Positions 1 to 64,000 of a stretch of DNA of 64,000 nucleotides are shown here, piece after piece. The stretch comes from Campylobacter sputorum (GTDB taxonomy: Bacteria > Campylobacterota > Campylobacteria > Campylobacterales > Campylobacteraceae). A program made the translations under genes and the position numbers. The stretch spans positions 1,054,001 to 1,118,000 of the forward strand of contig NZ_CP019685.1 of the NCBI RefSeq assembly GCF_002220775.1. Direction: 5' to 3'. Numbering within the stretch: the first letter of the stretch is position 1; each line of letters begins with the position of its first letter. The notes under the pieces were generated by a model. The model was not told the origin of the DNA and ran no database searches. It saw only the letters and a list, made by a program, of their open reading frames with translations.

Positions 1-1971
1 TAAATCTGTTGAGTATCCAAACATTTCTGAAAGTGGGCAGAATGCATCTATAATCTTATTTCCTCCACGCTCACCCATGTTATTTACTTGACCACGACGT
101 TTATTTATATCTCCTATAACATCACCCATATACTCTTCAGGAGTTTCTATCTCAACTTTCATAATAGGCTCTAATATAACTGCACCTGCTTTTCTAGCAC
201 CCTCTTTAAAGCCCATTGACGCAGCAAGTTTAAATGCCATTTCAGAAGAATCAACTTCATGGTAGCTTCCATCAAATAGAGAAACTTTAACATCTTCAAC
301 TGGATATCCAGCCAAAACGCCGCCTTGCATAGCTTCTTGGCAACCTTTATCAACAGCTGGAATATACTCTTTTGGAACAACACCACCTTTAATCTCATTT
401 ACAAACTCATATCCGCTACCTGGTTCCATTGGCTCAAGACGAAGATATACATGTCCATACTGACCGCGACCACCAGACTGTTTTGCATATTTATACTCTT
501 GTTCAACTGTTTTTCTTATAGTCTCTCTATAAGCAACTTGCGGTTTACCAACTTCAGCCTCAACTTTAAATTCTCTTAACATTCTATCTACTATGATTTC
601 AAGATGTAGCTCGCCCATACCAGATATGATTGTTTGACCGCTTTCTTCATCTGTTCCAACTCTAAAACTTGGATCTTCTTGAGCAAGTTTTTGAAGAGCA
701 ATACCCATTTTTTCTTGATCTGCTTTTGTTTTTGGCTCAACTGCAACACTAATAACAGGATCAGGAAATTCCATTCTCTCTAAAATAACTTTATCTTTTT
801 CACTAGCTAGTGTATCACCTGTTAAAGTATCTTTTAAGCCGACTATAGCACCTATTTCTCCAGCATAAAGCTCTTTTATCTCTTCACGCTTATTTGAGTG
901 CATTCTTAAAATTCTACCAATTCTCTCTTTTGTATTTTTAACTGTATTATATACATAACTTCCACTTTCAAGTTTACCACGATAAACACGAACGAAAGTA
1001 AGTTGACCAACAAAAGGATCTGTCATAATCTTAAATCCAAGTCCAGCAAACTCTCCATCATCTGTTGAAGGAACAGTTACCTCTTCTCCATTTTCATAAA
1101 CACCTTTTATATCGGCAACTTCATCTGGAGCTGGCAAATATTCAACTACTGCATCAAGAAGCGGTTGAACACCTTTATTTTTAAAAGCAGTTCCACAAAG
1201 CATTGGAACCAAACTAAGACTCAAACAACCTTTTTTTATACCTTCTTTTATTTCTGCTTCACTTAACTCTTCGCCGCCAAAAAATTTCTCTAAAAGCTTA
1301 TCATCTGTTTCACAAACAGATTCTATCATCTTAGCACGATATTCTTCGGCTTTTTCTTTTAATTCTGCTGGAATTTCTTTTTCAACATAATTTGTTGGCA
1401 CCTTGTCATCTTCCCAAACATAAGCTACCATTCTTACAAGATCAACTACTCCTTTAAAATCATCCTCAGCGCCAATTGGAATTTGGATAGGAATAGGATT
1501 AGCTTTTAATCTATCTTTTATTTGTTGTTCGACATTATAAAAATTTGCTCCAACTCTGTCCATTTTATTTACGAAAACTATTCTTGGAACACGGTATTTA
1601 TTAGCTTGTCTCCAAACTGTCTCACTTTGTGGTTGCACACCACCAACAGCACAAAATACAGCAACAGCGCCATCTAAAACCCTCATTGATCTTTCAACTT
1701 CGATTGTAAAATCAACGTGACCCGGGGTGTCTATAAGATTAATCTGATGATTTTTCCAAAAACATGTTGTCGCAGCAGAAGTGATAGTTATACCACGCTC
1801 TTTTTCTTGATCCATCCAGTCCATTGTGGCTGTACCCTCATGAGTTTCGCCTATTTTATGACTTATTCCCGTAAAAAATAGTATTCTCTCGCTTGTTGTT
1901 GTTTTTCCTGCATCAATGTGAGCTGCAATACCTATATTTCTAACCATGTGAAAAGGTGTTTTTCTTGCCAT
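1..1971 (-). CDS. fusA: Elongation factor G, 3' end outside window
   Basis: Ribosomal translocase: GTP hydrolysis moves tRNA and mRNA after each peptide bond and, with RRF, splits ribosomes. The first 657 residues are present and the reading frame is still open at base 1, so about 35 residues are missing. The P-loop AHIDAGKTT is at residues 17-25, DTPGH at 81-85 and NKMD at 135-138; the rest matches the EF-G domain order. The ATG at 1971 has a strong AAGGAG just upstream. It is last in an rpsL-rpsG-fusA order, 12 bases after rpsG, so it is probably co-transcribed with the ribosomal protein genes. Identification is certain; only the C-terminus is unseen. Confidence 0.97.
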
Positions 1972-1983
1972 TATTTCTCCTTA

Positions 1984-2487
<504 letters not shown>

Positions 2488-2538
2488 TCAAACATTACTC
2501 AAAAAATAGTAAGTCTGTTAAAATAAACTATATTTATA

Positions 2539-2919
2539 TTATTTGCTATCTTTTGGGCGTTTAGCACCGTATTTAGATCTAGAAACAGTTCTTTTAGCAA
2601 CTCCAGCAGTATCAAGAGCTCCGCGAACTATATGATATTTAACACCAGGTAAGTCTTTAACACGACCGCCACGAACAAGTACTATTGAGTGTTCCTGTAG
2701 GTTGTGTCCTTCACCACCTATATAGCTAATTACTTCAAAGCCACTAGTAAGCCTTACTTTGGCAACTTTTCTAAGAGCTGAGTTTGGTTTTTTAGGAGTT
2801 GTAGTATAAACTCTCGTGCAAACTCCTCTCCTTTGAGGACAATCTTTTAACGCAGGAGATTTTGATTTCTCGGTAATTTTCTTGCGTCCTTTTCTAACCA
2901 ATTGATTTATGGTTGGCAC
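2539..2919 (-). CDS. rpsL: 30S ribosomal protein S12, GTG start
   Basis: Decoding-centre protein of the small subunit; changes here give streptomycin resistance in many bacteria. I choose the GTG at 2919, giving 126 residues that begin [12 protein letters not shown], the family N-terminus. An upstream in-frame ATG at 2937 would add MMKGSN, but those codons contain the ribosome-binding site AAAGGAAG and are unlikely to be translated. The loops TTPKKPNSA (about residue 40) and [13 protein letters not shown] (about 85) are intact and carry the wild-type lysines at the positions where streptomycin resistance arises. First gene of the rpsL-rpsG-fusA unit. Confidence 0.96.
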
Positions 2920-2958
2920 ATTACTTCCTTTCATCATTAATTTTTAATCAGAAAATTG

Positions 2959-2964
2959 ATTATA
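2959..2964 (-). promoter_or_regulatory. -10 box for rpsL-rpsG-fusA
   Basis: A TATAAT hexamer on the minus strand, 40 bases before the rpsL GTG. No good -35 is visible, which is normal for Campylobacter sigma-70 promoters, where the -10 and an upstream T-rich periodic signal dominate. It lies between the nhaA terminator and rpsL, so it would give the ribosomal operon its own start. Confidence 0.55.
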
Positions 2965-2988
2965 TTTAAAATTGTCTTAAAAGAAGTT

Positions 2989-3015
2989 AAAAAAGCCCTT
3001 TAAATATCAAAGGCT
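2989..3015 (-). terminator. Intrinsic terminator after nhaA
   Basis: Read on the minus strand: AGCCTTT, a 7-base loop, AAAGGGCT, then a run of T. The stem is GC-containing with one bulged base and ends eight bases after the nhaA stop. It separates nhaA from the rpsL promoter downstream. Confidence 0.7.
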
Positions 3016-3023
3016 AAATAATT

Positions 3024-4232
3024 TTATTTATGATTTTTAGGAGAACCGTCTGGATTGTTGCCAAAAACTCTAGCTACTATATAGCCAACTACACCAGATA
3101 TAACAGAAGCAAGCAAAATGGCTAATTTATCAGTTTGATGATATCTCAAAGGATCTGGCAAATAAGCAAGATTGGCAACAAAAAGTGCCATTGTAAAACC
3201 AATGCCACATATTATTGCTATACTATACAATTGTTTCCAAGTAGCATTTTGTGGTAATGTTGCAAATTTAAGTTTAATAACTATATAGCTAAATAAAAAT
3301 ACACCAAATTGCTTTCCAAAAAATAATCCAGCAAAAATACCTAATGGAACCGGACTTAAAAGATAATCTAGTGACATGCCTTGCAAATTTATTCCAGCAT
3401 TCACAAACGCAAATATCGGCAAAATAAGGAAATTTATAGGTATAGAAAGCGAATGTTCCATCTCTTTTAACATTGAAGTGCCGTTATTTTCATTATAAAT
3501 TGGTATTGTAAATCCTGCTATAACTCCAGCTATAGTTGCATGAACTCCAGAGTTTAATACACAAATCCAAAGAATAATGCTAAATAAAATAAATATACCC
3601 TTACTATCAACACCTTTTTTTGATATAAATATAAGTATAAGAGTGCATATCAAAGCACCAATTAAAAAAGCAAAGTTAAGACTAGTAGAATAAAAAAGTG
3701 CAATTATGACTATAGCACATAAATCATCCATTATAGCAAGTGTTAAGATAAAAATCTTAAGACTTGATGGAATTCTTTTCCCTAAAATAGCAAGAACTCC
3801 GACTGCAAAAGCAATATCTGTTGCTGTTGGTATAGCCCATCCACGCATAGCAAATTCATTACCCCAGTTTATGATACTAAAAATAATAGCAGGGAAAATA
3901 ACTCCTCCAAGAGCAGCAAAACTTGGTAAAAATACTTGTGAAAAATGCTTTAATTGACCTTCTATCATCTCTCTTTTTAACTCTAAGCCAATAGAAAAGA
4001 AAAATATAGCCATCAAGGCATCATTTACCCAAAATTCAAATGGTTTATCTAATACATAATCACCAATACCAATAACTATAGGAAATTCTAAAATAAAATG
4101 ATAAAAATTATGCATCAAAGATGAATTTTGAAAAACTAGAGCTAAAATAGTAGCAATAAGTAGAAATACACCGCCAGTTGTTTCACTTTTAAATATTTTT
4201 TTTACAAAAGTTGTCAAATAATTTCCTTGCAT
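3024..4232 (-). CDS. nhaA: Na+/H+ antiporter NhaA
   Basis: Inner-membrane antiporter that expels Na+ (or Li+) in exchange for protons and helps keep internal pH and sodium balance. The 402-residue protein is close to the usual length and is hydrophobic throughout, consistent with about 12 membrane segments. The motif TDIAFAVGVLA (138-148) and the paired aspartates AIMDDLCAI (D169, D170) are the ion-binding site of the family. It is downstream of the agmatine operon with a 66-base gap and has its own terminator. Some Campylobacter carry two nhaA copies in tandem; only one is here. Confidence 0.95.
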   Translation of the reverse strand: MQGNYLTTFVKKIFKSETTGGVFLLIATILALVFQNSSLMHNFYHFILEFPIVIGIGDYVLDKPFEFWVNDALMAIFFFSIGLELKREMIEGQLKHFSQVFLPSFAALGGVIFPAIIFSIINWGNEFAMRGWAIPTATDIAFAVGVLAILGKRIPSSLKIFILTLAIMDDLCAIVIIALFYSTSLNFAFLIGALICTLILIFISKKGVDSKGIFILFSIILWICVLNSGVHATIAGVIAGFTIPIYNENNGTSMLKEMEHSLSIPINFLILPIFAFVNAGINLQGMSLDYLLSPVPLGIFAGLFFGKQFGVFLFSYIVIKLKFATLPQNATWKQLYSIAIICGIGFTMALFVANLAYLPDPLRYHQTDKLAILLASVISGVVGYIVARVFGNNPDGSPKNHK

Positions 4233-4298
4233 AATTTCATAGTAAATAGTAAATAAAAAGTAATTCTACAATTTTAAGCTTAAGAGATTATTAAAAAA

Positions 4299-5177
4299 TC
4301 AATCCACAAAACGCTTTGTTATATTAAAATAACTATCAATTCTTCTATCTCTCAAAAACGGCCACCATCTACGCACATTTTCAGATCTTATCATATCTAT
4401 TTCAACTACACTTGAAAGTTCATCTGTGCTATTTGAACTAAATATTTCTTCTCCTTGCGGACCAAAAGCAAAACTATTTCCCCAAAATCTAATTCCGCCA
4501 TCTTTTCCATCGCTTTCAAAACCAATTCTATTTACCGCAACTACTGGAACTCCATTTGCTACAGCATGACCTCTTTGAACTGCTATCCATGCATCAAGTT
4601 GGCGTTTTTTTTCATCATCTGTATCATTATCAAACCAACCAATTGCAGTTGGATATATCAAAATTTCTGCACCATTTAAACACATAAGTCTGGCAGCTTC
4701 GGGATACCACTGATCCCAACATATCAAAACTCCTAATTTTCCAACACTTGTTTGTATTGCATTATAACCAAGATCTCCTGGTGTAAAATAAAACTTTTCA
4801 TAGAAATTTGGATCATCTGGTATATGCATTTTTCTATATTTTCCAGCTATTTTTCCATCAATATCAAAAACAACAGCACTATTATGATAAATTCCAGCTG
4901 AGCGTTTTTCAAAAAGAGAAGTTACTAAAACTATTTTATACTCTCTTGCAACATTAGACCAAAAAGCCAAATCACTTTCATAATCATTTGCTAAATCAAA
5001 AAAATCCACATTTTCGTTTTGACAAAAATAAGCTTCTTGATGAAGTTCTTGCAAAACAACCAAATTTGCACCGCTATTTACAGTTTGTTCTATAAGACAA
5101 ACCGTTTTTTCTATAGTTGCAGTTTTACTACCACAATACTGATGCGAAATAATACCAACTTTTAATATTTTTGCCAT
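4299..5177 (-). CDS. aguB: N-carbamoylputrescine amidase
   Basis: Hydrolyses N-carbamoylputrescine to putrescine, CO2 and ammonia, the last step from agmatine. It is a nitrilase-superfamily enzyme of 292 residues with the expected triad: Glu44 in VVLQELHQ, Lys116 in YRKMHIPDDP and Cys153 in LICWDQWYPEAAR. The YRKMHIPDDP and CWDQWYPEAARL motifs are typical of plant- and bacterial-type AguB rather than of general amidases. It is third in the unit aguA - metal exporter - aguB. With speA in this same window (33334), the full route from arginine to putrescine is encoded. Confidence 0.93.
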   Translation of the reverse strand: MAKILKVGIISHQYCGSKTATIEKTVCLIEQTVNSGANLVVLQELHQEAYFCQNENVDFFDLANDYESDLAFWSNVAREYKIVLVTSLFEKRSAGIYHNSAVVFDIDGKIAGKYRKMHIPDDPNFYEKFYFTPGDLGYNAIQTSVGKLGVLICWDQWYPEAARLMCLNGAEILIYPTAIGWFDNDTDDEKKRQLDAWIAVQRGHAVANGVPVVAVNRIGFESDGKDGGIRFWGNSFAFGPQGEEIFSSNSTDELSSVVEIDMIRSENVRRWWPFLRDRRIDSYFNITKRFVD

Positions 5178-5201
5178 TTCTAAACCTTTTTTTATTTATT
5201 A

Positions 5202-6080
5202 TTAATCTGAATCATCTATTGGATCAAAATGCAAATTTATAATCCATGAATAACTATCGTATTTTGTTTGTATATAATGCTCTACTTCATCGCCTATAGC
5301 ATGTGCTTTTGAAAGTGAAATTCCTGGATGAAAAACCATATGTATATAAAAAAAACAGGTTTTTGCACTTTTTCTTGTTCTTAAATCATGAAAATCAGTA
5401 ACATCGTCTCTCGAAATAATAAATTTAGTTATATCATCTACTATATTTTCATCTATAGCACCATCAAGAAGAGTATAAATGCCTTCTTTTATGATTTTTA
5501 TAGCACTAAATACTATGTAGATACTTATAATGATACCAAAAATAGCATCTATTATCGTAAGACCTGTAAATTTGATAATTATCAAAGTAATTATAATTGC
5601 TAAATTTGTCAAAAAATCAGTTTGATAATGCAAAGCATCTGTTTTGATGATAAGGTTACCACTTTTTTTAGAAATAAAATTAAGATAAAGTATTAAAATA
5701 CCTGTAATTACAAGTGATAAAATCATCACATATAAACCAATATCTATGTTAAAATCATGGTTTTTAGCATAAAATTTCTGGATACTTTGAATGCAAATAA
5801 ATATACCAATACCGATTATAAATAAACCTTCTAAAAATGCAACCAACGCTTCTAGTTTGCCATAACCAAAATTAAATTTATCATTTGGTCCTTGTTGTGA
5901 TTTTCTAAGTGCAAAATAGTTAAATCCGGAAACTATGCAATCTAACATAGAATCAATTGCCGAGCTTAAAACAGAAATAGAACCACTCATAAGTCCTGCA
6001 ATTAACTTTATAATAGCAAGCAAAACAGCCGTTGTTCCAGCAACAATTGGTGCGGTTTTTTCTAATTTATCAATATGCAT
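5202..6080 (-). CDS. Cation diffusion facilitator, FieF-type metal exporter
   Basis: Proton-driven efflux of divalent metal from the cytoplasm. The 292 residues have six predicted membrane segments followed by a ferredoxin-like cytoplasmic domain from about residue 205. The metal site follows the FieF pattern: D43xxxD47 in the second membrane helix and H151xxxD155 in the fifth (DALHYQTDF), plus KFNFGYGKLEAL between helices. That pattern fits Zn/Fe/Cd rather than the Mn subgroup, which has Asp instead of His. It lies between aguA (3-base gap) and aguB (24-base gap), so it is surely co-transcribed with the agmatine genes; why is unclear. Confidence 0.9.
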   Translation of the reverse strand: MHIDKLEKTAPIVAGTTAVLLAIIKLIAGLMSGSISVLSSAIDSMLDCIVSGFNYFALRKSQQGPNDKFNFGYGKLEALVAFLEGLFIIGIGIFICIQSIQKFYAKNHDFNIDIGLYVMILSLVITGILILYLNFISKKSGNLIIKTDALHYQTDFLTNLAIIITLIIIKFTGLTIIDAIFGIIISIYIVFSAIKIIKEGIYTLLDGAIDENIVDDITKFIISRDDVTDFHDLRTRKSAKTCFFYIHMVFHPGISLSKAHAIGDEVEHYIQTKYDSYSWIINLHFDPIDDSD

Positions 6081-6083
6081 TAA

Positions 6084-7067
6084 TTATCTTTTTCCAATAA
6101 ATCTATTTTGAGTAGAACAATGCAAAGAACCATTTTGTCTTATAAATACAGTCGCATCAACACCTACAATTTTTCTACCGGGCAATGCTTTTTTGAGTCT
6201 ATTTATAACAATTTCATCATTTTTATCATTATATGTTGGGACTATTAAAGCTTCATTTATAAAAACAAAATTTGCATATGTTGCACCTAGTTTTTTGCCA
6301 TTATAAAATTTAGCCTGCGGCAATGGTAATGGAATCAGTGTAAATTCAGTTTTTCTTAACTCTTTTTGCATATCTAAAAGTGCCATATATTCTTTGTCTT
6401 TTGGATTTTCGCTGATCGAGTAAGCAATGGTATCTTCATCTATAAATCTAGCTAAAGTATCTACATGAGAATCGGTATCGTCACCATCTATAAATCCATT
6501 TTCAAGCCAAATAATCTGTTTTAAACCAAAAAGATTTTTAAGCTCTATATCAAGTTCATCTTTATTCATAGAACTATTTCTATTGCGATTTAACAAACAC
6601 TCTTTTGTTGTAAGCATTACGCCATTTCCGTTAAAATCTATGCTACCACCTTCAAGTATAAGATTAATCTCTTTTAACTCAGTTTTAAAATAATTCTCAA
6701 AAAGAATTTTATTTACATTATTATCAAGACTAGCATTAAATTTATTACCCCAAGCATTAAATTTAAAATCATAACTTATAATTTTATCGCCATTCATAAC
6801 ATCTATAGCACCATAATCTCTAATCCAAGTATCGTTTGTAGGAATTTGCATAAAATAAACATTATCAAATTTAGAAAATATTTTCTCAAAAATATTTGAA
6901 TTTGGAGCTATTAAAAGGACTTTTTGATAAGGAATAATCGCTTTTACAAAATTTTCATATGAAAGTAAAATTTCATCTAAATACTCATTCCAATCGCTAT
7001 TTTCATGAGGCAAAGAAAGCATTATAAGTTCTTGTTCTTCCCACTCTCCAAAAGCTCTTTTTATCAT
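6084..7067 (-). CDS. aguA: Agmatine deiminase
   Basis: Converts agmatine to N-carbamoylputrescine and ammonia. The 327-residue peptidyl-arginine-deiminase fold protein keeps the family marks: PTNDTWIRDYGA near 77-88, EGGSIDFNGNG near 140, DGDDTDSHVDT with its histidine near 204, and the C-terminal nucleophile Cys317 in GSLHCSTQN. First gene of a three-gene unit ending in aguB, with AAGGAT before the ATG and a -10 box 26 bases upstream. The order aguA-exporter-aguB is, as far as I recall, also found in C. jejuni. Confidence 0.94.
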   Translation of the reverse strand: MIKRAFGEWEEQELIMLSLPHENSDWNEYLDEILLSYENFVKAIIPYQKVLLIAPNSNIFEKIFSKFDNVYFMQIPTNDTWIRDYGAIDVMNGDKIISYDFKFNAWGNKFNASLDNNVNKILFENYFKTELKEINLILEGGSIDFNGNGVMLTTKECLLNRNRNSSMNKDELDIELKNLFGLKQIIWLENGFIDGDDTDSHVDTLARFIDEDTIAYSISENPKDKEYMALLDMQKELRKTEFTLIPLPLPQAKFYNGKKLGATYANFVFINEALIVPTYNDKNDEIVINRLKKALPGRKIVGVDATVFIRQNGSLHCSTQNRFIGKR

Positions 7068-7092
7068 TAATTATCCTTAAAAATTTTTGTGA

Positions 7093-7098
7093 ATTATA
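7093..7098 (-). promoter_or_regulatory. Extended -10 promoter for aguA operon
   Basis: On the minus strand TATGTTATAAT contains an extended -10 (TG, one base, TATAAT) 25 bases before the aguA ATG. No -35 at the right distance. The only visible promoter for aguA, the metal exporter and aguB. Confidence 0.6.
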
Positions 7099-7118
7099 AC
7101 ATAGTTTTTTATCAATAT

Positions 7119-7168
7119 GCTTAATTACTGATAAACAAAAACAGAGTATTTAAAATGTAGTTTATTTT
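7119..7168. repeat. Imperfect direct repeat, copy 1
   Basis: About 50 bases that recur at 7302-7354 in the same orientation. The first 23 bases after the leading GC (from 7121, starting TTAATTACTGATAAAC) are identical in both copies, and the similarity fades through GTAGTTTATTTT. Copy 1 has one base less after the GC. The two copies lie 183 bases apart in the otherwise non-coding 347-base gap between aguA and the chemoreceptor gene. Confidence 0.75.
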
Positions 7169-7346
7169 TAAATTTCAAATTCTAAAAATTCTATATGTCA
7201 TACTTATCACAACCATAAGCGAAACTAGAGTAGCTGGTGTTGATTTTGAAAAATTGTATAAGAAATTACAAAAAGCATTTAATAACTTAAATTTACCAAA
7301 AGCATTAATTACTGATAAACAAAAACAAAGTATTTATAAGATATAG
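7161..7346 (+). pseudogene. Possible gene-tail relic, unknown family
   Basis: A 61-codon open stretch on the plus strand with no ATG, bounded by TAG codons at 7158 and 7344. Its last part reads like real protein (VAGVDFEKLYKKLQKAFNNL then PKALITDKQKQSIYKI), with amphipathic, lysine-rich character. The final 12 codons are the second copy of the direct repeat; copy 1 carries the same words but is frame-shifted. I cannot assign a family. It could be the decayed 3' end of a lost gene, or chance in A-rich DNA. Both flanking genes are on the other strand. Confidence 0.3.
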
Positions 7347-7354
7347 TTTATTTT
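7302..7354. repeat. Imperfect direct repeat, copy 2
   Basis: Second copy of the 7119-7168 segment. It is followed after 11 bases by the inverted repeat at 7366-7388. The arrangement suggests a local duplication or a rearrangement end point. Confidence 0.75.
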
Positions 7355-7365
7355 AATAGTTTACT

Positions 7366-7388
7366 TCTAGATGCTTTAAGCATCTAGA
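7366..7388 (-). terminator. Palindrome downstream of the chemoreceptor gene
   Basis: Perfect 11-base arms TCTAGATGCTT and AAGCATCTAGA around a single T, 27 bases after the chemoreceptor stop. A one-base loop must open to three or more in RNA. There is no run of T after it on either strand, so it is a weak terminator candidate; it may instead be a 3'-end stabilising hairpin or a protein-binding palindrome. Confidence 0.4.
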
Positions 7389-7414
7389 AAATTTATATAT
7401 TAAGGGGGATTAAT

Positions 7415-9400
7415 TTAAAACCTATTATTCCTTACACTCTCAACTATATCTTTAGACATAGTATCAAGTTCTTTTGTAATGCTGTTTGTATTGTTTGCAA
7501 TATTAACATTTTCTTTTGTTAAAGCATCTACATCAGCTACAGAGTTATTTATCATAGATATTGCTTCAGTTTGTTCTCTAATGCTTTCACTCATCTCATT
7601 TATTGATTGAGTTAAAACATTTACATTAGCTTCTATCTCAGTTAAAGATTTACCTGTTTTTTCAGCAAGTTTTCTAACTTCATCAGCAACAACTGCAAAT
7701 CCTCTTCCTGCTTCTCCAGCTCTTGCTGCTTCTATAGCAGCATTAAGTGCTAGAAGATTAGTTTGTTCTGATATATCTTTTATAATAGTTATAACATTTT
7801 TAATCTCTTCACTTTGAGCTATAACTTCTGTTGTTTTTTGATTAATTGAGTTCATTGAGCTAGACATCTCTTCAACTGCAGCTGCACTTTCTTCAAGTGA
7901 ACTAGCTTGTTTTTTAGCTGAAGCTGTTATTTGATCTACTGCTTTAGATAATAGATCTGATTTTTGTTGTAAGCTCTCTGCTTGAGATAGATTTTGTTTA
8001 AGCATATTTGATATTTCAATGCCTAAAGTATTTATACCTTGAGCAATAACACCTTTATCTTCTATAGAAGTTGTAAAGTCTTTGTTTTGGAAAGATTTTA
8101 ATAAATTTAGTATATTATGTCCATTATCTGCTATAAGTGAGACTAATGTTGTTTGTAACTCTTTAAATGCTTCTTTTAGATTATTAAGTGCTGGATTTGA
8201 AGAATTTGCTTCAAATGATACTAAGAAGTTACCTTCTTTTATCTCATCTACAAATGTATTAGCTTGTTTTATAAATACTTCTTCATCAGATAAATTCTTT
8301 TTAGTTTTTTCAATGTTTTCATTAATAGCTTTAGCCATAGCTCCAAATTCATCTTTTGTTTTTACATTTATTGTATTAGCATCTTTTGATTCATGATTTA
8401 TAAATTTAAATACATTGTTTAGACCTGATTGGATTATAGAGATTGGTTTTAAAGCTCTTGTTATTATGAAAGTTAAGATAGATACTATAAGTATAATAAA
8501 TATAGTTGAAGTTACACTTTGACTTTTAATTATATAACTTAGTGTGCTATCATAATCACTCATTGAGTTTGCTGAACAAATAAGCCAGTTAGCAGCTTCG
8601 TATTTTTCGCAAGCACCAACTTTATGATCTCCCATAAAGTCATATTCAAAAGGTTTGTTTCCAAATTCTTTAAATTTACTTGTAAATGTATTAAAAGCAT
8701 CTACGGCATCTTTTGAATTCGACATTACAAATTCTTTATTTGGATGTGCTAATATTTGATTGGAATTTAAATCCATTATATTTACTAGGGATGTTTTTGT
8801 AGGTTTTAAACTATTTGCTGCATTAGACAATATTTCTGTATGTATATCTGTTCCTACAGCACCAACTACTTTTCCATCTACAACAATTGCTCTTGCAAGA
8901 CTAACAACAATTTTGTTATTCTCTATATATATCTTTGAAACATATGCTCTAGAAGTATCACTAGATGCGCCTTTATACCAATCTGTATTTCTAGCATCAT
9001 AATTTATCTGTTTACCATGTATTTCGAATTTTGTAGTTCCATCACCATTAAAAATTATACTATAAACCTCTCCAGTATCTGCAAAGCCAACATAAAATTC
9101 TTGAAAATCAAGTACAGGACCTATACTTTCTAATCTAGACCTAATAGCATCCTTATCATCTAAAAGATAAGGATTTGCTCCTAAATACTTGGCAAAATTA
9201 TTTATAGCAAAAACGCGTGTTTTAATATATTGTTCAACATACATTTCTACTGATTTAGTTATAGTTTTTTTATTGCTCATAGATTCGCTTAAAACAACAT
9301 TTTTAGTCGAATTATAGTTTATAAAAGAAAAAACTGTAAAAGAAACGGCTAACAAAAAAAGAATAATAAGCGAAACCTTGCTTGAAACTTTACTCAACAT
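7415..9400 (-). CDS. Methyl-accepting chemotaxis protein with dCACHE sensor
   Basis: Transmembrane chemoreceptor that controls CheA through CheW/CheV. The order over 661 residues is: TM1 (about 11-29), periplasmic double-CACHE sensor (35-285), TM2 (298-316), HAMP-like linker, then a long coiled coil with the conserved tip [20 protein letters not shown] (about 540-560). In the sensor, [11 protein letters not shown] (135-145) matches the dCACHE ligand loop, but the arginine two before WY that marks amino-acid binders is Thr139, so the ligand is probably not a plain amino acid. AAGGAG precedes the ATG. Its promoter contains an eight-G tract. It follows dnaK on the same strand but behind a good terminator. 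Confidence 0.93.
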
Positions 9401-9453
9401 AAAAATACTCCTTATAAATTAATAATTTTTTAGTTAGTAATTTTAAATGATAA

Positions 9454-9480
9454 ATTATATCACTCCCCCCCCGTTGTCAA
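9454..9480 (-). promoter_or_regulatory. Candidate phase-variable sigma-70 promoter of the chemoreceptor
   Basis: On the minus strand: a perfect TTGACA (9475-9480), a 15-base spacer, and a perfect TATAAT (9454-9459), 53 bases before the chemoreceptor ATG. The spacer is AC, eight G, AGTGA. Fifteen bases is two short of the optimum; nine or ten G would give 16 or 17. Slipped-strand changes in the G run should therefore tune or switch this promoter. The sequence facts are direct; the switching is inferred from known promoter-spacer phase variation in other bacteria. Confidence 0.75.
9465..9472 (-). repeat. Homopolymeric G8 tract (C8 on plus strand)
   Basis: Eight consecutive G on the transcribed strand. 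It is the longest G/C homopolymer I can find in the window and stands out in DNA this AT-rich. Tracts of about this length are the classic slippage sites in Campylobacter. It lies exactly inside the promoter spacer of the chemoreceptor gene. Confidence 0.9.
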
Positions 9481-9565
9481 TACATAATAAATAAATTTAG
9501 AAAATATTGTAAACAAAAAAAATTAGATATTTTAAGTAGATTTTATTTCAATGTAACTATTAGTT

Positions 9566-9594
9566 AAAAATTCAAGGGAAAAGATTCCCTTGAA
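9566..9594 (-). terminator. Intrinsic terminator after dnaK
   Basis: On the minus strand TTCAAGGGAA, a four-base loop, TTCCCTTGAA, then TTTTT. A perfect 10-base stem beginning five bases after the dnaK stop. It ends the hrcA-grpE-dnaK transcript before the chemoreceptor promoter. Confidence 0.85.
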
Positions 9595-9598
9595 AATT

Positions 9599-11479
9599 TT
9601 ATTCGACTTCTGCGTCTATAACATCATCATCTTTTTTATTTTTATCAGATGTGTTTTGCCCATTAGTATTATCTTTATTTTTATACATGCTCTCAGCAAG
9701 CTTATGACTAACATCGCTTAATGCTTTAACTTTTGCGTCAATTTGATCTTTTGAAGCATTCTCGTCTTTTAGGGTCTCTTTAAGATCATTTAAGGCTGCT
9801 TCTATTTTTGCTCTATCTTCTGAAGGTATTTTTTCTCCTAATTCATCTAAGCTTTTTTGAGTTTGATGAGCCAACGCATCAGCACTATTTCTAGCTTCAA
9901 CTGATTCTTTACGTTTTTTATCCTCTTCTTTGTGAGCTTCTGCATCATTTACCATTTTATTTATCTCTTCTTCACTAAGACCGCTTGAGCCAGAAATTGT
10001 GATATTTTGTGCTTTACCTGTTGCTTTATCTTTAGCTGAAACAGTTAAAATACCATTTGCATCTATATCAAACTCAACTTCTATTTGCGGAACTCCTCTT
10101 GGTGCAGGTGGAATACCTTCAAGATTAAACTGACCCAAAGATTTATTATCTCTACTAAATTCTCTCTCGCCTTGTAAAACATGGATCGTAACTGCACTTT
10201 GATTATCATCTGCAGTTGAGAAAACTTGAGATTTTTTAGTTGGAATTGTAGTTCCTTTTTCTATAACTTTTGTCATAACGCCACCCAAAGTTTCGATACC
10301 AAGACTTAGCGGCGTAACATCAAGAAGTAAAACATCTTTTACATCGCCTTTTATAACAGCACCTTGAATAGCAGCACCAATAGCAACAACTTCATCAGGA
10401 TTTACAGATTTGTTAAGATCTTTTCCAAATGCTTTTTTAACTTCATCTTGAACTAATGGAACACGAGTTGAACCACCAACCATAACTACTTCTTTTACAT
10501 CTGACTTATCTAAGCCAGCCTCTTTTACAACTTTATTTAGAGTTGTGATTGTCTCAGCAACTAAAGAATCAATCATACTTTCAAATTTAGCTCTTGTTAT
10601 AGTTTTTGTAAGGTGTTTTGGACCAGTTGCATCAGCTGTAATAAATGGTAAATTTATAGTCGTTTCCATAGCACTTGAAAGCTCTTTTTTAGCGTTTTCA
10701 GCTGCTTCTTTTAATCTTTGAAGTGCCATAACATCACTTTTTAAATCTATTCCACTCTCGCTTTTAAACTCACTAACTAAAAAATCTATAAGTTTATTAT
10801 CAAAATCATCACCACCTAAAAACGCATTACCGCCAGTTGAAAGAACCTCAACAACATTATCGCCAGTTTCAAGAACGGTGACATCAAATGTTCCGCCACC
10901 TAAATCATAAACAACGATTTTCTCGGCTGTTTTTTTATCTAATCCATAAGCAAGTGCAGCAGCAGTTGGCTCATTAACTATTCTTAAAACATTAAGTCCT
11001 GCTATAGTTCCAGCTTCTTTTGTCGCTTTTCTCTGACTATCATTAAAATACGCAGGAACTGTGATAACCACATCTACAACTTTTTCTCCAAGGTAGCTTT
11101 CTGCGTCTTCTTTTAACTTCATCAAAACTTTAGCAGAAATCTCTTGTGGAGTGTAAATTTTGCCATCTATATCTATAGCGCATGCACCATTTCTATCGAC
11201 TACTGCGTAAGGAAGTCTATTTTTTGCCTCTTGCGCATTTGGCTCATTCATCATAAGACCCATTATCCTTTTTATAGAATAAATAGTCTTTTTAGGATTT
11301 GTAACAGCTTGTCTTTTTGCTGTATCTCCAACTAAAATTTCACCCTTATCTGTAAAAGCAACCACAGAAGGAGTTGTGTTTTTACCCTCTTTATTTGGTA
11401 TAACTTTACTTTCTCCATGCTCATAAATAGCAACACAAGAATTTGTTGTTCCTAAATCTATTCCTATAACTTTTCCCAT
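9599..11479 (-). CDS. dnaK: Chaperone DnaK (Hsp70)
   Basis: ATP-driven Hsp70 that binds exposed hydrophobic segments with DnaJ and is reset by GrpE. At 626 residues it is standard length. The N-terminal ATPase starts [19 protein letters not shown], has [15 protein letters not shown] near 195 and the linker [13 protein letters not shown] near 385. The substrate-binding domain follows, and then the charged tail ending [10 protein letters not shown]. Third gene of hrcA-grpE-dnaK (27 bases after grpE); dnaJ is not adjacent, as is usual in this group. Heat control should come from the CIRCE operator upstream of hrcA. Confidence 0.98.
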
Positions 11480-11506
11480 TTTCTAACCTTTCATTAATTT
11501 TTAAAT

Positions 11507-12064
11507 TTATTTTACAACTACAACCATAGATGGGCGTAAAATTCTATCTTTGTATTTATATCCTTTTTGATAAACCTCGACTATATCACCACTTTCTTTA
11601 CCTTCTACTTCTATAATGTTTATAGCATTATGAAGCTCTGGATTAAATTTACCATCTGTTTTTATAGGTGTAATACCGTATTTTTCAAAGTTTTTCATAA
11701 ATAAAGATATTGTCATTTCAACTCCATCTTTTATATTCTTAGCAAGTTCATTTTGAGATACATCCATTTTTATGGCCATTTCAAGGGCATCTAAAACAGG
11801 AAGTAAATCTCTTGCAAAACCTTCATTTGCAAACTCAACTGCTACAATTTTTTCTTTATCCATTCTTTTTTTAATATTTTCAAAGTCTGCAACAGTCCTT
11901 ATAAATTTAGCCTTTAACTCAGCTAGTTCATCATTTTCAACTACTTGCTCATCTTTAATATCTTCTTTGTCAAGATTTTCAAAACTTACATTTTCATCAT
12001 CATTAAAATTTAAATTTTCATCTAAGTTTTGCGTGTTTTCTTGTTCTAGTTTTTCTTCATTCAT
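11507..12064 (-). CDS. grpE: Nucleotide exchange factor GrpE
   Basis: Releases ADP from DnaK and serves as a thermosensor. The 185 residues contain a very acidic, low-complexity first 45, a long dimer-forming helix (about 45-125; ELAELKAKFIRTVADFENIKK) and the compact beta domain with GKFNPELHNAI and the ending ILRPSMVVVVK typical of the family. Its ATG overlaps the hrcA stop by four bases, so translation is probably coupled to hrcA. Confidence 0.96.
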   Translation of the reverse strand: MNEEKLEQENTQNLDENLNFNDDENVSFENLDKEDIKDEQVVENDELAELKAKFIRTVADFENIKKRMDKEKIVAVEFANEGFARDLLPVLDALEMAIKMDVSQNELAKNIKDGVEMTISLFMKNFEKYGITPIKTDGKFNPELHNAINIIEVEGKESGDIVEVYQKGYKYKDRILRPSMVVVVK

Positions 12065-12849
12065 GCCACATCCTTTAAGTTTTCAAAAAATTTATCATAA
12101 TCATTATAAACACTTCCTAAACATATCATTGTAGATTTTTCATCTTCAAAAATAACATTTCTTTTAATTGCCATAAAACCTTCATTTTCATTTGGTATAA
12201 TATAAATACTGTTTTTTATATATTTTAAAATATTGCAATCAAGCATAAATTTAAACTTGTCATCTTTAAAAATATTGAACAACATAAACTCATTATCTCT
12301 AAATAAAATTTTGGATGTATTTAGTTGATTTATTTTTTTTCTAAGCTCACTAGCTCCTATTTGTATACAGAATTTTTCTAATTCATCCAAATCAATGCCA
12401 ACTAAATTTAATAAAAGCTTATATATTTTGATATTAAATTTTAAAACTAGTTCTTCGCCATCAAAATCAAGTATAATAAACCTATCTCTATAATTTACAA
12501 CATCTTTTAGAATTTGTTTTTTATTTTCAAAAATTATGCAATAAATTCCAAAATTTTTAATCAAAAAACTTAGTGCATGTTTGTCATTTATAACAAGCAA
12601 TTCATCTAAATTTAATATACTTTTCCAATATTCATTCATAGCACAAACTGTAGGAATTCTACCTCCGCTAATATGAAGTTGTGTTATAGCTCCCTCATCG
12701 CTGAGTTTTTTGAAATAAACTCTAATCGTAGATGGTGGAATACTTTCATTAATCTTTAAGCACAACTCATTTGAGCCAACTGGAGTATTGTCACTTAGAT
12801 ACGACTTTATAATGGATTCAAGTATAAAATCTCTTTTATTTATTTTCAT
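12061..12849 (-). CDS. hrcA: Heat-shock repressor HrcA
   Basis: Dimeric repressor that binds CIRCE operators and is released on heat shock. The 262-residue protein has an N-terminal winged helix (1-75; IPPSTIRVYFKKLSDEGAI) and a long C-terminal dimer domain. The C-terminus is divergent, as in other Campylobacter HrcA, and shorter than the 340 or so residues in Gram-positives. Identification rests on the winged helix plus position: first in hrcA-grpE-dnaK with a CIRCE-like element three bases before its own ATG. It has no good Shine-Dalgarno outside that operator. Confidence 0.92.
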   Translation of the reverse strand: MKINKRDFILESIIKSYLSDNTPVGSNELCLKINESIPPSTIRVYFKKLSDEGAITQLHISGGRIPTVCAMNEYWKSILNLDELLVINDKHALSFLIKNFGIYCIIFENKKQILKDVVNYRDRFIILDFDGEELVLKFNIKIYKLLLNLVGIDLDELEKFCIQIGASELRKKINQLNTSKILFRDNEFMLFNIFKDDKFKFMLDCNILKYIKNSIYIIPNENEGFMAIKRNVIFEDEKSTMICLGSVYNDYDKFFENLKDVA

Positions 12850-12852
12850 TAT

Positions 12853-12879
12853 CTAGCACTCTCTAACTTTAATTGCTAG
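12853..12879 (-). promoter_or_regulatory. CIRCE-like HrcA operator
   Basis: CTAGCACTC, nine bases, AATTGCTAG. The consensus is TTAGCACTC-N9-GAGTGCTAA; the spacer is exactly nine and seven of nine bases pair between the arms. It lies between the promoter and the hrcA ATG, in the 5' leader, so HrcA would block transcription and the site also covers the ribosome-binding region. Confidence 0.88.
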
Positions 12880-12883
12880 TGGT

Positions 12884-12913
12884 ATTATACAACATTGAGT
12901 GGTTATTTGTCAA
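12884..12913 (-). promoter_or_regulatory. Sigma-70 promoter of hrcA-grpE-dnaK
   Basis: TTGACA (12908-12913), an 18-base spacer and TATAAT (12884-12889) on the minus strand, followed within four bases by the CIRCE element. A full consensus -35 is rare in this genome and fits a strong promoter held down by a repressor. No sigma-32 type promoter is seen. Confidence 0.85.
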
Positions 12914-13123
12914 GTATTTTAACCTAAAAAAATATATTTAATTTTATTTAGTAAATATGACTAAATGTAAAATAATGTATATATTATAATTTTTTCCGTA
13001 TAAAAATGATTAAATATATTATATTTAATACTATTAAAACTATTTATAATGTATTTTATATTATTTTTATACAAAATATATAAATTTATATAATATTTAA
13101 TACATATTTAATAATATAATCTG
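12914..13123. other. Very AT-rich divergent intergenic region
   Basis: Two hundred bases of nearly pure A and T between the hrcA promoter and the small HTH gene. There are many TATA-like words but no G/C-containing inverted repeat, no DnaA box of the TTATCCACA type and no open reading frame. It may act as an upstream activating or bent-DNA region; nothing more can be supported. Confidence 0.4.
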
Positions 13124-13129
13124 TATAAT
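13124..13129 (+). promoter_or_regulatory. -10 box implying a leaderless mRNA
   Basis: TATAAT ends six bases before the ATG at 13136, so a normal start site (about seven bases after the -10) falls on or next to that ATG. The same six bases contain no Shine-Dalgarno sequence. Both facts point to a leaderless transcript. Confidence 0.5.
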
Positions 13130-13135
13130 TTCTAA

Positions 13136-13381
13136 ATGATTCAAACAAATGATATCTTTAACCTGTTGCATAATGCAGTAGAATCCAAATATATGGGTAA
13201 AAAAATTTCGCATGCACAAATGGCTAAAAAACTTAATGTGTCTATGAGAACATATCAAGATTGGAGACTTGGAAACTCAAAACCACAAGCAGTTCAAGCA
13301 GCTTTTGAAATGCTTTGTGAACTTGAAAAAGAAGATATTATGTATGTGTTATCAAAAATAAAAAAAGGACTAAAAGAGTAA
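13136..13381 (+). CDS. Small helix-turn-helix protein
   Basis: An 81-residue likely DNA-binding protein. Residues 24-60 (SHAQMAKKLNVSMRTYQDWR then LGNSKPQ) fit a Cro/CI-type HTH: Q28-A30 in the first helix, the turn LNVS and the recognition helix SMRTYQDW. The C-terminus is an amphipathic helix ending KIKKGLKE. No known regulator name can be given. It has no ribosome-binding site and is probably read from a leaderless mRNA. Its stop overlaps the start of a 57-codon gene by one base, so the two form a pair. It diverges from hrcA. It could also be an anti-repressor or a toxin-antitoxin partner, but no toxin family is recognisable. Confidence 0.8.
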   Translation: MIQTNDIFNLLHNAVESKYMGKKISHAQMAKKLNVSMRTYQDWRLGNSKPQAVQAAFEMLCELEKEDIMYVLSKIKKGLKE

Positions 13382-13554
13382 TGCAAAAGCTTACAAGTAA
13401 AGAAAAAATGGAATTAGAACAGGTATTTTCAGTTATATGTGTAAATAGAAATAGTAAATTTATTGATTTTTACAAAAGTTTTTACTCGAACTTTTTTAGT
13501 GAAATAAATAAAATAAAAAAAAGAATAAAATATATAAAGAGAAAAATAAAATAG
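13381..13554 (+). CDS. 57-residue basic protein paired with the HTH gene
   Basis: Begins MQKLTSKEKMELEQVFSVIC and ends KKRIKYIKRKIK; the last 17 residues carry about ten Lys or Arg. The ATG overlaps the TAA of the HTH gene (TAATG), a typical coupling arrangement. There is a short acidic helix, a central aromatic part (FIDFYKSFYSNFF, residues 27-39) and a strongly basic tail, suggesting nucleic-acid or membrane contact. I do not recognise it. Its stop lies within the first bases of the terminator hairpin shared with the convergent oor operon. Confidence 0.65.
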   Translation: MQKLTSKEKMELEQVFSVICVNRNSKFIDFYKSFYSNFFSEINKIKKRIKYIKRKIK

Positions 13555-13581
13555 TATAGACAAAATATCTTTGTCTATACT
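13540..13581 (-). terminator. Terminator of the suc-oor operon
   Basis: Perfect 12-base stem (AGTATAGACAAA, five-base loop, TTTGTCTATACT; 13553-13581). On the minus strand it is followed by ATTTTATTTTT, so it ends the oor transcript. On the plus strand it is followed by A-rich sequence, yet it also sits right after the 57-codon gene and may stabilise that mRNA end. Confidence 0.8.
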
Positions 13582-13588
13582 AAAAATA

Positions 13589-14134
13589 TTATAATGTTTT
13601 AGAGTATTTTAATCCTAAATCATAAGCTTTTAAATTTAATTCTTGAAATTTTTTAGGAACACTTTCTATCATCTTTTTTCTAACAACATCTTTATCCATA
13701 ACATTTGTAAAGCCAACTGCCAGACCCAAAGCAATTACACTTTGAGTTATAACATTACCAACCTCATCTTTAGCTATAGAAATAATAGGTATCTCATAGA
13801 TTTTATATCTTTCTTTGTCTTCATCTGTTGGTTTTACTAAATTTGGCTCTATTACTATTATGCCTCCTTGTTTGACACCATCTTTAAAAGCATCATAACT
13901 AACTTGTGCAGTAGCAAGCATAAATTCTATTTCTCCATCATTTGCATAAGGATAGAGTATAGGCTCATCATCAAGCAGTATATCAACTTTAGTTGGACCG
14001 CCCCTAACCTGAGATGTGTAAGTAGATGCTTTCACTCCATATCCACCATCTTCAATTTTAGCAGATGATAATATCTCTCCAGCAAGAATTACACCTTGAC
14101 CACCAACACCAACAAATCTTAAATTGCGTCTCAT
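13589..14134 (-). CDS. oorC: 2-oxoglutarate:acceptor oxidoreductase, gamma subunit
   Basis: Subunit of the four-part enzyme that oxidises 2-oxoglutarate to succinyl-CoA, passing electrons to flavodoxin or ferredoxin. It carries the pyruvate-ferredoxin oxidoreductase gamma fold: RFVGVGGQGVILAGEIL at 5-21 and VRGGPTKVDILL near 43. I start at the ATG at 14134 (181 residues, MRRNLRFVG) because it overlaps the oorB stop as ATGA and has GGGAG upstream; the ATG at 14149 would add MGDDK and lies inside oorB. Last gene of sucC-sucD-oorDABC, before a strong terminator. Confidence 0.94.
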   Translation of the reverse strand: MRRNLRFVGVGGQGVILAGEILSSAKIEDGGYGVKASTYTSQVRGGPTKVDILLDDEPILYPYANDGEIEFMLATAQVSYDAFKDGVKQGGIIVIEPNLVKPTDEDKERYKIYEIPIISIAKDEVGNVITQSVIALGLAVGFTNVMDKDVVRKKMIESVPKKFQELNLKAYDLGLKYSKTL

Positions 14135-14976
14135 TTTATCATCTCCCAATCTATAGCAACTCCATCTTTAGCAGCTTTAATAACTTGATCATATGCCTTG
14201 CTATACTCTATTTTAGAATTATCTTCATGTAATATACCAGTAGGATATAAATCTTTTCTCTCTTCTTCGCTCATTTGATCAAATTTTATTTTATTTACTA
14301 TTTTACTATCAAGCCATTCTAACATTTTTGTAGCTTCGCCCATTTTATTTTTTCTACCTAAGTTTATATGGCAGTTTGAAAAAATATCGAAAAAGCTATA
14401 ACCATCATGCGAAAAACCTTTTACAAGAGTTTTTACTATTCTATCCGGATTTAAAACACTCTCTCTTGCTACAAATGTCGCTCCTGCTGCAATTGCAAGC
14501 TTTGCAGCATCAAAATGAGGATCTATATTGCCATATTGTGCTGTTACAGTCCAAAAACCTTGTGGAGTTGTAGGACTTGTTTGAGAATTTGTAAGACCAT
14601 AAATAAAGTTATTTATAAGAATATGATTAAGCCCTATATTTCTTCTACAACCATGAATCGTGTGATTTCCACCTATTGCCAAACCATCTCCATCTCCTGT
14701 TACAACTATAACATGTTTATTTGGATTTGCAAGTTTTATACCAGTTGCATAAGCAATAGCTCTACCATGAGTTGTATGAACAGTATTGCAATCCACATAA
14801 GAACTAAGTCTTCCAGAGCAACCTATACCACTTACTATACAAACATCATCCATATTCCAACCAAGTTCATGTATGGCTCTTATAATAGTTTTTAAAATAA
14901 CTCCATCACCGCATCCCCAACACCATAATGTCGGCATTTTATTTGCTCTTAAATATTTATTATAATCAATTGCCAT
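14131..14976 (-). CDS. oorB: 2-oxoglutarate:acceptor oxidoreductase, beta subunit
   Basis: Thiamine-diphosphate-binding subunit. Residues 1-281 start MAIDYNKYLRANKMPTLWCW; the TPP motif runs from GDGDGLAIGGNHTIH (about 90-104) to NN, and WCWGCGDG (18-25) binds the pyrophosphate side. I chose the ATG at 14976, one base after oorA, with GGAG upstream; a longer reading to 15057 lies within oorA and adds 27 residues not seen in the family. The active-site subunit of OorDABC, an oxygen-sensitive enzyme fitting a microaerophile. Confidence 0.95.
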   Translation of the reverse strand: MAIDYNKYLRANKMPTLWCWGCGDGVILKTIIRAIHELGWNMDDVCIVSGIGCSGRLSSYVDCNTVHTTHGRAIAYATGIKLANPNKHVIVVTGDGDGLAIGGNHTIHGCRRNIGLNHILINNFIYGLTNSQTSPTTPQGFWTVTAQYGNIDPHFDAAKLAIAAGATFVARESVLNPDRIVKTLVKGFSHDGYSFFDIFSNCHINLGRKNKMGEATKMLEWLDSKIVNKIKFDQMSEEERKDLYPTGILHEDNSKIEYSKAYDQVIKAAKDGVAIDWEMIK

Positions 14977-14977
14977 T

Positions 14978-16099
14978 TTAAAACTCCATAACTTTTTGTA
15001 TAATTTCACTTGGTGAAATAGGTCTTCCATTTGCTTTAAGAAGTGTTTGTATATCATCTCTTAGCATACATTTTTTTATTTCTCCGTAGTATTGCCCCAT
15101 ATTTAGCTCAGCAACTAATACATTTTTAAATTTAGCTCCTATTTCTTTTAATTTTTCTTCAGGGCTTGGCCAAAGAGTAATTGGTTTAAAAAGACCAACT
15201 CTTTTTCCTTGTTTTCTTAACTCCTCTATAGCTACTTTTACACTAAGAGACACACTGCCATATGATATTACACAAATATCTGCATCATCTAACATATACT
15301 CTTCGTATTCTATTATCTCATCTTTATGAGCATTAATTTTATTAAATAGTCTTTTTATATTATAATCAACTATAGACCCGTCTTCTGTTGGAAACCCAGT
15401 TATACCATGATGAAGACCTGTTATATGATAATGATATCCTTTAAAAAATGGATTTAGTGTTGCTGGCTCATCTTCTTTAGCATTATAAGGATAATACTCT
15501 TTAGGATCGCCACTAAACTGGGCTCTTTTTATTATTTTAATATCCTTAACATCTGGAATAAAAGCTCTTCCTTGCATATGACCTATAGTTTCATCTAAAA
15601 GTAAAAATACAGGAGTCATAAAACGTTCTGCAAGATTAAAAGCCTTAATTGTTTGAGAATAAATTTCATCTAAACTACTAGGTGCCAATGTAATACTAGC
15701 AAAATCGCCATGAGTAGGATTTTTAGTCTGCATTATATCGCCTTGTGCTACTCTTGTTGGCAACCCAGTAGAAGGACCACCTCTCATAACATCAACAACA
15801 ACCAAAGGAATTTCAGCAATAAAACCAAGACCTATTTGCTCAGATTTTAAAGAAATTCCAGGTCCACTACTTGCAGTCATTGCTTTTGTTCCGCTCATTG
15901 AAGCACCAAGAGCTACACTTATACCAGAAATTTCATCTTCCATTTGTATAAAATGTCCACCATTTTTTGGCAACAAACGACTCATCTCATGAGCAATTTC
16001 ACTTGATGGTGTTATAGGATAGCCACCAAAAAATTTACAGCCACACTCAATTGCTGCTTGTGCAACCAAAGAATTTCCTGTTGTTATAAGCTCTCTCAT
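14978..16099 (-). CDS. oorA: 2-oxoglutarate:acceptor oxidoreductase, alpha subunit
   Basis: Pyrimidine-binding (PYR) and central domain subunit. The 373-residue sequence has GNSLVAQAAIECGCKFFGGY near the start, TASSGPGISLKSEQIGLG around 75-92, and the transketolase C-like domain with VISYGSVSLSVKVAIEELR near 280. These distinguish it from the single-chain pyruvate oxidoreductase. The start ATG overlaps the oorD stop by four bases; oorB follows after one base. Confidence 0.95.
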   Translation of the reverse strand: MRELITTGNSLVAQAAIECGCKFFGGYPITPSSEIAHEMSRLLPKNGGHFIQMEDEISGISVALGASMSGTKAMTASSGPGISLKSEQIGLGFIAEIPLVVVDVMRGGPSTGLPTRVAQGDIMQTKNPTHGDFASITLAPSSLDEIYSQTIKAFNLAERFMTPVFLLLDETIGHMQGRAFIPDVKDIKIIKRAQFSGDPKEYYPYNAKEDEPATLNPFFKGYHYHITGLHHGITGFPTEDGSIVDYNIKRLFNKINAHKDEIIEYEEYMLDDADICVISYGSVSLSVKVAIEELRKQGKRVGLFKPITLWPSPEEKLKEIGAKFKNVLVAELNMGQYYGEIKKCMLRDDIQTLLKANGRPISPSEIIQKVMEF

Positions 16100-16407
16100 G
16101 CTAGTTCTCCTTGCAATTTTTGATAGTTATTTGCTTTAATTTTTGCCGCTCTTTGTTTTGATTCTTCTGTGAGTTTAGCAAATTTAAAACCTTTATCTGC
16201 AACAAAAATTGCAAAATCAGGACAGTGATTTTCACACTCTCTACACCCAATACATGAATCAGGATTAACAACTTCTATCATTGTGCCACTAATAGCAGAA
16301 ACTTCCTCTCTCATAGCAATTGTGCCACTAGGACAGTAGCTAACGCATATATTACACGCTTTACATCTTGACTCATCAACCCAAACAGGTCTATTTTCAT
16401 TATCCAT
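16096..16407 (-). CDS. oorD: 2-oxoglutarate:acceptor oxidoreductase, delta (ferredoxin) subunit
   Basis: Small electron-transfer subunit with two [4Fe-4S] clusters. In the 103 residues the cysteines are C15, C18, C21, C25 (CKACNICVSYC) and C52, C55, C58, C62 (CIGCRECENHC), both CxxCxxCxxxC with a downstream Pro. It moves electrons from the TPP site of OorB to the external acceptor. It is first of the oor genes, 10 bases after sucD. Confidence 0.95.
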   Translation of the reverse strand: MDNENRPVWVDESRCKACNICVSYCPSGTIAMREEVSAISGTMIEVVNPDSCIGCRECENHCPDFAIFVADKGFKFAKLTEESKQRAAKIKANNYQKLQGELA

Positions 16408-16417
16408 TTATTTTCCT

Positions 16418-17293
16418 TTAACCAAGTATCTCTTTTAACTTAGAGCCTATGTGTGCTGGACTCTCCACAACATAAACACCAACATCGCTTAAAGCTTTCA
16501 TTTTTCCTTTTGCAGTGCTATCTTCGCCACTTATAATTGCACCAGCATGCCCCATTCTCTTACCTTTTGGTGCAGACTGACCCGCTATAAAAGCAATAAT
16601 TGGTTTTGTTATTTGCGACTTTATAATCTCACAAGCTTGAATTTCTAAATTTCCACCAATTTCGCCTATCATAACAATAGCCTTTGTTTCTTCATCTTTT
16701 TCAAACATAGGTAAAAGCTCACTATAAGTTAAACCTATAATGCTATCTCCTCCGATACCAACAGCTGTTGATATGCCATAACCTTCATTTATGATTTGAT
16801 TTGCACCCTCATAAGTTAGAGTTCCTGATTTTGAAATAAGGCCTATATTTGTTTTTGCTTTTTTAAATACCATTCCTGGCATAATGCCAAGTTTACACTC
16901 ATCTGAACTTATAATGCCTGGACAATTTGGTCCTATCATCATCATACCACACTTATTTGCATAATTTTTTGCCCTAATCATATCATTAACAGGAGTGTGT
17001 TCTGTTATAACAACTGCTAATTTTATACCAGCATTTGCAGCTTCTATGATACCATCTGCAACAAATCTAGCAGGAACAAATATCAAAGAAACCTCGGCTT
17101 TAGTTGCATCAACAGCTTCTTTAACGGTATTAAAAACTGGTTTTCCAAGATGGGTTTGTCCACCCTTAAAAGGTGTAACTCCACCAACTATATTTGTACC
17201 ATAAGCTAAGCATTGCTCAGAGTGAAAAGTACCTTCTTTGCCAGTAAAACCTTGAACTATAACTTTTGTGGTTTTATTTACTAGAATACTCAT
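16418..17293 (-). CDS. sucD: Succinyl-CoA synthetase alpha subunit
   Basis: With SucC converts succinyl-CoA, ADP (or GDP) and phosphate to succinate, CoA and ATP. The 291 residues include the CoA-binding loop GFTGKEGTFHSEQCLAYGT (15-33), GPNCPGIIS (about 123-131) and the phosphohistidine loop GKRMGHAGAIISG near the C-terminus. Its ATG overlaps the sucC stop by one base. It uses the product of the adjacent Oor enzyme, so the operon covers two successive TCA steps. Confidence 0.97.
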   Translation of the reverse strand: MSILVNKTTKVIVQGFTGKEGTFHSEQCLAYGTNIVGGVTPFKGGQTHLGKPVFNTVKEAVDATKAEVSLIFVPARFVADGIIEAANAGIKLAVVITEHTPVNDMIRAKNYANKCGMMMIGPNCPGIISSDECKLGIMPGMVFKKAKTNIGLISKSGTLTYEGANQIINEGYGISTAVGIGGDSIIGLTYSELLPMFEKDEETKAIVMIGEIGGNLEIQACEIIKSQITKPIIAFIAGQSAPKGKRMGHAGAIISGEDSTAKGKMKALSDVGVYVVESPAHIGSKLKEILG

Positions 17294-18465
17294 TATTTAC
17301 CTTCCTTTGCTAGCTTAATTGCCATTTTTGCACCATCTTCAAGACCATCAACTGAGATTATATTTTCTATATTTGCACTTTTTAAAATTTCCATTGCTTC
17401 TTTTGAGTTTGTTCCATCAAGCCTTACTACAACAGGAACGCTTACTTTTGTTAATTTCGTAGCTTCTAAAATGCCATTTGCTATTCTATCACATCTTACA
17501 ATACCGCCAAAAATATTTACAAATATCGCTTTTACATTTTTATCTCTAAGTATAATCTCAAAAGCTTTAGCAACAGTCTCAGGGCTTGCTCCACCACCAA
17601 CATCTAGAAAATTTGTTGGTTTGCCGCCAACTGAATTTATAGTATCCATAGTTCCCATAGCAAGACCAGCACCATTTACCATACAACCTATATTTCCATC
17701 AAGCTTTACATAACTTAAACCATAATTTTTAGCCTCAACTTCGCTTGGTTCTTCTTCATCTAAATCACGCATTTTAGCTATTTTTTCTTGTCTATACATT
17801 GCACTATCATCAAATCCCATTTTAGCATCAAGAGGAATAAATTCATTTTGAGTAGTTAAAACAAGTGGATTTATCTCAACTAAATTTGCATCAGTATCTA
17901 TGTATAGTTTATAAAGTTTTGTAAGTAAATTTGAAAATTTAATACTTAAATCTTTATCAAATTTCAAAAAAGAAGCAACTTCCATAGAATGAAAATCACA
18001 AAGTCCAATTTGCGGATCTATCAAAATGCTTTTTATAAGCTCTGGATTTTTATGAGAAACTTCTTCTATACTCATTCCGCCTTCAGCTGAAGCTATAAGC
18101 CCTATTTTTTCACTCTTTCTATCAAATGTAAAACTTAAATAAAACTCCTTAGCTATATCTGTGCCTTGCTCTATATAAACCTTTTTAACAAGTTTACCCT
18201 CTTTGCCAGTTTGAGCTGTAACAAGATTCATACCTATGATGTCATTTGCATATTTTTCAACTTCATTTAAATTTTTAGCGATCTTTACACCTCCGCCAAG
18301 ACCTCTACCGCCCGCATGAATTTGAGCTTTTATAGCCCAAACATTTCCACCTATTTCTTTTGCGGCATTAAGAGCTTCATTTGGATTAAACGCGATCTTA
18401 CCTTTAGCTACATTTATACCAAAATCATCAAGAAGCTCTTTAGCTTGATATTCATGAATATTCAT
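17293..18465 (-). CDS. sucC: Succinyl-CoA synthetase beta subunit
   Basis: ATP-grasp subunit that binds nucleotide and succinate. The 390-residue protein starts MNIHEYQAKELLDDFGI, the universal SucC N-terminus, has AIKAQIHAGGRGLGGGVK (44-61) for nucleotide binding and FLDVGGGASPE plus FVNIFGGIVRCD in the C-terminal domain. First gene of sucCD-oorDABC; AAGGAG lies before the ATG. Confidence 0.97.
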   Translation of the reverse strand: MNIHEYQAKELLDDFGINVAKGKIAFNPNEALNAAKEIGGNVWAIKAQIHAGGRGLGGGVKIAKNLNEVEKYANDIIGMNLVTAQTGKEGKLVKKVYIEQGTDIAKEFYLSFTFDRKSEKIGLIASAEGGMSIEEVSHKNPELIKSILIDPQIGLCDFHSMEVASFLKFDKDLSIKFSNLLTKLYKLYIDTDANLVEINPLVLTTQNEFIPLDAKMGFDDSAMYRQEKIAKMRDLDEEEPSEVEAKNYGLSYVKLDGNIGCMVNGAGLAMGTMDTINSVGGKPTNFLDVGGGASPETVAKAFEIILRDKNVKAIFVNIFGGIVRCDRIANGILEATKLTKVSVPVVVRLDGTNSKEAMEILKSANIENIISVDGLEDGAKMAIKLAKEGK

Positions 18466-18497
18466 GATACTCCTTTATTAAGTGTTTAGTTATTGTA

Positions 18498-18503
18498 AGT
18501 ATA
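18498..18503 (-). promoter_or_regulatory. -10 box for sucCD-oorDABC
   Basis: TATACT on the minus strand, 32 bases before the sucC ATG. TTGTTT lies 18 bases further upstream and could be a weak -35. The only candidate before a six-gene operon. Confidence 0.5.
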
Positions 18504-18612
18504 TATGAATTTAATAAAAATAAACAATGTTTTATAAATTAACTTATTATATTTATTTTATAATAAATTTTAATTAAATTTATAAAAATTTAAGCTAAAT
18601 ATATCTACACTC

Positions 18613-19836
18613 TTATTTCAAATTTTCTAAAAATTTTATATTTTCGCTCTTGTTTCCTAATTTTGCATAATCCAAAGCATTATAACCAAGGTCATCTACG
18701 GCATTTATATCAGCCCCGCTTTGCATTAAAAATTTTAACATTTCTACATTTGAATGTTGTGCAGCATGCATAAAAAGAGTTCTTGAAGTATGCTCTAAAT
18801 CACATAAATTTTGATAAAAAGGCAGTGTTACCATTCCTATATTTGAATTTATTGCAAATTTCTCATTTTTACTTATATATGTTGCATTTATATCAGCACC
18901 ATTTTGTACTAGAAATTTTGTTGTATTTAAATCATTAAAGCCAACAGTATAAAAAATAGGAGTTTTTCCAAATGTATTTTTATAGTTAATATCTGCTCCA
19001 TTTTTAAGCAAAAATTTAATGTTATTTATATTTTTTAGAGCAAAAAATATCGATGACTCGCTTCCTTCATTTACTTTTGCGCCCATCTTAAGAAGTTCTT
19101 CTAAAAATTTAACACTTTTTTCATGCAAAAGAGATATATTTAAAGCATTGCTAAGTTCACTTTGCGAATATTTATCTTTAAAAAGAATTTCTTGCAAACC
19201 ATATAAATCGAAATTTGGATTTGATATACGCTTTTCAAAATCAGTAATATCAGGAACCTTCCCCATTATAGTATATGAAAAATCTCCAACTGAAAAATTT
19301 AAAAAGTCATTCATAACTTTTGTTGCATAAAATATGGCACTTCCTTCATCTATCTCTCTTTTTTTATAAAAAGAGACAAGATTTGACATATTTGCATTAT
19401 ATTCTTTCCAAAAATTGTTAAATAACTCAAAATTTCCTATACTATTATAAGCCCAAAATCTAAAATAAGCTCTGTTATCATCAGCAATTTTGCCATTTTC
19501 ATCATTTAATGTTTTTGCGTAAATCTCAGGTGCAACACCAGCTTTTAAAAGAAGAAATTTAAACTCTTTTTGCTTTGCATTATACACAATACCCTTACAA
19601 TTTAACCTATCACCCCTTATTTCTTTACTAATATCAAATAATTTATTTAAAAAATCTAAATTTAATAAAGAATTTTCGCAGTTAAAATCGATTTGTGTAT
19701 TTAAAAAATCTATATCTAAATTTGAAAAAATTTCATCTTTATACTCTTTTATTTCATCGCAACTAATCTTGTTATCATCTAAAACTTTAGAAAACATCAA
19801 AACGGATGATAAAAATATCAAAAATAAAACTCTCAT
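18613..19836 (-). CDS. Exported ankyrin-repeat protein
   Basis: Function unknown. A signal peptide (1-16, MRVLFLIFLSSVLMFS) indicates export, probably to the periplasm. Residues 20-230 form a helical domain without a known family, with several cysteines (C25, C53, C79). Ankyrin repeats occupy about 240-407: for example NINNIKFLLKNGADINYKN, LNTTKFLVQNGADINATY and SNVEMLKFLMQSGADINAVD, each with the G-A-D-I-N turn. Ankyrin repeats bind proteins. As I recall, a similar periplasmic ankyrin protein is annotated in C. jejuni. It lies alone between sucC and the efflux operon. Confidence 0.8.
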   Translation of the reverse strand: MRVLFLIFLSSVLMFSKVLDDNKISCDEIKEYKDEIFSNLDIDFLNTQIDFNCENSLLNLDFLNKLFDISKEIRGDRLNCKGIVYNAKQKEFKFLLLKAGVAPEIYAKTLNDENGKIADDNRAYFRFWAYNSIGNFELFNNFWKEYNANMSNLVSFYKKREIDEGSAIFYATKVMNDFLNFSVGDFSYTIMGKVPDITDFEKRISNPNFDLYGLQEILFKDKYSQSELSNALNISLLHEKSVKFLEELLKMGAKVNEGSESSIFFALKNINNIKFLLKNGADINYKNTFGKTPIFYTVGFNDLNTTKFLVQNGADINATYISKNEKFAINSNIGMVTLPFYQNLCDLEHTSRTLFMHAAQHSNVEMLKFLMQSGADINAVDDLGYNALDYAKLGNKSENIKFLENLK

Positions 19837-19903
19837 ATTAATCCCTAAATTTAATAATTACAGGTCTAATTGTATCAAAATATTTTTCTTTTATGAAATT
19901 ATT

Positions 19904-21229
19904 TTAAATTTTACCACCTACTATTTTGTATATTAAATTTTCGTTTTGAAGTAAAATATATTTATCATATAGTAAATTTAATTCATAATTTAACTTTGTA
20001 TTTTGAGAATTTAAAAGATCATAAAGTTCGTTTTTACCACTATCATATCGTATTTGATAATATTTTGTGATATTTATACTATGAGTTAAAATTTTACTAG
20101 TATTTTCAAACTTAAGCTTATAATTTTCATAGTCTAAAAATGCTCTATAAAATTCATTTATTGCACTATTTAATTTTGTTAAAAAGTCGTTTTTAGCCAT
20201 TTCATACTCAATCTCAGAAATCTTAATATTATTTTTAACCCTAGCAAAATCTAAAAAAGGAAGTGTTATTTGTATATTTCCGTTTAAAAAATTTAGCTTA
20301 AAACTATCATCAAATTTTTGCTCATTTGAATTAAGGGAAGCACCTATTGTAATGTTTGGATATAAACTTTTAAAAGTATATTTATAGTTATAAAATGCAG
20401 CTTTTAGTCTAAGTTCTGCTGCTTTTACATCTGGTCTATTTGAGAGAATTTCAAGAGGAATTTTCCTTGATATACCAAGAAGTTTTGTATCTAAAATACT
20501 ATAATTTTCTAAATTTGGTAAATTTTGTGAATACATTAAATTTTTTAATTTTTCTCGAGTTGTGTAAATTTGCGTATTTATATTTAAAATCTTTTCATCT
20601 GTTTGCAATAAAGACTGATTTATCTGCTCAACCTCTAATTTATCGGCTCTTCCGTAATTAAATTTAGCCACTATAATTTCTTTTAATTTCTCATAATTTT
20701 GCTTCATTTTATAAATTTTATCTTTAGAATTTTGCAGATACATTAGGTTGAAAAATGTGCTAACGCTATCGCTTTTTATACTAAGATCAAGTGCGTTTAA
20801 ATCAAGTTTTGAGGCATTTAGCAGCAAAGCTGATTGTTTATATTTATCCATAAATTTACCAAACAAATCAATCTCATAAGATACACTCAATGAACTTTTA
20901 AAATTTATATCGCTATTTGAATTTTCATCTATATTTTTATTTGCAGACGCATTGTAACTTGCACCAAAAGTTGGTAACAAATCCGCTCTTGATAGACCAA
21001 GATAAGCCATAAATTTATCTATATTTAAATTACTATTTTTGAAATCAAGATTATTTTCAAGTATTGTTTGCATTGTTTTGCTCAGCAAAACATTATCATA
21101 ACCTTCCCACCAAGATAAATTTTGCTCATAATAACTCTCATTTACATCTCCAATAGGCGAAGTAAAATCATACTCTTTCATAGCACAACCGCTAAAAATA
21201 ATCATAAAAATTATTATTAAATTTTTCAT
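19904..21229 (-). CDS. TolC/NodT-type outer-membrane efflux lipoprotein
   Basis: Outer-membrane duct of a three-part exporter. I start at the ATG at 21229 (441 residues), which has AAGGGAA upstream and gives a clean lipoprotein signal MKNLIIIFMIIFSGC with Cys15; a start at 21250 would sit inside macB. The two-fold TolC repeat is visible: long amphipathic helices (EQINQSLLQTDEKILN) and the RPDVKAAELRLKAAFYNYK motif (about 265). The gene begins one base after the macB stop, so macA-macB-tolC form one operon. Confidence 0.9.
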   Translation of the reverse strand: MKNLIIIFMIIFSGCAMKEYDFTSPIGDVNESYYEQNLSWWEGYDNVLLSKTMQTILENNLDFKNSNLNIDKFMAYLGLSRADLLPTFGASYNASANKNIDENSNSDINFKSSLSVSYEIDLFGKFMDKYKQSALLLNASKLDLNALDLSIKSDSVSTFFNLMYLQNSKDKIYKMKQNYEKLKEIIVAKFNYGRADKLEVEQINQSLLQTDEKILNINTQIYTTREKLKNLMYSQNLPNLENYSILDTKLLGISRKIPLEILSNRPDVKAAELRLKAAFYNYKYTFKSLYPNITIGASLNSNEQKFDDSFKLNFLNGNIQITLPFLDFARVKNNIKISEIEYEMAKNDFLTKLNSAINEFYRAFLDYENYKLKFENTSKILTHSINITKYYQIRYDSGKNELYDLLNSQNTKLNYELNLLYDKYILLQNENLIYKIVGGKI

Positions 21230-21230
21230 T

Positions 21231-23168
21231 TTATTCCCTTGAAAGTGCATCTATTGGGTTTAAATTTGCTGCATTTTTTGCAGGCATAAAACCAAAAATA
21301 ATGCCTATAAACATAGAAGATATAAGTGCTACTATGATAGAAGTTATGGAATATGCCATCGCAAAAGAAGATACAAAATACATAAAAATAAAACCTATTC
21401 CAAAAGATAGCATTAAGCCAAAAATACCACCTATTACACATATTAAAATAGCTTCAACTAAAAACTGCATAAGTATGTCTCTACTTTTCGCACCTATTGC
21501 CATTTTAAGTCCAATTTCTTTTGTTCGCTCTGTAACAGAAACAAGCATTATATTCATAACACCAATTCCACCAACTATAAGTGAGATAAGAGCAACTGCG
21601 GATATAAGAATTCTCATAGTTCCTGTTGCACTTTCTACGGTTTGTCGTATACTATCTGAGTTTCTTATAAAAAAATCCTGTTTTCCGTGCTTTGTAGATA
21701 TTAATTCAGTGATGGCAAATTGAGCCAGTTGCATATTTACATTATCTTTTATTCTTATGGTAATTGAGTTTATATTTCTATCTCCTGTTATTTTATTTAT
21801 AACCGTAGTATAAGGTGCGTAAATACGTAATGTTTCGGCGTCTCCAAAGTTATCATTTGGCTCTAAAACCCCAATAATCTTTAATGGTTGTTTATTAAAA
21901 AGCAAAACTTTACCGATAGGATTTGAGTTTGGGAAAAAATTATTTTTTGTATTGCTATCTATCACAACAACAGAAGCACTGTTTACAACATCGTTTTTAT
22001 CTAAAAATCTCCCATCTTCCAACTTCAAACCATTTACATTTATACTCTGTTCGTTCCCGCCACGAAGTGAGCCTGTATAAGATAAATTGCGAAAAGTTAA
22101 AGTTCCGTTTGTAGATGTATTTGGCGTAACACTCATTACATAACTTTGTTTATTTAAAAGTCTTGTATCGCTGATACTTAAACTCCTAACATTATTTGCC
22201 CTCATATCACCAAAACTTTTGCCAGGAAAAATGGTTATAGTATTTGTTCCCATTGCATTGATATCAGCTAGTATTTTTTCTTGAGAACCTTTGCCTATAG
22301 CAACTACAGAAACAACGGATGCTATGCCTATTATAATTCCAAGCATAGTAAGAAGTGATCTTAATTTATGAGATAAAATAGCTCCTACTGCCATTTTAAA
22401 TGACTCAACAAACATATCTTTTATGGCAAATAAAGAATTTTTACTATCTATTTTATCAATATTTTTTTGGACAAAATTTTCATTTTCGTTTTTATTTTCA
22501 TCTTTTATAATCTCGCCATCTTTTATTTCTATAATTCTTTTTGCATGATTTGCAACCCCTAAATCATGCGTTACAAGTATGATAGTGTGACCAATTTTAT
22601 GCAAATCTTCAAGTATTTTTAAAACAAGTTCTCCACTTTTAGAATCAAGGGCGCCAGTTGGTTCATCAGCTAAAATAATCTCTCCACCATTCATAAGCGA
22701 TCTTGCTATGCTTATACGCTGTTGTTGTCCGCCACTAAGCTCACTTGGATAATATGTTAGCCTATGAGAAAGATTTAAATTTTCTAAAAGCTCTTTTGCT
22801 CTTTTGATTCTTTTATCATAATTAATACCAGCATAAACAGCAGGAAGTGCTACATTTTCGGTAGCATTGATACCAGAAAGAAGATTGTATCTTTGAAAAA
22901 TAAAGCCAAATTTTTTTCTTCTTAAAAGTGCTAATTTATCTTTGTCAAAATTTGATATAAGATTATTATCTATATAATATTCGCCACTACTTGGGATATC
23001 AAGACAACCTAAAATATTCATAAGTGTTGATTTTCCTGAGCCAGATTGACCAATTATAGCGATAAATTCTCCACTATTTATTTCTAAGCTTATATTTTTT
23101 AAAACTTTTGTTGGATTTTTGGCTGTTCCAAAATTTTTACAAATATTAACAAGTTTTAATAAACTCAA
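21231..23168 (-). CDS. macB: MacB-type ABC export protein
   Basis: Mechanotransmission ABC exporter, ATPase fused to permease. The 645 residues carry an N-terminal ATPase (1-225; Walker A GQSGSGKST at 40-48, signature ELSGGQQQR near 142, Walker B IILADEPTGALD near 162). Then one membrane helix (about 270), a large periplasmic domain and three C-terminal helices with GGIGVMNIMLVSVTERTKEI. Start is TTG, eight bases after the AAGGTAA near the macA stop. MacB systems move macrolides, toxins or lipids out of the periplasm; the cargo here is unknown. Confidence 0.92.
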   Translation of the reverse strand: MSLLKLVNICKNFGTAKNPTKVLKNISLEINSGEFIAIIGQSGSGKSTLMNILGCLDIPSSGEYYIDNNLISNFDKDKLALLRRKKFGFIFQRYNLLSGINATENVALPAVYAGINYDKRIKRAKELLENLNLSHRLTYYPSELSGGQQQRISIARSLMNGGEIILADEPTGALDSKSGELVLKILEDLHKIGHTIILVTHDLGVANHAKRIIEIKDGEIIKDENKNENENFVQKNIDKIDSKNSLFAIKDMFVESFKMAVGAILSHKLRSLLTMLGIIIGIASVVSVVAIGKGSQEKILADINAMGTNTITIFPGKSFGDMRANNVRSLSISDTRLLNKQSYVMSVTPNTSTNGTLTFRNLSYTGSLRGGNEQSINVNGLKLEDGRFLDKNDVVNSASVVVIDSNTKNNFFPNSNPIGKVLLFNKQPLKIIGVLEPNDNFGDAETLRIYAPYTTVINKITGDRNINSITIRIKDNVNMQLAQFAITELISTKHGKQDFFIRNSDSIRQTVESATGTMRILISAVALISLIVGGIGVMNIMLVSVTERTKEIGLKMAIGAKSRDILMQFLVEAILICVIGGIFGLMLSFGIGFIFMYFVSSFAMAYSITSIIVALISSMFIGIIFGFMPAKNAANLNPIDALSRE

Positions 23169-23171
23169 ATT

Positions 23172-24362
23172 TTACCTTATTCTCATTTTTCTATTTTCAA
23201 TTAAATTTTCCAACTCTTTAGCACTAAGCTTGTTTGTTATAACCTCATCACCTTCTTTTAATCCAGATATTATCTGTGTATTTATACCATCACTAAGACC
23301 TACTTCGACGCCAACTTTTTTTACATCATTTTGTTCATCTTTTAATAAAACAAAATGCGAATTTTCATCATTTTTTATAGTTATGGAAGGAACCATTAAA
23401 ACATTTTTGGCATTATTTATAATAATTGAATTTTCTATAGTCATGCCTATTTTAAAATAATTATTATCATTTTCTATATAATATTTTGCATAATAATACA
23501 CAGCGGCATTTGAGCTATTTGCGGAAGCAGAACTGCCTTTTATATCAGAATTTTCATCACTATATGTTTTATCTGCAGGATCTATACTTGATATAGTTGC
23601 ATTATAATCTAAATTTATATCTCCAAGAGTTCCAAATTTTACTTTTTGCCCGATTTTAACACTATTTATATCGCCTTCTGGAACTTCAACTCTTACTTCT
23701 AATGTATTTAAATTAGCAATTTTTGCTATAGTAGGAGTTGTTTGCGTGGCATTTACAGTCTGGCCTTCTTTAACAGGTATTGATATCACAACTCCATCAA
23801 GAGAAGAAACTATTTTTGTGTAACCTAAATCAGTTTGAGCAGTATAAAGCGAAATTTCGGTTTGTTTAATCTGCTCTTGAATTTCGGTTAGGCTTGCTTT
23901 AGCCAAACTTAATTCATCTTTTGTCTTTTCTAAATTTTCTTTTGAAGTTGCATTTGCTTTGTATAAATCTAACTCTCTTTTATATTTATTTTCAGCTACT
24001 TCTTTTGCTATATTTGCTGAGTTTAATTTTGCTTTAAATATACTAAGAGACGCTTTTAGGTCATCAATCTTATTTTTTTGCTTTATATCATCAATTTCAG
24101 CAATCATATCGCCTTTTTTCACTATATCGCCAATCTCAACATATAGTTTTTTTATCTGTCCTGAAACTTGAGCACCAAGATCAACGCTATCTTTTGGATA
24201 AATTTTGCCTGTTGCTTCTACGCTTTTAACTATATCGCCTCTTTTTACATTTGTAGTTATAAACTCAATTTTTTCTTCTTTTTTTATAAATTTAGCATAA
24301 ATTCCATATCCAACCGCTATTAAAATAGCAAACAAAATAATATATTTGATAGTTTTTTTCAT
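23172..24362 (-). CDS. macA: MacA-type periplasmic adaptor
   Basis: Membrane-fusion protein joining MacB to the outer-membrane duct. It has an N-terminal anchor (about 5-21), the lipoyl-like half ATGKIYPKDSVDLGAQVSGQ, a coiled-coil hairpin (about 95-180; KASLTEIQEQIKQTEISLY) and beta-barrel and membrane-proximal domains. I prefer the ATG at 24362 (396 residues, MKKTIKYI) to the GTG at 24368. First gene of the macA-macB-tolC unit. The cargo cannot be read from the sequence. Confidence 0.92.
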   Translation of the reverse strand: MKKTIKYIILFAILIAVGYGIYAKFIKKEEKIEFITTNVKRGDIVKSVEATGKIYPKDSVDLGAQVSGQIKKLYVEIGDIVKKGDMIAEIDDIKQKNKIDDLKASLSIFKAKLNSANIAKEVAENKYKRELDLYKANATSKENLEKTKDELSLAKASLTEIQEQIKQTEISLYTAQTDLGYTKIVSSLDGVVISIPVKEGQTVNATQTTPTIAKIANLNTLEVRVEVPEGDINSVKIGQKVKFGTLGDINLDYNATISSIDPADKTYSDENSDIKGSSASANSSNAAVYYYAKYYIENDNNYFKIGMTIENSIIINNAKNVLMVPSITIKNDENSHFVLLKDEQNDVKKVGVEVGLSDGINTQIISGLKEGDEVITNKLSAKELENLIENRKMRIR

Positions 24363-24431
24363 ATACACCGCTTATAAATTTAAAAATTTAGAAAGTAATT
24401 TTATATAATTAATGTGAATAAAATGTTAAAT

Positions 24432-24926
24432 TTATTTATTTTTATGCAATTTTGGATAGTCAAAAAATATAACTTTTCCACTATGGTTTTGTATATTTTT
24501 AAAGCAATCTTGTTCAAACTCGATACAAAAAATGGAGCTAGTTGGCATATGATCTATCACTGAATTGCTTAGAAGTTCACATATCTCAGATATACAAGGA
24601 TTGTGAGCTATAATAAACACAGTTTTAAATTTGTCATCAATTTCATGAAACACTTTTAAAAAATCACTCAAAGATGAATTATAAAGCTCTTTTTTTTGAA
24701 CTATTTGGCTTTGAAATCCCACAACATCGGAAATAATTTTAGCAGTTTGAAACGCTCTTTTTGCATTACTAGAAATTATAATATCTGGCATAATACCTTT
24801 ATCTCTTAGCAAATTTGCCATAAATTTTATATGTTTTTCACCTTTTTGATTTATGCTTCTATCTATATCTTTGCAATCATAATTATTAAATGATTTTGCA
24901 TGTCTTATAAAATATACCTTTTTCAT
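24432..24926 (-). CDS. sixA: SixA-type histidine phosphatase
   Basis: Histidine phosphatase of the phosphoglycerate-mutase fold; in E. coli SixA acts on phosphohistidine in phosphorelays and the nitrogen PTS. The 164 residues have the core RHAKS (8-12) and the second histidine in FIIAHNPCISE near 105. No helical insert, so it is the small SixA type. It overlaps the upstream DUF455 gene by four bases, so they are coupled. Its substrate here is unknown. Confidence 0.85.
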   Translation of the reverse strand: MKKVYFIRHAKSFNNYDCKDIDRSINQKGEKHIKFMANLLRDKGIMPDIIISSNAKRAFQTAKIISDVVGFQSQIVQKKELYNSSLSDFLKVFHEIDDKFKTVFIIAHNPCISEICELLSNSVIDHMPTSSIFCIEFEQDCFKNIQNHSGKVIFFDYPKLHKNK

Positions 24927-25723
24927 TTTTGCTCCATTAAGTTCATTATTTGCTCTATTTCAAATTTACTAAACCCAGCTTTTAATCTTGCATTTATATT
25001 TAACTCTCTTTTTTGTTTAAACGCATTAGGATAGAGAGATTTTACGATATTTATATAAATATCAGGATTAAGATTATTTTGCTTGCACGCAAATTTAAAC
25101 CACTTATCTCCTTTTTTTACATGAGAAATTTCTTCATCAAGTATTATGCTTAAAATATTTGTGAGTTTTTTATCGCTATTTTTAGAAATTTTGCTCTCCA
25201 TATGCATATTTGCATCAAGTCCGTTTGCTTCCATATATCTTGGAAGAAGTGCCATTCTATTTAAAAAAGAATTCTCAGTTTTTTGCATAGCTATAAAAAG
25301 ACCGTCATGAACGGCAAAATCAGAGTATTTATAGCCCAAAGTTTGCAAATACTCACAAATCATTTCAAAATGCCTAATCTCATCATCTGCAACTTCAAGC
25401 CAGTCTAAATAATACTCACAGGGCAAATTTGCAAATCTATACGCAGCGTCTAAGGCTATATCTATGGCACTATATTCTATGTGTGCTATAGAATGCACAA
25501 ATGCAGCAAAGTTTTTTTCTTTTGGATATTTTATCTTCATTTCACGCATAGATTTTACATCACAAAATGAAGCATAACTAGGCGTTACTAAAGTTTTGGG
25601 TTTAAAATTTTTTTCAAATTCTAAATTTCCATACTTAAACTCATCATAAAAGTTTTTAAATTTAGAAATTTTTTCTGTTGGATTGTTTTGAAATAAAATA
25701 TCTTCTAACTTGACAAAAAACAT
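24923..25723 (-). CDS. DUF455 ferritin-like protein
   Basis: Uncharacterised family with a ferritin-like four-helix fold. Over 266 residues the likely di-iron ligands are visible: HIEYSAIDIALDAAYRF (about 90-106), DDEIRHFEM (about 121-129, ExxH) and DEEISHVKKGDKW (about 203-215, ExxH). Two ExxH motifs plus extra glutamates are what a carboxylate-bridged di-iron centre needs. It starts directly after the rhomboid gene and overlaps sixA. Distant relatives include MiaE-like tRNA hydroxylases, but no substrate can be named. Confidence 0.82.
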   Translation of the reverse strand: MFFVKLEDILFQNNPTEKISKFKNFYDEFKYGNLEFEKNFKPKTLVTPSYASFCDVKSMREMKIKYPKEKNFAAFVHSIAHIEYSAIDIALDAAYRFANLPCEYYLDWLEVADDEIRHFEMICEYLQTLGYKYSDFAVHDGLFIAMQKTENSFLNRMALLPRYMEANGLDANMHMESKISKNSDKKLTNILSIILDEEISHVKKGDKWFKFACKQNNLNPDIYINIVKSLYPNAFKQKRELNINARLKAGFSKFEIEQIMNLMEQK

Positions 25724-26275
25724 CTAATATTTCCTAACTATTTTACCGCTTAAATACCCTATACCAAATCCAAGTAAATGGGCATACCAAGCTACATTTA
25801 TACCCATTAAAAGCGGTGCAAAACTCATCAAAATCAAAGCTATAAAAAGTCCTTTTGCATTGTATTTATCTATAAAAGCCATAAATCCAAGTAAAACACA
25901 TATGGCACCACTTGCTCCAATTGTATTTATATCTATACCTTTGTAATATCCGTTATACCATATATAAACAAGACTTAATAAATTTGTAATAATTCCACCA
26001 AGCAAATAAATAAGCATAAATTTAATCCCGCCTAAAAACCGCTCAAGTATGGATCCAAACTGATACAAAACAACCATATTCATAGCCAAATGCATAAATG
26101 ATCCATGTAAAAACATAGATGTTACAAGCTGCCAATAAAAACCATAATATATACAAAGGGAATTAAGACCAAATAATATACTAAATTTATTAGTATTAAA
26201 CACAAAATAGTGTAAAAAATACACAAGGCAGTTTATTGCAATGACAAATGAAGAGAAATATAATTTTTTATTCAT
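25724..26275 (-). CDS. Rhomboid intramembrane serine protease
   Basis: Cuts membrane proteins within or near their helices. The 183-residue six-helix core keeps the catalytic dyad: Ser122 in TIGASGAICVLLGF and His166 in VAWYAHLLGFGIGYLSGK. The oxyanion-side motif SMFLHGSFMHLAMNM (53-67) is also intact. It is close to the minimal GlpG-type core without an extra cytoplasmic domain. It precedes the DUF455 gene with no gap. Substrate unknown. Confidence 0.88.
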   Translation of the reverse strand: MNKKLYFSSFVIAINCLVYFLHYFVFNTNKFSILFGLNSLCIYYGFYWQLVTSMFLHGSFMHLAMNMVVLYQFGSILERFLGGIKFMLIYLLGGIITNLLSLVYIWYNGYYKGIDINTIGASGAICVLLGFMAFIDKYNAKGLFIALILMSFAPLLMGINVAWYAHLLGFGIGYLSGKIVRKY

Positions 26276-26298
26276 AGCTTAATTTTACAAAAATAGAC

Positions 26299-26997
26299 TT
26301 AATTTAACTTTCCATATCCTATAAATCTATTTGAAGTAAGACAAGAAGCACTCGAACATCTAGTTATATAACTATTTATAATTTTATTATCTCTAATATG
26401 GGTATTTTTATCTCTTAAGTTCATATATCCATACATGTTTTTACCACTTGCAAAGTGAATAAATTTTATAGTTCCATCTTTATTTATACCCCTTATAATC
26501 CCAACATGTGTGACATTTTTAGGATTTACAGATTTTATGGATTTTTTTGTAGATGTGTTTGAAAAAAATATCAAATCCCCTACTTTAGGATTTTTTAACG
26601 ATATTTTTTCATTATATTTATAAAGATTATACATAGCTTGAGATTTTCTATGATTTGAGTAGTAAGAATTTAATTCATTTTCATCAAAATATAAATTATC
26701 ATATCTGTTATTTATGAGAGACACAAAACCAGAACAATCGCCACCTGCTTTTGTATCTAAATATCTATCTAGTAGTTTAACTAAATCATAGGGATATTTA
26801 TCTGCATTTGGAATTGAAAATTCCTCTGTTTTTTCATCTTGCAATACAAGTTGAGATTGAAAATCTTCTTTTATATCTGTTAAATTTTCATCATTATAAA
26901 TATCATAAAAATCATTTTGCACTACATCTGTTTTAGTAGAACATCCTACAAAAAAAATCAAACTCACTAAAAACACTATAAATTTTTTTGTATTCAT
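26299..26997 (-). CDS. NlpC/P60-type peptidoglycan hydrolase lipoprotein
   Basis: Probably cuts peptide crosslinks in peptidoglycan. I start at the ATG at 26997 (232 residues), with AGG upstream; a TTG at 27003 is less likely. The lipoprotein signal is MNTKKFIVFLVSLIFFVGC with Cys19. The NlpC/P60 triad appears as Cys88 (GDCSGFVSLI), His164 (VTHVGIIRG) and a third polar site near His181 (KFIHFASGK). The family usually acts on gamma-D-Glu-diaminopimelate bonds. Transcribed away from murA, so the two wall genes are divergent. Confidence 0.82.
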   Translation of the reverse strand: MNTKKFIVFLVSLIFFVGCSTKTDVVQNDFYDIYNDENLTDIKEDFQSQLVLQDEKTEEFSIPNADKYPYDLVKLLDRYLDTKAGGDCSGFVSLINNRYDNLYFDENELNSYYSNHRKSQAMYNLYKYNEKISLKNPKVGDLIFFSNTSTKKSIKSVNPKNVTHVGIIRGINKDGTIKFIHFASGKNMYGYMNLRDKNTHIRDNKIINSYITRCSSASCLTSNRFIGYGKLN

Positions 26998-27091
26998 AAA
27001 CAAACCTGTAAATAAATTTTTGGGATTTTTTATTATATCATTAAAAGTTACTAATTTAAATAAAAATTTAAAAAGTTAAGCAAATTTTCGC

Positions 27092-27097
27092 TACAAT
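27092..27097 (+). promoter_or_regulatory. -10 box for murA-moeA-flgA-ubiX
   Basis: TACAAT, 27 bases before the murA ATG, preceded by the T-rich segment AAATTTTCG. No -35 consensus. It fits the usual Campylobacter promoter form. Confidence 0.5.
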
Positions 27098-27123
27098 GGC
27101 AAAAATCAAAATCAAGGTTAAAT

Positions 27124-28392
27124 ATGTATCTATTATCGATAAAAGGTGGGTATAAATTAAGCGGCGAAGTAAAAATATGTGGTGCAAAAAATGCAGCCTT
27201 ACCTTCCATAGCTTGTTCAATACTTTCGAAAAAACCTGTAAATATAAAAAATATACCAGAAGTTGAAGATATAAAAACTATATGCAAACTACTTGAAAAT
27301 TTAGGCTCATCTTGTAAATTTATAAAATCACACCAAGTTAAAATAGACACAACTACGATAAATTCAACAAAAGCAACATATGATATTGTTAGAAAGATGA
27401 GAGCCTCCATCTTAGTTCTAGGACCACTTCTTGCAAGATTTCACCATTGTGAAGTTTCGCTTCCAGGTGGCTGTGCCATAGGTCAAAGACCAATAGACCT
27501 ACACCTAAGTGCATTGGAAAAAATGGGTGCAAAAATAGAGATAAAAGAGGGATATGTTGTAGCTACTACGCCAAAAGATGGGCTAAAAGGTGCAAATATT
27601 ATTTTTGATAAAATAACTGTTACTGGAAGCGAAAATATCATAATGGCAGCAGCTCTTGCAAATGGTACAACAAAAATCATAAATGCAGCAAAAGAGCCAG
27701 AAGTTGTAGCACTTTGCGAGATTTTATCACAAAGTGGAGTTGATATAAAAGGTATTGGCACAAGTGAACTTATCATAAAAGGAAGCAGTGGAAAACTACT
27801 TGATATAAAAGAAATAAATGTTATACCAGATAGGATAGAAGCTGGAACTTATTTGTGCGCAGGAGCTATAACAAATTCACAAATTACTGTAAAAAATGTA
27901 AATCCAAACCATCTAGTAGCAGTGTTAGATAAATTTGAAAGTATGGGATATGGTATAAAAATAGATGTAGATTGCATAACTATATTACCAGCAAAAAAAA
28001 TAAAACCTATAGAAATTATAACAAGCGAATACCCCGGTTTTCCAACAGATATGCAAGCTCAATTTATGGCACTTTGTCTTGTTGCAAATGGAACTAGCGT
28101 AATTGATGAAAGACTTTTTGAAAACAGATTTATGCATGTAAGTGAACTTTTAAGAATGGGAGCAGATATAAAACTAAATGCTCATATTGCAACGATAAAT
28201 GGTGGCATAAAACTAAACGCAACTGATGTCATGGCAACTGATTTAAGAGCAAGTTCAGCCCTTGTTCTAGCCGGACTTGTTGCAAATGGAACTACAAGAG
28301 TCCATAGAATTTATCACCTTGATAGAGGCTATGAAAAACTTGAAATAAAACTATCTAAACTTGGTGCGAAAATTAAAAGATTAGAGGAATAA
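27124..28392 (+). CDS. murA: UDP-N-acetylglucosamine 1-carboxyvinyltransferase
   Basis: First committed step of peptidoglycan synthesis: transfers enolpyruvate from PEP to UDP-GlcNAc. The 422-residue protein is full length with Lys22-Asn23 ([10 protein letters not shown]) and Cys117 in [17 protein letters not shown]. The cysteine (rather than aspartate) is the fosfomycin-sensitive form. It begins a plus-strand unit with moeA one base after its stop. Confidence 0.96.
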
Positions 28393-28393
28393 A

Positions 28394-29575
28394 ATGAACT
28401 ATAATGATGGGCTAAATTTACTTTTTTCAAAAATCAATACTTGCACTAAAAATGAATACACAAACATTGCCTCATCTTTAGGTAAAGTTTTAGCAAAAGA
28501 TATCTACGCATCAAAAGATCTTCCATGCTTTGATAATAGCGCTCTTGATGGATATGCTTTTAAATTTGATGATAAAGACACTCCATTAAACATATCACAA
28601 ATAACCATTTTTGCTGGAGATAAAACACAATACCATACAGATAAAAATGAAGCAATTCGTATAATGACTGGTGCGATAATGCCAAAAAATGCGGATACCA
28701 TAGTTCGCCTTGAAGATGCCATTATAAAAGATAATAAGCTTTTTATAGATGAAAAAACAAAGAAAAACAATGCTTTTAGATACAAAGGTGAAGAGATAAA
28801 AAGCGGAGAAATTTTACTAAAAAAAGGTACAAAAATAACTCCAAGTGAGATAATGCTTTTAGCAAGTCAAGGTATAAATGAAATTTTAGTTTTTTCAAAG
28901 CCAAGTATAGCACTTTTTTCAAGCGGAGATGAACTTGTAGAAGTTTGGGAAAATGCAAGTAGTGAGCAAATTTACAATGTAAATGCAAGTGCAATCGCAT
29001 CTTTACTTGCTTATAATGGATTTAAAAGTGTTTATAAGGGCATTATAAAAGACTCTTTAGAAGATACAAAAAAAGCTTTTTTATCAAATTTAAATTATGA
29101 TGTTTTAATTTGCTCAGGAGGAGCTAGCAAAGGCGATAAAGACTTTATGAAAGAAGCACTTTTGGGCTTAGGATATGAAGAAATTTTTGATAGATTAAAT
29201 TTAAAACCAGGTGGTCCTGTAAAAGTATTTATAAAAGATGATAAATTTGTTTTTATACTTCCAGGAAATCCCATGACAGCATTTTTTACATGTTTTTTAA
29301 TACTAATCCCAACTCTTAAAAAAATGAACGGGCAAGCGGATTTTAAACATAAAACTATCAACACCAAAATTTCAAATACTATAAAATTAAAACCACAAAG
29401 AACAAATATCATACTAGGTAATTACAATGATGGTATTTTCACGCCATATTTGGAAAACTACGGCTCAGGGATGATAAAGCCACTTACTTTAAATAATGCG
29501 ATTTGCTTATCAAATGAACAAAATTTAAAACTAGAAAGTGGTAATGAAATACAAGTAATAAAATATACATTGTGA
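28394..29575 (+). CDS. moeA: Molybdopterin molybdenumtransferase MoeA
   Basis: Inserts molybdate into molybdopterin-adenylate to finish the cofactor used by formate dehydrogenase, nitrate reductase and similar enzymes. The 393 residues have SALDGYAFK near 50, AIRIMTGAIMPKNADTIVRL (92-111), SSGDELVE near 180 and CSGGASKGDKDF near 235, then PGNPMTAF. It sits between murA and flgA with 1-base spacing on each side, a mixed but tightly packed unit. Confidence 0.94.
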   Translation: MNYNDGLNLLFSKINTCTKNEYTNIASSLGKVLAKDIYASKDLPCFDNSALDGYAFKFDDKDTPLNISQITIFAGDKTQYHTDKNEAIRIMTGAIMPKNADTIVRLEDAIIKDNKLFIDEKTKKNNAFRYKGEEIKSGEILLKKGTKITPSEIMLLASQGINEILVFSKPSIALFSSGDELVEVWENASSEQIYNVNASAIASLLAYNGFKSVYKGIIKDSLEDTKKAFLSNLNYDVLICSGGASKGDKDFMKEALLGLGYEEIFDRLNLKPGGPVKVFIKDDKFVFILPGNPMTAFFTCFLILIPTLKKMNGQADFKHKTINTKISNTIKLKPQRTNIILGNYNDGIFTPYLENYGSGMIKPLTLNNAICLSNEQNLKLESGNEIQVIKYTL

Positions 29576-30447
29576 TGAAAAAAATTATATTACTTACAAT
29601 TATCCCACTTATTTGTTTTGCAAATGTAAAAATTTTACCGCAATACTGCATAAACTCTAATTTCGTTATGCTTTATGATATAACAGAAGATCCTAAAGAT
29701 ACTGCTTTACTTTTTGATTTAAACCAAACTAGTGTTAGTAGCGAAATAATAAGACTAGAACTTGTAAAAAACGGTATAAAGTATAGAGATTTTAGCGGTG
29801 GAATTGTTAAATTTAAGCTTGATTGTTCCTTTATAGATATAGTTAAAAACAGCGTTTTAAAAGAAATTTACAAAAATTATGGTGATTTAAAGATAAATAA
29901 TTTTGATATATCCACACAAGCCAAACTTCCAGATGATTTTTTTTTATACAATATTGATTATATAAAAATCACAGATATACGAAATGAAAATGGCAAATTT
30001 ATACTTTTTTTAAAGAAAAAAAATGATACAAATAACAGAAAAATTTTCTTTTTTAAATACACACTAGATGCTAAAATCGGGGCTTTTATTGCAACAAAAG
30101 ATATAAACGCAAAGCATGTTTTAAATATTAGTGATTATAGATATGAATATATTGATTTAAAAGATTATAAAATAAACGCACTAAGCGATATACCTACAAC
30201 AAAAATTATCTCAAAACAAAAAATTAAACGAGGAAGTGTTTTAACATCAACACAATTTAGCATAATGGCAGATGTCAAAAAAAACTCAACCATAAATGCT
30301 ATTTTTATAGATAATGCGCTAAGTGTAAATGTAGAAGTTAAAGCCCTAGATAGCGGCGTTATAGGAGATATTATAAGAGTAAGAACAAATGATGGAAAAC
30401 TTTTTAATGCTAAAATTATATCAAAAAATGGAGTATTGATACAATGA
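29575..30447 (+). CDS. flgA: Flagellar P-ring assembly chaperone FlgA
   Basis: Periplasmic chaperone for FlgI during P-ring assembly. I use the ATG at 29575 (290 residues) overlapping the moeA stop as TGATG; a GTG at 29572 is also in frame. Signal peptide about 1-17 (MKKIILLTIIPLICFAN). The C-terminal SAF/ChapFlgA domain (about 175-290) has TKDINAKHVLNISDYRYEYI and the ending GDIIRVRTNDGKLFNAKII. The N-terminal half is divergent, as usual in Campylobacter. Overlaps ubiX by four bases. Confidence 0.9.
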   Translation: MKKIILLTIIPLICFANVKILPQYCINSNFVMLYDITEDPKDTALLFDLNQTSVSSEIIRLELVKNGIKYRDFSGGIVKFKLDCSFIDIVKNSVLKEIYKNYGDLKINNFDISTQAKLPDDFFLYNIDYIKITDIRNENGKFILFLKKKNDTNNRKIFFFKYTLDAKIGAFIATKDINAKHVLNISDYRYEYIDLKDYKINALSDIPTTKIISKQKIKRGSVLTSTQFSIMADVKKNSTINAIFIDNALSVNVEVKALDSGVIGDIIRVRTNDGKLFNAKIISKNGVLIQ

Positions 30448-30992
30448 AAGTATTAGTTTGTATAAGCGGTGCAAGTGGTGTAAATTTAGGAATCAAACTG
30501 CTTTTAAATTTACCAAATAATTTAGAAATTTTTGCAGTAATTAGTCAAAATGCTAAGAATGTTTTAAATATAGAAAATCATATAGTTTTTAGCAAAGATA
30601 AATTTAAAAATATTACATTTTTTGATAACAAAGACTTAGGAGCACCTGTTTCAAGTGGTTCTTTTGGTATTTCAAAAACAATAATTACACCATGTTCTAT
30701 AAATACTTTAGGCAAAATTGCATCAGGCATAAGCGATAATCTTATCGCAAGATCAGCAGCAGTTGCTATAAAAGAAAAAAAGCAACTTGTATTAGGCGTT
30801 AGAGAAATGCCGCTTTCATATATATCTCTAAATCAAATGGCTATGTTATCATCCATTGGGGTAATTATAGCACCGCCTGTTTATGCAAATTACTCAGATA
30901 TTAAATCACTTGATGATTTAGAAAACTTTTTTGTTGGAAAATGGCTTGATAGCTTAAATTTTGAACATAATTTATATAAAAAATGGAGATAA
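30444..30992 (+). CDS. ubiX: Flavin prenyltransferase UbiX
   Basis: Makes prenylated FMN, the cofactor of UbiD-type decarboxylases. The 182-residue protein has the flavin-binding SGASGVNLGIKLL (8-20), TPCSINTLGKIASGISDNL near 95 and LVLGVREMPLS (115-125). It is needed for menaquinone or futalosine-route decarboxylations by UbiD homologues encoded elsewhere. Last gene of murA-moeA-flgA-ubiX; coaD follows after 59 bases. Confidence 0.92.
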   Translation: MKVLVCISGASGVNLGIKLLLNLPNNLEIFAVISQNAKNVLNIENHIVFSKDKFKNITFFDNKDLGAPVSSGSFGISKTIITPCSINTLGKIASGISDNLIARSAAVAIKEKKQLVLGVREMPLSYISLNQMAMLSSIGVIIAPPVYANYSDIKSLDDLENFFVGKWLDSLNFEHNLYKKWR

Positions 30993-31022
30993 ATTAATGT
31001 ATAATAAAACTTTAGATAAAAT

Positions 31023-31028
31023 TATAAT
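31023..31028 (+). promoter_or_regulatory. -10 box for coaD-tmk-hisS-speA-cysE
   Basis: TATAAT 23 bases before the coaD ATG, after an A/T-rich stretch. The 59-base ubiX-coaD gap is the largest between 27124 and 36498, which supports a separate start here. Confidence 0.5.
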
Positions 31029-31051
31029 TTATTTTTTAGGTAGCAAACAAA

Positions 31052-31528
31052 ATGTTTAAATCATGTATATATCCAGGAACATTTGACCCTATAACAAACG
31101 GTCATTTGGATGTTATACAAAGAGCTAAAAAACTCTTTGATGAGGTTATAATAGCAGTTGCATTATCTGAAAATAAAAAACCATATTTTAGCTTGGAAAA
31201 ACGCATTGAGATGACAAAAATAGCCACTAAAGAAATAAAAAATATAAAAGTAGTTGGCTTTGATAATCTACTAGTTGATTTTGCCAAAGAAAACGGTATA
31301 AACACAATCATAAGGGGACTTAGGGCTGTTAGCGATTTTGAATACGAACTACAAATGGGGTATGCAAATACTGCACTATGGAACAATATAGAAACGGTTT
31401 ATCTAATGCCATCTTTAAAATATGCATTTGTAAGCAGCTCAGTGGTGAGATCTATTTTTTTACATGGTGGCGATGTTTCAAGCGTAGTACCAAAAGAAAT
31501 TTTACATATGTTGGATGAAAAATGTTAG
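31052..31528 (+). CDS. coaD: Phosphopantetheine adenylyltransferase
   Basis: Fourth step of coenzyme A synthesis: adenylates 4'-phosphopantetheine. The 158-residue nucleotidyltransferase has YPGTFDPITNGHLDVI (7-22; Thr10, His18 of the HxGH-like site), IIRGLRAVSDFEYE near 87 and the ISSTxxR-like FVSSSVVRSI near 125. Overlaps tmk by seven bases. Confidence 0.96.
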   Translation: MFKSCIYPGTFDPITNGHLDVIQRAKKLFDEVIIAVALSENKKPYFSLEKRIEMTKIATKEIKNIKVVGFDNLLVDFAKENGINTIIRGLRAVSDFEYELQMGYANTALWNNIETVYLMPSLKYAFVSSSVVRSIFLHGGDVSSVVPKEILHMLDEKC

Positions 31529-32103
31529 TAACCATAGAAGGAATTGACGGAGTTGGCAAAAGCACTCAAATATCACTTTTAGCAGATATTTACAAAGACG
31601 CTATAATCACAAAAGAGCCAGGTGGAACAAATTTTGGAAACAAAATAAGAGAGTTTTTATTGAAAAATAGTGGTAAAATATCATACAAATCTGAACTTTT
31701 ACTATTTTTAGCAGATAGAGCACAACATTATGATGAGATTATAAAACCTAATAAAAATAAAATGATTTTTAGCGATAGAGGCTTTATATCAGGGATTGCT
31801 TATGCTATGGCAAATGATCCTACACTAGATATAGAAAAACTTATAAAATTTAACGAATTTGTCCTAGATAATGATTTTGGAGATAAATTTATATTTTTAA
31901 AAGCAAATTTTGATATTTTAGAAAATAGACTTAATTTAAGAAATTTAGATAGCATTGAAAAACGAGGATTAGAATATTTAAAAAGAGTTGAACACTATAT
32001 GGAAATTTTATTTAAAAATAGTAAATTTGATGTTTTAAGTATTGATTCAACTCTTGAGATACAGACTATCCATAAACAAATTCTGGAGTTTATAAATGAT
32101 TAA
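31522..32103 (+). CDS. tmk: Thymidylate kinase
   Basis: Phosphorylates dTMP to dTDP for DNA synthesis. The 193 residues have the P-loop EGIDGVGKSTQ (6-16), EPGGTNFG near 34 and the DRG motif in FSDRGFISGIAYA near 82. The overlaps with coaD (7 bases) and hisS (8 bases) point to coupled translation. Confidence 0.95.
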   Translation: MLVTIEGIDGVGKSTQISLLADIYKDAIITKEPGGTNFGNKIREFLLKNSGKISYKSELLLFLADRAQHYDEIIKPNKNKMIFSDRGFISGIAYAMANDPTLDIEKLIKFNEFVLDNDFGDKFIFLKANFDILENRLNLRNLDSIEKRGLEYLKRVEHYMEILFKNSKFDVLSIDSTLEIQTIHKQILEFIND

Positions 32104-33337
32104 AGCACTTAGAGGTATGAATGACATACTAAATGAAAAAGCCCAAATTTACAAACATATCATAGAAGTTTGTGAAAGCGTTGCTTTAAATTTTGGATAT
32201 AGTTTTATTGAAACACCAAAACTTGAAAACACTTCTCTTTTTAAAAGAAGTGTTGGCGAGAGTAGTGATATTGTTGGAAAAGAAATGTATGAATTTACAG
32301 ACAAAGGCGGAAATGATGTTTGTTTAAGACCAGAAGGAACAGCAGGCGTTGTTAGAGCTTTTATAGAACATAAATTTGATAAAACAAGTGGTGTTAAAAG
32401 ATATTTTTATCACGGAAGTATGTTTAGATACGAAAGACCGCAAAAAGGTCGTTTGAGAGAATTTCATCAATTTGGCATAGAATGCTTTGGAGAAAATAGC
32501 ATTTATGAAGATGCTAGTGTTATCATAATAGGTGCTAAAATACTGCAAAAATTAGGCATAAAAACAGCTCTAAAAATAAACTCGCTAGGCGATAAAAATT
32601 GTATGCCCGAATATAAAAATAAACTTGTTGCTTTTCTAAACAATATACAAGATGAACTTTGCGAAGATTGCAAAAGACGCATACAAACAAATCCAATAAG
32701 AGTTTTAGATTGTAAAGTCGATCATTGTAAGGAAGTTTTACAAAATGCACCGCTTATTATAGATAATCTAAGTAAAGAGTGCGAAAGTGAATTTAAAAAA
32801 CTACAAGAAATTTTAACAAAAAACGGCATTAAATTTGAAATAGATCCAAAACTTGTGCGCGGACTTGATTATTATACAAAAACAGCTTTTGAGTTTGTTA
32901 GCGATGAAATAGGCTCACAAAGTGCAGTTTTAGGTGGCGGAAGATATGATAATTTAGTTGAATTTTTAGGTGGAAAATCAACATATGGCGTAGGATTTGC
33001 CCTTGGTATAGAAAGAATAATGGAAATTTTATCTTCTAAAGACTACAAAATACAAAGAAAAAAAATATATTTATGCGCTTTAGATGATAAATTTATAGAT
33101 CAAATTTATACTCTTTGCTTAAATTTAAGAGATGAATATGAAGTAGAAATATCTTATGAGGCAAAAAATGCAACAAAACACTTAAAAAATGCTGACAATA
33201 TAAATGCTAATGTGTTTTTGTGCGTGGGAGAAGATGAAGCAAAAAACAGCGAAATTTGGTATAAAAATTTACAAAATAAACAAGATAAAAAGATCAAAAT
33301 TTCAGATATAAAACAAGAATTGAAGGCAAATTTATGA
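32096..33337 (+). CDS. hisS: Histidyl-tRNA synthetase
   Basis: Class II synthetase charging tRNA-His. At 413 residues it is normal length. It begins MIKALRGMNDIL, has class II motif 2 (FYHGSMFRYERPQKGRLREF, near 105-124), the histidine-specific RGLDYYTKTAFEF near 262 and motif 3 GVGFALGIERIMEIL near 304, then an anticodon-binding domain. Overlaps speA by four bases. Confidence 0.97.
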   Translation: MIKALRGMNDILNEKAQIYKHIIEVCESVALNFGYSFIETPKLENTSLFKRSVGESSDIVGKEMYEFTDKGGNDVCLRPEGTAGVVRAFIEHKFDKTSGVKRYFYHGSMFRYERPQKGRLREFHQFGIECFGENSIYEDASVIIIGAKILQKLGIKTALKINSLGDKNCMPEYKNKLVAFLNNIQDELCEDCKRRIQTNPIRVLDCKVDHCKEVLQNAPLIIDNLSKECESEFKKLQEILTKNGIKFEIDPKLVRGLDYYTKTAFEFVSDEIGSQSAVLGGGRYDNLVEFLGGKSTYGVGFALGIERIMEILSSKDYKIQRKKIYLCALDDKFIDQIYTLCLNLRDEYEVEISYEAKNATKHLKNADNINANVFLCVGEDEAKNSEIWYKNLQNKQDKKIKISDIKQELKANL

Positions 33338-35175
33338 ATGATTATGGTCTTAGTATTTGGGGTAATTCAAATTTTACAATAGATGGCGGTGGTAGAGTCT
33401 GCTTAAATACAGATTTTAAACCAGCTTTGATAGATATGATAAACGATATTAGGCAAGATGGTATAAGAGGACCGATATTGCTTAGATTTCCACATCTCAT
33501 CAAAAAGCAAATAGTTGAAATTTATTCAAATTTTGAAAGAGCTAGAAAAGAATTTGATTACAATGGCAATTTTAGTGCAGTTTATCCGCTTAAAGTAAAT
33601 CAATATCCAGGTTTTGTAAAAAACTTAGTTAAGATAGGAAATCCCTATAAATATGGACTAGAAGCTGGAAGTAAGGCTGAACTTTTATTAGCAATGGCAT
33701 ACAATAACTTTGAAGCACCAATTACAGTAAATGGTTTTAAAGATAAAGAGCTAATAAATATAGGTTTTATAGCAGCAGAAATGGGGCACAATATAACTCT
33801 TACCATTGAAGGGTTAAGCGAACTAAAAGGGATAATTGAAACTGCCAAAGAAAGATTTAAGCCAAAACCAAATATTGGTCTTAGAATAAGGCTTCACAGC
33901 TCTGGAAGCGGTGCTTGGGCAAAAAGTGCTGGCATTAACTCTAAATTTGGTTTAACATCAACAGAGTTAATAGAAGCTATGAATTTATTAAAAGAGGCAA
34001 ATTTACTTGATAAATTTACAATGATACATTTTCATATAGGTTCTCAAATAAACGAAATTCATCCTCTTAAAAAAGCCTTAACTGAAGCTGGAAATATATA
34101 TGCAGAACTTAGAAAAATGGGAGCAAAAAATCTAAAAGCCATAAATTTAGGCGGTGGATTAGCTGTCGAATACTCACAAATGAAAGAAAACTCTCTTAGA
34201 AACTATACGCTAAGAGAGTATGCAAATGATGTTGTATTTTTACTAAAAACAATATCAAATCAAAAAAAAGTTGAAGAACCAAATATATTTATAGAATCTG
34301 GCAGATATGTCTCTGCAAATCACGCTGTTTTAGTTGCACCTGTTTTAGAGCTATTCTCGCAAGAGTACTCAGAGGATAAAATATGTCTTAAAAAAACAAA
34401 TCCTCCGCTTATAACAGAACTTTATGATTTATATCAAAACATAAAACCAACAAATGCTCTTGAATATCTTCACGACTCAATAGCTCATATGGAAAGCGTT
34501 TTAACACTATTTGATTTAGGATATGCTGATTTACAAGATAGATCAAACGCGGAAATACTTGCAAATCTTATAATGAAAAAAGCAGTTGCAATGCTTGGAA
34601 ATAAACAAAATTTTAGTGATTTATCAAAAATACAAAATGAAGTGCAAGAGCGGTATCTTGTAAATTTCTCATTATTTCAATCTTTACCAGATTTTTGGGG
34701 ATTAAAACAGCATTTTCCAATAATGCCCCTTGAAAAACTTGACGAACGCCCAAACAGATCGGCTTCCATTTGGGATATAACTTGTGATAGTGATGGAGAA
34801 ATTCCTTTTGATACAAACAAGAATCAACTTTTTTTACACGATATTGATATACAAAACGAAAACTATTATCTAGGATTTTTCTTAGTTGGTGCCTATCAAG
34901 AAGTTTTAGGAATGAATCACAATCTTTTTACTCATCCAACTGAAGCTACAATAACACTAAAAGAAAATGGTGGTTATGAAATATCAGATGTATTAGAATC
35001 ACAATCAGTTCTTGACATTTTAGAAGATATGGATTATGATGTTTATGAGATAAGAGACACTTTAAATGAGAGAATCGAAAAATCAGAGCTTGTTGATGAA
35101 AAACAAAAAAAACATATTTTAGGTGAATTATATCTATTTTTAAATGATAATGGATACCTAAAAACCATAGGTTGA
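33334..35175 (+). CDS. speA: Biosynthetic arginine decarboxylase
   Basis: PLP enzyme making agmatine from arginine, the start of putrescine synthesis. The 613 residues match the large fold-III SpeA type, with the PLP lysine Lys87 in VYPLKVNQYPG, FHIGSQI near 236 and the glycine-rich INLGGGLAVEY near 270. Agmatine made here would feed AguA and AguB at 4299-7067. Overlaps hisS; cysE follows after three bases. Confidence 0.95.
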   Translation: MNDYGLSIWGNSNFTIDGGGRVCLNTDFKPALIDMINDIRQDGIRGPILLRFPHLIKKQIVEIYSNFERARKEFDYNGNFSAVYPLKVNQYPGFVKNLVKIGNPYKYGLEAGSKAELLLAMAYNNFEAPITVNGFKDKELINIGFIAAEMGHNITLTIEGLSELKGIIETAKERFKPKPNIGLRIRLHSSGSGAWAKSAGINSKFGLTSTELIEAMNLLKEANLLDKFTMIHFHIGSQINEIHPLKKALTEAGNIYAELRKMGAKNLKAINLGGGLAVEYSQMKENSLRNYTLREYANDVVFLLKTISNQKKVEEPNIFIESGRYVSANHAVLVAPVLELFSQEYSEDKICLKKTNPPLITELYDLYQNIKPTNALEYLHDSIAHMESVLTLFDLGYADLQDRSNAEILANLIMKKAVAMLGNKQNFSDLSKIQNEVQERYLVNFSLFQSLPDFWGLKQHFPIMPLEKLDERPNRSASIWDITCDSDGEIPFDTNKNQLFLHDIDIQNENYYLGFFLVGAYQEVLGMNHNLFTHPTEATITLKENGGYEISDVLESQSVLDILEDMDYDVYEIRDTLNERIEKSELVDEKQKKHILGELYLFLNDNGYLKTIG

Positions 35176-35178
35176 TAC

Positions 35179-35871
35179 ATGGAATTTTTAAATATTATAA
35201 AAGAAGATTTTTTAGAACCAAAAAGGCAAGATCCAGCTTTTAATAGCTTACTAGAGATATTTTTTAACTATCCTGGGGTTTGGGCTATTATAAACCATCG
35301 TTTTGCACATTTTTTCCATACTAAAGGATTTAAAAGATTGGCTAGAATTATGGCTGGAATTTCAAGATTTTTCACAGGAGTTGATATTCACCCTGGTGCA
35401 AAAGTAGGGAGAAGAGTTTTTTTAGATCACGCAACTGGAATTGTTATAGGAGAAACTGCCGAAATTGGTGATAGAGTATTGTTATATCAAGGCGTAACAT
35501 TAGGTGGCGTTAGTTTAGATAAAGGAAAACGCCACCCTACCTTAAAAGAAGGTGTTGTAGTTGGTGCTGGAGCTAAAATTTTAGGAAATATCACAATAGG
35601 TAAAAACTCTAAAATAGGAGCAAATTCAGTTGTAGTAAAAAGTGTTCCACCAAATTGCACTGCTGTTGGAATTCCTGCTACAGTACTTGGAGGTTGTGAT
35701 AAAACACCTCTTTCTCATAATAAAATTCCAAATATAAACAAAGAGCTATTTGAATATCTTGTAAAAAGAATTTCAATAATCGAAGAAATTTTACATAAAG
35801 ACAACGAAGACATATTATCAAAAGACAAAGCTTTAGAAGAGTTATATAAAAACTATATTATTAAAAATTAA
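35179..35871 (+). CDS. cysE: Serine O-acetyltransferase
   Basis: Makes O-acetylserine from serine and acetyl-CoA for cysteine synthesis. The 230 residues have a helical N-terminal part and a left-handed beta helix with hexapeptide repeats (DIHPGAKVGRRVFLDHATG, then GIVIGETAEIGDRVLLYQ). His158-region VVVGAGAKILGNITIG and the C-terminal tail follow. It is shorter than E. coli CysE at the N-terminus, matching the short class in epsilon-proteobacteria. Last well-known gene of the coaD cluster. Confidence 0.94.
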   Translation: MEFLNIIKEDFLEPKRQDPAFNSLLEIFFNYPGVWAIINHRFAHFFHTKGFKRLARIMAGISRFFTGVDIHPGAKVGRRVFLDHATGIVIGETAEIGDRVLLYQGVTLGGVSLDKGKRHPTLKEGVVVGAGAKILGNITIGKNSKIGANSVVVKSVPPNCTAVGIPATVLGGCDKTPLSHNKIPNINKELFEYLVKRISIIEEILHKDNEDILSKDKALEELYKNYIIKN

Positions 35872-35898
35872 AAAGTTTTAGAAAAAAGGGTTAAATTT

Positions 35899-36498
35899 AT
35901 GAATTTAATAAAACATATTTTAATATTTTTAATAATGAGTTTTATTTTACTTACCATAATGCTTGTATCATACGCTAATATAAATATTGAAGATATAAAC
36001 GATATAGTAAGCGAATATTCGTTTATTGAAATTTCACAAGAAATAATAATTTTTATTATTATTTGTATATATTTTTATATAGCAAAAAAAATATATATTT
36101 TAAAACATATTTGCATACTTATAGGATCATTTTTTATTTGTATATTAATAAGAGAGTTTGATTTCTTATTTGATATATTGCATCATGGTTCTTGGTTTTA
36201 TTTTACTATTTTAACAACTATTACTGGCACAATACTTGCTTTGAGAGATAAAAATAAACTTTTAAATGGCTTTGAATACTATAAAAACTTACCATATTTT
36301 GGCATGATGATATCTGGACTTTTAACAATATTAGTATTTTCAAGATTATTTGGAACAACTATGTTTTGGAATATATTCTTACCGGATAATTATGCAAATA
36401 TTGTCAAAAATATAGTTCAAGAAGGAAGTGAGTTTTTTGGATATATATTATGTTTATTTTCAAGTATATACTTTATGATTAAAACAAGAAAAAAATAG
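35899..36498 (+). CDS. Unknown membrane protein
   Basis: I do not recognise this family. The 199 residues contain about six hydrophobic segments (roughly 4-26, 44-62, 66-84, 96-112, 133-150, 175-193). Charged residues near the membrane stand out: IREFDFLFDILHHGSWFYF (85-103) in a loop and NIVQEGSEFFGYILCLFSS (about 171-189) at the last helix. Paired His (H97, H98) with nearby Asp and Glu could bind a metal or heme. The gene starts 27 bases after cysE; it is probably co-transcribed. Confidence 0.7.
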   Translation: MNLIKHILIFLIMSFILLTIMLVSYANINIEDINDIVSEYSFIEISQEIIIFIIICIYFYIAKKIYILKHICILIGSFFICILIREFDFLFDILHHGSWFYFTILTTITGTILALRDKNKLLNGFEYYKNLPYFGMMISGLLTILVFSRLFGTTMFWNIFLPDNYANIVKNIVQEGSEFFGYILCLFSSIYFMIKTRKK

Positions 36499-36504
36499 TA
36501 TAAT
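36499..36504 (+). promoter_or_regulatory. -10 box for aspB
   Basis: TATAAT starting right after the stop of the membrane-protein gene and 45 bases before the aminotransferase ATG. No -35 consensus. Confidence 0.45.
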
Positions 36505-36549
36505 AATTATGTTTTAAATTTACTACATTGATTTCATAAAGGATATCTA

Positions 36550-37728
36550 ATGAATATACATCTCGCAAATAGAGCTAAATCTATCAAAGAATCTGTAACA
36601 ATAGCAATAAGTGCAAAAGCAAAAGAAATGAAAGCTAATGGCATAGATGTTATAAGTTTGAGTGCAGGAGAACCAGACTTTGATACGCCAGAGATAATAA
36701 AAAGTGCCGTAAAAGTTGCTTTATCACAAGGTTGTTCAAAATATACTCCAATACCAGGAACTCTTGAGGTTTTACAAGCTATAAAAACAAAACTAAAAAA
36801 AGACAATAATTTAGAATATGAAACAAATGAAATAATAACTAATGTTGGTGCTAAACACTCTATTTTCAATATAATTCAAGCTATGATAGAGCAAGGCGAT
36901 GAAGTTATTATACCAGCACCTTACTGGGTAAGTTATCCTGAGATAGTTAAATTTGCAGGCGGAACACCAGTGATTATAAATACAGATGAGAGTAGTAAAT
37001 TTAAGATTACAGCTGAGCAGCTAAAAAACGCTATTACTACAAAAAGTAAATTACTCATATTAAATTCCCCAAGCAATCCAACAGGTTCAATATATACAAA
37101 AGAAGAATTAAGTCAATTTGCCAAAATACTAAAAGATACAGATATAGTTGTAATCAGCGATGAAATTTATGAAAAATTAGTATTTGATGGAGAATTTTGT
37201 GCAACAGCAAGTATAAGCGAAGATATGTTAAAACGCACAATAACTATAAATGGGCTTAGTAAATGTGGTGCAATGCCAGGATGGAGATTTGGCTATATGG
37301 CTTGCAAGATACCAGAACTTACAAAAGCTGTTAAATCTATACAAAGCCAAAGCACATCAAATATAAGTTCTATTGTTCAAGCAGGAGCAATTCCTGGACT
37401 ACTTGGCGAATCAAACGAAGATATAGCAAAAATGAATAAAGCTTACAAAGAACGAAGAGACTACGCTGTAAAAGCAATAAACGATATAAAAGGATTAAAA
37501 GCATTAAAGCCAGATGGAGCTTTTTATATATTTGTAAATTGTAGTGAGATAGAAAAAGATTCTATGAAATTTTGTAAAGATATGTTAAGCGAAGCTAAAG
37601 TAGCGGCTGTTCCAGGCATAGGATTTGGATTAGATGGATATTTTAGAATGTCTTATGCAACAGATTTAGATAGTATCAAAAAAGCCATAGATAGAATCGC
37701 TAAATTTGTTGAAAGCTACAAAAAATAG
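36550..37728 (+). CDS. aspB: Aspartate aminotransferase (type I-gamma)
   Basis: PLP enzyme exchanging amino groups between aspartate and 2-oxoglutarate. The 392-residue fold-type I protein has the PLP lysine Lys238 in INGLSKCGAMPGWRFGYM and the substrate arginine region YFRMSYAT near the C-terminus, plus NSPSNPTGS (172-180). The I-gamma form may also accept prephenate. It closes a plus-strand run and is followed by a strong terminator. Confidence 0.93.
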   Translation: MNIHLANRAKSIKESVTIAISAKAKEMKANGIDVISLSAGEPDFDTPEIIKSAVKVALSQGCSKYTPIPGTLEVLQAIKTKLKKDNNLEYETNEIITNVGAKHSIFNIIQAMIEQGDEVIIPAPYWVSYPEIVKFAGGTPVIINTDESSKFKITAEQLKNAITTKSKLLILNSPSNPTGSIYTKEELSQFAKILKDTDIVVISDEIYEKLVFDGEFCATASISEDMLKRTITINGLSKCGAMPGWRFGYMACKIPELTKAVKSIQSQSTSNISSIVQAGAIPGLLGESNEDIAKMNKAYKERRDYAVKAINDIKGLKALKPDGAFYIFVNCSEIEKDSMKFCKDMLSEAKVAAVPGIGFGLDGYFRMSYATDLDSIKKAIDRIAKFVESYKK

Positions 37729-37733
37729 AAATT

Positions 37734-37767
37734 TAGTAAGCTTTTAAATAAAGCTTACTATTTTATT
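37734..37767 (+). terminator. Intrinsic terminator of aspB
   Basis: TAGTAAGCTTT, five-base loop, AAAGCTTACTA, then TTTTATT. A perfect 11-base stem six bases after the aspB stop. It also lies eleven bases beyond the convergent proC stop and may serve both strands. Confidence 0.85.
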
Positions 37768-37778
37768 AACATATAAAT

Positions 37779-38525
37779 TTATTTTCTCACCTTATCTATA
37801 CTTGCTTTTATAGCTTTTATAAAAGCAGATCTAATAGAATGCTCTTCTAGGACATTAACACCTTCTATAGTAGTTCCAGCAGGCGAACAAACAGACTCTT
37901 TTATAAGAGCTGGATGAGATTCTTTTAGTAGTGCTGATACACTTTTAAAAACACCAGCAGTAATACTATGGGATATATCTTTTTTAAGCCCTTTACTAAC
38001 ACAACCGCACGCCATAGCTTCAGCAACCAAAGCTAAATACGCCGGCGCACAACCACTTATCGCCATTGCGATATTTAACTCATCTTCACTATCAACTCTA
38101 CAAATTTCACCAAATGTAGATAAAATAACCTCATCTTCATTGTGGCAATCTTTTGAGAAAAAAGGAGTTATAGAAGATTTAAATTTAGCAGCTATATTTG
38201 GCATAGCTTTTATATATCTATTTGAAGAAATTTGATTTTTTATATCTTCAAGTGTTGATGTAGCTAAAACACTTATTACTAAATCAGCTTTTCCACTTAA
38301 AATTTGACTAACACTACCAAGAGCGTAGGGTTTAAAAGCTAATATAATAAATTTATTATTTATATCAAATTTATCTCCATAAAGCTCTGTTTTAAAACCT
38401 TGTTTTTCTAAATTTTCTAATTTTTCTCTGTTTCTGCCAACCAAAAAAACACTATACTTATCTTTTAACCCAAAAGCCATAGCAGTTGCCATAGCTCCAT
38501 TGCCAAGTATAAAAATTTCTTCCAT
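37779..38525 (-). CDS. proC: Pyrroline-5-carboxylate reductase
   Basis: Last step of proline synthesis, using NAD(P)H. At 248 residues it is somewhat short (about 270 in E. coli). The Rossmann motif ILGNGAMATAMAFGL (6-20) and the C-terminal signature SPAGTTIEGVNVLEE near 215 are intact. Four bases after fliW, so the two are co-transcribed. It has no motility role itself; the pairing seems historical. Confidence 0.93.
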   Translation of the reverse strand: MEEIFILGNGAMATAMAFGLKDKYSVFLVGRNREKLENLEKQGFKTELYGDKFDINNKFIILAFKPYALGSVSQILSGKADLVISVLATSTLEDIKNQISSNRYIKAMPNIAAKFKSSITPFFSKDCHNEDEVILSTFGEICRVDSEDELNIAMAISGCAPAYLALVAEAMACGCVSKGLKKDISHSITAGVFKSVSALLKESHPALIKESVCSPAGTTIEGVNVLEEHSIRSAFIKAIKASIDKVRK

Positions 38526-38529
38526 AAAT

Positions 38530-38919
38530 TTAATTATCTTTATTTATATAGTTAGCTATCCTATCAGCTTGTTTGTATTGAGGATAACCAACAGTATCAA
38601 GTATAACTTGAGAAATGGTATTATTTGTCATATTACAAACTATAGGAGCAACAAAATTCATAGTTGATTCTTCAAGTGGTGAATTAAGTACAACTATAAC
38701 ATAAACTCTAAGTTCGCTATTATCTTTTATATCCATAAGTTTTATATAATAATCTGGAATTTCAAAAGCATAATCTCTAAATCCATAAGGATTTATTAGT
38801 GTAAAAGTTGTTTTATCGTCCTGACTTTCTAATCTTGCAAAAAAATCGTCTATTTGAACAATTTTAGCCTTTTTTATCTGCTCAAAACCCAATATAGGAC
38901 TTTTTATATCAAAAATCAT
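38530..38919 (-). CDS. fliW: Flagellar assembly factor FliW
   Basis: Binds flagellin and the translational repressor CsrA, so that flagellin export controls flagellin translation. The 129-residue beta-barrel protein begins MIFDIKSPILGFEQIKKAKI and has NPYGFRDYAFEIPDYYIKLM (44-63) in the conserved flagellin-contact part. AAGGAGAG precedes the ATG. Paired with proC and divergent from bamD. Confidence 0.93.
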   Translation of the reverse strand: MIFDIKSPILGFEQIKKAKIVQIDDFFARLESQDDKTTFTLINPYGFRDYAFEIPDYYIKLMDIKDNSELRVYVIVVLNSPLEESTMNFVAPIVCNMTNNTISQVILDTVGYPQYKQADRIANYINKDN

Positions 38920-39021
38920 GATACTCTCCTTATAAATTTATATTATTATGTTATTCTATCATTTTTTTATCAAAAAGCATATAAATATCCCTTTTTTATA
39001 AACAAATAAAACAAAAAAGTG

Positions 39022-39027
39022 TAAAAT
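39022..39027 (+). promoter_or_regulatory. -10 box for bamD-lon
   Basis: TAAAAT preceded by GTG, 35 bases before the bamD ATG. No -35 seen. Confidence 0.45.
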
Positions 39028-39061
39028 ATGCCAAGAATTTATTTTATAAGGAAATTGCTAT

Positions 39062-39706
39062 ATGAAAATATCATATAAATATATTATTGCGATATTAATT
39101 GCATTTGTAATAACTGCATGCTCAACAAAGTCTGATGAAATTTACAACTTATCTCCAGATGCGTGGTATTCCCTGATAATAAAAGATATACGAGATAGAG
39201 ACTTAGAAAGTGCCGATAAACACTATACATCCATGCAAAGCGAACATGTCGCTTCGCCACTATTAGAGACTATTTTAATAATTCTAGCACAAGCCCATAT
39301 GGAAGATGAAGAGTATCTGCTTGCAAACTACTATTTGGATGAATATATAAAAAAATACGGGGATTATAAAAAAACAGAATATGCAGAGTTTTTAAAAATG
39401 AAAGCAAATTTTGACTCATTTATAAGACCAAATAGAAATCAAAAACTAATGGATGATACAACCGTTCAAATACAAAATTTTCTATACAAATATCCAAACT
39501 CAATGTATAGACCATTAGCTGAGACAATGTTGCTGAAATTTAATCTTGCTACGCACTATTTGGATCTACAAATAGCCGATTTATATGAAAGAACAGGCAG
39601 AGATATATCTGCTGAAATTTATAAAGAAAAGATAGATAATTCCCCTTATAAAGATACAAATTTAATACCACCAACACTTCCGTGGTATAGAAGCATTTTT
39701 GAATAG
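39062..39706 (+). CDS. bamD: Outer-membrane assembly lipoprotein BamD
   Basis: TPR lipoprotein of the BAM complex that folds outer-membrane beta-barrels. The lipoprotein signal has the box FVITAC with Cys20. The 214-residue body has TPR-like helices such as ADKHYTSMQSEHVASPLLE and LLANYYLDEYIKKYGDYKKT. Length fits the Campylobacter BamD group. AAGGAA precedes the ATG; lon follows after eight bases, an arrangement I also recall in C. jejuni. Confidence 0.92.
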   Translation: MKISYKYIIAILIAFVITACSTKSDEIYNLSPDAWYSLIIKDIRDRDLESADKHYTSMQSEHVASPLLETILIILAQAHMEDEEYLLANYYLDEYIKKYGDYKKTEYAEFLKMKANFDSFIRPNRNQKLMDDTTVQIQNFLYKYPNSMYRPLAETMLLKFNLATHYLDLQIADLYERTGRDISAEIYKEKIDNSPYKDTNLIPPTLPWYRSIFE

Positions 39707-39714
39707 GAGAAAAT

Positions 39715-42117
39715 ATGATAAGCAAGATTGAAAGTTTGCCAATGCAAATATCTGTTTTAGTAGAAGATAATATTTTTTTATATCCTTTTATGATTACACC
39801 AATTTTTATAGAAGATAATGAAAATATAGAAGCTATAAATTACGCACAAGAAAATTCTAAACCTATACTTATAACTACAACAAAGCCTCAAAATGATGGT
39901 AGTAGAGATTTTGATGATATTTTTGATTGCGGTGTTATAGGAAATATCATGAGACGCTCCACTATTCCTGATGGAAGAGTAAAAATACTTTTTCAAGGTA
40001 TTCAAAAAGGTCGCATAATCAAACAAATACAAAAAATACCATTGATAGCTGAAGTTGATGCTATAGAAGAGATTTTACCTGAGCCAAATAAGGTTGAGGC
40101 ACTTATGAATACACTTATAGAAAAAGTAAAAACGCTAAACAAATTTATAAGTTACTTTCCGCCAGAACTTCTTAAAGCTATAGAAGAAAATATAGACCCC
40201 ATAAGAATTTGCGACCTTATATCAAGCTCTCTTAGATTAAAAAAAGATTTAGCTTATGAGTTTTTTATAGAAACAAAATTTGAAAAAAAAGCTTTAAGAC
40301 TGATTGATTATATAACAGAAGAGATAAAATCTCATAAAATAGAAAAAGATATAAAAAGCAAGGTTCATTCTCGTATAGAAAAAGTAAATAAAGAGTATTT
40401 TTTAAAAGAACAACTAAAACAAATTCAAGAAGAATTAGGCACAGATAATAGCAAAGAAGAAGAAATTCAAGAATACAAGAAAAAATTAGAAACTAAAAAG
40501 AAATTTATATCAACTGAGGCTTATAAAGAGATAAAAAAACAAATAGATAAGCTATCTCGCCTTCACCCAGATTCAGCTGATGCTGGAATGGTACAAAGCT
40601 ACCTTGACTGGACACTTGAAGTGCCTTTTGAAAAAATCTCAAAACAAAAATCTAGCATAGCACAAGTCTCAAAACAGCTAAATAAAGATCACTACTCTTT
40701 AAAAAAACCAAAAGAAAGGATAGAAGAGTATTTCGCTTTAAGAGAGCTGATAGAAAAAAGAAAAAGTGACAATAAATTAAATAACGGCGCCATAATATGC
40801 TTTGCAGGACCCCCTGGCGTTGGTAAAACCAGTCTTGCAAATTCAATAGCAAAAGCATTAAAAAGAGAACTTATACGCGTAGCTCTTGGTGGATTAGAAG
40901 ATGTAAATGAGCTTAGAGGGCATAGAAGAACTTACATTGGCGCAATGCCTGGTAGGATAGTTCAAGGTTTCATAGAAGCAAAACAGATGAATCCTGTAAT
41001 GGTTTTAGATGAGATAGACAAGATAGGAAACGGACATAGGGGCGATCCAAGTGCTGTGATGCTTGAAATTTTAGATCCTGAGCAAAATTCTAAATTTAGA
41101 GACTATTATCTAAATTTTGACATAGATCTTAGCAAAATTATATTTATAGCAACAGCAAATGATGTGAGCATGATACCGCCAGCCCTTAGAGATAGAATGG
41201 AGTTTATTTTTCTTAGCTCCTATACACCGCAAGAAAAATTTGAAATAGCTAAAAAATACTTAATACCACAAGAAATACAAAAACACGCCCTAAGCACAAA
41301 AGAGATAATTTTTCAAAATGACGCGATAGAACTTATCATAAGTGAATACACAAGAGAGAGCGGTGTTAGAAATTTAAGGAGAAAAATAGCAGATATTCTA
41401 AGAAAAGTAGCCAAAAATATAGTTTTAAGCGACAATGAGATTAAAAAAACAACCATAACAAAAGCAAAAGTTAAAGAGTATTTAGAAAAGAAAATTTTTG
41501 AAATAGATGAGATTAAAAGAGCCCCGCAAGTTGGCATAGTAAATGGTCTTGCTTGGACTAGTGTTGGCGGGGATGTGCTTAAAATAGAAGCGATAAAAAT
41601 ACGCGGCAAAGGACTACTTCAATTAACTGGGCAACTTGGCGATGTTATGAAAGAATCGGCTCAAATTGCATATAGTGTTGTAAAAGTTTTAATAGATGAA
41701 AAATATCTAAAAGTCCCAAAAACCCTTATTCCAAAAACACAAGATGAAAAAAATGATGATGAAATTTACCACAAATATGACCTTCATCTACATGTCCCAG
41801 AAGGTGCAACTCCAAAAGATGGTCCGAGTGCTGGAATAACTATAGCCACAGCAATTGCTTCTATTTTTACAAACCAAAAAATAAGATCAGATGTTGCAAT
41901 GACAGGTGAAATAACATTAAGCGGCGATGTATTGCCAATAGGCGGTTTAAAAGAAAAATTAATTGCAGCCCATAAAGCTGGTGTAAAATTGGCTCTAATT
42001 CCTCAAAAAAATTACGATAGAGACTTGGATGAAATACCAGATGAAGTTAAAAAAGCTATAGATATACAACCAGTTAAACATATAAGAGATGTATTAAAAT
42101 ACGCTTTTACAAAGTAA
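39715..42117 (+). CDS. lon: ATP-dependent protease Lon
   Basis: Hexameric AAA+ protease that removes misfolded and some regulatory proteins. The 800 residues carry the N-terminal LON domain, a coiled coil (about 215-300), Walker A GPPGVGKTS (about 364), Walker B VMVLDEIDKIG (about 427) and the protease dyad Ser705 (PKDGPSAGI) and Lys748 (GLKEKLIAA). Typical single-chain LonA. Co-transcribed with bamD. Confidence 0.97.
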   Translation: MISKIESLPMQISVLVEDNIFLYPFMITPIFIEDNENIEAINYAQENSKPILITTTKPQNDGSRDFDDIFDCGVIGNIMRRSTIPDGRVKILFQGIQKGRIIKQIQKIPLIAEVDAIEEILPEPNKVEALMNTLIEKVKTLNKFISYFPPELLKAIEENIDPIRICDLISSSLRLKKDLAYEFFIETKFEKKALRLIDYITEEIKSHKIEKDIKSKVHSRIEKVNKEYFLKEQLKQIQEELGTDNSKEEEIQEYKKKLETKKKFISTEAYKEIKKQIDKLSRLHPDSADAGMVQSYLDWTLEVPFEKISKQKSSIAQVSKQLNKDHYSLKKPKERIEEYFALRELIEKRKSDNKLNNGAIICFAGPPGVGKTSLANSIAKALKRELIRVALGGLEDVNELRGHRRTYIGAMPGRIVQGFIEAKQMNPVMVLDEIDKIGNGHRGDPSAVMLEILDPEQNSKFRDYYLNFDIDLSKIIFIATANDVSMIPPALRDRMEFIFLSSYTPQEKFEIAKKYLIPQEIQKHALSTKEIIFQNDAIELIISEYTRESGVRNLRRKIADILRKVAKNIVLSDNEIKKTTITKAKVKEYLEKKIFEIDEIKRAPQVGIVNGLAWTSVGGDVLKIEAIKIRGKGLLQLTGQLGDVMKESAQIAYSVVKVLIDEKYLKVPKTLIPKTQDEKNDDEIYHKYDLHLHVPEGATPKDGPSAGITIATAIASIFTNQKIRSDVAMTGEITLSGDVLPIGGLKEKLIAAHKAGVKLALIPQKNYDRDLDEIPDEVKKAIDIQPVKHIRDVLKYAFTK

Positions 42118-42118
42118 T

Positions 42119-42146
42119 AAATTTGACCTTTTTCAAGGTTAAATTT
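42119..42146 (+). terminator. Stem-loop after lon
   Basis: AAATTTGACCTT, four-base loop, AAGGTTAAATTT: a 12-base stem with one G-T pair, starting two bases after the lon stop. It lacks a run of T, so it may end lon transcription poorly or serve as a 3' mRNA stabiliser. Confidence 0.5.
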
Positions 42147-42210
42147 ATGCTAAATTGCAAAAAAATATAAAAATTTAGTATAATTAAACAAATTTTAATA
42201 AATACAAAGA

Positions 42211-42222
42211 TATAATTATAAT
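42211..42222 (+). promoter_or_regulatory. Tandem -10 boxes before tRNA-Phe
   Basis: TATAAT occurs twice back to back (42211-42216 and 42217-42222), the nearer one ending 10 bases before the tRNA. No clear -35. Confidence 0.55.
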
Positions 42223-42232
42223 TCTTTTTCGT

Positions 42233-42308
42233 GGTTAGATAGCTCAGTCGGTAGAGCAGCAGACTGAAAATCTGCGTGTCGGCAGTTCGATTCTGCCTCT
42301 GACCACCA
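42233..42308 (+). tRNA. tRNA-Phe (anticodon GAA), CCA encoded
   Basis: A 76-base cloverleaf. Acceptor stem GGTTAGA pairs with TCTGACC (one T-G pair), D-arm AGCTCAGTCGGTAGAGCA, anticodon loop CTGAAAA with GAA, T-arm GGCAGTTCGATTCTGCC, discriminator A and genomic CCA at 42306-42308. The only tRNA I find in the window. Confidence 0.97.
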
Positions 42309-42730
42309 TTTATCATCTCCATACAAATCAAATATTTTATATCAAGCAATTATAAATAAAAGCACATAATAAAGCAAGTTTTTTGTCAAATAAGATATTT
42401 ACAAAATTACACATTTTCTAAATTTATTCTTTAATTAAAAAACTACTTTTATTTATATATTTATAAGCTAGCCAATACATCATTATTTACTATGAAAATA
42501 CCAAAAAGACTTATAAATTAGAGTCTAAATACTTTAACTATTTTTACATATAAAATAATTTTACTTTATAAAATACAATAAAACGATAGCTTTAAATAAT
42601 ATAAAATTAAGAAAAAACAATGTATATTACTATGCGTATATTTTTTATTATTTTATTATAAATAATAAATTTAATATTTAAATAAACTTTAAAAATACTT
42701 TATGTAAGTTATATGTTAATTAGGAAAGAA
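42309..42730. other. 422-base AT-rich gap without a gene
   Basis: No open frame of note and no RNA gene seen. It holds an AT-only inverted repeat at 42644-42669 (TTTATTATTT, six bases, AAATAATAAA) about 60 bases before the symporter gene, which might be an operator or just AT chance. The ribosome-binding site AGGAAA of the symporter is at 42723-42728. Confidence 0.5.
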
Positions 42731-44068
42731 ATGAAAACACTCACAAAAAAATCTCGCACCATAAAACTATTAACTAATTTGGCTTTTTGGGTTGTATTTG
42801 GGATAATTGCTGGTATATTGCTTGGTATAATAAATCCCCCGCTCGCAGAATCACACATAGTAAAACAAGGCGCAGTAATATTTATCAAAGTACTTAAAAT
42901 GATGATAGGTCCTATAATTTTTCTAACCATAGTCTCTGGTATAGCTGGGCTTCATAGCCTAAAAGAGCTTGGTTCGATTGGGCTAAAGGCCTTCATATAC
43001 TTTGAAGTTGTTTCAACTCTTGCCCTTGCGATCGGTATAGTTGTTCCAAAAATTTTACAACCAGGGTCTGGAATGAATTTAAAGATAGAAAATTTAGATA
43101 CCAAGGGTGTTGATAAATTTATAACTCAATCAAAAAATATTGCCTTAGATCCAAATGCAAGCCCAATAGAAAATATGTTTAATGAAATTTGGCACATTTT
43201 AAAAGGTGCTGTACCATCTGATCCAATTACGCCTTTTATTACCGGAAATACCATTCAAGTGTTATTTATGGCTATTGTAACTGCGTTTATTATATCATTT
43301 TTATCACATAAGCACAAAGATATTATCATGAAACCAATTACCAGTTTGCAGCACATTGTGCTTAAAATTCTAAGCATTTTTATGTGGTTTAGTCCTATTG
43401 CTGCATTTTCGGCAATGGCTTATCTAATTGGTCATTTTGGATTAAATACACTATGGGGCATGATAAACTTGCTTCTTGTTATGCTATTTTCTTGTTGTTT
43501 ATTTATTTTTGGAATACTTGGCATCATTTGTTACTTTGCAAAAGTTAATATATTTAAATTTATGCGTTTTATCTCAAAAGAAGTTCTTATAGTTTTTGCC
43601 ACAAGCTCAAGTGAAACCGCACTTGCTCCACTTATGCAAAAACTAGAAAAAGCAGGTATTCAAAGAGGCTCTGTCGGATTAATAATACCAACTGGCTACT
43701 CATTTAATCTAGATTGTACAAATATATATTTAGCCATGAGTGTTATTTTTCTTGCACAAGCTTTTAATATTGATTTATCATTTATGCATTTACTTATGAC
43801 ACTGCTTATTTTGATGATTACAAGCAAAGGCGCAGTAGGTGTTACTGGTTCAGGGTTTATTATCTTAGCAGGAACACTTTCTGCACTAGACATAATACCA
43901 GTAGCAACAGTTGCTGTTTTACTTGGAGTTGATAAATTTATGAGTGAAATGCGTGCTGTTGGAAATCTATGCGGTAATGCCGTTGGCTGTTTAATTGTTT
44001 CAATATGGGATAAAAAAGTTGATTTAACTAAATTTAGATATGCTCTAGATCATCCAAAAGAATTTTAA
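42731..44068 (+). CDS. Dicarboxylate/amino acid:cation symporter
   Basis: Secondary uptake transporter of the DAACS (GltP/DctA) family, bringing glutamate, aspartate or C4-dicarboxylates in with H+ or Na+. I start at the ATG at 42731 (445 residues) because AGGAAAG lies before it; an ATG at 42713 covers that site. The serine-rich hairpin FATSSSETALAPLMQ (about 295) and the motif VIIPTGYSFNLDCTNIY (about 322-338), with TSKGAVGVTGSGF in the second hairpin, form the substrate site. It stands alone after tRNA-Phe. Which substrate cannot be settled from sequence. Confidence 0.9.
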   Translation: MKTLTKKSRTIKLLTNLAFWVVFGIIAGILLGIINPPLAESHIVKQGAVIFIKVLKMMIGPIIFLTIVSGIAGLHSLKELGSIGLKAFIYFEVVSTLALAIGIVVPKILQPGSGMNLKIENLDTKGVDKFITQSKNIALDPNASPIENMFNEIWHILKGAVPSDPITPFITGNTIQVLFMAIVTAFIISFLSHKHKDIIMKPITSLQHIVLKILSIFMWFSPIAAFSAMAYLIGHFGLNTLWGMINLLLVMLFSCCLFIFGILGIICYFAKVNIFKFMRFISKEVLIVFATSSSETALAPLMQKLEKAGIQRGSVGLIIPTGYSFNLDCTNIYLAMSVIFLAQAFNIDLSFMHLLMTLLILMITSKGAVGVTGSGFIILAGTLSALDIIPVATVAVLLGVDKFMSEMRAVGNLCGNAVGCLIVSIWDKKVDLTKFRYALDHPKEF

Positions 44069-44154
44069 TTTGATATCAACAAAAAGCGTTATGCAAGTAG
44101 CTATTTAAAATACCATTATAAAAATACAAAATGATTGTTTAAATATTTTTTAGA

Positions 44155-44160
44155 TATAAT
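44155..44160 (+). promoter_or_regulatory. -10 box for the fliL-pgsA run
   Basis: TATAAT after a six-T run (TTTTTTAGA), 33 bases before the fliL ATG. It looks like a plain sigma-70 promoter; I see no sigma-28 (TAAA-N15-CGATAT) or sigma-54 (GG-N10-GC) signal here. Confidence 0.6.
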
Positions 44161-44193
44161 GTCAAGATTAAATAAAAAATTTAAGGAATTATG

Positions 44194-44733
44194 ATGGCCG
44201 AAGAAGAAAAAGAAGAGAAAAAAGAAAAAAAAGGCGGTAGCAAAAAAGTAATTTTAATAATCGTAATAGCATTATCTTTTATAATTTTACTTGTATTAGG
44301 AGTTATTGTCGGACTTATGCTATCTTCTCATCCAGAACAAGAAGTAGCAGTTGAAACAAAATCCGATTCACACAAAACACAACCGGTACCAAAACCAAAT
44401 ACATCTGTAAGATACAGCGATTTTATGAATATTGGCGTAATGTATCCAATGGATCAATTTGTTGTAAATTTGCTAAGTGAAAGCGGTTCTAGATACCTAA
44501 AAACTTCAATAGATTTTGAACTTAGCATAGAAACTTTAACACCAGAAATGGATAAGAAAAAATCCATAATAAGAGACATTGTTATACGCTCACTTTCATC
44601 TAAAACCATCGAAGAAATCAGCACAACAAAAGGTAAAGAGCGATTAAAAGATGAAATAGTTGGGAAAATAAATGAAATTTTAACAGATGGCTATATAAAA
44701 AATGTATATTTCACGGATTTTATCATCCAATGA
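44194..44733 (+). CDS. fliL: Flagellar basal body protein FliL
   Basis: Single-pass inner-membrane protein that surrounds stator units and supports torque. I prefer the ATG at 44194 (179 residues) because AAGGA is six bases away; the ATG at 44191 is an alternative. A very charged cytoplasmic start (AEEEKEEKKEKKGGSKK) is followed by a membrane helix (about 19-42) and a periplasmic stomatin-like domain with YLKTSIDFELS near 107. It heads a run of housekeeping genes and overlaps acpS by four bases. Confidence 0.92.
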   Translation: MAEEEKEEKKEKKGGSKKVILIIVIALSFIILLVLGVIVGLMLSSHPEQEVAVETKSDSHKTQPVPKPNTSVRYSDFMNIGVMYPMDQFVVNLLSESGSRYLKTSIDFELSIETLTPEMDKKKSIIRDIVIRSLSSKTIEEISTTKGKERLKDEIVGKINEILTDGYIKNVYFTDFIIQ

Positions 44734-45080
44734 TAGGAATAGATATCATTGCCATAAAAAGGATATCTGATTTAAAACTAAAATATGGTGATAAGTTTTT
44801 ATATAAATTCTTAAATAAAGATGAGATAAACATAGCAAAAAGCGAAGCTACAATGGCTGGCTTTTTTGCCGCAAAAGAAGCTTTTGCTAAAGCTTTAGGA
44901 TGTGGCATAAGCAAGGAATTTTCTTTTCACGATGTTGAAATTTACAAAGATAGCAATGGTGCTCCATTTTTAAAAATAGCTCAAAAAATTAAATCAAATT
45001 TTGATATACAAAACGCAAGCTTAAGCATAAGCCACGATGGTGGTTTTGCCATAGCTGCTGTTATTTTACAAAAAAAATAA
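44730..45080 (+). CDS. acpS: Holo-[acyl-carrier-protein] synthase
   Basis: Transfers 4'-phosphopantetheine from CoA to apo-ACP. The 116-residue trimeric PPTase has IGIDIIAIKRI (2-12) with the Mg-binding Asp4 and FFAAKEAFAKALGCGI (about 47-62) with the Glu. Overlaps fliL by four bases and murJ by one. Confidence 0.95.
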   Translation: MIGIDIIAIKRISDLKLKYGDKFLYKFLNKDEINIAKSEATMAGFFAAKEAFAKALGCGISKEFSFHDVEIYKDSNGAPFLKIAQKIKSNFDIQNASLSISHDGGFAIAAVILQKK

Positions 45081-46480
45081 TGCTAAAACATTTTTTTACA
45101 AACAGCTTTGGTATACTATTTTCAAGAATTTTAGGCTTTTTAAGAGACATGCTAACAGCTGCGGTTTTAGGTGCTAGTGTATGGAGTGATATATTTTTTA
45201 TAGCGTTTAAATTACCAAATCTTTTTAGAAGACTTTTTGGTGAAGGTGCATTTACGCAGGCTTTTTTACCAAATTTTGTATCAACAAATAAAAAAGGTCT
45301 TTTTAGCATAGAAATTTTACTTAAATTTCTATCTTTTATCCTACTTTTAAGTCTTACTGTTATGCTTTTTGCTCCACTTTTTACAAAGGCTTTAGCTATT
45401 GGTTTTGATAAAAATATGATAGACTTAGCAGTTCCGCTTGTAAAGATCAACTTCTGGTATCTTAGCTTTATTTTTTTAGTAACTCTTTTTGCTTCTATGC
45501 TCCAATACAAAGGGCATTTTGCAACAACTGCTTTTTCAACTGCACTTCTTAATATTTCTATGATTTGTGCACTATTGCTATCTTATGGAAATGATCAAAA
45601 AACTGCGGCATATTATCTAAGTTATGGCGTGGTTATTGGCGGATTTTTACAGGCGCTAACCCACATAATAGCACTTAAACACATAAAAATGCTGCGTATT
45701 TTACAAGGTGGTTTTATTAAATTTAAAAAAGGGCTTAGAACTAAAACTGATGGTTTTTGGAAAAATTTTTATCATGGAATTATAGGCTCATCTTCAGCAC
45801 AAATTGGTGCTTTTATAGATACTTGGTTTGCTAGTTTTTTAGCAACTGGTAGCATTAGCTATTTGTATTATGCAAATAGAATTTTTCAACTCCCCTACTC
45901 TCTTTTTGCCGTAGCCTTAACAACAGCTGTTTTTCCAAAAATTAGCAGACAAATCAAAGTAAATTCATATGAAAATGCACTAAATTTAATGAGTAAATCA
46001 TTTCATTTTTTACTTGCATTTTTACTTTTTTCTAGCATTGGTGGCATAATGCTTAGTTATGAAATTACTTGGCTGTTATTTCAAAGAGGCGAATTTAATT
46101 CACAAAATACCAAAGAATGTGCTCAAGTTCTTAGTATGTTTATGATTGGACTTATTGCCTTTGGGTTAGCAAAACTTTTTTCTTTATGGCTGTATGCAAA
46201 AATGCAACAAAAGTTAGCAGCAAAAATATCTATATACAGTCTTTTGATAAATTTGATTTTTTGCCTTTTACTGATAAAACCTCTTGGTGCTGCTGGACTT
46301 GCACTTGCTAGCTCTATTTCGGCGTTTTATCTGCTTTTTATGAATATTAAGATTTTTTCGTTTAATAATTTTTTGGCTATAATAAGTGCTAAGAAAATTT
46401 TAATAATTTTTGCACTTTGCGTGTTAGAAATATTGATATTATTAGTTTTTAAGGGTTTTGTAGATGGTTATATACGATAG
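45080..46480 (+). CDS. murJ: Lipid II flippase MurJ
   Basis: MOP-family flippase moving lipid II across the inner membrane for cell-wall synthesis. The 466 residues give about 13-14 membrane helices, with the N-terminal [20 protein letters not shown] (9-28) and [20 protein letters not shown] (47-66), which carry the family's essential arginines. Overlaps acpS by one base and cysS by 17. Confidence 0.94.
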
Positions 46481-47846
46481 TGTCAAAAAGAAAAAAGTTG
46501 AATTTAAGCCAATCAAAAATGGTGAAGTTAGAATTTATGTGTGCGGTCCTACTGTTTATGATGACGCACATTTAGGACATGCAAAAAGTAGCGTTAGTTT
46601 TGATCTCTTAAGAAGAGTTTTCATATCACTTGGATATAAAGTTAAATTTGTAAAAAACTTCACAGACATTGATGATAAAATTTTAAAAAAGATGGATGAA
46701 AGTGGCAAAAGCTTAGAAGAAATAACATCTTTTTATATACAAAGATATCTTGATGATATGGATAAATTAAATGTATTAAGAGCCGATTTTGAGCCAAAAG
46801 CTACACAAAATTTAGATGAAATCATATCATATATAGAACTTTTGATAAAAAATAATTCAGCTTATATACTAAATGATGGCGTATATTTTGATACATCAAA
46901 AGATAAAGATTATCTATCTTTAAGCCATAAAAACGATAGCGAAGACAATATAGCAAGAGTTATCTCAAATGAAAATAAAAAAAATGAAAAAGACTTTGTA
47001 CTATGGAAATTTGATGAAAAATGGTATGAAAGTCCTTTTGGCAAAGGAAGACCAGGATGGCATACAGAATGTGTTGCAATGATAAAAAAACACCTTGCTT
47101 ATGATGATGAAACACTCATAGATATTCACGCAGGTGGTATGGATTTACTTTTCCCACACCATGAAAACGAAGCAGCACAGTGTAGATGTGCCGAGCATAA
47201 AAACTTGGCAAAATACTGGATGCATAACGGCTTTGTACAAATAAATAATGAAAAGATGAGTAAATCCCTTGGAAATAGTTTTTTTATAAAAGATGCATTA
47301 AAAATCGTATGCGGGGAAGTTTTGAGATTTTATTTAATAAGCACTCATTATAGAGCAAATTTTAACTATAATTTGCAAGATTTACTTGCAAGCAAAAAAA
47401 GGTTAGATAAAATTTACAGATTAAAAAAAAGAGTTTTAGATGTAAAGCCTAGTATGGTTGATGAGAAATTTAAAACAGAAATTTTAGAAGCACTAAGTGA
47501 TGATTTAAACTCATCTCTTGGACTTGCAACACTTGATATGATGGTAAATTCGGCAAACGAATATCTAGATAAAAACCCAAAAGATAAAAACTATAAAGCG
47601 ATAGTTTTAGCAAATTTGAACTTTTGTAGTGAAATTTTAGGTATTTTAAAAGTTGATACCACAAAGTATTTTCAATTTGGCGTGGATGATGAAACAAAAC
47701 AAAATATCTTAAATTTCATAACACAGAGAAATGAAGCAAAAAAAGAAAAAAATTATCAAAAAGCAGATGAAATAAGAGATAATTTAATAGATTTAGGAAT
47801 TTCCATTATGGATACACCAAGTGGAACTATTTGGGAAAAGCTATGA
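46464..47846 (+). CDS. cysS: Cysteinyl-tRNA synthetase
   Basis: Class I synthetase. The 460 residues have the zinc ligand Cys27 in [18 protein letters not shown], where HLGH (36-39) is the HIGH motif, the other zinc ligands near GWHTECVAM and [10 protein letters not shown], and KMSKSLGN near 265. The start overlaps the murJ end by 17 bases; the stop overlaps the ABC transporter start. Confidence 0.97.
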
Positions 47847-49573
47847 ATGGCATAAGGGATATTTTCAAAAGATTTTTACCATATTTTAAAGACTATGTGC
47901 CTCATTTTGCATTGGCAATTTTAGGTATGATTATGGCTGCGGCTGGTTCTGCGATTTCTGCGTATCTTGTAAAGCCTGTTTTAGATAAAATCTTTGTAGA
48001 AAAAAACGAAGATATGTTATACATTTTGCCTTATGCAATTATCGCAATTTATTTTATAAAAAGCCTTGGAACTTATATGCAAGCTTACTATACAGCATAT
48101 ATTGGGCAAGATACTGTTAGGAGATTTAGGGAAAAACTTCTTGGAAATTTACTTAAACTGGATATGGAATTTTTTAGCCAGCATAGAGTTGGAGAACTTG
48201 TAAGTAGAAATATAAACGATATTGAGCGAATAAGAAGCGTTGTATCTTCTATGATTCCTGAGTTTATAAGAGAAGTTATAACTATTATCGGGCTTTTGTG
48301 CGTTGTGCTTTATCAAAGCTTAGAATTGTCATTTTTTGCACTAATTATAATGCCTCTTGCGGTTTTTCCGATATCCAAACTTGCTAAAAAAATGAGGAAA
48401 ATTTCAAGATCTTCTCAAGAAAAAACATCAGATATTAGCTCATGTTTAAACGAAATTTTTACAAATATAGAAATCATTAAATCAAAAAATGCTCAAGATT
48501 ATGAATTAAATAGATTTTCAAAAGAAAATGATAAATTTTTCAAACTAAATTTAAAAAGCGTAAAAATAGGAGAGATTGTTAGCCCCATAATGGAAACTCT
48601 CGGCTCTATTGGAATTTCCATAGTTATAATATTTGGCGGAAAAGAAGTAATTGATGGAAATTTAAGCGTAGGAAGTTTTTTTTCCTTTCTAACAGCACTT
48701 TTTATGCTTTATACGCCTCTAAAAAAAATCTCAAAATTACACAATAGTATGCAAGATGCCATAGCAGCAAGCGAAAGAACTTTTGAATTAATAGACAAAC
48801 ATCCTAACATATTAAGTGGAAAAGAAGAATTTCCAAAAGACATAAACACAATATCTTTTAATAATATTTATTTAAAATATCAAGATAAAGTTGTATTAAA
48901 TGGCGTAAATTTGATAGTAAAAAAAGGCGAACTCATAGCAATAGTTGGCAAAAGTGGTGGTGGAAAAACATCTATAATAAATTTACTTATGAGGTTTTAT
49001 GACCCCATAAAAGGCGACATTTTAGTAAATAATCAAAACATAGCAGAATTTGACATAAAATCTCTTAGAAAAAATATAGGTTTTGTTTCGCAGCGTGCTT
49101 ATATATTAAACGATACTGTTGCAAAAAATGTATGCTATGGAAACGATTTTGATAAACAAAAAGTTATAGATGCTCTAAAAATGGCAAATGCCCTTGAGTT
49201 TGTAAATAATTTAGAAAATGGAATAGAAACAATACTAAATGAATTTGGAACAAATTTAAGTGGCGGACAAAGACAAAGAATAACAATAGCAAGAGCACTT
49301 TATGATAATCCTCAAATTTTAATTTTTGATGAGGCAACAAGCGCATTAGACAATGAAAGCGAAAAAGTTATAACAAACATCATAAGAAATCTCTCAAATA
49401 ATAAAATAATATTTGTTATAGCCCATAGAATGAGCACAGTAGAAGATGCAGATAAAATAGCAGTTGTAAGCAATGGCAAAATAGTAGCTTTTGGTAATGA
49501 TGAGGAACTTTCAAATAGTTGTGAAATATATAAAAATTTAAAAGGAACCATTATAACGGATAAGGAAAATTAA
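47843..49573 (+). CDS. MsbA-like ABC exporter (lipid A/lipid flippase type)
   Basis: Half-size exporter, membrane domain then ATPase. I start at the ATG at 47843 (576 residues), overlapping the cysS stop as ATGA and preceded by GGGAAAAG; a TTG at 47831 would add four residues. Six membrane helices occupy about 1-300; the ATPase has GKSGGGKTS near 376, [15 protein letters not shown] near 476 and [12 protein letters not shown] near 497. In C. jejuni the gene at this place is called msbA, as I recall. The substrate is inferred, not shown. Confidence 0.88.
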
Positions 49574-50628
49574 TGCAATATAATACTATAAAAAATATAT
49601 TTTTTAAATTTGATCCAGAAAATGCACACCATATAGCAGAAATTGGCTTAAAAACCGCATCAAAATTTCCATTTGCTTTAAATATACTCAAAAAAAATTT
49701 TACCTATAAAAATGAAATTTTAAATCAAAATATATTTGGACTAAATTTTCCAAATCCAATTGGCATTGCCGGAGGATTTGATAAAAATGCGACTATGATA
49801 AAATCTCTTTTTGCACTTGGTTACGGGCATATTGAATATGGCACACTAACCCCAAAACCACAAAGCGGAAATGCTAAACCAAGATTATTTAGACTTATAG
49901 AAGAAGAAAGCATTCAAAATGCAATGGGATTTAACAATGATGGCTCAGTAGTTATAAAAAATAGGATTGAAGATATTTATCCATTTGAGATACCAATTTT
50001 TTGCAATATAGGCAAAAACAAAATCACACCAAATGCTGAAGCCGTAAATGATTATATAAATTTAGTTAAAATTTTTAGCGAAATTAGTGATGCTTTTGTC
50101 ATAAACATAAGTTCGCCAAACACGCCAAATTTAAGAGACTTACAAGAAGAAAGTTTTATAAATGATCTGTTTTTAGCTATAAAACCGCTAACAAGCAAAC
50201 CAATTATCTTAAAAATATCTCCTGATATGAGTATAGAAAAAAGTTTGCAAATATGCACAACTGCTATAAAAAATGGAGCAAATGGCATAATACTAACAAA
50301 TACAACCATTGATTATTCTCTAAGTAAAAATGCTAAAAATTTTGGAGGCATTAGCGGACAACTTCTAAAAAACAGATCAAAAACACTTTTAAAAGAACTT
50401 GCAAAAGAGCTTTTTGGTAAAACCATACTAATTAGTTCTGGCGGTATAAATAACGCAGATGAAGCTTATGAAAGAATTAAACTTGGAGCAAATTTGGTGC
50501 AAATTTACACAGCTTTTATATATAATGGACCTAAAATTTGCTATAACATAAACTCAAAACTTGCAGAAATGATAGAACAAGATGGATATAAAAATATATC
50601 GCAAGCAGTCGGAGTAAATTTAAAATAA
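49573..50628 (+). CDS. pyrD: Dihydroorotate dehydrogenase (quinone), class 2
   Basis: Fourth step of pyrimidine synthesis, membrane-associated and passing electrons to the quinone pool. The 351 residues have the class 2 N-terminal helix (FKFDPENAHHIAEIGLKTAS), FPNPIGIAGGFDKNA (57-71), the catalytic Ser in NISSPNTPNLRDLQ near 180 and the FMN-binding ILISSGGINNADEAYERI near 287. Overlaps the transporter by one base. Confidence 0.95.
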   Translation: MQYNTIKNIFFKFDPENAHHIAEIGLKTASKFPFALNILKKNFTYKNEILNQNIFGLNFPNPIGIAGGFDKNATMIKSLFALGYGHIEYGTLTPKPQSGNAKPRLFRLIEEESIQNAMGFNNDGSVVIKNRIEDIYPFEIPIFCNIGKNKITPNAEAVNDYINLVKIFSEISDAFVINISSPNTPNLRDLQEESFINDLFLAIKPLTSKPIILKISPDMSIEKSLQICTTAIKNGANGIILTNTTIDYSLSKNAKNFGGISGQLLKNRSKTLLKELAKELFGKTILISSGGINNADEAYERIKLGANLVQIYTAFIYNGPKICYNINSKLAEMIEQDGYKNISQAVGVNLK

Positions 50629-50637
50629 AGGGATATC

Positions 50638-51888
50638 ATGCTTAATAAATTTAATAAAAAAATACTAAAAAATAAAATGGAAATTTATCACATACCTGTA
50701 AATATTGGCTCAAATGTGATAAGTGTCGATATATTTTATAAAGTTGGTTCAAGAAATGAAATAATGGGAAAAAGCGGAATAGCCCATATGCTAGAACATC
50801 TAAATTTTAAATCAACTAAAAACTTAAAAGCTGGCGAATTTGATGAAATAGTTAAGGGTTTTGGCGGGATTGATAATGCATCAACTGGTTTTGATTATAC
50901 ACACTATTTTATAAAATGTTCAAAACAAAATTTAGAAAAATCTCTATATCTTTTTAGCGAAATTATGGAAAATTTAAATTTAAAAGATAGCGAATTTCAA
51001 CCAGAAAGAGATGTTGTTTTAGAAGAAAGAAGATGGAGAACTGATAATACGCCTATGGGATATCTATATTTTAGGCTTTTTAATCACGCATTTTTGCATC
51101 ATCCATACCATTGGACACCAATCGGATTTTACGATGATATACAAAACTGGAGCATAAAAGACATTAAAAACTTTCACTCTACTTTTTATCAACCACAAAA
51201 TGCATTTTTAATAGTAAGTGGCGATATAGACAAAAAAAGTGTTTTTGATCTAAGTAAAAAATATTTTGAGCATATAAAAAACAAATCAGCAATACCAAAT
51301 GTCATATGCCAAGAACCATTACAAGATGGTGCAAAAAAAATCTATCTAACAAAGCAAAGTGATGTTGAGATGATAGCAATAGCTTATAAAATACCACCTT
51401 TTAATCACGAAGATAGCGTTTGTCTAGAAGGATTAAGTGAGTATTTAAGTAATGGAAAAAGCTCACTTTTACAAAGAGTTTTAGTAGATGAAAAAAAACT
51501 AGTAAATCAAATTTATGCTTACAATATGGACAATATTGATGAGAGTCTTTTTATAATAATAGCAATTTGCAACAATGAAATCAAAGCAGAGCTTGTAGAA
51601 AAAGAGATAAATTTATTGATAGAAAAAACAAAAAATGATACAATAAGCAAAGATGATTTTACCAAAATCAAAAATAGCATAAAAGCAGAACTTATCTACT
51701 CTCTCCAAAGTGCTAGTAAAGTTAGTTCTCTTTATGGTAGTTATATAGCAAAAGGTGATTTGGAGCCACTTTTAAACTTAGAGAGTAAAATTGAGGCATT
51801 AGATTCTAAAATGTTGCAAAAATGTGCACAAAAATATTTTGTCAAACATACATCAACAACAGTAATTTTAAGAAAGGAAAACAAGTGA
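50638..51888 (+). CDS. M16-family zinc protease
   Basis: Pitrilysin-type metallopeptidase with the inverted zinc motif: His50, Glu53, His54 in IAHMLEHLNF and the third ligand Glu in DVVLEERRWR near 124. The 416 residues are one M16 repeat pair, about half of E. coli pitrilysin, so it would act as a dimer or with a partner. No signal peptide is evident, though many relatives are called periplasmic. It overlaps dapA by four bases. Confidence 0.9.
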   Translation: MLNKFNKKILKNKMEIYHIPVNIGSNVISVDIFYKVGSRNEIMGKSGIAHMLEHLNFKSTKNLKAGEFDEIVKGFGGIDNASTGFDYTHYFIKCSKQNLEKSLYLFSEIMENLNLKDSEFQPERDVVLEERRWRTDNTPMGYLYFRLFNHAFLHHPYHWTPIGFYDDIQNWSIKDIKNFHSTFYQPQNAFLIVSGDIDKKSVFDLSKKYFEHIKNKSAIPNVICQEPLQDGAKKIYLTKQSDVEMIAIAYKIPPFNHEDSVCLEGLSEYLSNGKSSLLQRVLVDEKKLVNQIYAYNMDNIDESLFIIIAICNNEIKAELVEKEINLLIEKTKNDTISKDDFTKIKNSIKAELIYSLQSASKVSSLYGSYIAKGDLEPLLNLESKIEALDSKMLQKCAQKYFVKHTSTTVILRKENK

Positions 51889-52781
51889 GCAAAAAAGTAT
51901 TAATAGGTGCAATGACCGCCATAATTACTCCTTTTAAAAATGGGAAAATAGATGAGGATACCTATGCTAAACTCATAAAAAGACAGATAGCAAATGGCAT
52001 TGATTGTGTTGTTCCTGCTGGAACAACTGGCGAGAGTGCAACACTAACTCATGATGAACACAGAACTTGCATTGAAATTGCAGTTGAACTATGCAAAGGA
52101 ACAAATACTAAAGTTTTAGCAGGTGCTGGAAGTAATGCAACGCATGAAGCTATATCTTTGGCTAAATTTGCTCAAGAACAAGGCGCAGATGGTATACTTT
52201 CTGTTACACCTTATTATAATAAACCTACACAAGAAGGTCTTTATAGACATTATAGTGAAATTTCAAAAAATGTAGATATACCAGTTTTATTATATAATGT
52301 TCCAGGAAGAACTGGCTGTGATATACAAACTGGTACTGCTATAAGACTATTTAATGATTGCCAAAATATTTATGGCGTTAAAGAAGCTAGTGGAAATATA
52401 GATAAATGCGTTGATTTACTAGCACATGAGCCAAATATGGTTGTTATGAGTGGAGAAGATGCAATAAACTATCCAATTTTAAGCAATGGTGGCAAAGGTG
52501 TAATTTCTGTAACTTCAAATTTATTGCCAGATTATACAGCTAGACTTACTCATTTTGCACTAGATGAACAATTTTCAAAAGCAAAAGCTATAAATGACAA
52601 ACTATACAACATAAATAAAATAATGTTTTGCGAAAGCAATCCTATACCAATAAAAGCCTCTATGTTTATAGCAGGATTAATACCTGTGCTTGAGTATAGA
52701 TTGCCACTTTGTGAACCTAGTAATGAAAATATGAAAAAAATTGAAAATATTATGAAACAATACCATATAAAAGGATTTTAA
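51885..52781 (+). CDS. dapA: 4-hydroxy-tetrahydrodipicolinate synthase, GTG start
   Basis: Condenses pyruvate with aspartate semialdehyde for lysine and meso-diaminopimelate. I start at the GTG at 51885, overlapping the M16 stop (GTGA) and preceded by AAGGA; this gives 298 residues, the family length. The 21 extra codons back to 51822 are in the protease gene in another frame. Schiff-base Lys166 (GVKEASGNI), Tyr137 (LLYNVPGRTGC) and TT47-48 (PAGTTGES) are intact. Overlaps the next gene by one base. Confidence 0.96.
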   Translation: MSKKVLIGAMTAIITPFKNGKIDEDTYAKLIKRQIANGIDCVVPAGTTGESATLTHDEHRTCIEIAVELCKGTNTKVLAGAGSNATHEAISLAKFAQEQGADGILSVTPYYNKPTQEGLYRHYSEISKNVDIPVLLYNVPGRTGCDIQTGTAIRLFNDCQNIYGVKEASGNIDKCVDLLAHEPNMVVMSGEDAINYPILSNGGKGVISVTSNLLPDYTARLTHFALDEQFSKAKAINDKLYNINKIMFCESNPIPIKASMFIAGLIPVLEYRLPLCEPSNENMKKIENIMKQYHIKGF

Positions 52782-53560
52782 TGGATAATTTTTACAAAGA
52801 TAAAACACTAGTTATAAGCGGTGGAACGAGAGGAATTGGCAGAGCCATACTACTTAAATTTGCTAAAGCTGGTGCAAACATAGCTTTTACTTACAATTCT
52901 AATGAAGAGTTAGCACAAACACAAGTAAAAGAGTTAGAAAAAGAATATAATATAAAAGCAAGATGTTATGCGTTAAACATACTAGAACCAGAAACATATA
53001 AAGAGCTTTTTTTAAAAATTGATGAAGATTTTGATAGAGTAGATTTTTTTATCTCAAATGCTATAATTTCAGGGCGTGCAGTTGCTGGAGGATATACTAA
53101 ATTTATGAAATTAAAACCAAGAGGCATAAATAATATTTTTACAGCAACAGTCAACGCTTTTGTAGTTGGTGCACAAGAGGCTGCAAAAAGGATGGAAAAA
53201 GTTGGTGGCGGATCAATAATATCCATAAGCTCAACTGGAAATAGAGTTTTTATAGAGAATTATTCAGGTCATGGAACTTGTAAAGCAGCGGTTGAAGCAA
53301 TGGTAAGATACGCAGCAACTGAGCTTGGAGAAAAAAACATCAGAGTAAATGCAGTTAGCGGTGGACCAATAGATACAGATGCTTTAAAAGCATTTACAAA
53401 TTATGAAGAAGTAAGAGATATTACAGCCAAACTTAGCCCACTTGGTAGAATGGGTCAACCAGAAGATTTAGCTGGAGCATGTCTGTTTTTATGCTCAAAA
53501 GATGCTAGTTGGGTAACTGGGCATACATTGATAATAGACGGCGGAACCACATTTAAATAA
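52781..53560 (+). CDS. FabL-like enoyl-[ACP] reductase (SDR family)
   Basis: Short-chain dehydrogenase likely acting on enoyl-ACP. The 259 residues have the nucleotide motif GGTRGIGRAI (14-23) and, instead of the usual YxxxK, Tyr161 and Lys168 spaced Y-x6-K (YSGHGTCK). That spacing marks enoyl-ACP reductases of the FabI/FabL type. The C-terminus WVTGHTLIIDGGTTFK is standard SDR. Close homologues in Campylobacter are usually labelled only as oxidoreductases. It abuts pgsA by one base, matching a lipid role, but activity is inferred. Other possibility: a different SDR with this spacing. Confidence 0.75.
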   Translation: MDNFYKDKTLVISGGTRGIGRAILLKFAKAGANIAFTYNSNEELAQTQVKELEKEYNIKARCYALNILEPETYKELFLKIDEDFDRVDFFISNAIISGRAVAGGYTKFMKLKPRGINNIFTATVNAFVVGAQEAAKRMEKVGGGSIISISSTGNRVFIENYSGHGTCKAAVEAMVRYAATELGEKNIRVNAVSGGPIDTDALKAFTNYEEVRDITAKLSPLGRMGQPEDLAGACLFLCSKDASWVTGHTLIIDGGTTFK

Positions 53561-53561
53561 T

Positions 53562-54101
53562 ATGTTAAACATACCAAATATTTTAGCTTTTGCAAGGATT
53601 TTCCTTGCACCACTTATGTTTTATATACTTCTTGAGATAAAAAATCCAACTATTCACATAAGCTGGTTAAATTATTTTGCTACACTTGTTTTTGTTATAG
53701 CATCTATTACTGATTTTTTTGATGGTTATATAGCAAGAAATTGGAAACAAACAACAAAACTAGGAGAAATCATTGATCCATTAGCAGATAAAATGTTAAC
53801 ATTAGCTGCATTTATGGGTCTTATGATGATAGGTAGAGCAAATCCATGGGCTGTTTATTTGATATTGGTAAGAGAGTTTTTCATAACAGGCTTTAGAGTT
53901 TTTCTCGCAAGCGATGGAGTGAAAGTAGCTGCTTCTATGACTGGAAAAGTAAAAACTGTTTTTCAAATGATAGCAATAGGTTTTTTATGTATGAATTGGT
54001 ATGGCGGATCTATTTTACTATGGATAGCGGTTGGACTAACTTTATATTCTGGTTTTGAATACATAAATGGATACTGCAAACATCTAAACCAAAAAAAATA
54101 A
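53562..54101 (+). CDS. pgsA: CDP-diacylglycerol-glycerol-3-phosphate 3-phosphatidyltransferase
   Basis: Makes phosphatidylglycerophosphate, the precursor of phosphatidylglycerol. The CDP-alcohol transferase motif is complete: D51, D54, G55, A58, R59, G68, D72, D76 (ITDFFDGYIAR and GEIIDPLADK). The 179 residues contain about four to six membrane helices. Last gene of the fliL-pgsA run. Confidence 0.93.
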   Translation: MLNIPNILAFARIFLAPLMFYILLEIKNPTIHISWLNYFATLVFVIASITDFFDGYIARNWKQTTKLGEIIDPLADKMLTLAAFMGLMMIGRANPWAVYLILVREFFITGFRVFLASDGVKVAASMTGKVKTVFQMIAIGFLCMNWYGGSILLWIAVGLTLYSGFEYINGYCKHLNQKK

Positions 54102-54136
54102 TTATTGTATTCTAAGTTTATTCAATAATCAATTTT

Positions 54137-54150
54137 GGAACGAAATTTGC
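54137..54150 (+). promoter_or_regulatory. Sigma-54 promoter of flgB operon
   Basis: TTTTGGAACGAAATTTGCTT contains GG (54137-54138), exactly ten bases, then GC (54149-54150), with the TTGGAA and TTGC contexts typical of RpoN promoters in Campylobacter. It lies 30 bases before the flgB ATG. It should be switched on by FlgR/FlgS with RpoN together with other rod and hook genes. Confidence 0.85.
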
Positions 54151-54179
54151 TTGTAACCTATAAAATAAAAAGGATTAAT

Positions 54180-54617
54180 ATGTTTGCAGGAATAAATACG
54201 ACCAAAGCAAAACCACTTTTAGAACAAGCGTTATCTGGTAGAAATTTAAGAAATCAGCTCATATCTAGCAATCTAGCAAATGTAAGCACACCTTTTTATA
54301 AAGCAAGAGATGTTGATTTTGAATCTGCTTTAAAAGAAAAAGTTGAAGAAATATATAACAATAAACAAAATCAAATATTGCAATTAGCTCAGACAAACGA
54401 CGCCCATTTTCCAAGAGTTGATTTTCCAAAAAATAGTTTTGGAACAATTTATCTAAGAGATGGTCATATGGCTAGAAATGATGCAAACACGGTTGACTTA
54501 GATGTAGAAACTTCAGAAATGAGTAAAAATGCAATGATGATAAGTGCTATAGATGCCGCACTTAGTAAAAGTGGTGCGATATTTAAGGCAGTAATCGAAG
54601 CAAGCGGTAAAATTTAA
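54180..54617 (+). CDS. flgB: Flagellar proximal rod protein FlgB
   Basis: Proximal rod component exported by the flagellar type III system. I start at the ATG at 54180 (145 residues, MFAGINTTKAKPLL) with AAGGA upstream; the longer reading from 54135 overlaps the sigma-54 promoter and is not plausible. NLANVSTPFYKARDVDFESA (about 34-53) is the family motif. flgC follows after nine bases. Confidence 0.94.
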   Translation: MFAGINTTKAKPLLEQALSGRNLRNQLISSNLANVSTPFYKARDVDFESALKEKVEEIYNNKQNQILQLAQTNDAHFPRVDFPKNSFGTIYLRDGHMARNDANTVDLDVETSEMSKNAMMISAIDAALSKSGAIFKAVIEASGKI

Positions 54618-54626
54618 GGATAAATT

Positions 54627-55121
54627 ATGGCATATTTAAGTGATTTTGATATAAGTGGATATGGTCTTAGTGCACAAAGATTTAGAATGAATGTGATTAG
54701 CTCAAATATAGCTAACTCTCAAACCACAAGAACAGCAGAAGGTGGTCCTTATAGAAGAAGAGAAGTTATATTTAAAGCATTTGATTTTAACAAAGAACTA
54801 AATAATCAGATTAAAAAAAGCCATAATATGTTAGAATACTCAAATCCACTTGATGATTCAGACTCACCAAAAAATGGCGACCCATCTATCATGAGTGTAG
54901 TAGTTGATAAGATAGTAAGAGACGATAAGGATTTTATAATGAAATATGACCCATCTCATCCAGATGCAAATACAAGAGGATATGTTGCATATCCAAATAT
55001 AAATCCAGTTATCGAAATGTCTGATCTTATAGAAGCAACAAGAGCGTATCAAGCAAATGTGTCAGCTTTCCAAACAACAAAAAGCATAACACAAAGTGCG
55101 ATAGATTTATTAAAAGGATAA
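54627..55121 (+). CDS. flgC: Flagellar proximal rod protein FlgC
   Basis: Rod component. The 164 residues begin with SGYGLSAQRFRMNVISSNIA (10-29), the rod/hook family N-terminus, and end with EATRAYQANVSAFQTTKSI (134-152), the matching C-terminal helix. Second gene of the sigma-54 operon. Confidence 0.95.
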   Translation: MAYLSDFDISGYGLSAQRFRMNVISSNIANSQTTRTAEGGPYRRREVIFKAFDFNKELNNQIKKSHNMLEYSNPLDDSDSPKNGDPSIMSVVVDKIVRDDKDFIMKYDPSHPDANTRGYVAYPNINPVIEMSDLIEATRAYQANVSAFQTTKSITQSAIDLLKG

Positions 55122-55127
55122 TAAATT

Positions 55128-55421
55128 ATGAATAATATAAACAAAATAGATCTTAATACACACATAGGTGATAAAAATTTAAATAAAACTTCATCAAATA
55201 GTGGAGAATTTTCTAAAATGCTTGATAACTCCTTAAAAGAGTTAAACGAAGTTCAAATAAATGCAGATAAAGCTTTAGCAGATCTTGCAACAGGGGAAGT
55301 AAAAGATTTACATCAAGCAGCCCTTGCTATAAGCAAAGCAGAAACAAGCATGAAATTAATGTTAGAAATAAGAAACAAAGCATTAAGCGCATATAAAGAG
55401 ATATCAAGAACACAATTATAA
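55128..55421 (+). CDS. fliE: Flagellar hook-basal body protein FliE
   Basis: Links the MS ring to the proximal rod. The 97-residue protein has the typical C-terminal part DLHQAALAISKAETSMKLML (about 62-81) and EIRNKALSAYKEI. Its stop overlaps the start of the PBP gene by one base, so the PBP is coupled to a flagellar gene. Confidence 0.93.
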   Translation: MNNINKIDLNTHIGDKNLNKTSSNSGEFSKMLDNSLKELNEVQINADKALADLATGEVKDLHQAALAISKAETSMKLMLEIRNKALSAYKEISRTQL

Positions 55422-57178
55422 TGATAGCTAGACAATCAAAAATAACTATCGTTTTCTTGCTTGTCTTGGCGGCTTTTTTAATACTTCTTGTAGTGTTTTT
55501 TTATAGAGCAACTCTTGATAGACGTATAGTAGGTCGCATAGCAAGCGATTCTGATACATCCATAAGAGGCGATATAATATCAAAAGATGGTTTTAGAGTT
55601 GCAACTACTCAAAAAATTTTTGATGTAAAAATTGATACAAGAAGTCTAAATCCAGATAAAAAAGATTTGTTTATACAACTTTATTCTATATATACAGATA
55701 ATAATCCAAACAAAATAAAAAAAATTATAAATAGCAAAAAAGGATATGTTATATTATCAAAAAATATATCCGCAAAAACTGCAGCACATCTAAAAAAGCT
55801 TGGAAGATTTTTTTCAACAAACTCAGTTTTCATACCCTTTGTTGACGATAATGGTAGAAAATACGATGCACAAGCAATGGGTATCATAGAAAAAGGAGAG
55901 TATAGAGTTTATATGGCACAAGATAGCTTAACGCCATCAATAGGCTATGTAAAAGAAGTGATAAAAAATGGAATTATAAAAAGAGAGGGTGTAAAAGGTA
56001 TAGAAAAATATTATGATGATTATTTGGCATCTATAAAAGATGCTCAGATTGTAGGCTCAAGAGATTTAAGCAATAATATAATAATAGAAAAACCAAATGA
56101 TCTTGGACAAAGAATAGATGGATATAATGTGATATTAAATATATCCCTAAAGCTACAAAAAATGACTGAATATATTTTAGATACTATGATAAAAGACATA
56201 GAAGCTAAAGAGATAGTTGCAGGAATAATGGATAGTAAAACTGGCGAAATGTTAGCACTTGCTACTACAAATAGATATAATCCATCAAACATAAAAAAAG
56301 AAAATTATAGAGCATTAAACTCAACTTCTAGTGAATATGCATATGAACCAGGTTCTGTTATAAAGCCTATTGTTTTTGCATATTTATTGTCAGCAAACAA
56401 GGTAAATCCGCTAGAAACAATTAATACACACAATGGTATATATAAACACGGTAAAAGCACTATAAGAGACAGTCATCCTGCAAAAAGCATGAACGCTGAA
56501 GAGGTTATAATACACTCTTCAAATATAGGCATGGTTGAGCTATCAAAAAGAATATCTGGCGAAGAACTTTATATGAATTTCATAAAATTTGGATTTACGA
56601 AAAGATCTGGCATAGATTTACCTTACGAACAAAGAGGAATAATCCCAAGCTTATCAGAGCTAAACTCTGAAATTTATAGAGGAACTGCAAGTTATGGTTA
56701 TGGCATACAAACTACATTTTTGCAACTTCTAAGAGCTTATGCTGTTTTTAATAACAATGGTTATCTTGTAACACCTCAACTAGTATCAAATTTGCAAAAA
56801 GATGGAAAATTATACAAAGGAAGACCTATTCCACCACAAGAGCAAATTTTAACTGAAGATGTTGCAAAAAGAATGAGAAATATACTAATTAGAGTTGTCA
56901 AGGATGGAACTGGTAAAAAAGCTAATATAGATGGGTTAAATATAGGCGGAAAAACTGGAACTTCTCGTATAGCTGTTGGCGGAGGATACTCAAAAAGTCT
57001 TTATAATGCTTCGTTTTTTGGATTTGCGGATGATAAATTTGGACATAATTATACCATAGGGGTTTTTGTAAGAGAACCAAAAGAAGGTAAGATTTATGCT
57101 TCACAAAGTGCTATTCCTATATTTAAAAGCATTGTAGAACTCTTAATACAAGAACAGCAACTCATACCTAGCATATAA
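55421..57178 (+). CDS. Class B penicillin-binding protein (FtsI/PBP2 type)
   Basis: Peptidoglycan transpeptidase. The 585 residues have one N-terminal membrane helix (about 8-28), a dimer/pedestal domain and a transpeptidase domain with Ser312-V-I-Lys315, Ser366-S-Asn368 and Lys511-T-G. The length and the RGDIISKDG motif (49-57) fit FtsI-like class B enzymes; in C. jejuni the gene here is called pbpB, as I recall. It is the fourth gene of the RpoN-driven flgB operon, so wall synthesis may be coupled to flagellar timing unless it has another promoter. Confidence 0.92.
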   Translation: MIARQSKITIVFLLVLAAFLILLVVFFYRATLDRRIVGRIASDSDTSIRGDIISKDGFRVATTQKIFDVKIDTRSLNPDKKDLFIQLYSIYTDNNPNKIKKIINSKKGYVILSKNISAKTAAHLKKLGRFFSTNSVFIPFVDDNGRKYDAQAMGIIEKGEYRVYMAQDSLTPSIGYVKEVIKNGIIKREGVKGIEKYYDDYLASIKDAQIVGSRDLSNNIIIEKPNDLGQRIDGYNVILNISLKLQKMTEYILDTMIKDIEAKEIVAGIMDSKTGEMLALATTNRYNPSNIKKENYRALNSTSSEYAYEPGSVIKPIVFAYLLSANKVNPLETINTHNGIYKHGKSTIRDSHPAKSMNAEEVIIHSSNIGMVELSKRISGEELYMNFIKFGFTKRSGIDLPYEQRGIIPSLSELNSEIYRGTASYGYGIQTTFLQLLRAYAVFNNNGYLVTPQLVSNLQKDGKLYKGRPIPPQEQILTEDVAKRMRNILIRVVKDGTGKKANIDGLNIGGKTGTSRIAVGGGYSKSLYNASFFGFADDKFGHNYTIGVFVREPKEGKIYASQSAIPIFKSIVELLIQEQQLIPSI

Positions 57179-57179
57179 T

Positions 57180-57641
57180 TCAAATTAAACTTATCAAATC
57201 AAATAAAGTAAAATTTGATGAGTTATTTTTAGAATTAATATTTTGGGCTTTTTCTAAAATTGCATTATTTTGAAATTTGGCTAACAACTCTTTTTTATAA
57301 TCATCAAGCGAATCTTCTAAAATCTTATTTAAATCAGCAATCTTATCTTTGCTAAGATTTTTAGTATCATTAAGTCCTAACAACTCTTTTAACTCTTGCC
57401 TTTTTTGTTCAATTTTTTCATTTATTTTTTCAGCATTAAGAATATTTAAAAAAGCATAAGAGCCATACTTTGTAAGCCTATCTCGAAACTCTTCAACACT
57501 GCCTATCTTTGAATCATCAGATAGTTTTTGATTTTGAGATACTAAAGCTTTAGATAACTCTTGATCAAAATCACCAATTCTAGCACTATTTGCTACAGTA
57601 CCTAATGTAGATATTATGGAATTTATATCTTCTATTTTCAT
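57180..57641 (-). CDS. Unknown soluble helical protein
   Basis: I do not recognise a family. The 153 residues have no signal peptide or membrane segment. They are rich in Lys, Glu, Asp and Asn, with a likely coiled coil at about 70-125 (EKINEKIEQKRQELKELLG and LNKILEDSLDDYKKELLAK). The N-terminus (MKIEDINSIISTLGTVANSA) is less charged and the end is hydrophobic (SNFTLFDLISLI). AAAGGAG precedes the ATG. It lies 27 bases after hemH and converges on the flagellar operon; a motility link is only a guess. Confidence 0.7.
   Translation of the reverse strand: MKIEDINSIISTLGTVANSARIGDFDQELSKALVSQNQKLSDDSKIGSVEEFRDRLTKYGSYAFLNILNAEKINEKIEQKRQELKELLGLNDTKNLSKDKIADLNKILEDSLDDYKKELLAKFQNNAILEKAQNINSKNNSSNFTLFDLISLI
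57188..57230 (+). terminator. Terminator of flgB-pbp, inside the convergent gene
   Basis: AACTTATCAAAT, a 13-base loop, ATTTGATGAGTT, then ATTTTT on the plus strand. The 12-base stem has one T-G pair. It starts 10 bases after the pbp stop, where there is only a 1-base gap, so it lies entirely in the last codons of the convergent 57180-57641 gene. Confidence 0.65.
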
Positions 57642-57668
57642 AAATTCTCCTTTAGCTAAGGTACTATT

Positions 57669-58613
57669 TCATAAGCAAAAAGTATTCCTTGTTATAGTGT
57701 CTATAAACTTTGCAAAATCATCTCTATTATTTGGACACCCAATAACATCAAAAAACTCATAATTTAGCTCTTTTGCAAGTTTTTTATATTCTATATCTAT
57801 CTCAAAAATTGTTTCTGAGTTGTCTATACAAAATGCAATTGGAAAAACTATGACTTTTTTATGAGTTAATTCTTTCATAACATCAACTATATTTGGAGCG
57901 AGCCATTTAACAGGACCTAATTTTGACTGATATGCAAGCTTTATATCTTTAAAAATAACACCATTTTCTTGAAGTTTTTTAGATAATATACAAACATGAT
58001 CTTGTATGTGTTTTTCATATAAATCACCATTTTGTATTATCTTTATAGGCAAAGAGTGTGCAGAAAATATCAACACAATATCTTGTGTATTTAAATTTTT
58101 AGATTTTATTTTTTCTATAATTAAATTTAAAATTACATCATTATAAAGATTATTTTCGTAAAAATATGGAATTTGAGTTATTTTTTGATTTAATCCAAGT
58201 TCCCCCATAGCACATTTAATATCATCAACACTTGATAAAATTGTGGTGCTAGAATGATGAGGATAAAGCGGAAGCAAAATAAACTCATCTGCATCTTTGT
58301 ATTTTTTTAGCACATCTTTGGCAAAAGGCGGAGTGTAGTTCATTATAAAATCAACTTCATAATCACTATTTTTAAGTTTTTTAACAAGACTTGAAGTAAT
58401 ATCACAAATAGGAGATTTGCCCCCTATCATCTCATAGTTTTTTTTAGCTTCTTTTTTTCTAAAACTAACTATCATATAAGCTATAAATTTTCTAAGAAGA
58501 TTACTTTTTACACTTATTATATATTTATCATTAAACATATTTTTTAAAAATACACAAACTTCATCTAAATTTGAAGGACCACCCATATTTAAAAGAAATA
58601 AAACTTTTTTCAT
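57669..58613 (-). CDS. hemH: Ferrochelatase
   Basis: Inserts Fe2+ into protoporphyrin IX, the last step of protoheme synthesis. The 314 residues have LLNMGGPSNLDEV at the N-terminus, LLPLYPHHSSTTILS near 118, FSAHSLPIKI near 176 (catalytic His) and FCIDNSETIFEIDIEYK near 252 with the glutamate of the signature. Overlaps the upstream oxidoreductase-like gene by four bases. Confidence 0.94.
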   Translation of the reverse strand: MKKVLFLLNMGGPSNLDEVCVFLKNMFNDKYIISVKSNLLRKFIAYMIVSFRKKEAKKNYEMIGGKSPICDITSSLVKKLKNSDYEVDFIMNYTPPFAKDVLKKYKDADEFILLPLYPHHSSTTILSSVDDIKCAMGELGLNQKITQIPYFYENNLYNDVILNLIIEKIKSKNLNTQDIVLIFSAHSLPIKIIQNGDLYEKHIQDHVCILSKKLQENGVIFKDIKLAYQSKLGPVKWLAPNIVDVMKELTHKKVIVFPIAFCIDNSETIFEIDIEYKKLAKELNYEFFDVIGCPNNRDDFAKFIDTITRNTFCL

Positions 58614-59500
58614 AAAATCACTTTCGATATTGCTATGGAATCTTTTATACTAACTAAATTTCCTATATCGCCGCTCATACAATATTTAAAAAATTCACTA
58701 TTTTGAAATCTAATTGACATATCTTCATTATCAACTCTTAAATTTATAAGTCCCCTATCGTCCATTTTTCTAAGGTTAAATGCAATCAAATCAGCCATAT
58801 AATGCCCACTAGAGCAAGAAATTTCTATACAAAATCTATCTATTTTATAATTCCATGAGTTGGTTATGCTACAAATTATTCCATTTGTTGTTTTTGTTTT
58901 AGCACATAAAACATCTTCTATGTCTTTATCTTTTATACTATTTGTAGATACACAAAACTCTGATATTTCCGATGAAGAAATGTATCTTATAAGATCCAAA
59001 TCGCTGATTGTAATAGACATTTTTATACCACCAAAAGTATCTTTAGGATAAGTAGAAGAATGTATGATATTTATACTATAAATTTGCTCTTCTTTTTTTA
59101 AAGCCTGTTTTAGTGATATTATAGCTGGATTAAATCTAGTGTTGTAACCAATGCAAACCTTTAGATTATTTTCTTTTGCAATGTAAGCCATCTCATTTAT
59201 ATCTCCCATATTAGTAGATAATGGTGCATGTATTAAAAAATTTTTAGCATACTTTTGACATTGTAAAAAAGTTTTTTTACGCATATTAGCAGGAGCAGTT
59301 ATAATAAGTGCTTCTGGCGAGTGATACGAATATAACTCATCTACGCTTTGATATATTTGAGTTTTTATATCTGGTAAATTTTTTGAACTATCTTGTTTAG
59401 AAATTCCAACAAGCTCAAAATAATCAGAACGCCTAAGATCACTATAATAACTCTTTGTTATATCTTCAAAACCTACAATAGCGACTTTTATCTTATCCAA
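58610..59500 (-). CDS. Gfo/Idh/MocA-like protein with altered motifs
   Basis: The fold of this family is clear: a Rossmann half (1-115) and a C-terminal alpha/beta half over 296 residues, with VCIGYNTRFNPAIISLKQAL (113-132). But the NAD loop is VGFEDITKSYYSDL (9-22), lacking GxGxxG, and the hallmark EKP is HAP (91-93, LIHAPLS). The lysine of EKP is catalytic in active members, so this protein may not be a dehydrogenase. It overlaps hemH by four bases, so it is co-translated with ferrochelatase. Role unknown. Confidence 0.75.
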   Translation of the reverse strand: MDKIKVAIVGFEDITKSYYSDLRRSDYFELVGISKQDSSKNLPDIKTQIYQSVDELYSYHSPEALIITAPANMRKKTFLQCQKYAKNFLIHAPLSTNMGDINEMAYIAKENNLKVCIGYNTRFNPAIISLKQALKKEEQIYSINIIHSSTYPKDTFGGIKMSITISDLDLIRYISSSEISEFCVSTNSIKDKDIEDVLCAKTKTTNGIICSITNSWNYKIDRFCIEISCSSGHYMADLIAFNLRKMDDRGLINLRVDNEDMSIRFQNSEFFKYCMSGDIGNLVSIKDSIAISKVIL

Positions 59501-59568
59501 AAAATTTCCTTAATAAAAGCGATATAAATAAATTTAAGAGCAAGACTTACTCATCCGAAAACAACAAA

Positions 59569-59793
59569 TTACTTATTTTCCTTTTCATAATTAGAAAGAA
59601 TTGCATATGCTTCATCTTTTAAAAGAAGTTTCTCTTTTTTAAGTTTATCAAGTTCAAAATTATCCATATGCTCTCTACCCTCTGTAACATCTTTGATCTT
59701 TTGGTCAAGATCATTATGACGATCAAAAATTTTTGCAAAGTGTGCATCTTTATTTTTTAGCTCAGTTATAAGCTCTCTATACTCATGAAACAT
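59569..59793 (-). CDS. YdcH-like DUF465 protein
   Basis: Small (74 residues) all-helical protein of a widespread unknown family. FHEYRELITELKNKDAHFAK (2-21) and FDRHNDLDQKIKDVTEGRE (23-41) are the DUF465 hairpin, ending LKKEKLLLKDEAYAIL. AAGGAG precedes the ATG. Between argJ and the hemH unit with gaps of about 70 bases on each side, so it is probably its own unit. Confidence 0.88.
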   Translation of the reverse strand: MFHEYRELITELKNKDAHFAKIFDRHNDLDQKIKDVTEGREHMDNFELDKLKKEKLLLKDEAYAILSNYEKENK

Positions 59794-59862
59794 AATATCT
59801 CCTTAAAATAAAATTATTATTTGTCTAGCATTTTATCTATTCAAGACTTAAAACTACTTTTA

Positions 59863-61047
59863 TTATGATCTATAATCTGAATTTATATCTACATATTTAT
59901 GACCTAAATCACATCCATAAGTCTCAAATTTACCTTCTCCTATTCCTAAATCGCAGCTTATCTTGTAACTTGATTTTTTCATTATATTATGAGCTAAATT
60001 TTCTCTTTGCTCATCTAACTGAGGTAAATCCTTGCTAAAAACTACAACTTCATCATATTTTATAACTAAATTTTCTTCTTTACACTCTACTTTGCTAGCA
60101 CCTATGGTTGAAGCTATTCTTCCCCAATTTGGATCTTCTCCAAAAATCGCAGTTTTTACAAGAAGTGAATTTGAAAGAGCTTTTGCAGCGATTTCTGCTT
60201 CTTCATCGTTTTTTGCCCCACTTACACTAAACGATACAACTTTTTTGGAACCCTCTCCATCTTGAACAAGATATAATGCCATCTGTTTTGTTATCAAATT
60301 TATAACTTCTCTAAAAGCTACTTTATCATAAAATTCAGTTTTTCTTGAAGTAAGCAACATTAAAGTATCGTTTGTGGATGTATCGCCATCTACACTAATA
60401 GCATTAAAACTATGCTTAACGCTACCAAATAAAATTTCATCCATATCTTCTTTTGGAACATTTGCATCTGTTAGTATAAAACAAAGCATAGTTGCAAAAG
60501 CTGGATTTATCATACCCGCACCTTTGCAAATAGCAGCAACATTAAAATATCCGCCATTTTCAAGCTCAACCCTAAAAGCCAGCTCTTTTTTAAAACTATC
60601 TGTTGTCATAATTGCCTTAGCTACACCATTGCTATCTTTTGAGTTAAAATCCATCTTATCAAATGCAGATATGATTTTTGCGTTATCTAGTCTATATCCT
60701 ATAACACCAGTTGAACTCATTATAGGATTTATCAAATTTATCTTTTGTGATAAGTTTTCAAAAATAAAATTTATATCATCAATTCCGTTTTGTCCTGTCA
60801 TAGCATTTGCATTTTTTGAGTTTAAAAGTATAAAATTTGTTTTAAAATTTTTTGGATAATTTAAAAAATGCCTAATAGGAGCTGCTTTAAATTTATTATT
60901 AGTAAAAACAGCACTTACATCATAAGCCTCATCACTTCTTATAAATCCTAAATCATTTGAATCTTTTTTAAAACCAGCATTTACTCCACCAAAACAAAAA
61001 CCATCTACATTTTCAAGTCCATTTTTTAAAGAAATTATATCAAACAT
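59863..61047 (-). CDS. argJ: Glutamate N-acetyltransferase / amino-acid acetyltransferase ArgJ
   Basis: Recycles the acetyl group in arginine synthesis, moving it from N-acetylornithine to glutamate; bifunctional forms also use acetyl-CoA. The 394-residue precursor self-cleaves before Thr186 (NPAFA then TMLCF), following the KGAGMINP segment. GEDPNWGRIASTIGA near 307 is another family mark. Overlaps the channel gene by eight bases. It supports the supply of arginine for SpeA. Confidence 0.94.
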   Translation of the reverse strand: MFDIISLKNGLENVDGFCFGGVNAGFKKDSNDLGFIRSDEAYDVSAVFTNNKFKAAPIRHFLNYPKNFKTNFILLNSKNANAMTGQNGIDDINFIFENLSQKINLINPIMSSTGVIGYRLDNAKIISAFDKMDFNSKDSNGVAKAIMTTDSFKKELAFRVELENGGYFNVAAICKGAGMINPAFATMLCFILTDANVPKEDMDEILFGSVKHSFNAISVDGDTSTNDTLMLLTSRKTEFYDKVAFREVINLITKQMALYLVQDGEGSKKVVSFSVSGAKNDEEAEIAAKALSNSLLVKTAIFGEDPNWGRIASTIGASKVECKEENLVIKYDEVVVFSKDLPQLDEQRENLAHNIMKKSSYKISCDLGIGEGKFETYGCDLGHKYVDINSDYRS

Positions 61048-62167
61048 ATTTCAACTCCTCTGGCATATATTTGCTTCTTATGACTCTTTTAGTCATCCTT
61101 ATACCATCTGCTGTACCTATTACAAGAAGTTTAGAGCCAGTTCCTATCAAAATATCATCTTTTGGCATAGGCATAAATTTATTATTTTGATCTTTTATGC
61201 CTACTATATTTGCACTTGCTAGCTCTTTTAAATGAGTATCTTTTAGTCTTTTAAATCTAATCCAAGAATAATCAGGCACTAAAATCTCTTCTATATCTAT
61301 AGGTGAGCCTTTTTTATACAAAAATTCTTCAAGCATATTTTCCATATCAGGCCTAACACTTACAGCACTAAGTCTTTGTGCAACTAGCTTAGTCGGCGTT
61401 ACAACAGAATTTGCCCCAAGTTTTTTAAGCTTTACGGTGTCGTCCTCATTGTTTGCTGTACTCATTATAAAATACTCTTCTCTACCAAGCTCTTTTTCAT
61501 ACAACCTTGCTGTTGTAATAATTGCTATATTATCAGCTATATTTTCACTAAGGGCAATCAGTCCCTTTGCACTTGAAAAATGTGTCTTTTTAAGAGCAAT
61601 TTCTGTATGCGGTGCAGCTTTTATATAGTAAGGATACTTATACTTTTCTGCCAAATCTCCCAAGTCATCCCTTTCATCAACCACAACAAAAGGTATATGG
61701 TTTTCCCTAAACTGCTTTGTAAGTTCTATAGTATAGTTATTGTGATAACAAATAACAAAATGTTTTTTTAATCTAGCTATATCATTTATCATCTTTCTTT
61801 CCTTAAAAACATTTATAAGCGATCCTTTTTTTAACACCTCTATAACAAGACCTATAGAAAATGAAAAAACAGCAAATCCAGTGAAAATAAGTGCTATTGT
61901 GAAGAGTCTTCCAGCTGGCGATATATAATCAACTTCCGTAAAACCAACCGTTGTAAAGGTCATACCAGCTTGATAAATCCCATCTATCAAAGAAAAATCG
62001 TTGATAACAACATATCCTAATGCCCCAAACATAAGCATCAGGATAACTGCTATCAAAGGAAGACGAAAAAAGCGTAGTTGTTCGTATAGTTCTGTATTTA
62101 AATCTACTTCTGGCTTTGAAGAATCAGACCAGTTGAGGAATTTTTTTATCTTTTCTAGTAAAGACAT
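61040..62167 (-). CDS. Two-helix K+ channel with RCK domain
   Basis: Tetrameric potassium channel. Two membrane helices (about 36-56 and 88-112) flank a pore with selectivity filter Thr73-Val-Gly-Phe76 in MTFTTVGFTEVD. A cytoplasmic RCK_N (about 135-260) and RCK_C (about 285-365, GTGSKLLVIGTAD) follow. The RCK_N start is HFVICYHNNYTIEL, without GxGxxG, so NAD binding may be lost. It resembles the KchA type known from Helicobacter pylori. Between rpmB (25-base gap) and argJ (8-base overlap). Confidence 0.88.
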   Translation of the reverse strand: MSLLEKIKKFLNWSDSSKPEVDLNTELYEQLRFFRLPLIAVILMLMFGALGYVVINDFSLIDGIYQAGMTFTTVGFTEVDYISPAGRLFTIALIFTGFAVFSFSIGLVIEVLKKGSLINVFKERKMINDIARLKKHFVICYHNNYTIELTKQFRENHIPFVVVDERDDLGDLAEKYKYPYYIKAAPHTEIALKKTHFSSAKGLIALSENIADNIAIITTARLYEKELGREEYFIMSTANNEDDTVKLKKLGANSVVTPTKLVAQRLSAVSVRPDMENMLEEFLYKKGSPIDIEEILVPDYSWIRFKRLKDTHLKELASANIVGIKDQNNKFMPMPKDDILIGTGSKLLVIGTADGIRMTKRVIRSKYMPEELKYV

Positions 62168-62192
62168 CTACTCCTCTTTTAAATTTATTTTA

Positions 62193-62384
62193 TTATTTTG
62201 AATGTTTTTTCATAGTTCTAATAGTAGAAGCAGCAACTTTGATTCTTCTAGTTGTTCCATCTTCTAAAGTAACACGGATAGAGCGTAAATTTGGCATAAA
62301 TCTTCTTTTGCTTTTATTGTTAGCATGACTTACACTATTTCCAACCATAGGACCTTTTCCTGTTATTGCACATCTTTTTGACAT
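62193..62384 (-). CDS. rpmB: 50S ribosomal protein L28
   Basis: Large-subunit protein. The 63 residues start [20 protein letters not shown] and have [16 protein letters not shown], both standard for L28; AAGGAAAAACT precedes the ATG. First of a unit rpmB - K+ channel - argJ. Confidence 0.96.
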
Positions 62385-62417
62385 AGTTTTTCCTTAATCT
62401 AATAAAATAAACTTGCA

Positions 62418-62423
62418 ATTATA
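62418..62423 (-). promoter_or_regulatory. Extended -10 promoter for rpmB-channel-argJ
   Basis: On the minus strand TATGATATAAT holds TG, one base, TATAAT, 33 bases before the rpmB ATG. Confidence 0.6.
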
Positions 62424-62491
62424 TCATAATAAACAAAATATTTACTTAAATTTACTTTTATAAATTTATTTAATTTAAAAGATTTTATAGG

Positions 62492-62497
62492 TAAAAT
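62492..62497 (+). promoter_or_regulatory. -10 box for the STAS/CheX gene
   Basis: TAAAAT after TAGG, 31 bases before the ATG. No -35; no sigma-28 or sigma-54 motif seen. Confidence 0.4.
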
Positions 62498-62528
62498 ACA
62501 AAACAAATTTATTAAAGAAAGTGAAAAT

Positions 62529-63893
62529 ATGACCCCTGTATTAAAAAATAGCGTTGCTATTTTTTCTCCTATTGGTTTTATTGATGGTGCAATGTCAAAA
62601 ACCATAATAGACTCTAATGATATACTTTATCTAAAAGAAAAAATGCCAGTTTGTGTATTTATTTCATTTAAAAAAGTAATTTTTTTTAATAAAATCGGAT
62701 TTAACAATATAATAAACACATTGCTAAATATAAAAGAAGAACTAAAAATCAGCATAGGGCTTTGTGACTATAATGAAAAAATGTTTAAATCTTTTTTTGA
62801 TATGTCTGATCAAAGTATAAATTATTCTTTATTTGAAACACTTGAAGTGGGAATGCTTTTTTATGATAAATCAAACGAAAATAAAAAAAAGGTTTTAATA
62901 TATACAGATAGCCAAAAGCAAAATGCTAAAATAGCCCTAAGCCTTGCTCAAAAAGGACACGATGTTCATATAGCAAAAAATGTTGATGATTTTAAAAATA
63001 TGCAAAAAGATTTTGACCATATTTTGAGTATGACACATATTATGAATTATGAAAAAAATACACAAATATACATAAAAGATAATGTTGTTGTGTATAATCT
63101 TAATGGTTATTTAGATTCCAGTTTTGCTGAAAATTTTGATAAAAAATATTATGAGAATTTAATTAAAGTTGGGTTTAAATATTTTATTTTTGATGGAACA
63201 AATATACCATCTTTTAACGTATATGGAACAGCCTTTTTAGCAAGTCTTTCTGTCTTAAGTGCAGAATATGGCGTAGTAATAGCAATTTGTAATATAAAAA
63301 ATATAACTCAAGCCCTAAAAAATGAGCTTGAAGATGGCGGAATTTTAGTTTATGATTCTATGGAAGATTTTTATAATGATGAAAGCACAATAAGTGGCGG
63401 TGCAGGAATGCTTAGCAATAAAATAAACAACATTGGTAAAAATTTAATAGAAACACTACCAAATATAATAAGCATTATAAGCTCATCAATATCTTCTATT
63501 TTAAAAACACAAATTACAAAAAAACAAGCATCATTAATACCATTTAGTGCAAAAGGTTTTGAAGATTACATAGGTGCATATATAGCATTTTATGGTGATA
63601 TTGATGGAAAATTGCTCTTATGTACAAGCGAAAATTGCGCCAAAGAAATTTGCAAAGTTTTACTAGATGAAAATCAAAATGAAAGAAGTGATATAGCAGT
63701 AGCATTAGCAGAATTTATGGATATAATAGGTGAAAATATACTTTTGATGTTTAATGAAAAAAAACAAAAAGTAGAAATTACAATGTCAAGAAGTATAACA
63801 AACATCAAGGAATTTGAAGCAAATAAAAGCAAAGGCGCTTTTTTAGAACTTGATATAAGCGGAAAAAGTTGTATTGTATTTTTAAATAAATAA
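62529..63893 (+). CDS. STAS / receiver-like / STAS / CheX-like protein
   Basis: A 454-residue cytoplasmic protein whose parts I read as: STAS-like (about 8-112), a short receiver-like stretch without phospho-Asp (121-171, KVLIYTDSQKQNAKIALSLA), a clear STAS (183-284, with IFDGTNIPSFNVYGTAFLAS), a hydrophobic linker (300-328) and a CheX/CheC-like C-terminus (330-454). The phosphatase motif ExxN reads Glu395-F-M-Asp398 in AEFMDIIGEN, with Asn replaced by Asp. CheX dephosphorylates CheY-P; STAS domains bind partners. A role in chemotaxis is an inference from the fold. It precedes rpe by nine bases. Confidence 0.7.
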   Translation: MTPVLKNSVAIFSPIGFIDGAMSKTIIDSNDILYLKEKMPVCVFISFKKVIFFNKIGFNNIINTLLNIKEELKISIGLCDYNEKMFKSFFDMSDQSINYSLFETLEVGMLFYDKSNENKKKVLIYTDSQKQNAKIALSLAQKGHDVHIAKNVDDFKNMQKDFDHILSMTHIMNYEKNTQIYIKDNVVVYNLNGYLDSSFAENFDKKYYENLIKVGFKYFIFDGTNIPSFNVYGTAFLASLSVLSAEYGVVIAICNIKNITQALKNELEDGGILVYDSMEDFYNDESTISGGAGMLSNKINNIGKNLIETLPNIISIISSSISSILKTQITKKQASLIPFSAKGFEDYIGAYIAFYGDIDGKLLLCTSENCAKEICKVLLDENQNERSDIAVALAEFMDIIGENILLMFNEKKQKVEITMSRSITNIKEFEANKSKGAFLELDISGKSCIVFLNK

Positions 63894-63902
63894 AGGAAAA
63901 TA

Positions 63903-64000
63903 ATGTATGTAGCACCAAGTATTCTCTCGGCTGATTTTGGAAATTTAAGCAGTGATATAAAAAAAGTTTGTGAAGCTGGAGCTGATCTTTTGCATATAGA
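63903..64000 (+). CDS. rpe: Ribulose-phosphate 3-epimerase, 5' part
   Basis: Interconverts ribulose- and xylulose-5-phosphate. Only 32 codons are in the window: MYVAPSILSADFGNLSSDIK then KVCEAGADLLHI, the invariant N-terminus with the Ser7 and LSADF motif. AAAGGAAAA precedes the ATG. It runs off the right end; probably co-transcribed with the gene before it. Confidence 0.93.
   Translation, partial: MYVAPSILSADFGNLSSDIKKVCEAGADLLHI

Follow-up and report, generated by a model that had tools for sequence, protein, structure and literature searches.

Slippage in promoter spacers is known mainly from surface antigens. In Neisseria meningitidis, a homopolymer lies between the −35 and −10 elements of porA (also of fetA and opc), and transcription from the sigma-70-type porA promoter, with its spacer tract of G (or C), drops when the spacing departs from 17 bases (PMC7864442, PMC2791445). 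In Treponema pallidum, a poly-G tract occupies the same position upstream of tp0126, encoding an OmpW homologue, and transcription peaks when the spacing totals 17 bases (PMC7864442). The neisserial examples are single surface-protein genes with proven switching and tp0126 is a single gene for an outer-membrane protein, whereas the tracts described here were read from sequence and precede a set of chemoreceptor paralogs. In the related bacterium Helicobacter pylori, a length-variable G tract of tlpB grades the level of a chemoreceptor (PMC8295292); however, the tlpB tract is part of the mRNA leader, where a small RNA reads it, whereas transcription is not expected to include the present one, which lies 5′ of the −10 element. 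For Campylobacter fetus and Campylobacter lari, the excerpted text of the PhasomeIt catalogue lists phase-variable chemoreceptor (MCP) genes in which G/C tracts measure 8-11, and it describes neither promoter-spacer tracts nor a paralog set (PMC6321876). The group A Tlps of Campylobacter jejuni (Tlp2/3/4) resemble the receptors described below in being dCache paralogs in which varied sensors are joined to conserved, possibly recombining C-terminal halves (PMC6433261, PMC9769880), but the text of the Tlp survey contains neither "promoter" nor "homopolymeric" nor "phase varia". Our searches of the open-licence literature turned up no family of chemoreceptors that has tracts in its promoter spacers; the mechanism is already known, and a chemoreceptor family as its target is new.

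The locus analyzed here lies in a 64,000-nucleotide (nt) stretch of the Campylobacter sputorum genome, referred to as the window. Direct reading of the minus strand from 9480 to 9454 gave TTGACA-AC-G8-AGTGA-TATAAT, and counting of the tract (9472-9465) confirmed that the perfect boxes, 15-base spacing, and eight G residues of the preliminary description were exact. Absent from that description was the extended −10 element, recognized because the 3′ end of the spacer is TGA. The promoter pattern was matched once in the window and in none of 100 dinucleotide-preserving shuffles. The receptor ATG lies 53 bases downstream of the −10 element, and the putative terminator hairpin upstream insulates the receptor gene from transcription of dnaK. 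The possibility that the tract forms a G-quadruplex was rejected, as a single G8 run is too short.

The gene product contains a dCache/PDC sensor (Pfam MCP-like_PDC_1, PF22673, residues 111-192, 35.6 bits versus a cut-off of 27) and a signalling domain (MCPsignal, PF00015, residues 517-650, 110.7 bits versus a cut-off of 34.6), with a weak match to HAMP. The sensor resembles that of a C. jejuni chemoreceptor of known structure (4xmq, E value of 2.9 × 10−10). With both a Cache/PDC sensor and MCPsignal above cut-off, the gene encodes an MCP of the dCache class; MCP-like_PDC_1/dCache_1 sensors plus MCPsignal were found across the receptor set. The coordinates of all features are given in Table 1.

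Table 1. Features of the receptor locus, its paralogs, and other MCP-associated tracts (window positions unless marked as genome)
Feature	Position	Strand	Detail or basis
−35 box TTGACA, perfect	9475..9480	-	Direct reading and paralog comparison
15-base spacer ACGGGGGGGGAGTGA	9460..9474	-	Direct reading; 17 in the identical twins B and C
G8 tract within −35/−10 spacer	9465..9472	-	Paralogs: 10, 10, 9, 11, one interrupted GGGAGGGGG
Extended −10 TGATATAAT	9454..9462	-	TATAAT at 9454-9459; direct reading
Shine-Dalgarno-like AAGGAG	9408..9413	-	7 bases 5′ of ATG; direct reading
Terminator-like hairpin and T run, 3′ of dnaK	9571..9594	-	Sequence inspection
Chemoreceptor (MCP), 661 aa	7415..9400	-	ORF and Pfam
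Sensor half	8657..9400	-	DNA 45-58% identical to D, E, F
Signalling half, from ~residue 249	7415..8656	-	DNA 98-100% identical to five paralogs
Inverted repeat, terminator-like, 3′ of receptor	7365..7389		Sequence inspection
W (window copy)	genome 1061418	-	Spacer ACG8AGTGA (15)
B	genome 1007448	+	Spacer ACG10AGTGA (17)
C	genome 568499	-	Spacer ACG10AGTGA (17)
D	genome 326190	-	Spacer AG9TAGTAGTGC (19)
E	genome 396887	+	Spacer ACGGGAGGGGGAGTGA (16), tract broken by A
F	genome 1593303	-	Spacer ACG11AGTGA (18)
MCP tract G9	genome 403966		1 base before ATG
MCP tract G10	genome 902197		At gene start
Coding G/C tract in MCP gene	genome 658853		
Coding G/C tract in MCP gene	genome 1514574		

While the preliminary description had treated the promoter singly, our search of the genome (1.68 Mb, one contig) revealed six copies of the receptor, W and B to F. 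In all six, perfect TTGACA and TATAAT boxes flank a G-rich spacer, TTGACAA and TATAAT being retained despite differing upstream DNA and leaders; the tract is uninterrupted in five copies, and a perfect extended −10 follows it in five. The distance from the −10 element to the ATG ranges from 31 to 53 bases. The promoters take the form TTGACAAC-Gn-AGTGATATAAT with n of 8, 10, 10, and 11, and a related promoter has G9. Sequences 5′ of TTGACA are unrelated among W, D, E, and F, and conservation among the paralogs starts at the −35 hexamer, which is what a promoter element under selection would show. This edge could instead be a recombination boundary, but selection is favoured because D differs in both leader and spacer. 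The reading frames are open in all six receptors. The sensors of W, B, and C are alike and those of D, E, and F show 28-33% protein identity to W, giving four sensor versions on one signalling half. The three near-identical 2-kb receptor genes, present in both orientations, are also possible sites of inversion or gene conversion, a role proposed for the Tlp-bounded invertible elements of C. jejuni (PMC6433261).

Comparison of W, B, and C, which are copies within one assembled genome and not sequences from different cells, separated the tract from its surroundings. W and B showed no difference from just 3′ of the tract to 2,197 bases past the ATG position, an identity that spans the whole gene plus ~210 bp downstream, and C had one mismatch in the gene, near the stop. 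The three genes are distinguishable by their unique 3′ flanks. The G tract measures 8, 10, and 10 in W, B, and C next to flanks with 0-1 substitution in ~2 kb, so that the tract evolves much faster than its flanks. All other homopolymers in the shared block (A7, T7, and shorter) are of equal length; the G tract alone varies. In principle, these differences could be old, if the tracts had acquired their lengths a single time and later spread along with the gene through duplication or gene conversion, with no switching today. In keeping with this, the signalling halves are homogenised in all six genes, which indicates that the genes copy each other, and B and C match in tract length and, upstream, over 148-201 bp. 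However, W and B lie two Gs apart with zero substitutions in their shared ~2.2 kb, and the tract was therefore altered after the last copying. A search for the MutL family also stands against the copying explanation: it returned zero matches in this genome and was positive in 14 of 14 control genomes. We accordingly give present-day immobility of the tracts hardly any probability. On the MutS side, a single MutS_V match (a MutS-like gene) was found; a lack of MutLS-type repair would promote slippage.

The pattern TTGACA-N14-21-TATAAT was matched 25 times genome-wide versus 5 times for the reversed pattern, and perfect TTGACA/TATAAT pairs are not so rare in this genome, which qualifies the earlier description of perfect −35 boxes as uncommon in the genus. 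The 19 pairs outside the six receptor promoters had spacers of 15 (one), 16 (one), 17 (eleven), 18 (four), 19 (one), and 21 (one) bases, with 15 of the 19 at 17-18 (P ~ 1 × 10−6, assuming eight equal classes). As the pairs peak at 17, the preferred spacing is reached with G10 but not with G8. Three features of the porA and tp0126 type of variation thus recur here, namely, a homopolymer between the boxes, a length that varies next to constant flanks (among copies in one genome), and G10 corresponding to a spacing of 17.

The spacing might nevertheless be irrelevant: if the extended −10 recruited RNA polymerase by itself, mutations of the tract would leave expression unaffected. C. jejuni promoters rely on an extended −10 plus a periodic A/T signal in place of the −35 box (PMC3656092, PMC3824568), and its housekeeping promoters, with the consensus TGxTATAAT, mostly have no −35 box (PMC3656092). 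A promoter with TGATATAAT might fire whatever the spacing, and the spacers of D (19) and of the sister-species copy at the window site (21; see below) are both far from the optimum. We still judge neutrality unlikely. Despite unrelated upstream DNA, none of the six copies has lost TTGACA and four sister copies also have it, the TTGACA/TATAAT pairs of the genome favour 17-18, and neutral runs of G8-11 in five of six copies would be hard to maintain in a low-GC genome. Moreover, the G tract supplants the T-rich stretch that this group has 5′ of the −10 element, making dependence on the −35 box likelier. Since the A/T signal just 5′ of the −10 is displaced, the promoter would lean on its perfect −35 and be sensitive to spacing, and we infer such a dependence for the receptor promoter.

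Control at the RNA level, in the manner of H. pylori tlpB, would require a transcription start 5′ of the tract and a C/U-rich small RNA reading the G run in the leader. The chemoreceptor gene tlpB offers a precedent, as its variable leader G repeat is the target of the sRNA RepG (PMC8295292), and in W a weak promoter-like TTTACA-18-TATTAT ending at 9484 would make the tract part of the leader. However, this element is unique to W and has no counterpart in the paralogs, whereas each of the six copies has its G-rich stretch bracketed by perfect TTGACA and TATAAT boxes, and 3′ of the tract there is a near-consensus extended −10 at a distance of 31-53 bases from the ATG. Leader-based control is therefore very unlikely.

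The reading that we consider highly probable is phase variation through the promoter spacer, by slipped-strand mispairing in the hypermutable G tract of a sigma-70-type promoter. Mispairing at replication would add or remove G residues, and the number of Gs would set the distance between the −35 and extended −10 elements, the strength of initiation, and ultimately receptor transcription. The earlier proposal that the spacer tract would be prone to slippage, with spacing as the variable, is strongly supported by identical boxes around tracts of 8, 10, 10, and 11, the differences among W, B, and C, and the 17-base optimum. W (G8, spacer of 15) is predicted to be weak, the extended −10 perhaps sustaining a basal level, and the addition of two Gs, giving the spacer of 17 found in B and C, would make its promoter near optimal. 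B and C are predicted to be strong, F moderately strong, and D weak or dependent on the extended −10, while E, with its interrupted tract and spacer of 16, is expected to be stable. We infer from the sequences that slippage would occur in growing cells and that tract length would affect transcription and chemotaxis.

Because W, B, and C encode one receptor, the window tract would at most tune dose. The suggestion in the preliminary description that cells would sense different signals does not hold for the window tract alone, given the twins B and C at 17. Loss of the W/B/C sense would need all three promoters to be weak, and the three identical copies blur the phenotype of any single tract. 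As D, E, and F carry other sensors, diversity of sensing would come from the family. With a slippable tract of its own before five of the six receptors, a population would contain cells with differing sensor mixes and doses, and changes in run length, occurring at random, probably raise or lower single sensors differently in different cells. We see about even chances that the repertoire works like an antigen family, in which six fixed chromosomal sites with one homogenised signalling half, exchangeable sensors, and slippable promoters would make sensor and dose random in each cell, and sensor-plus-promoter cassettes would move between sites by recombination in the course of evolution.

The sister species, represented by one genome, the other of the two compared in the genus, carries members of the receptor family at six sites that are syntenic with those of W, B, C, D, E, and F. 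Its sensors match at two of these sites, D (78%) and F (98%), and differ at four. At the window site (dnaK - receptor - agmatine-deiminase-like gene), it carries a different sensor behind the promoter TTGACAACTG10AGATAGTGTATAAT, with a spacer of 21. Of the six syntenic copies, four keep TTGACAAC...TATAAT (spacers of 16, 17, 17, and 21), and the three away from the window site (17, 16, and 17) have short or interrupted tracts. The D ortholog has lost ~75 bp, promoter included, and the copy at site B has a G7 immediately 5′ of the ATG. The sister genes at W, C, D, and F look broken through frameshifts or internal stops, with a promoter deletion in one case, which reflects decay or sequencing error. 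From the comparison of the sites, promoter and sensor appear to move as one, and the two seem to be exchanged together between sites.

Across 153 genomes of the family, TTGACA-N0-8-G7-N4-16-TATAAT was matched 14 times in 10 genomes, and the reversed pattern was not matched. Five of the 14 matches sit in the C. sputorum genome, each before a paralog of the window receptor. A search of the same 153 genomes with promoter DNA gave convincing matches only within the genus (two genomes), and the G8-extended −10 pattern was found in none of 16 genomes of a related genus. Eight genomes of another genus in the family carry TTGACA-G9..16-TATAAT with spacers of 16, 17, or 20 before dynamin/GTPase-like genes, RelA/SpoT-like nucleotidyltransferase genes, or other genes; as these are not MCPs, we rejected them as relatives of the receptor promoter system. 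Our guess is that they form a second set of promoter tracts, possibly related to phage defence. Separately, at least 119 TTGACA-G8-TATAAT stretches were found in unrelated bacteria, with several per MAG in Candidatus Ancillula Gsp477_bin129 and in several uncultured gut Bacilli (e.g., Lapin-016__bin44 and Lapin-017__bin4). This recurrence suggests that there may be large unexplored sets of promoter-spacer phase-variable genes.

The C. sputorum genome contains 20 G/C tracts of at least 8 and 16 MCP genes. Nine of the 20 tracts lie within or just 5′ of MCP genes, versus 0.4 expected (P = 6 × 10−11; P = 1 × 10−5 with the promoter family counted once). Five of the nine are the promoter tracts described above, and the others are listed at the end of Table 1. 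Chemoreceptors are the main tract-bearing class of this genome. Elsewhere, a large ORF (166707) has a G9 directly 5′ of its ATG, and a G8 lies just 5′ of a small ORF that looks secreted (294644). Tracts within coding sequence occur in, among others, a diguanylate-cyclase-like gene (681679). Where a tract occupies a ribosome-binding position, its effect may be on translation, not transcription.

The findings suggest dependence on a −35 box in some Campylobacter promoters whose spacer contains a G tract, in contrast to the usual situation in C. jejuni. Spacers of 15, 17, and 17 on one receptor, together with the interrupted copy, provide natural variants and a stable control, which makes the proposed mechanism directly testable. 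If it is true, chemotaxis in this organism would be bet-hedged, and the target towards which a cell swims would be partly a random draw.
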